Assembly (NCBI GenBank): GCA_009835515.1
Contig: VXXH01000352.1
Location: 1-12,356 of the forward strand
Source: Candidatus Poribacteria bacterium
GTDB taxonomy: Bacteria > Poribacteria > WGA-4E > WGA-3G
Reading direction: 5' to 3'
Length of the DNA: 12,356 nucleotides
Numbering within the stretch: the stretch's first letter is position 1; each line of letters begins with the position of its first letter. Made by a program: the position numbers and the translations under genes. The notes under the pieces are model-generated. The model was not told the origin of the DNA. It did not search any database and saw only the letters and a program-made list of their open reading frames with translations. Below are positions 1 through 12,356 of the stretch, piece by piece.

Positions 1-291
1 CCACAGGCGTGTCGGTTGAGTTGAAGCGAGATTGATGAAAAATTACACGCATTTGAGATAGTGCTCAATAGTAGGCAGTCAGTACTCTGTCAGGGTTATT
101 TTTTTTGATAAATATCTATCATTTTCTACCCATCCACATCTGGCATCTTATATTGAACTCAGGCTATCAAAAAAATCATTCAGTAAGGTCCGGGATTCTA
201 CTTTGGATTTTAGCGTTCTCCTTCTTGGCAGAATGGATATTTGGAATTTACCGAGTTCAAGAAAAACACCTTACTGTAGGGAAGTGTATTG
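1..291. other. Upstream non-coding stretch, possible tail of a preceding gene
   Basis: No convincing gene lies here. The first 35 bases read in frame 3 as a short peptide ending in ELKRD followed by two consecutive TGA codons, which could be the 3' end of a gene left of the window, but ten codons are too few to support that. An 83-codon open frame from 105 has no ribosome binding site and ends inside the next gene, so it is treated as chance. The bases just before 292 carry the binding site used to choose the start of the next gene. No hairpin or clear promoter was found. Confidence 0.4.
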
Positions 292-3258
292 ATGACAACC
301 AATGTCTTGGAAGATATAATTGCCCACTGCCACCGCCGGCACGAGCAGCCACTTAAGCAACGGAAGACAATCTCAGCACCCCCGCTTTACAAAGGGCTTC
401 CTTATCATTTCACAGTCTATTGTGCACACGGATACCCTGTGATGCTTCAAGATTTGGAGGCAGCGGGCATTTCCTTTATGCCAATCGGGCAAGCCCCTGG
501 AACTGACCGTCCCCCACGATATTTTGGAGGGGAACGGTTCTTGAAACGTCAAGGGGTGAGGGACTGGGGGATCATCCAATGGCACAAGTCGTGCGGGATT
601 CACGTGTATACAGGTATGCCCTCGGCACGCGACGGCGCGCCCTGGCATGATATCGACTTTAAATATGAAGCCATCTGTGCTGCCCCGGATGCCGTTCTTG
701 CGTGCGTTCAGGCACTTGTTAACGCCGTTGCGAACCCGTTGTTGACGCTGTCAAAGTCGGGTGGGCTGCGTTTTTCTTGTCGGATACCGGGGTACCTGCA
801 CCCCAATACCGAGCGGCCCCTATTGTATGTCAATAAACAGACATCGACGGCAGAGCATCCGCACCGACACAAAGCATCTATTGAAATTTTCGGTGAGAAC
901 GGACACAATTGTTGGGATGCGCGTTATGAAATCCTGCTTGGAAATCTGTTAGATCCGCCTGTAATTCCTAAAGAGGTTTTCTTTGCACCGATTGATGCAC
1001 TTCGCGCTGCACTGCACGCACCTGTTTCGCAAAATGTAGAACACAAAGAGAATATCCCCGAGGCACCATACTCTCTCGGATCGGGCAAACTTGATCTCGC
1101 CAAAGAGGCGTTTTTTATGCGCGGGTTTTCTTATGTCAGACAAGAGGATGGATTTCACTATTGGCGGCGACACGGTGATGAGATTGACGACACAGAGGTC
1201 TCATTGTGGGAGGATGAAGCGGGTGTGTGGTTACGTGCGTCTACCGCCGATACCGGGCTGCCTCTGGAGGCAACGCTTCTCACAGACGTTTGGAAGGATA
1301 CTGGCATCTTGCCGCCGATTCCTGCGACAGGGCTGCCTATAGACGCTAAGGTGGTCGCTATACGGGAGGGGAAACTGAGTCCACTGTCAATAAAACGTCC
1401 TACGCCTATATTACAGAAGTCCGAACCGACCGAAAGTGCTGATGAGACCCCTCCAGAGATGAGTGTTCAGGTGCAGCGTGCTTTCGATAGGAATGTGCGT
1501 GTCCTTGGATTTACTGCCGAGATAGACGCAGAGAAAGACCCTGAAGTAGAATCCGTTCTGCGTACGCGTAAGGCAATCTGTTTAAAGGTACCGAGTGTTG
1601 ATCTTGCGGCAGTAGCATCGCGATTTCTTCAAAGTCGAGATGTCAGCTCGGTGGCAGAGTCACCGGATCGGATGCATCTCTGGGATCCGGTGAAAGATAT
1701 CCCAAGTACTCGACTGTTTTCGGACCCAGCATACGCAAAAATGGCGGAACAACTTCTCGAAATGGACGAGGGAACACGACCGCTCTGTATCACCAATACC
1801 GCTGGAGAGGATAAACTGTTTCTGAGATGCGAACTCTCGAGAACCACACTCAAGGCGTGGATTGCCAATTGGCAAGGGAATGCCTTAGGCAACTTTGCGC
1901 TGGCACTACTGAATGCAGTAGGCATCAGAGATAAATCCCATGGAAACGCTATCAAACGGGTCCGAACAGTGGTCGAGACGTTTCAATGGTTGGAAGCAGA
2001 GATCATTGAACAGATGGGTCAGGTTAATGAGGCGACTGTTGAAAACATTCAGGTGTTCCCGGCGATTTATGCGGATCCAAGTTGGACGTTTTGGCATCAA
2101 CTCAAATGTTTCTTTGAACATTACACACGTGACGCTGATGCGCCGATGCAATGGAAGGACGAAGTCCTACAGTTCCGGGTGCCGCCGGTGCTGCATCCAG
2201 GCGTCGAATACCTTTTCGTCAATATGCCAGCTCTTGATGCTGAACATTTACGGCGGGCATTCCTGGATGTAGAAACTGAGATCTTTCGCCCGGAACCGGT
2301 GGCATGGATTCTCGGAAACCGCGTTTTTCAGATTCGCACCGGTATCTATCCACGGGAGACAATTTTAGACTTCAGCAACACTTGGGATACTATGGGGATG
2401 TCTGAAACAGGGCAGCACATTTTTTCCAGGATCCAAGCGGAAATCGAAAGGGATCGAACTCTTAAGCACGGGATTATCACCCATGCTTACGCAATTGAGC
2501 AGCTGAAGGATATCGTGAAAAATGAGAATGTCTGTTTCTTGACGAATTTTCAAGATTTTCGAGAAGCGGAAGGATTGGAAATCGCCCTTCAAGAAGCGCA
2601 GGTCATCTGGATGGTTGGCATCCCGGAAATGGGAGCACCCACGCTTTTGAACCGCACGCGGATCTTGTTTGGAAACGACGCGGAGCCCCTCTCTTATGAA
2701 ATGGAAACCGAGTCCTACCGTTACAAAGACGCACGCGTCCAGAGCGTCTATAAAAAAGAGGCCACCCGTATATTCACAGAGATTATAGCGTTGGCTCAGC
2801 TGAACCGTTTGGCAAACAAGAAAGTTATGTTGATTACGGGTTTGCGAATTCCTGAGATCACCGACAGACCTGAAACGCTCCTTTTTGACTGGAAAGATTT
2901 CGATGTTGCCGGTGGGTTAGATAACCTCGCTGAGGTGATAACGACACGCCAACGTTTTGAGACGGAACGCGACAATCTGACACCTGAATCCAGCAGACAA
3001 GAAGTAGAACGTGTATTAGGATGCTCCCCAAGGCAGGCGAACCGAGTCTTACGAAGGCTAAGGGGCGGGAAAAGTGCGCGTGTTCCTTTCCGAGAGCAAA
3101 TTCTCGCACTTCTCGCCGATGGACAGAAAAAAACACCCGAACTCGTGGCGGCGATTCAAGGACATCCAAAAGCAATAAATACTGAACTCACGCGCCTCGT
3201 GGGGATCGGTGAAATTGTAAAGGTTCGACGCGGTGTTTATACACTGCCAGAGGTGTAA
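292..3258 (+). CDS. Large primase/polymerase-like and degenerate helicase-like protein with C-terminal winged helix
   Basis: A 988-aa protein of uncertain function. Seen: residues about 30-230 resemble an archaeo-eukaryotic primase/polymerase fold. They include an acidic pair HDID (D120, D122), a glycine turn SKSGGLRF (154-161) where primases usually carry GxH but this has R160, and SIEIFGE with E198, followed by CWDARYE. The middle (about 640-880) keeps the order of a superfamily 2 helicase C-terminal half: PALDAEHLRRAF near 645-656, GIITHAYA near 727-734, and KKVMLITGL near 843-851 leading into DWKDFDVAGGLDNL. No Walker A GxGKT/S is visible and motif VI (QxxGRxxR) is replaced by LAQLNRLANKK. 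A helix-turn-helix (901-923) and a winged helix (932-985) close the protein. A TTG at 289 could also start it, but ATG 292 sits better after AGGGAAG. The family assignment is inference; the reading frame is secure. It could be a replication protein of an integrated element. Confidence 0.85.
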   Translation: MTTNVLEDIIAHCHRRHEQPLKQRKTISAPPLYKGLPYHFTVYCAHGYPVMLQDLEAAGISFMPIGQAPGTDRPPRYFGGERFLKRQGVRDWGIIQWHKSCGIHVYTGMPSARDGAPWHDIDFKYEAICAAPDAVLACVQALVNAVANPLLTLSKSGGLRFSCRIPGYLHPNTERPLLYVNKQTSTAEHPHRHKASIEIFGENGHNCWDARYEILLGNLLDPPVIPKEVFFAPIDALRAALHAPVSQNVEHKENIPEAPYSLGSGKLDLAKEAFFMRGFSYVRQEDGFHYWRRHGDEIDDTEVSLWEDEAGVWLRASTADTGLPLEATLLTDVWKDTGILPPIPATGLPIDAKVVAIREGKLSPLSIKRPTPILQKSEPTESADETPPEMSVQVQRAFDRNVRVLGFTAEIDAEKDPEVESVLRTRKAICLKVPSVDLAAVASRFLQSRDVSSVAESPDRMHLWDPVKDIPSTRLFSDPAYAKMAEQLLEMDEGTRPLCITNTAGEDKLFLRCELSRTTLKAWIANWQGNALGNFALALLNAVGIRDKSHGNAIKRVRTVVETFQWLEAEIIEQMGQVNEATVENIQVFPAIYADPSWTFWHQLKCFFEHYTRDADAPMQWKDEVLQFRVPPVLHPGVEYLFVNMPALDAEHLRRAFLDVETEIFRPEPVAWILGNRVFQIRTGIYPRETILDFSNTWDTMGMSETGQHIFSRIQAEIERDRTLKHGIITHAYAIEQLKDIVKNENVCFLTNFQDFREAEGLEIALQEAQVIWMVGIPEMGAPTLLNRTRILFGNDAEPLSYEMETESYRYKDARVQSVYKKEATRIFTEIIALAQLNRLANKKVMLITGLRIPEITDRPETLLFDWKDFDVAGGLDNLAEVITTRQRFETERDNLTPESSRQEVERVLGCSPRQANRVLRRLRGGKSARVPFREQILALLADGQKKTPELVAAIQGHPKAINTELTRLVGIGEIVKVRRGVYTLPEV

Positions 3259-3320
3259 AGTGATGTCCGGTACTTTTGATTTGGTTGTTGACCGATTCTA
3301 AACGCTCAAGCATGTAGATT

Positions 3321-5651
3321 TTATTCACCTTGAACCAGTTTGAATTTATGCGCGGCTTCTTCTACGCCAACGAAACGGCTGTAGATCGCTACACGGCTGA
3401 GTTTGCCTTCCCAATTCCGACCGCCACTCGCTTCATCACCGAAAAGCAACGGATAGCGTTCCCAATTGCTGAAATCCCCTTGCGTTCCGTTGCTAACATG
3501 GACAAGTTCGCCATTGATATAGCAGTAGACGTTTCCATGAAAATAACTAACGATAACGTGTGTCGATTTCCCCGCCTCAATCTTGCCGAAAGAAAACTCA
3601 CCGCCTAATCCGTTTGATCCAGTCCGTGGCGTGCGAATTCTCACAGCAAAACGATTTCCAACCTGTCCAAAGGTGAAATTGCGATGGGTAATGTCATTTG
3701 AAAACGTGATAATCCGTGCGGGACCATCCTGATTCAGATTCTCCGTTGTAACGAGACACTCAAGTGTTAATTGATTGCTTTCCTGACACGCTGCGAAAAG
3801 CGTGTCATTCACATTTCCAGTAAGGAACGCGCCACCGGTTAGATCCATCTGTCCATCTTCATCAATCTTGGCATCGCCGCGGGATTCAATATTTCCACTG
3901 CCTTCAAGTGTGCCGTGCCAAAAAAAAACGAGTCCATCGCGTGAACCGGGGAATTCTGTGTGCGTTCCGATGTCAACGGGTGCTTCCGGTGATACATGGA
4001 TTGCGAGAGATGTCGTTGCCGTGTCACCCTCCGGGTCCATCACCGTGAGCGTTACAACGTATTGACCAAGGCTTTGGTAAATATGCATCGGATCCGATTC
4101 AGTGGACGTTGTGCCGTCTCCGAAAGTCCAGTGGTGTGCCAGATCGCCTGCTGCTGAGAAATTCACTGTAAGTGGGGCACTCCCTTGAAGCACATCGGCG
4201 GATGCTTTCGCCTCCGGACGGAGTTTCTCGCCGGGGGCGTACGGTGTAAAGCGATAAGCAACACCGCTATGCGGCGAAGCGAACGTATGCTCGCCGGGCT
4301 GTGCCGTGCCGACTGGAACGACTTTCATGTTCCAAGTATCCACACGATCAACTTTATACGGCTGCTTCCCTTGCAAGTCCAGTGTTATCGTCTGCGGTTC
4401 GGTTGTGTAAGTGAGATAGTATTCCCCGTGTTTGGCAAGGACATATCTCCCCGTTTCATCGCCGATCGGTTCAAGCGTATCAAAGGCGGGGGCATCCGCC
4501 ATGAAGTCTTTGAGGAATGCAATTCGCGGTGGACTCTCACCCCGCAGCACACCACCCTTTGCCCACCAGAGGAGGTCTTCGGGGTGTTTGTATGTCTCTC
4601 CGTGTCCGACGTAGCATCCAGAAACGGTGCCTGCCCAGAAGTTTTGGACCATCTGTTCTGCGGTGATATTTCCCCACCCCTGCGGAACATCGCCTTCATA
4701 GCGGCACTCATCGTAGATGACAGGTTTTCCATATTGCCTGCGATAGTTAATACCACCCGCCATATTAGAGGTTTGGATGCTGGTGTGTGTTACCCATGGC
4801 TTATTGTGGTCATACCAACGTCTACAGTTGTGGATCCCACGTAAACGCTGATAGGGGTCATGGTCGCGGATCACTTGGAAAAACCGATCCCAGTCTGATT
4901 CCTGTTTCGCAGGCATGATGTCAAATTCATTTGCGAGAGACCACCAGACATTACGGAACGCGGCTAATCGCGCAACAGCGTAACGGATGTAGCGATCATC
5001 GCTCTCGGCATCCATATTCTCAAAATCCCACCGATCATAAGTATGAAATAGGATGATGTCCGCCTCAATACCGAGGTCTAAGATATCCTGAACGCGTTGT
5101 TCAAAATGCTGCCAGAATTCAGGATTGAATGTTGTGAAGTCCCAATCTTTTAAGGGTTTTCCTTCAAACGGATAGTAAACCGGTTCATTTTTGTTGTAGA
5201 CGTAATCTTTTGGAAAAATGCACATCCGCATCTTGTTAAAGGGGGCTTCGGTGAGCGTTTCGAGCGTCTGTTCCTCCATCGCCTCGCCTTGATGTGCCCA
5301 GGCATAACAGGTCGTCCCAAATTGGTGATACGGCGTTCCATCGGCGTATTGCAAGTAGTAATCTTTATAGACCTGCACGGGGCCGTGGTTCCCTTCAGAG
5401 GGGTCGATGCACGTAAACTGCCCAGTCTTGCCGTTGAGTTCGGCGCGGTTACTTTTCGTCGTGCACGTCCATTCGCCGATTGCGTCCGGCATGAAGCGAA
5501 TTTTATAAATCCCGTCTCCGTCATAGAACCCGTGTGGCTCGAAAGTCCGACCCTCTTGTTTAAATTCTGCTGTTAATTCGACCTCGGTGAACGGATTTCC
5601 TGTGTCCGGTCCATTCAAGGTCAGTTCAAATATTCCCCAACGTTCAACCAT
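3321..5651 (-). CDS. Multidomain glycoside hydrolase (DUF5060, DUF4038-type TIM barrel, DUF5605-like, PKD, LamG)
   Basis: A 776-aa putative glycosidase. Domains in order: DUF5060-like beta domain (about 2-85, starting VERWGIFEL); TIM barrel of the DUF4038/apiosidase-like type (about 100-395) with LANEFD supplying the likely acid/base E242 and VIYDECRYEGD the likely nucleophile E315; a DUF5605-like beta domain (about 400-470); a PKD domain with the signature HHWTFGDGTTS (about 480-555); and a LamG/concanavalin-like domain (about 575-770) ending the protein. An upstream in-frame GTG at 5681 exists, but ATG 5651 follows GAGGTG at good spacing and begins at the conserved domain, so it is preferred. 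Odd: neither start gives a signal peptide, although PKD and LamG usually occur in exported enzymes. The substrate cannot be read from sequence; members of the group act on plant or algal polysaccharide side chains. It is the last gene of the minus-strand group and converges on the gene ending at 3258. Confidence 0.88.
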   Translation of the reverse strand: MVERWGIFELTLNGPDTGNPFTEVELTAEFKQEGRTFEPHGFYDGDGIYKIRFMPDAIGEWTCTTKSNRAELNGKTGQFTCIDPSEGNHGPVQVYKDYYLQYADGTPYHQFGTTCYAWAHQGEAMEEQTLETLTEAPFNKMRMCIFPKDYVYNKNEPVYYPFEGKPLKDWDFTTFNPEFWQHFEQRVQDILDLGIEADIILFHTYDRWDFENMDAESDDRYIRYAVARLAAFRNVWWSLANEFDIMPAKQESDWDRFFQVIRDHDPYQRLRGIHNCRRWYDHNKPWVTHTSIQTSNMAGGINYRRQYGKPVIYDECRYEGDVPQGWGNITAEQMVQNFWAGTVSGCYVGHGETYKHPEDLLWWAKGGVLRGESPPRIAFLKDFMADAPAFDTLEPIGDETGRYVLAKHGEYYLTYTTEPQTITLDLQGKQPYKVDRVDTWNMKVVPVGTAQPGEHTFASPHSGVAYRFTPYAPGEKLRPEAKASADVLQGSAPLTVNFSAAGDLAHHWTFGDGTTSTESDPMHIYQSLGQYVVTLTVMDPEGDTATTSLAIHVSPEAPVDIGTHTEFPGSRDGLVFFWHGTLEGSGNIESRGDAKIDEDGQMDLTGGAFLTGNVNDTLFAACQESNQLTLECLVTTENLNQDGPARIITFSNDITHRNFTFGQVGNRFAVRIRTPRTGSNGLGGEFSFGKIEAGKSTHVIVSYFHGNVYCYINGELVHVSNGTQGDFSNWERYPLLFGDEASGGRNWEGKLSRVAIYSRFVGVEEAAHKFKLVQGE

Positions 5652-5726
5652 ATTCACCTCTGGATTTTTTTGTCCATCCACGGTAGATACTATACCTCAG
5701 AAAAAAGCAGCCGTGAAAATTACTAT

Positions 5727-5746
5727 TGGTAAGATATATCTTGCCA
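5727..5746. promoter_or_regulatory. 20-bp palindrome in the glycosidase leader, operator-like
   Basis: The core AAGATATATCTT (5731-5742) is a perfect 12-bp palindrome. It extends outward as TGG/CCA with one mismatched pair, giving 20 bp. It lies between the candidate promoter at 5795-5822 and the glycosidase start, so a repressor site is one possible reading. AT-rich palindromes also arise by chance, so this is tentative. Confidence 0.35.
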
Positions 5747-5762
5747 TTGCAACCTTCCATTA

Positions 5763-5781
5763 GGCGAGGTGGAACCTCACC
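5763..5781 (-). repeat. Compact REP-like hairpin in the intergenic region
   Basis: Read on the minus strand, GGTGAGGT and ACCTCGCC flank a three-base loop TCC and give an 8-bp stem with one G-U pair. There is no following T-run, so a rho-independent terminator is unlikely. It may be a REP-like intergenic repeat or a leader hairpin for the glycosidase mRNA. Confidence 0.4.
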
Positions 5782-5794
5782 AGCAGGTTTGTAA

Positions 5795-5822
5795 TTTATA
5801 ATGAAGTCGACAATTAAGTAAA
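5795..5822 (-). promoter_or_regulatory. Candidate sigma-70 promoter for the glycosidase gene
   Basis: On the minus strand TTTACT (5822-5817) and TATAAA (5800-5795) are separated by 16 bp, matching 4/6 and 5/6 consensus positions. It lies just after the stop codon of the small upstream gene and would give a leader of about 136 nt containing the hairpin and palindrome described separately. The region is AT-rich, so a chance match is possible. Confidence 0.4.
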
Positions 5823-5832
5823 CACTTTTCCT

Positions 5833-6003
5833 TTATAGGGCGGTCCATAATGATTTGAGCACACTGGGAAGCGTTGTCCGGTACACCTTCTCCGGTTCAG
5901 CCTTAAGTATTTCCTGCGCGGGACGATGATGCCCGAAATACCAAACAGCAGTTGCTGCTATTAAGAAAAGGGCAATATAGACTGGACTACAAAAATTCTT
6001 CAT
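5833..6003 (-). CDS. Small single-pass membrane protein, 56 aa
   Basis: A short protein with a positively charged start (MKNF), one hydrophobic segment (about residues 7-22, VYIALFLIAATAVWYF) and a polar tail that includes HHRPAQEILKAEPEKVY. The frame is open further upstream to 6027, but ATG 6003 has GGAG seven bases before it and begins right at the membrane anchor. The likely topology is an N-terminal anchor with the tail outside the cytoplasm. The tail stops abruptly after about 30 residues, so it may be a truncated version of a longer anchored protein; that is inference. It lies 37 bp after the agarase-like gene on the same strand and is probably co-transcribed. Function unknown. Confidence 0.6.
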   Translation of the reverse strand: MKNFCSPVYIALFLIAATAVWYFGHHRPAQEILKAEPEKVYRTTLPSVLKSLWTAL

Positions 6004-6040
6004 TATCAATCTCCAGAGTAAAAACACCTAAGTGTATATG

Positions 6041-7114
6041 TCATGGATTTTGTCTCCGTTGCATTTCGGTGTTGACGGCGCGAATACCAGCCACTGTCTC
6101 GTTAATCTGACTGTTTGTGTGGTCGCGGAATCCGGACTTGCGTGCGTTGTTCTTAATGTAGGCACCACATAGGTGGTATCCGACGCATTGCGGGATATCC
6201 CAGAGCGCGTCCATCACTTGACGATAGTGGTCTGCATCGTGCAAGCGGTCTGCTGTCGGGGGCCAGCGGGTATCGCCGTGTGAGCGTATATGTCCCGCCG
6301 CGTCTGCCAGCAGAACCGGTTTATCTGCGAAGTTCGCCCAGTGACGCATCTTCGTGGCGATATTCTCCACTGTCCCAAAACATTGAAAACTGAGCACATT
6401 GACGTAGGGCAGTGCCGCACGGACGACTTCATCGGGTAGCACTGCGTTTGCTTCCCATCGGTCACCGAGGATTAGGTGGTTCGGGTCGTAGCGGCGGATA
6501 GCATCATGGGTGACCCTGTAGTAGCGTTCGGCAATCGCAGAGAGTTCACGGCGGCCTGCCTCTGATTCGAGCAGGGCTGGATCGACTAACGACCCACGCC
6601 ACTTCGTGTCAGGCGAGGTGTGCACCCACTGCGGACAATCACAGTAGAAGTAGCCAATCAGTTTCGGATCGTCGCGCAAGCGTACGCACGCATCGCGAGC
6701 GACGTAGTCACACCACTCTTCAAAGTCGGCACGCATCAGGTCGGGCATACGAACCTCAACCTGCCACTGATGTGCCTCGGTAAAAGGTAGCAGGTGGCAG
6801 TAAGGCATAGCCGCCCATTGATATTCTTCATAAGTGAAGGGTCGCGAATGGCGATGGTAACCTTGCGTGATAATCACGACCTCCTGGGTCCAGCCAATCG
6901 TGTTAAAGCCCCAGTCCTGCAGATCATCAGCGACTGCGCGTAGCCAATGTTCATGGCTGTTACCGAACTCTCGGTTCCACACGTCGTCCGAGTCTATAGA
7001 CCGCAACGCAGCCGAGTCGATATGGTTCATGCCGATGGACCAGAACGGCGCGCCGTCGGGTGTGATGAACCACCAACGCCCACCCTGTTTCTCAGTTGTG
7101 TAAAAGTCTGCCAT
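6041..7114 (-). CDS. Agarase-like / glycoside hydrolase clan A TIM-barrel protein with atypical active site
   Basis: A 357-aa protein. The N-terminus GGRWWFITPDGAPFWSIGMNHID (residues about 11-33) is typical of the beta-agarase-like opening strand, where many relatives read FFLVTPDGKPFFSLGVNH. Further barrel strands follow: WGFNTIGW, LIGYFYCDCPQW (153-163), HLILGDRWEA, PYVNVLSFQCF and KPVLLADAAGH. Relatives usually have a catalytic glutamate after GYF and another in KPVLIGE. Here these places hold CDC and AD, so catalysis by the usual double-glutamate mechanism is doubtful. ATG 7114 is chosen because it begins just before the conserved region, and AAAGGAA lies about 12 bases upstream. A TTG at 7135 is the alternative. 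No signal peptide is visible. The gene sits between the nucleoside hydrolase and the small membrane protein and is probably co-transcribed with them. Confidence 0.8.
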   Translation of the reverse strand: MADFYTTEKQGGRWWFITPDGAPFWSIGMNHIDSAALRSIDSDDVWNREFGNSHEHWLRAVADDLQDWGFNTIGWTQEVVIITQGYHRHSRPFTYEEYQWAAMPYCHLLPFTEAHQWQVEVRMPDLMRADFEEWCDYVARDACVRLRDDPKLIGYFYCDCPQWVHTSPDTKWRGSLVDPALLESEAGRRELSAIAERYYRVTHDAIRRYDPNHLILGDRWEANAVLPDEVVRAALPYVNVLSFQCFGTVENIATKMRHWANFADKPVLLADAAGHIRSHGDTRWPPTADRLHDADHYRQVMDALWDIPQCVGYHLCGAYIKNNARKSGFRDHTNSQINETVAGIRAVNTEMQRRQNP

Positions 7115-7210
7115 TGCGGTTGGTGTTCCTTTCAATTATTCGTTGTGGATAGCAGATGCCCAATGGATTGCGCTACTACAAACAGAAATTATGTAGGCGT
7201 GCTTTTCAGA

Positions 7211-8188
7211 CTATTTCCGTGGCGGTTTAATCATCAAATCCTCAATAATTTCGGCAAATTCACTATCCGACAACCTCGGATCCAGATAAGACCGAAAACC
7301 CGGCTGCATCTCCCACTCATATCCATTCGACAACCTGCCTTTGCCATCTGTAATTTCAGTGAAGTAGTTGCTGAGACCACGCACACCGTATAAAACCGCA
7401 AGTTGGTCCCAACTGGAACGTCCCTTGTATTGTTTGTTGAACTGCTGGTAATACGCCTCTCGTACAGGATTTTCAGCAGGAGTCTCTGCAAGTCTCGTTC
7501 CGGTATGTACAGACTCGCCATGCTGACTGATAACGAGTGGTGTGGGCCAATTGCGAATCACATATTCCGATGTATCAACCAGATCGTGGCGAATCGTGTT
7601 GTAAGGGTCATCAATAAGCACCGCCATCACCACGAGTTCGGTGACTTTTTGAGAAATAAGATCAGAATCGGCTTTCAGGAGATCGTAGAGATTGTTGAGA
7701 AATCCGACGCTGATAATTGTCACCGAGTTATCAGGTTGTTCACGAAGTACCTGTAGATAAAGTTCCAAGGAACTGGGTGTTGGAAGGGGCGGGAGATTAT
7801 GTGGAAAATTAGCGAGGGCGTCCAAGTAGCTGGATTCATCAGGGGCAGCGAGATCACCCTTATAGATACCGATGGGAATATCATCCCGGTTGTACCATGT
7901 ATTTATTGCGCAGATGGCATCGGCAGCACTTGGATGCACCTCGTTGAAACTGATGGCGAGGATTTCTGCCTCTCTGCTGTCTGCCAAGGCGTGCAGCACA
8001 GCCAACGCGCCGACATCATCTACGTCGGTACACATATCCGTCTCAAATATTACGCTTTTGGGAAGTGTGTTCTCAGTATCTTGTGCCACGGAATTGTTTG
8101 GTGTTATTGTCATTATAAAAAGCATCAATAGTGTCACGAAGGACGAAATTATCAATTTTCGCTGAAAATAAAAACCCGAATACTGCAT
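7211..8188 (-). CDS. Exported inosine/uridine-preferring nucleoside hydrolase family protein
   Basis: A 325-aa member of the nucleoside hydrolase (IUNH) family, which cleaves the N-glycosidic bond of ribonucleosides to ribose and base using a calcium ion held by an N-terminal aspartate cluster. Seen: a signal peptide (QRK followed by a hydrophobic stretch to about residue 30, possible cleavage near SVAQ/DTEN); the metal-binding cluster ETDMCTDVDDVGAL (D51, D55, D57, D58); a later TGTRLAETP segment; and SSWDQLAVLYGVRG, carrying the C-terminal aspartate the family uses to bind metal and ribose. The family motif usually has glycine or proline where this has MCT. Export suggests periplasmic salvage, or action on another ribosylated compound. 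The start ATG directly follows the TAA of the epimerase gene with no bases between, a strong sign of translational coupling. Confidence 0.88.
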   Translation of the reverse strand: MQYSGFYFQRKLIISSFVTLLMLFIMTITPNNSVAQDTENTLPKSVIFETDMCTDVDDVGALAVLHALADSREAEILAISFNEVHPSAADAICAINTWYNRDDIPIGIYKGDLAAPDESSYLDALANFPHNLPPLPTPSSLELYLQVLREQPDNSVTIISVGFLNNLYDLLKADSDLISQKVTELVVMAVLIDDPYNTIRHDLVDTSEYVIRNWPTPLVISQHGESVHTGTRLAETPAENPVREAYYQQFNKQYKGRSSWDQLAVLYGVRGLSNYFTEITDGKGRLSNGYEWEMQPGFRSYLDPRLSDSEFAEIIEDLMIKPPRK

Positions 8189-9217
8189 TTAAGACTCTGT
8201 ATTATCGGATGAACCGAAAAAGGTCTCTTTCGTGCTAACATTCTTCCATTTTTCAATAATCTCACCATAAATTGGAGGTTCATCTTTGTCGTGAATACGA
8301 TCACGAGCATCAAGCCAAGCGACGATGCGGCGGACACCCTCAATGAATGGAATTGTATAACGAAAGTTCAAATCTGCTTTCGCCTCAGCGTTGTCAAAGA
8401 TGTTGTTGTATTGGAAATTCTCTTTACACCACTCCGCCTCCTTTGGTGCAATCTCGGAGAGCAGATTCGTCGGAATATGAATCAGATCAGGTTCGGGTGC
8501 ATTCATCGCTCGTGCGACCGTCTGATGATATTGATTCCAAGTCATCGGTTCTTCGCTCGTCGTGTGATAGCCTTTTCCGAATGTCTTCTCATTACCGACA
8601 GCCTCAGCAAATGCTTGTCCGACATCGTCGCTATGACACGCTGTCCAGAGCGAAGAGCCGTCACTGTGTGTAATAATCGGTTTTCCGAGTCGGATGCGAT
8701 TAAAATAGTAGGCACCGCCGAGTCCAAGCGAGTGAATTAGCCCGCGTCCCTCGCCGTAAGTGTGTGCGGGACGTATGATTGTGACCGGAAAATCGCCGCG
8801 TTCGTGTGCTGCTTCCAAGAGGCGCTCACACTTTGCTTTATTGTAGGCATATGGAAAAGACTGCATCGGTTGCCGCTCTGCCTCCTCTCGGATTGGATAG
8901 CGACGTGCGGGTTTGGTGTAGACATCGACCGTGCTACAGAAGATAAATTGACCAATGTTACCCCGAAATGACCGGATGGCACTCTCAACGTCCGCCGGTC
9001 CGAAACCGATCATGTCAATGACTGCGTCGAAATTCTCCGCTTCTGCCATCTGTGCTTCAAAAGTGGCGTAATCCTTACGATTGCCGGTAATAGTGTTATA
9101 TCCTTCTGGAATGTCGGCATCTGTCTGTCCACGGTTGTAGAGTGTCACATCATCGCCACGCGTAATGAGCGTGCGCGTAATCGCAGTGCTAATCAACCCT
9201 GTGCCACCAATAATCAA
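8189..9217 (-). CDS. NAD-dependent epimerase/dehydratase (extended SDR), start region apparently frameshifted
   Basis: A 342-aa extended short-chain dehydrogenase/reductase, cytoplasmic. The Rossmann nucleotide-binding motif IIGGTGLIS is at the very N-terminus, YNRG near 27-30 fits an NADP-type contact, ST at 95-96 precedes the catalytic pair, and YNKAK (Y125, K129) is the YxxxK motif. Such proteins act on nucleotide-sugars or other sugar derivatives; the exact substrate is unknown. As read, the frame opens at a TTG (9217). Just upstream is GGAG, six bases, then ATG AAG GTT TGA; one more T in the run would give the expected MKVLIIGGTG. The true gene was therefore probably 9225-8189, and a single base is missing in the genome or in the assembly. 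First gene of the minus-strand group, 3' end abutting the nucleoside hydrolase start. Confidence 0.87.
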   Translation of the reverse strand: MIIGGTGLISTAITRTLITRGDDVTLYNRGQTDADIPEGYNTITGNRKDYATFEAQMAEAENFDAVIDMIGFGPADVESAIRSFRGNIGQFIFCSTVDVYTKPARRYPIREEAERQPMQSFPYAYNKAKCERLLEAAHERGDFPVTIIRPAHTYGEGRGLIHSLGLGGAYYFNRIRLGKPIITHSDGSSLWTACHSDDVGQAFAEAVGNEKTFGKGYHTTSEEPMTWNQYHQTVARAMNAPEPDLIHIPTNLLSEIAPKEAEWCKENFQYNNIFDNAEAKADLNFRYTIPFIEGVRRIVAWLDARDRIHDKDEPPIYGEIIEKWKNVSTKETFFGSSDNTES

Positions 9218-9231
9218 ACCTTCATCAATGT

Positions 9232-9235
9232 CTCC
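9232..9235 (-). promoter_or_regulatory. Ribosome binding site marking the original epimerase start
   Basis: GGAG on the minus strand stands six bases before ATG 9225, ideal spacing. It is about 14 bases from the in-frame TTG 9217, which is too far. This argues that ATG 9225 was the authentic start. Confidence 0.6.
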
Positions 9236-9270
9236 AATCCGTTTGGAAGGTGAGAATTACCCTACGGCTA

Positions 9271-9299
9271 AGTATACTTAAAAAATTGAGGAATGTCAA
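9271..9299 (-). promoter_or_regulatory. Sigma-70 promoter of the epimerase-hydrolase group
   Basis: On the minus strand a perfect -35 TTGACA (9299-9294), a 17-bp spacer and TATACT (9276-9271, one mismatch from TATAAT). Transcription would begin near 9263, about 38 nt before ATG 9225. This is the best housekeeping promoter in the window. Confidence 0.75.
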
Positions 9300-9317
9300 G
9301 GACTTCCGTGCCACCAG

Positions 9318-9343
9318 ATTTCTGAACAAAACTGTTCAGAAAT
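9318..9343. repeat. Perfect 11-bp inverted repeat with 4-base loop
   Basis: ATTTCTGAACA (9318-9328), loop AAAC, TGTTCAGAAAT (9333-9343). No T-run follows on either strand, so it is not an ordinary terminator. It is centred about 118 bp upstream of the inferred start of the sigma-54 promoter at 9422 and about 67 bp upstream of the inferred start of the divergent sigma-70 promoter. It could be an activator or repressor site, or the relic of a small palindromic element. No equivalent is seen upstream of the second sigma-54 promoter. Confidence 0.6.
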
Positions 9344-9421
9344 TGGACACTAAAAATAATACGGTTGTCTAACATTCAGTGAAAACCCGCCTTCAAAGGT
9401 ATCTTGCACTTGAATTGCCTT

Positions 9422-9437
9422 TGGCATGAAAGTTGCT
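9422..9437 (+). promoter_or_regulatory. Sigma-54 (RpoN) -24/-12 promoter, copy 1
   Basis: TGGCATGAAAGTTGCT matches the RpoN consensus TGGCACG-N4-TTGCW except for C to T in the -24 element. GG (9423-9424) and GC (9435-9436) are separated by exactly 10 bp. The start would be near 9448. The same element recurs in the same place in the second copy of the module. Sigma-54 promoters need an enhancer-binding activator, which is not encoded in this window. Confidence 0.7.
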
Positions 9438-9447
9438 TAACTTAACG

Positions 9448-9535
9448 ACTGAGTAAATTTGGGGAAGCCTACCTCCTTGGGGAAATACGGAGCGATGCAA
9501 AAGGCTTTCCCTTACCTCAATTACTGCATCGCTCC
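9448..9535 (+). ncRNA. Structured leader RNA with H-type pseudoknot, copy 1
   Basis: Untranslated leader of the lipoprotein mRNA. Stem 1 pairs GGGGAAGCC (9461-9469) with GGCTTTCCC (9503-9511), 9 pairs with one G-U. Stem 2 pairs GGAGCGATGCA (9489-9499) with TGCATCGCTCC (9525-9535), 11 perfect pairs. The 5' arm of stem 2 lies inside the stem 1 loop and its partner lies after stem 1, so the two form a pseudoknot or are alternative folds. The segment GAAATACGGAGCGATG is identical in copy 2. The structure ends 38 nt before the ATG and does not cover the ribosome binding site at 9561. I do not recognise it as a known riboswitch or ribozyme class. Confidence 0.6.
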
Positions 9536-9573
9536 CTCTATCCGTCTGTGCTGTGTGCGAAGGAGAAAGAATC

Positions 9574-9966
9574 ATGAAGGGATGGAAGTGCTTACTCTTT
9601 ATACTCGCTTGTTTATTCCAGATTGGCTGCGCTGCGCTTTTTACGGAGCAAGAATATGTCTTGATCGATCGTCCAGTGCGTGAAAAGGCGACTTTCAACG
9701 GAGAAATTTATTCACTCCCAGAGAGAGCGGATATTCGGAAAGTTGTGCTGCTTGGCTCTGGAAAAATCCGAAACATTGAAATTCACGTGCGTGACAAGAG
9801 AAATCAGTGGGAACCCGCCAAGAAAGTACACGGCGGAATTCAGTTTCCGTATGAAATCCCACTTATCGCCAAAACAGACGCTATCAAAATTATAAAACAT
9901 TCAATGACTGGAGCCGGTCGCATTGAGACGATTCAGTTTTTCACCGTTGCTGATAAAGGAGATTAG
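9574..9966 (+). CDS. Small putative lipoprotein, intact copy, 130 aa
   Basis: A 130-aa protein of unknown function. Residues 1-18 are a short signal (MKGWK then LLFILACLF) ending in QIGC, with Cys19 as probable lipidation site. The -3 residue Q is unusual for a lipobox, but IGC is conserved in the second copy. The mature part has two sections: about 20-56 (VLIDRPV, GEIYSLPERADIRKV), conserved between copies, and about 57-125 with alternating strands (IRNIEIHVRDKRNQW, AIKIIKH, GRIETIQFFT) that look like a beta-sandwich of galactose-binding type, which is a weak guess. ATG 9574 follows AGGAG with eight bases between. The frame is open upstream to 9553 without support. Transcription is probably from the sigma-54 promoter at 9422 through the structured leader. 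A terminator-like hairpin follows at 10017. Confidence 0.8.
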   Translation: MKGWKCLLFILACLFQIGCAALFTEQEYVLIDRPVREKATFNGEIYSLPERADIRKVVLLGSGKIRNIEIHVRDKRNQWEPAKKVHGGIQFPYEIPLIAKTDAIKIIKHSMTGAGRIETIQFFTVADKGD

Positions 9967-10016
9967 AAATAATCCATTGCCCCATACCGGAAGTTCGACT
10001 TCAATGATTTGGACCG

Positions 10017-10045
10017 CGAAGACTGCACTTCTTCGGGCATTTTTT
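10017..10045 (+). terminator. Weak rho-independent terminator after the first lipoprotein gene
   Basis: CGAAGA (10017-10022), seven-base loop, TCTTCG (10030-10035), then GGCA and a run of six T. The stem is short (6 bp) and separated from the T-run by four bases. It sits 51 bp after the stop codon, where a terminator is expected. Confidence 0.5.
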
Positions 10046-10153
10046 AGACGGTTTCGCCCCTTTTTGTGCAATTTTGCGGCGTACTCGCCCAAATGTGACG
10101 TGCATTAGCAGTTGTAACGCCAAGATTAGGGGCATATTTAACATATTTGGCAT

Positions 10154-10169
10154 TGGCATGAAAATTGCT
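10154..10169 (+). promoter_or_regulatory. Sigma-54 (RpoN) -24/-12 promoter, copy 2
   Basis: TGGCATGAAAATTGCT has GG (10155-10156) and GC (10167-10168) separated by 10 bp and carries the same C to T change at -24 as copy 1. Predicted start near 10180. Conservation of the exact spacing between two diverged copies supports function. Confidence 0.7.
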
Positions 10170-10179
10170 AACAGTTTAA

Positions 10180-10272
10180 ACAACGCTGAGTAAACCATAG
10201 GAGAGCCTTTCTCCTTGGAGAAATACGGAGCGATGTGATCGGCTTTCCTATTCTCAACTGCCGCATCGCTCC
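10180..10272 (+). ncRNA. Structured leader RNA with H-type pseudoknot, copy 2
   Basis: Stem 1 pairs ATAGGAGAGCC (10197-10207) with GGCTTTCCTAT (10241-10251), 11 pairs with one G-U. Stem 2 pairs GGAGCGATGTG (10227-10237) with CGCATCGCTCC (10262-10272), 11 pairs with one G-U. Relative to copy 1, the ninth pair of stem 1 changes from G-C to A-U, and the last pair of stem 2 from A-U to G-C, both keeping pairing. Within the stem 1 loop, TTTCTC and GAGAAA form an extra hairpin that is shorter in copy 1. It precedes a gene that now appears broken. Confidence 0.6.
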
Positions 10273-10310
10273 ACCTATCAACCCGAAACACCATGTGCAG
10301 GGAGAAAATC

Positions 10311-10754
10311 ATGAATAGATGGAAAGGTCTACTCTTCATGCTCGCTTGTTTATCATATATCGGCTGTGCCACGCTTTGGACAGATCAGGCGTACATCTTG
10401 ATCAATCGTCCAGTGGACGGGAAGGCAACTTTTCACGGGGAAATTTATTGGCTTCCAGAAAGTGCGGATATTCGGAAAATTCTGCCTCAACCAATTCGAT
10501 GGCGCGATCTCCCGACGATGGGCAGACATGGCAAAATCTTCCACTCTCCCAATGTGGCCGCACTAATGATTGGGCTGTGCTTCAAGGTCAACTGTATGTC
10601 GCAGGTCAAAAAGGCGTCGGACGTTGGAGCGAAACGCTGCAAACGTGGGAATATCCGATGGATGGATTGCCCATTGATAACGCTGAAGATTCAAATGACC
10701 GACCGTACGTCTATAGTTTCGCTGTCCGCGGTGGGTACTTATTTGCCGGGTTAG
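10311..10754 (+). pseudogene. Truncated lipoprotein gene, second copy
   Basis: ATG 10311 follows GGAG with six bases between. The first 58 codons (MNRWKGLLFMLACL, YIGC with Cys19, ILINRPV, GEIYWLPESADIRKI) match the intact lipoprotein upstream at 39 of 58 positions. After about 10484 the frame carries no similarity to copy 1 and is the wrong frame of a beta-propeller fragment, running to a stop at 10754. The beta-sandwich-like half of copy 1 is missing. A product of 147 aa could still be made and lipidated, but its C-terminal 90 residues look like nonsense. Most likely a broken gene created by a deletion that joined two genes out of frame. Confidence 0.6.
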
Positions 10755-10990
10755 CCGCTCACGGTGTTTATGTCTTTGAGGCCCAATCAGAGACGTGGGC
10801 TGCCATGGGGCTTCAGGGATTATCTATTGACGCGCTCCTTTCGTACGGAGACGGACTATACGTGGGGACGAGAGATCACGGCATTTACCGTGCCGAACTT
10901 CCGGTTATCCCACCTGTCTCTGTCCAACCGCAGGGAAAGACAGTAACAACATGGGCTCGCGTGAAGCAGACCACTCACAAGCGAGATTGA
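10487..10990 (+). pseudogene. 5'-truncated beta-propeller (sortilin/WD40-like) gene fragment
   Basis: This frame, shifted relative to the lipoprotein start before it, encodes about 167 residues with propeller-like repeats: RSPDDGQTWQNLPL, LYVAGQKGVGRWSETLQTWEYPMDGLP, GGYLFAGLAAHGVYVFEAQSETWAAMGLQG and LYVGTRDHGIYRAELP. The DGQTW and GVYVFEAQSETW spacing is typical of BNR/sortilin-type or Ycf48-like repeats. A proline-rich linker and KQTTHKRD end it. The frame is open back to 10319, but that part overlaps the lipoprotein signal in another frame. No ribosome binding site precedes the internal ATG at 10499. It is probably the 3' end of a longer gene that lost its start. Confidence 0.6.
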
Positions 10991-11029
10991 TTGTTTTATC
11001 CGGACTGCTGCACTATTCGGAGGTTTCTC

Positions 11030-11563
11030 ATGAAAACGCACAGTACTCTTATAAGACGAAGTTTTCAAACTGCTATTGTCCTAATGAGTCTTGTCTATTT
11101 TTCTTCTCTTGCGTTTGCGATTGAACCGATTGGCACGGTTGGACAACCCTTTCCAGAACAGCACGCTTTTCTTTCCAATGAAGCTGTTGTACGTGTTACC
11201 CCAGCACATATCCAAATTATTGATACGAATACCGGCGCAGTTATAGATGAATTCGCCGAACGCAGGTATTTCAGCGATGTCGTGTTGAGTCCAGATGCCT
11301 CACATTTAGCGATTTTTACACATGCTCATGATGGAAAAAGTGCTACTGTAAGTATCTGGAATGTTAAGGCCCGCGAGCAAGTTAGTGAATGGAGAGTCGG
11401 ATTCCGCATCTATGATGTCGCGGCATTTAGTCCAACAGAGCCACTGTTTGCAATCCCGTCTAATGATGGAATTCATCTCTGGAATTGGCAGACTGGTGAG
11501 TACCTCTACACGATTCACGCAGGCGATTTCTCGGCAACCCGTAAAATGTTTATTCGGAAGTGA
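11030..11563 (+). CDS. Exported WD40-like repeat protein, apparently truncated
   Basis: A 177-aa protein. ATG 11030 has a strong GGAGG six bases upstream, so the longer open frame from 10991 is not used. Residues 1-30 form a signal peptide (KTHSTLIRR, then a hydrophobic run, cleavage probably after SLAFA). The mature part contains about three WD40/quinoprotein-like blades: AHIQIIDTNTGAVIDEF, SVIWN-type strand VSIWNVKAREQVSEW and GIHLWNWQTGEYLYTIHAGD. The blade sequences follow VVLSPDASHLAIF and AAFSPTEPLFAIP, the usual SPDG strand. A closed propeller needs at least four and generally seven blades, so this looks cut short after SATRKMFIRK. No continuation was found in the other two frames. Location after export is periplasmic or extracellular. 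Function unknown. Confidence 0.72.
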   Translation: MKTHSTLIRRSFQTAIVLMSLVYFSSLAFAIEPIGTVGQPFPEQHAFLSNEAVVRVTPAHIQIIDTNTGAVIDEFAERRYFSDVVLSPDASHLAIFTHAHDGKSATVSIWNVKAREQVSEWRVGFRIYDVAAFSPTEPLFAIPSNDGIHLWNWQTGEYLYTIHAGDFSATRKMFIRK

Positions 11564-11630
11564 GACAGTTTGATGGAGGCATAAACTTGAACATCTTCAG
11601 TTAATTCGTCCGTAAGGGGGAATACAACCA

Positions 11631-12356
11631 ATGAACACGTTAAAACGAACGATTCATTTTATGCTTGTAGCGGCTTGCGTCCTGAGTACGGCTGTGTTCT
11701 ATGGTTGTGGCGCGGACAGTCTCGGACCCTACCAACCGCTCTTGCCTGCCATTGAGAGCGAAGCTAAGTTCTCAAACAGATTTCAATTGGAAGAAGAACC
11801 GCAATTTTTCTACGATCTTTACGGTAAAGAGATCGTGGAAGGCAATGAACTTAATACGTATACTGATCAGAAAGAATTTGATCAGAACGGTAAATTAGTG
11901 GTTGGGTGGGGCGGACAACTCGATAGCCTTCGTTTCACGACGCAATTAGACCGTACCATCTTGGTTGAGGAAACTTTTCTCGGTAGATATACGGAGTTTG
12001 CTATTGGCGATCACATGCGTTTCAAACCGGCGACTCTGTTTCCAAACCGATATATTCTATACAAAACTGAATTTGATGGACTTCGGTGGGACATCTCTTT
12101 TGCCCAAGAACACCATCTCTTTAGCCTCATCCACTCACGTATTTCTAATCCTATTAAACTAACAGATGATACCTTAGTGCAAAGACTCGCAGGGGATCTT
12201 GGACGCCGAAACGGCTTGAACCAATCAAGCGGTGTCAGGAACATAGAAAACGCCCGCCTCATCGGTTTTCGTGGACAAGGACTTTTAGGCGAAATGTTCC
12301 GCGTCGGATTTACCTATGTAAATTTACATAAAGAACATCCAGAACGTTTGATAGGT
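11631..12356 (+). CDS. Unrecognised lipoprotein, 5' part only (runs off the window)
   Basis: A frame of 242 codons from ATG 11631 stays open to the last base of the window, so the stop lies beyond it. AGGGGG stands about ten bases before the ATG. Residues 1-25 form a signal (MNTLKRTIHF, then a hydrophobic run) ending VFYGC, with Cys26 as probable lipid attachment. The mature part is rich in aromatic and charged residues, with QFFYDLYGKEIVEGNEL near 60-76, WGGQLDSLRFTTQLDRTI, a region from ARLIGFRGQGLLGEMFRVGFTYVNLHKEHPER near the end, and no catalytic motif that I recognise. The style suggests a large cell-surface or outer-membrane protein with beta structure. It lies 67 bp after the WD40-like gene on the same strand, perhaps co-transcribed. 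Confidence 0.75.
   Translation, partial: MNTLKRTIHFMLVAACVLSTAVFYGCGADSLGPYQPLLPAIESEAKFSNRFQLEEEPQFFYDLYGKEIVEGNELNTYTDQKEFDQNGKLVVGWGGQLDSLRFTTQLDRTILVEETFLGRYTEFAIGDHMRFKPATLFPNRYILYKTEFDGLRWDISFAQEHHLFSLIHSRISNPIKLTDDTLVQRLAGDLGRRNGLNQSSGVRNIENARLIGFRGQGLLGEMFRVGFTYVNLHKEHPERLIG

Follow-up and report, generated by a model that had tools for sequence, protein, structure and literature searches.

A predicted pseudoknotted leader RNA downstream of sigma-54-like promoters in one genus of Candidatus Poribacteria

Introduction

Two interleaved stems recur upstream of a small lipoprotein gene in Candidatus Poribacteria, and the question raised by this locus is whether they form a structured RNA and, if so, at what level such an RNA would act. 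The preQ1-I and SAM-II riboswitches are leaders that fold into H-type pseudoknots, and transcription from sigma-54 promoters, the second element encountered at this locus, starts about 12 nt past the -12 element. The window analyzed here is the whole 12,356-nucleotide stretch of DNA, which constitutes contig 337 of a 4.85-Mb assembly that is 78.6% complete. A first-pass annotation of the window, based on the sequence alone, had described the stems in two copies of the leader and had interpreted their substitutions as the trace of a selected RNA structure that does not match several known riboswitch classes.

Results

Leader geometry and the two copies in the window

Both copies of the leader contain the two stems, P1 and P2, where they had originally been placed (Table 1), with the second copy located about 738 bp downstream of the first. 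The stem arms interleave, lying 24-33 nt apart, and define an H-type geometry with a P1 of 10-11 bp, a P2 of 11 bp and loops of 18-19 (L1), 2-3 (L2) and 10-13 nt (L3), while 24 nt (copy 1) or 27 nt (copy 2) separate the end of P2 from the Shine-Dalgarno sequence. The conserved loop elements are CUCCUUGG in L1 and CUCNAUUG in L3, and L1 also carries a CUCCUU stretch complementary to the Shine-Dalgarno AAGGAG. The compensatory changes first noticed between the copies are real, with G9461-C9511 matched by A10199-U10249 and A9499-U9525 by G10237-C10262, and the stretch reported as identical, GAAATACGGAGCGATG, is indeed the same in both. The copies stem, however, from one tandem duplication (D1-D3, D6) spanning the leader and the start of the lipoprotein gene, so that by themselves they prove little and the case rests on other genomes.

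Table 1. Coordinates of predicted features in the window.
Feature	Position	Strand	Sequence or remarks
Candidate enhancer-binding-protein site	9323..9349	+	TGAACA 9323-9328, TGTTCA 9333-9338, TGGACA 9344-9349
Sigma-54 -24/-12 element, copy 1	9422..9436	+	TGGCATGAAAGTTGC; predicted start ~9448
P1 5' arm, copy 1	9461..9470	+	GGGGAAGCCU; read from sequence, alignment, cross-fit
L1 stretch	9473..9480	+	CUCCUUGG; among the most conserved unpaired stretches (alignments, column conservation)
P2 5' arm, copy 1	9489..9499	+	GGAGCGAUGCA; sequence, alignment, cross-fit, tree-based null
P1 3' arm, copy 1	9502..9511	+	AGGCUUUCCC; partner of 9461-9470
P2 3' arm, copy 1	9525..9535	+	UGCAUCGCUCC; partner of 9489-9499
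Shine-Dalgarno of lipoprotein gene	9560..9565	+	AAGGAG; sequence; similar layout in many homologues
130-aa lipoprotein	9574..9966	+	predicted mostly beta, moderate confidence
Terminator-like stem with T run after first gene	10017..10045	+	1 found, shuffles mean 1.4; weak alone
Sigma-54 element, copy 2	10154..10168	+	TGGCATGAAAATTGC; predicted start ~10180
P1, copy 2	10197-10207 and 10241-10251	+	AUAGGAGAGCC and GGCUUUCCUAU; sequence, alignment
P2, copy 2	10227-10237 and 10262-10272	+	GGAGCGAUGUG and CGCAUCGCUCC; sequence, alignment
Second lipoprotein copy, first 58 codons	10311..10484	+	67% identical; unrelated sequence after

Distribution of the leader

The covariance search of related genomes that the first-pass annotation had proposed returned many homologues. 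Using a model built with P2 only (R1), 56 places were found at E<=1e-6 in 33 of the 38 genomes of the genus, one of the 56 rows being a duplicate at a locus edge, L055. The 46 genomes examined from elsewhere in the phylum gave nothing at E<=0.1 under stricter filters. When 60 genomes were searched at the DNA level, the leader was found in this genus only, the best match elsewhere spanning 28 bases (E 0.035), and an exact RNA pattern matched 18 genome records, all of them from Poribacteria, whereas phage, plasmid and viral collections (viral contigs by exact pattern) gave no match to the leader. Searches of Rfam 15 found no family covering the motif, at E<=10 for the window or at E<=5 for ten relatives, in agreement with the original view that the leader does not match the GEMM/c-di-GMP, SAH, preQ1, fluoride or ZTP riboswitch cores and could be a new RNA. 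Neither an Rfam match nor a lack of stem conservation among homologues, the two outcomes that would have spoken against that view, was observed.

The same pseudoknot is found at a second locus (L069 2322-2416, L070 2366-2460, L075 2457-2551), where the copies show paired changes of their own but also 1-3 broken pairs each, and degraded copies of the leader occur among the homologues. In L075 the pseudoknot lies directly before a cytochrome-like lipoprotein gene. Weak matches near rpoN in three genomes (L082-L084, E 0.005-0.02), which resembled a third locus, were discarded, being read as terminator-like hairpins between convergent genes.

Evidence for paired stems

In an alignment of 36 copies (A2; 35 distinct rows), which omits the partial copies L035 and L030:849, 95.9% of cells are paired, compared to 38-56% when the 3' partners are slid. 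To avoid circularity, 69 matches (55 distinct rows) were aligned on one stem and pairing was counted on the other. Under the P2-only alignment, P1 is paired in 93.6% of cells (31-69% in slid controls), and under the P1-only alignment P2 is paired in 93.0% (25-53%). Doubly changed cells amount to 19 in P2, against 5.1 in shuffles of the P1-only alignment, and to 7 in P1, against 3.2, a count that 6 of 500 shuffles reach. A phylogeny-aware null was then considered, in which the substitutions of each column were re-placed on a tree derived from flanks and loops, with the stems excluded. For the two stems together, same-branch compensations number 10 where 1.75 are expected, pairing amounts to 94.6% where the null gives 87.4%, and none of 500 runs reaches either value. 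P2 alone shows 7 same-branch compensations for 0.78 expected (0/500); in P1 alone the compensations are weak (3 against 0.97, 38/500) and the observed pairing is reached in 1 of 500 runs. A tree inferred from the motif itself yields 8 same-branch compensations against 1.33. The 52-sequence tests omit L035, L079:6300 and L030:864/L080:1994. Furthermore, G-U cells outnumber A-C cells by 62 to 13 in P1 (31 to 12 without its one wobble-rich column) and by 27 to 18 in P2, and loop letters such as those of CUCCUUGG are conserved about as strictly as the stems.

Other observations temper this picture. In an imitation of the R-scape test, which compared all column pairs to a null derived from a tree, none of the base pairs reaches significance individually, and the best structure pair has an E of 6.45 over all pairs and of 0.037 over the 21 structure pairs; the R-scape-style support anticipated in the first-pass annotation is hence clear in the aggregate tests but not, in this imitation, at the level of single pairs. 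Counted as events, changes of Watson-Crick pairs to G-U (about 40) are matched by changes to A-C or other mismatches (about 44). RNAalifold favors a GGGA:UCCU helix over P1, and a nested fold has nearly the same predicted energy as P1 and P2 combined (mean -28.4 versus -11.7 plus -14.8). The folding z-scores of full leaders (-0.7, -2.9) and cores (-2.0, -4.6) were obtained with a program that is unable to form pseudoknots, and folding energy alone is not decisive. The presence of the leader in 33 of 38 genomes, the cross-fit pairing and the absence of null runs matching both stems together nonetheless bear out the claim of a selected structure, and the leader is very probably a real RNA fold. 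The two interleaved stems that characterize an H-type pseudoknot are conserved across homologues, and both are predicted to form in the RNA.

A predicted sigma-54 promoter and an activator-like site

Only two matches to the sigma-54 element occur on either strand of the window, one upstream of each copy of the leader. Among the homologues, a TGGCAY-N5-TTGC-like element precedes 50 of 55 copies (51 of 56 as scripted, with one locus-edge artefact), at 20-33 nt from P1 in 46 of the 50, and 27 of 51 rows (the artefact counted among the 51) have a TGTYCA-N5-TGRACA site 86-90 nt upstream of the -24 element. This site is also present at the other locus in L075, and is absent from the 140 nt above the sigma-54 element of copy 2 in the window. 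Genome-wide, sigma-54 elements with a TGTYCA-N5-TGRACA site 55-85 nt away are found in all 38 genomes of the genus, with none for a reversed-pattern control, and a Sigma54_DBD domain is detected in 37 of the 38, the window's own genome giving two partial matches. The combination of sigma-54 element and activator-like site suggests a transcript start near 9448, which coincides with the start of the region delimited by the first-pass annotation. The interpretation offered there holds for the stems and their homologues, but it had missed the sigma-54 element, the activator-like site and the sister loci devoid of the RNA. For copy 2, a sigma-70-like match (10138-10165) overlaps the sigma-54 element, so other promoters are possible at that position.

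By eye, the genes of this regulon in the genus comprise TonB-receptor-like, cyclase-repeat-like, FG-GAP-like, beta-propeller-like and cytochrome-like lipoproteins, and in L126 and L130 regulon promoters are followed by what we take to be RRXRR/IscB-like proteins. A scan for interleaved stems recovered them at 0/20 shuffles in six of seven known leaders (the second stem found in L114 is not P2), and in 3 of 41 other regulon leaders: L110 (4/20 shuffles), L123 (1/20) and L117 (0/20). The sigma-54 regulon as a whole does not share the pseudoknot, and among the leaders scanned interleaved stems are much more frequent in those of this RNA.

The lipoprotein gene and its association with the leader

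Neither Pfam (E<=0.1) nor NCBIfam (E<=1) returned a match for the 130-aa lipoprotein, its named close homologues belong to Candidatus Poribacteria, and the best sequence match among solved structures has an E of only 0.042. A structure model (pLDDT 78.6, 32 sequences) resembles fucosidase F5/8C-like, CBM32, nucleoplasmin and other folds, with TM scores to the query of 0.33-0.57 among the 50 matches listed; such mixed and moderate matches allow no firm fold call, and a sugar-binding role would be a guess from the model. The second lipoprotein gene, cut in the window, is whole in several relatives. The open frame that follows it (10319-10990) looks propeller-like by eye, its best NCBIfam match (E 0.0067) falling below the cut-off, and elsewhere in the window a 989-aa protein (289-3258) matches Pfam AbiEi_4 at its C-terminal end, with 27.6 bits for a cut-off of 25.

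The first-pass placement of the leader before a small lipoprotein gene extends to 34 of 52 classified instances; the other 18 precede something else or nothing, and 3 more leave the locus. Leaders with at most one broken pair make up 23 of the 34 before a lipoprotein and 8 of the 18 others. Among the 38 genomes, 27 hold leader and lipoprotein, 6 the leader only, 5 neither and none the lipoprotein only, a co-occurrence with a Fisher value of 9e-4 that ignores relatedness. Action in cis on the lipoprotein gene cannot explain all instances, given the six genomes that carry the leader without it.

Coding and attenuation in the leader

In 55 of 56 copies a sense frame stays open across 89 nt, and 25 of 55 share the position of a TTG start that has a Shine-Dalgarno-like stretch and at least 8 codons, so that a leader peptide may be encoded. 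An upstream ORF from the ATG/GTG in P2 (start GGAGCRRTG) was rejected, as it is not shared and 15 of the 38 copies having the start reach a stop within 2 codons. Antisense coding was likewise rejected, since each antisense frame is free of stops in only some of the 56 copies (17, 20 and 32) and none is general. With regard to attenuation, the leaders in the window contain no terminator-like site.

Related loci in a sister genus

Fourteen of 24 lipoprotein-related matches in a sister genus were examined (50-69% identical, gene starts approximate). A -24/-12 match lies within 100 nt of the gene start in 8 of the 14 and is accompanied by an activator-like site at the usual spacing in 5, while interleaved stems are found in none (last 150 nt). 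Six loci of a more distant paralogue in the genus show neither the promoter with its site nor interleaved stems. Judging from these comparisons, the RNA looks like a genus-specific module placed between the sigma-54 start and the gene, and gain in the genus and loss in the sister genus would both fit.

Discussion

A proposed cis-acting leader under sigma-54 control

The reading that we favor, with some reserve, is that of a receptor-like, H-type pseudoknot acting as a cis leader near the predicted 5' end of a sigma-54-dependent lipoprotein mRNA, where it would adjust translation or stability. Transcription would be activated by an enhancer-binding protein and sigma-54 from about 9448, the leader would fold into the pseudoknot as it emerges, and the conserved loops CUCCUUGG and CUCNAUUG would bind a protein, a ligand or another RNA, with an effect in cis on how well the mRNA is translated or how long it persists. 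With 24-27 nt between the end of P2 and the Shine-Dalgarno sequence, direct masking is unlikely. That the leader acts in cis within the mRNA is probable; that it senses a specific ligand or protein is a possibility we regard with some doubt. An older gene under sigma-54 control would have gained the pseudoknot in this genus, or lost it in the sister genus, and the RNA would represent a second, post-transcriptional layer of control. A still more speculative extension, and an unlikely one, is that of a new class of pseudoknot receptor gained in one genus behind an older sigma-54/enhancer start and sometimes outliving its gene; the lipoprotein would then answer both to a DNA-bound activator and to an RNA that reads a signal through CUCCUUGG/CUCNAUUG.

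The closest competitor, to which we would give about a one-in-four standing, is a constitutive 5' stabilizer that senses nothing and only shields a highly expressed lipoprotein mRNA from decay. The proximity of the pseudoknot to the predicted 5' end and the distance left before the Shine-Dalgarno sequence are in keeping with it, as is the fact that sister loci manage without a pseudoknot, but loops such as CUCCUUGG are kept about as strictly as the stems, a constraint that plain stability does not require. Improbable, by comparison, is an anti-Shine-Dalgarno switch in which opening of P1 lets the CUCCUU of L1 pair with AAGGAG, the two being kept apart once the pseudoknot forms. The two stretches are complementary and do pair in the minimum-energy structure of the whole copy-1 leader; in partition functions, however, the mean probability of this pairing exceeds 0.5 in only 6 of 42 leaders and averages 0.17 overall, the 14 of 56 rows without a recognized element having been left out. 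Since both stretches are near invariant, covariation cannot test their pairing.

Sigma-54 also drives trans-acting small RNAs, such as Qrr and GlmY, and the leader could be one that incidentally reads into the gene, although we hold this to have little chance of being correct. The six genomes of the genus that keep the leader without the lipoprotein speak for it, and the leader-only copies L016, L032, L033 and L034 have no broken pair and L036 has one; among the leader-only genomes, P1 is no longer present in L035, and the genome of L016 holds an additional copy (L072 3557) with 3 broken P2 pairs. Against it, no terminator-like site follows the leader in the two places scanned, the window and L034, and 34 of the 52 classified copies run into a lipoprotein start. 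It is very improbable that the two stems are instead inverted repeats in the DNA to which a protein binds downstream of the start: a rare palindromic site could resemble the nearly invariant P2, but the arms interleave at 24-33 nt in the window, and the wobble asymmetry points to the sense RNA, markedly so in P1 and to a small degree in P2.

Relation to known systems and significance

The cis leader favored here shares with leaders of the preQ1-I and SAM-II type its 5' position, interleaved stems, conserved loops and location upstream of the Shine-Dalgarno sequence. It differs from them in having no Rfam match, in a P2 that does not overlap the Shine-Dalgarno sequence, and in preceding, behind a sigma-54 promoter, a lipoprotein gene rather than a metabolic one. 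It also resembles the orphan structured RNA motifs of comparative genomics, in which a conserved leader structure with no assigned ligand is confined to one lineage; Rfam 15 does not match it, and motif catalogues may list it under another name. At the transcriptional level, the -24/-12 element, the activator-like site about 88 nt above it and the sigma-54 gene in 37 of 38 genomes resemble what is found for genes controlled by sigma-54 and an enhancer-binding protein. Searches of the open literature for RNA motifs in Poribacteria, for RpoN with leader RNA and pseudoknot, and, by title, for Poribacteria sigma-54, riboswitch and enhancer-binding protein found nothing on this leader.

The leader adds a well-bounded orphan RNA with many homologues to a phylum for which no RNA-motif work was found in open papers. 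The linked sigma-54 regulon, present in 38 of 38 genomes, provides a context for the possible role of the lipoprotein. Those sister loci that combine a relative of the gene with the promoter and the activator-like site, and have no interleaved stems, offer a natural comparison through which the gain of a post-transcriptional module becomes testable.
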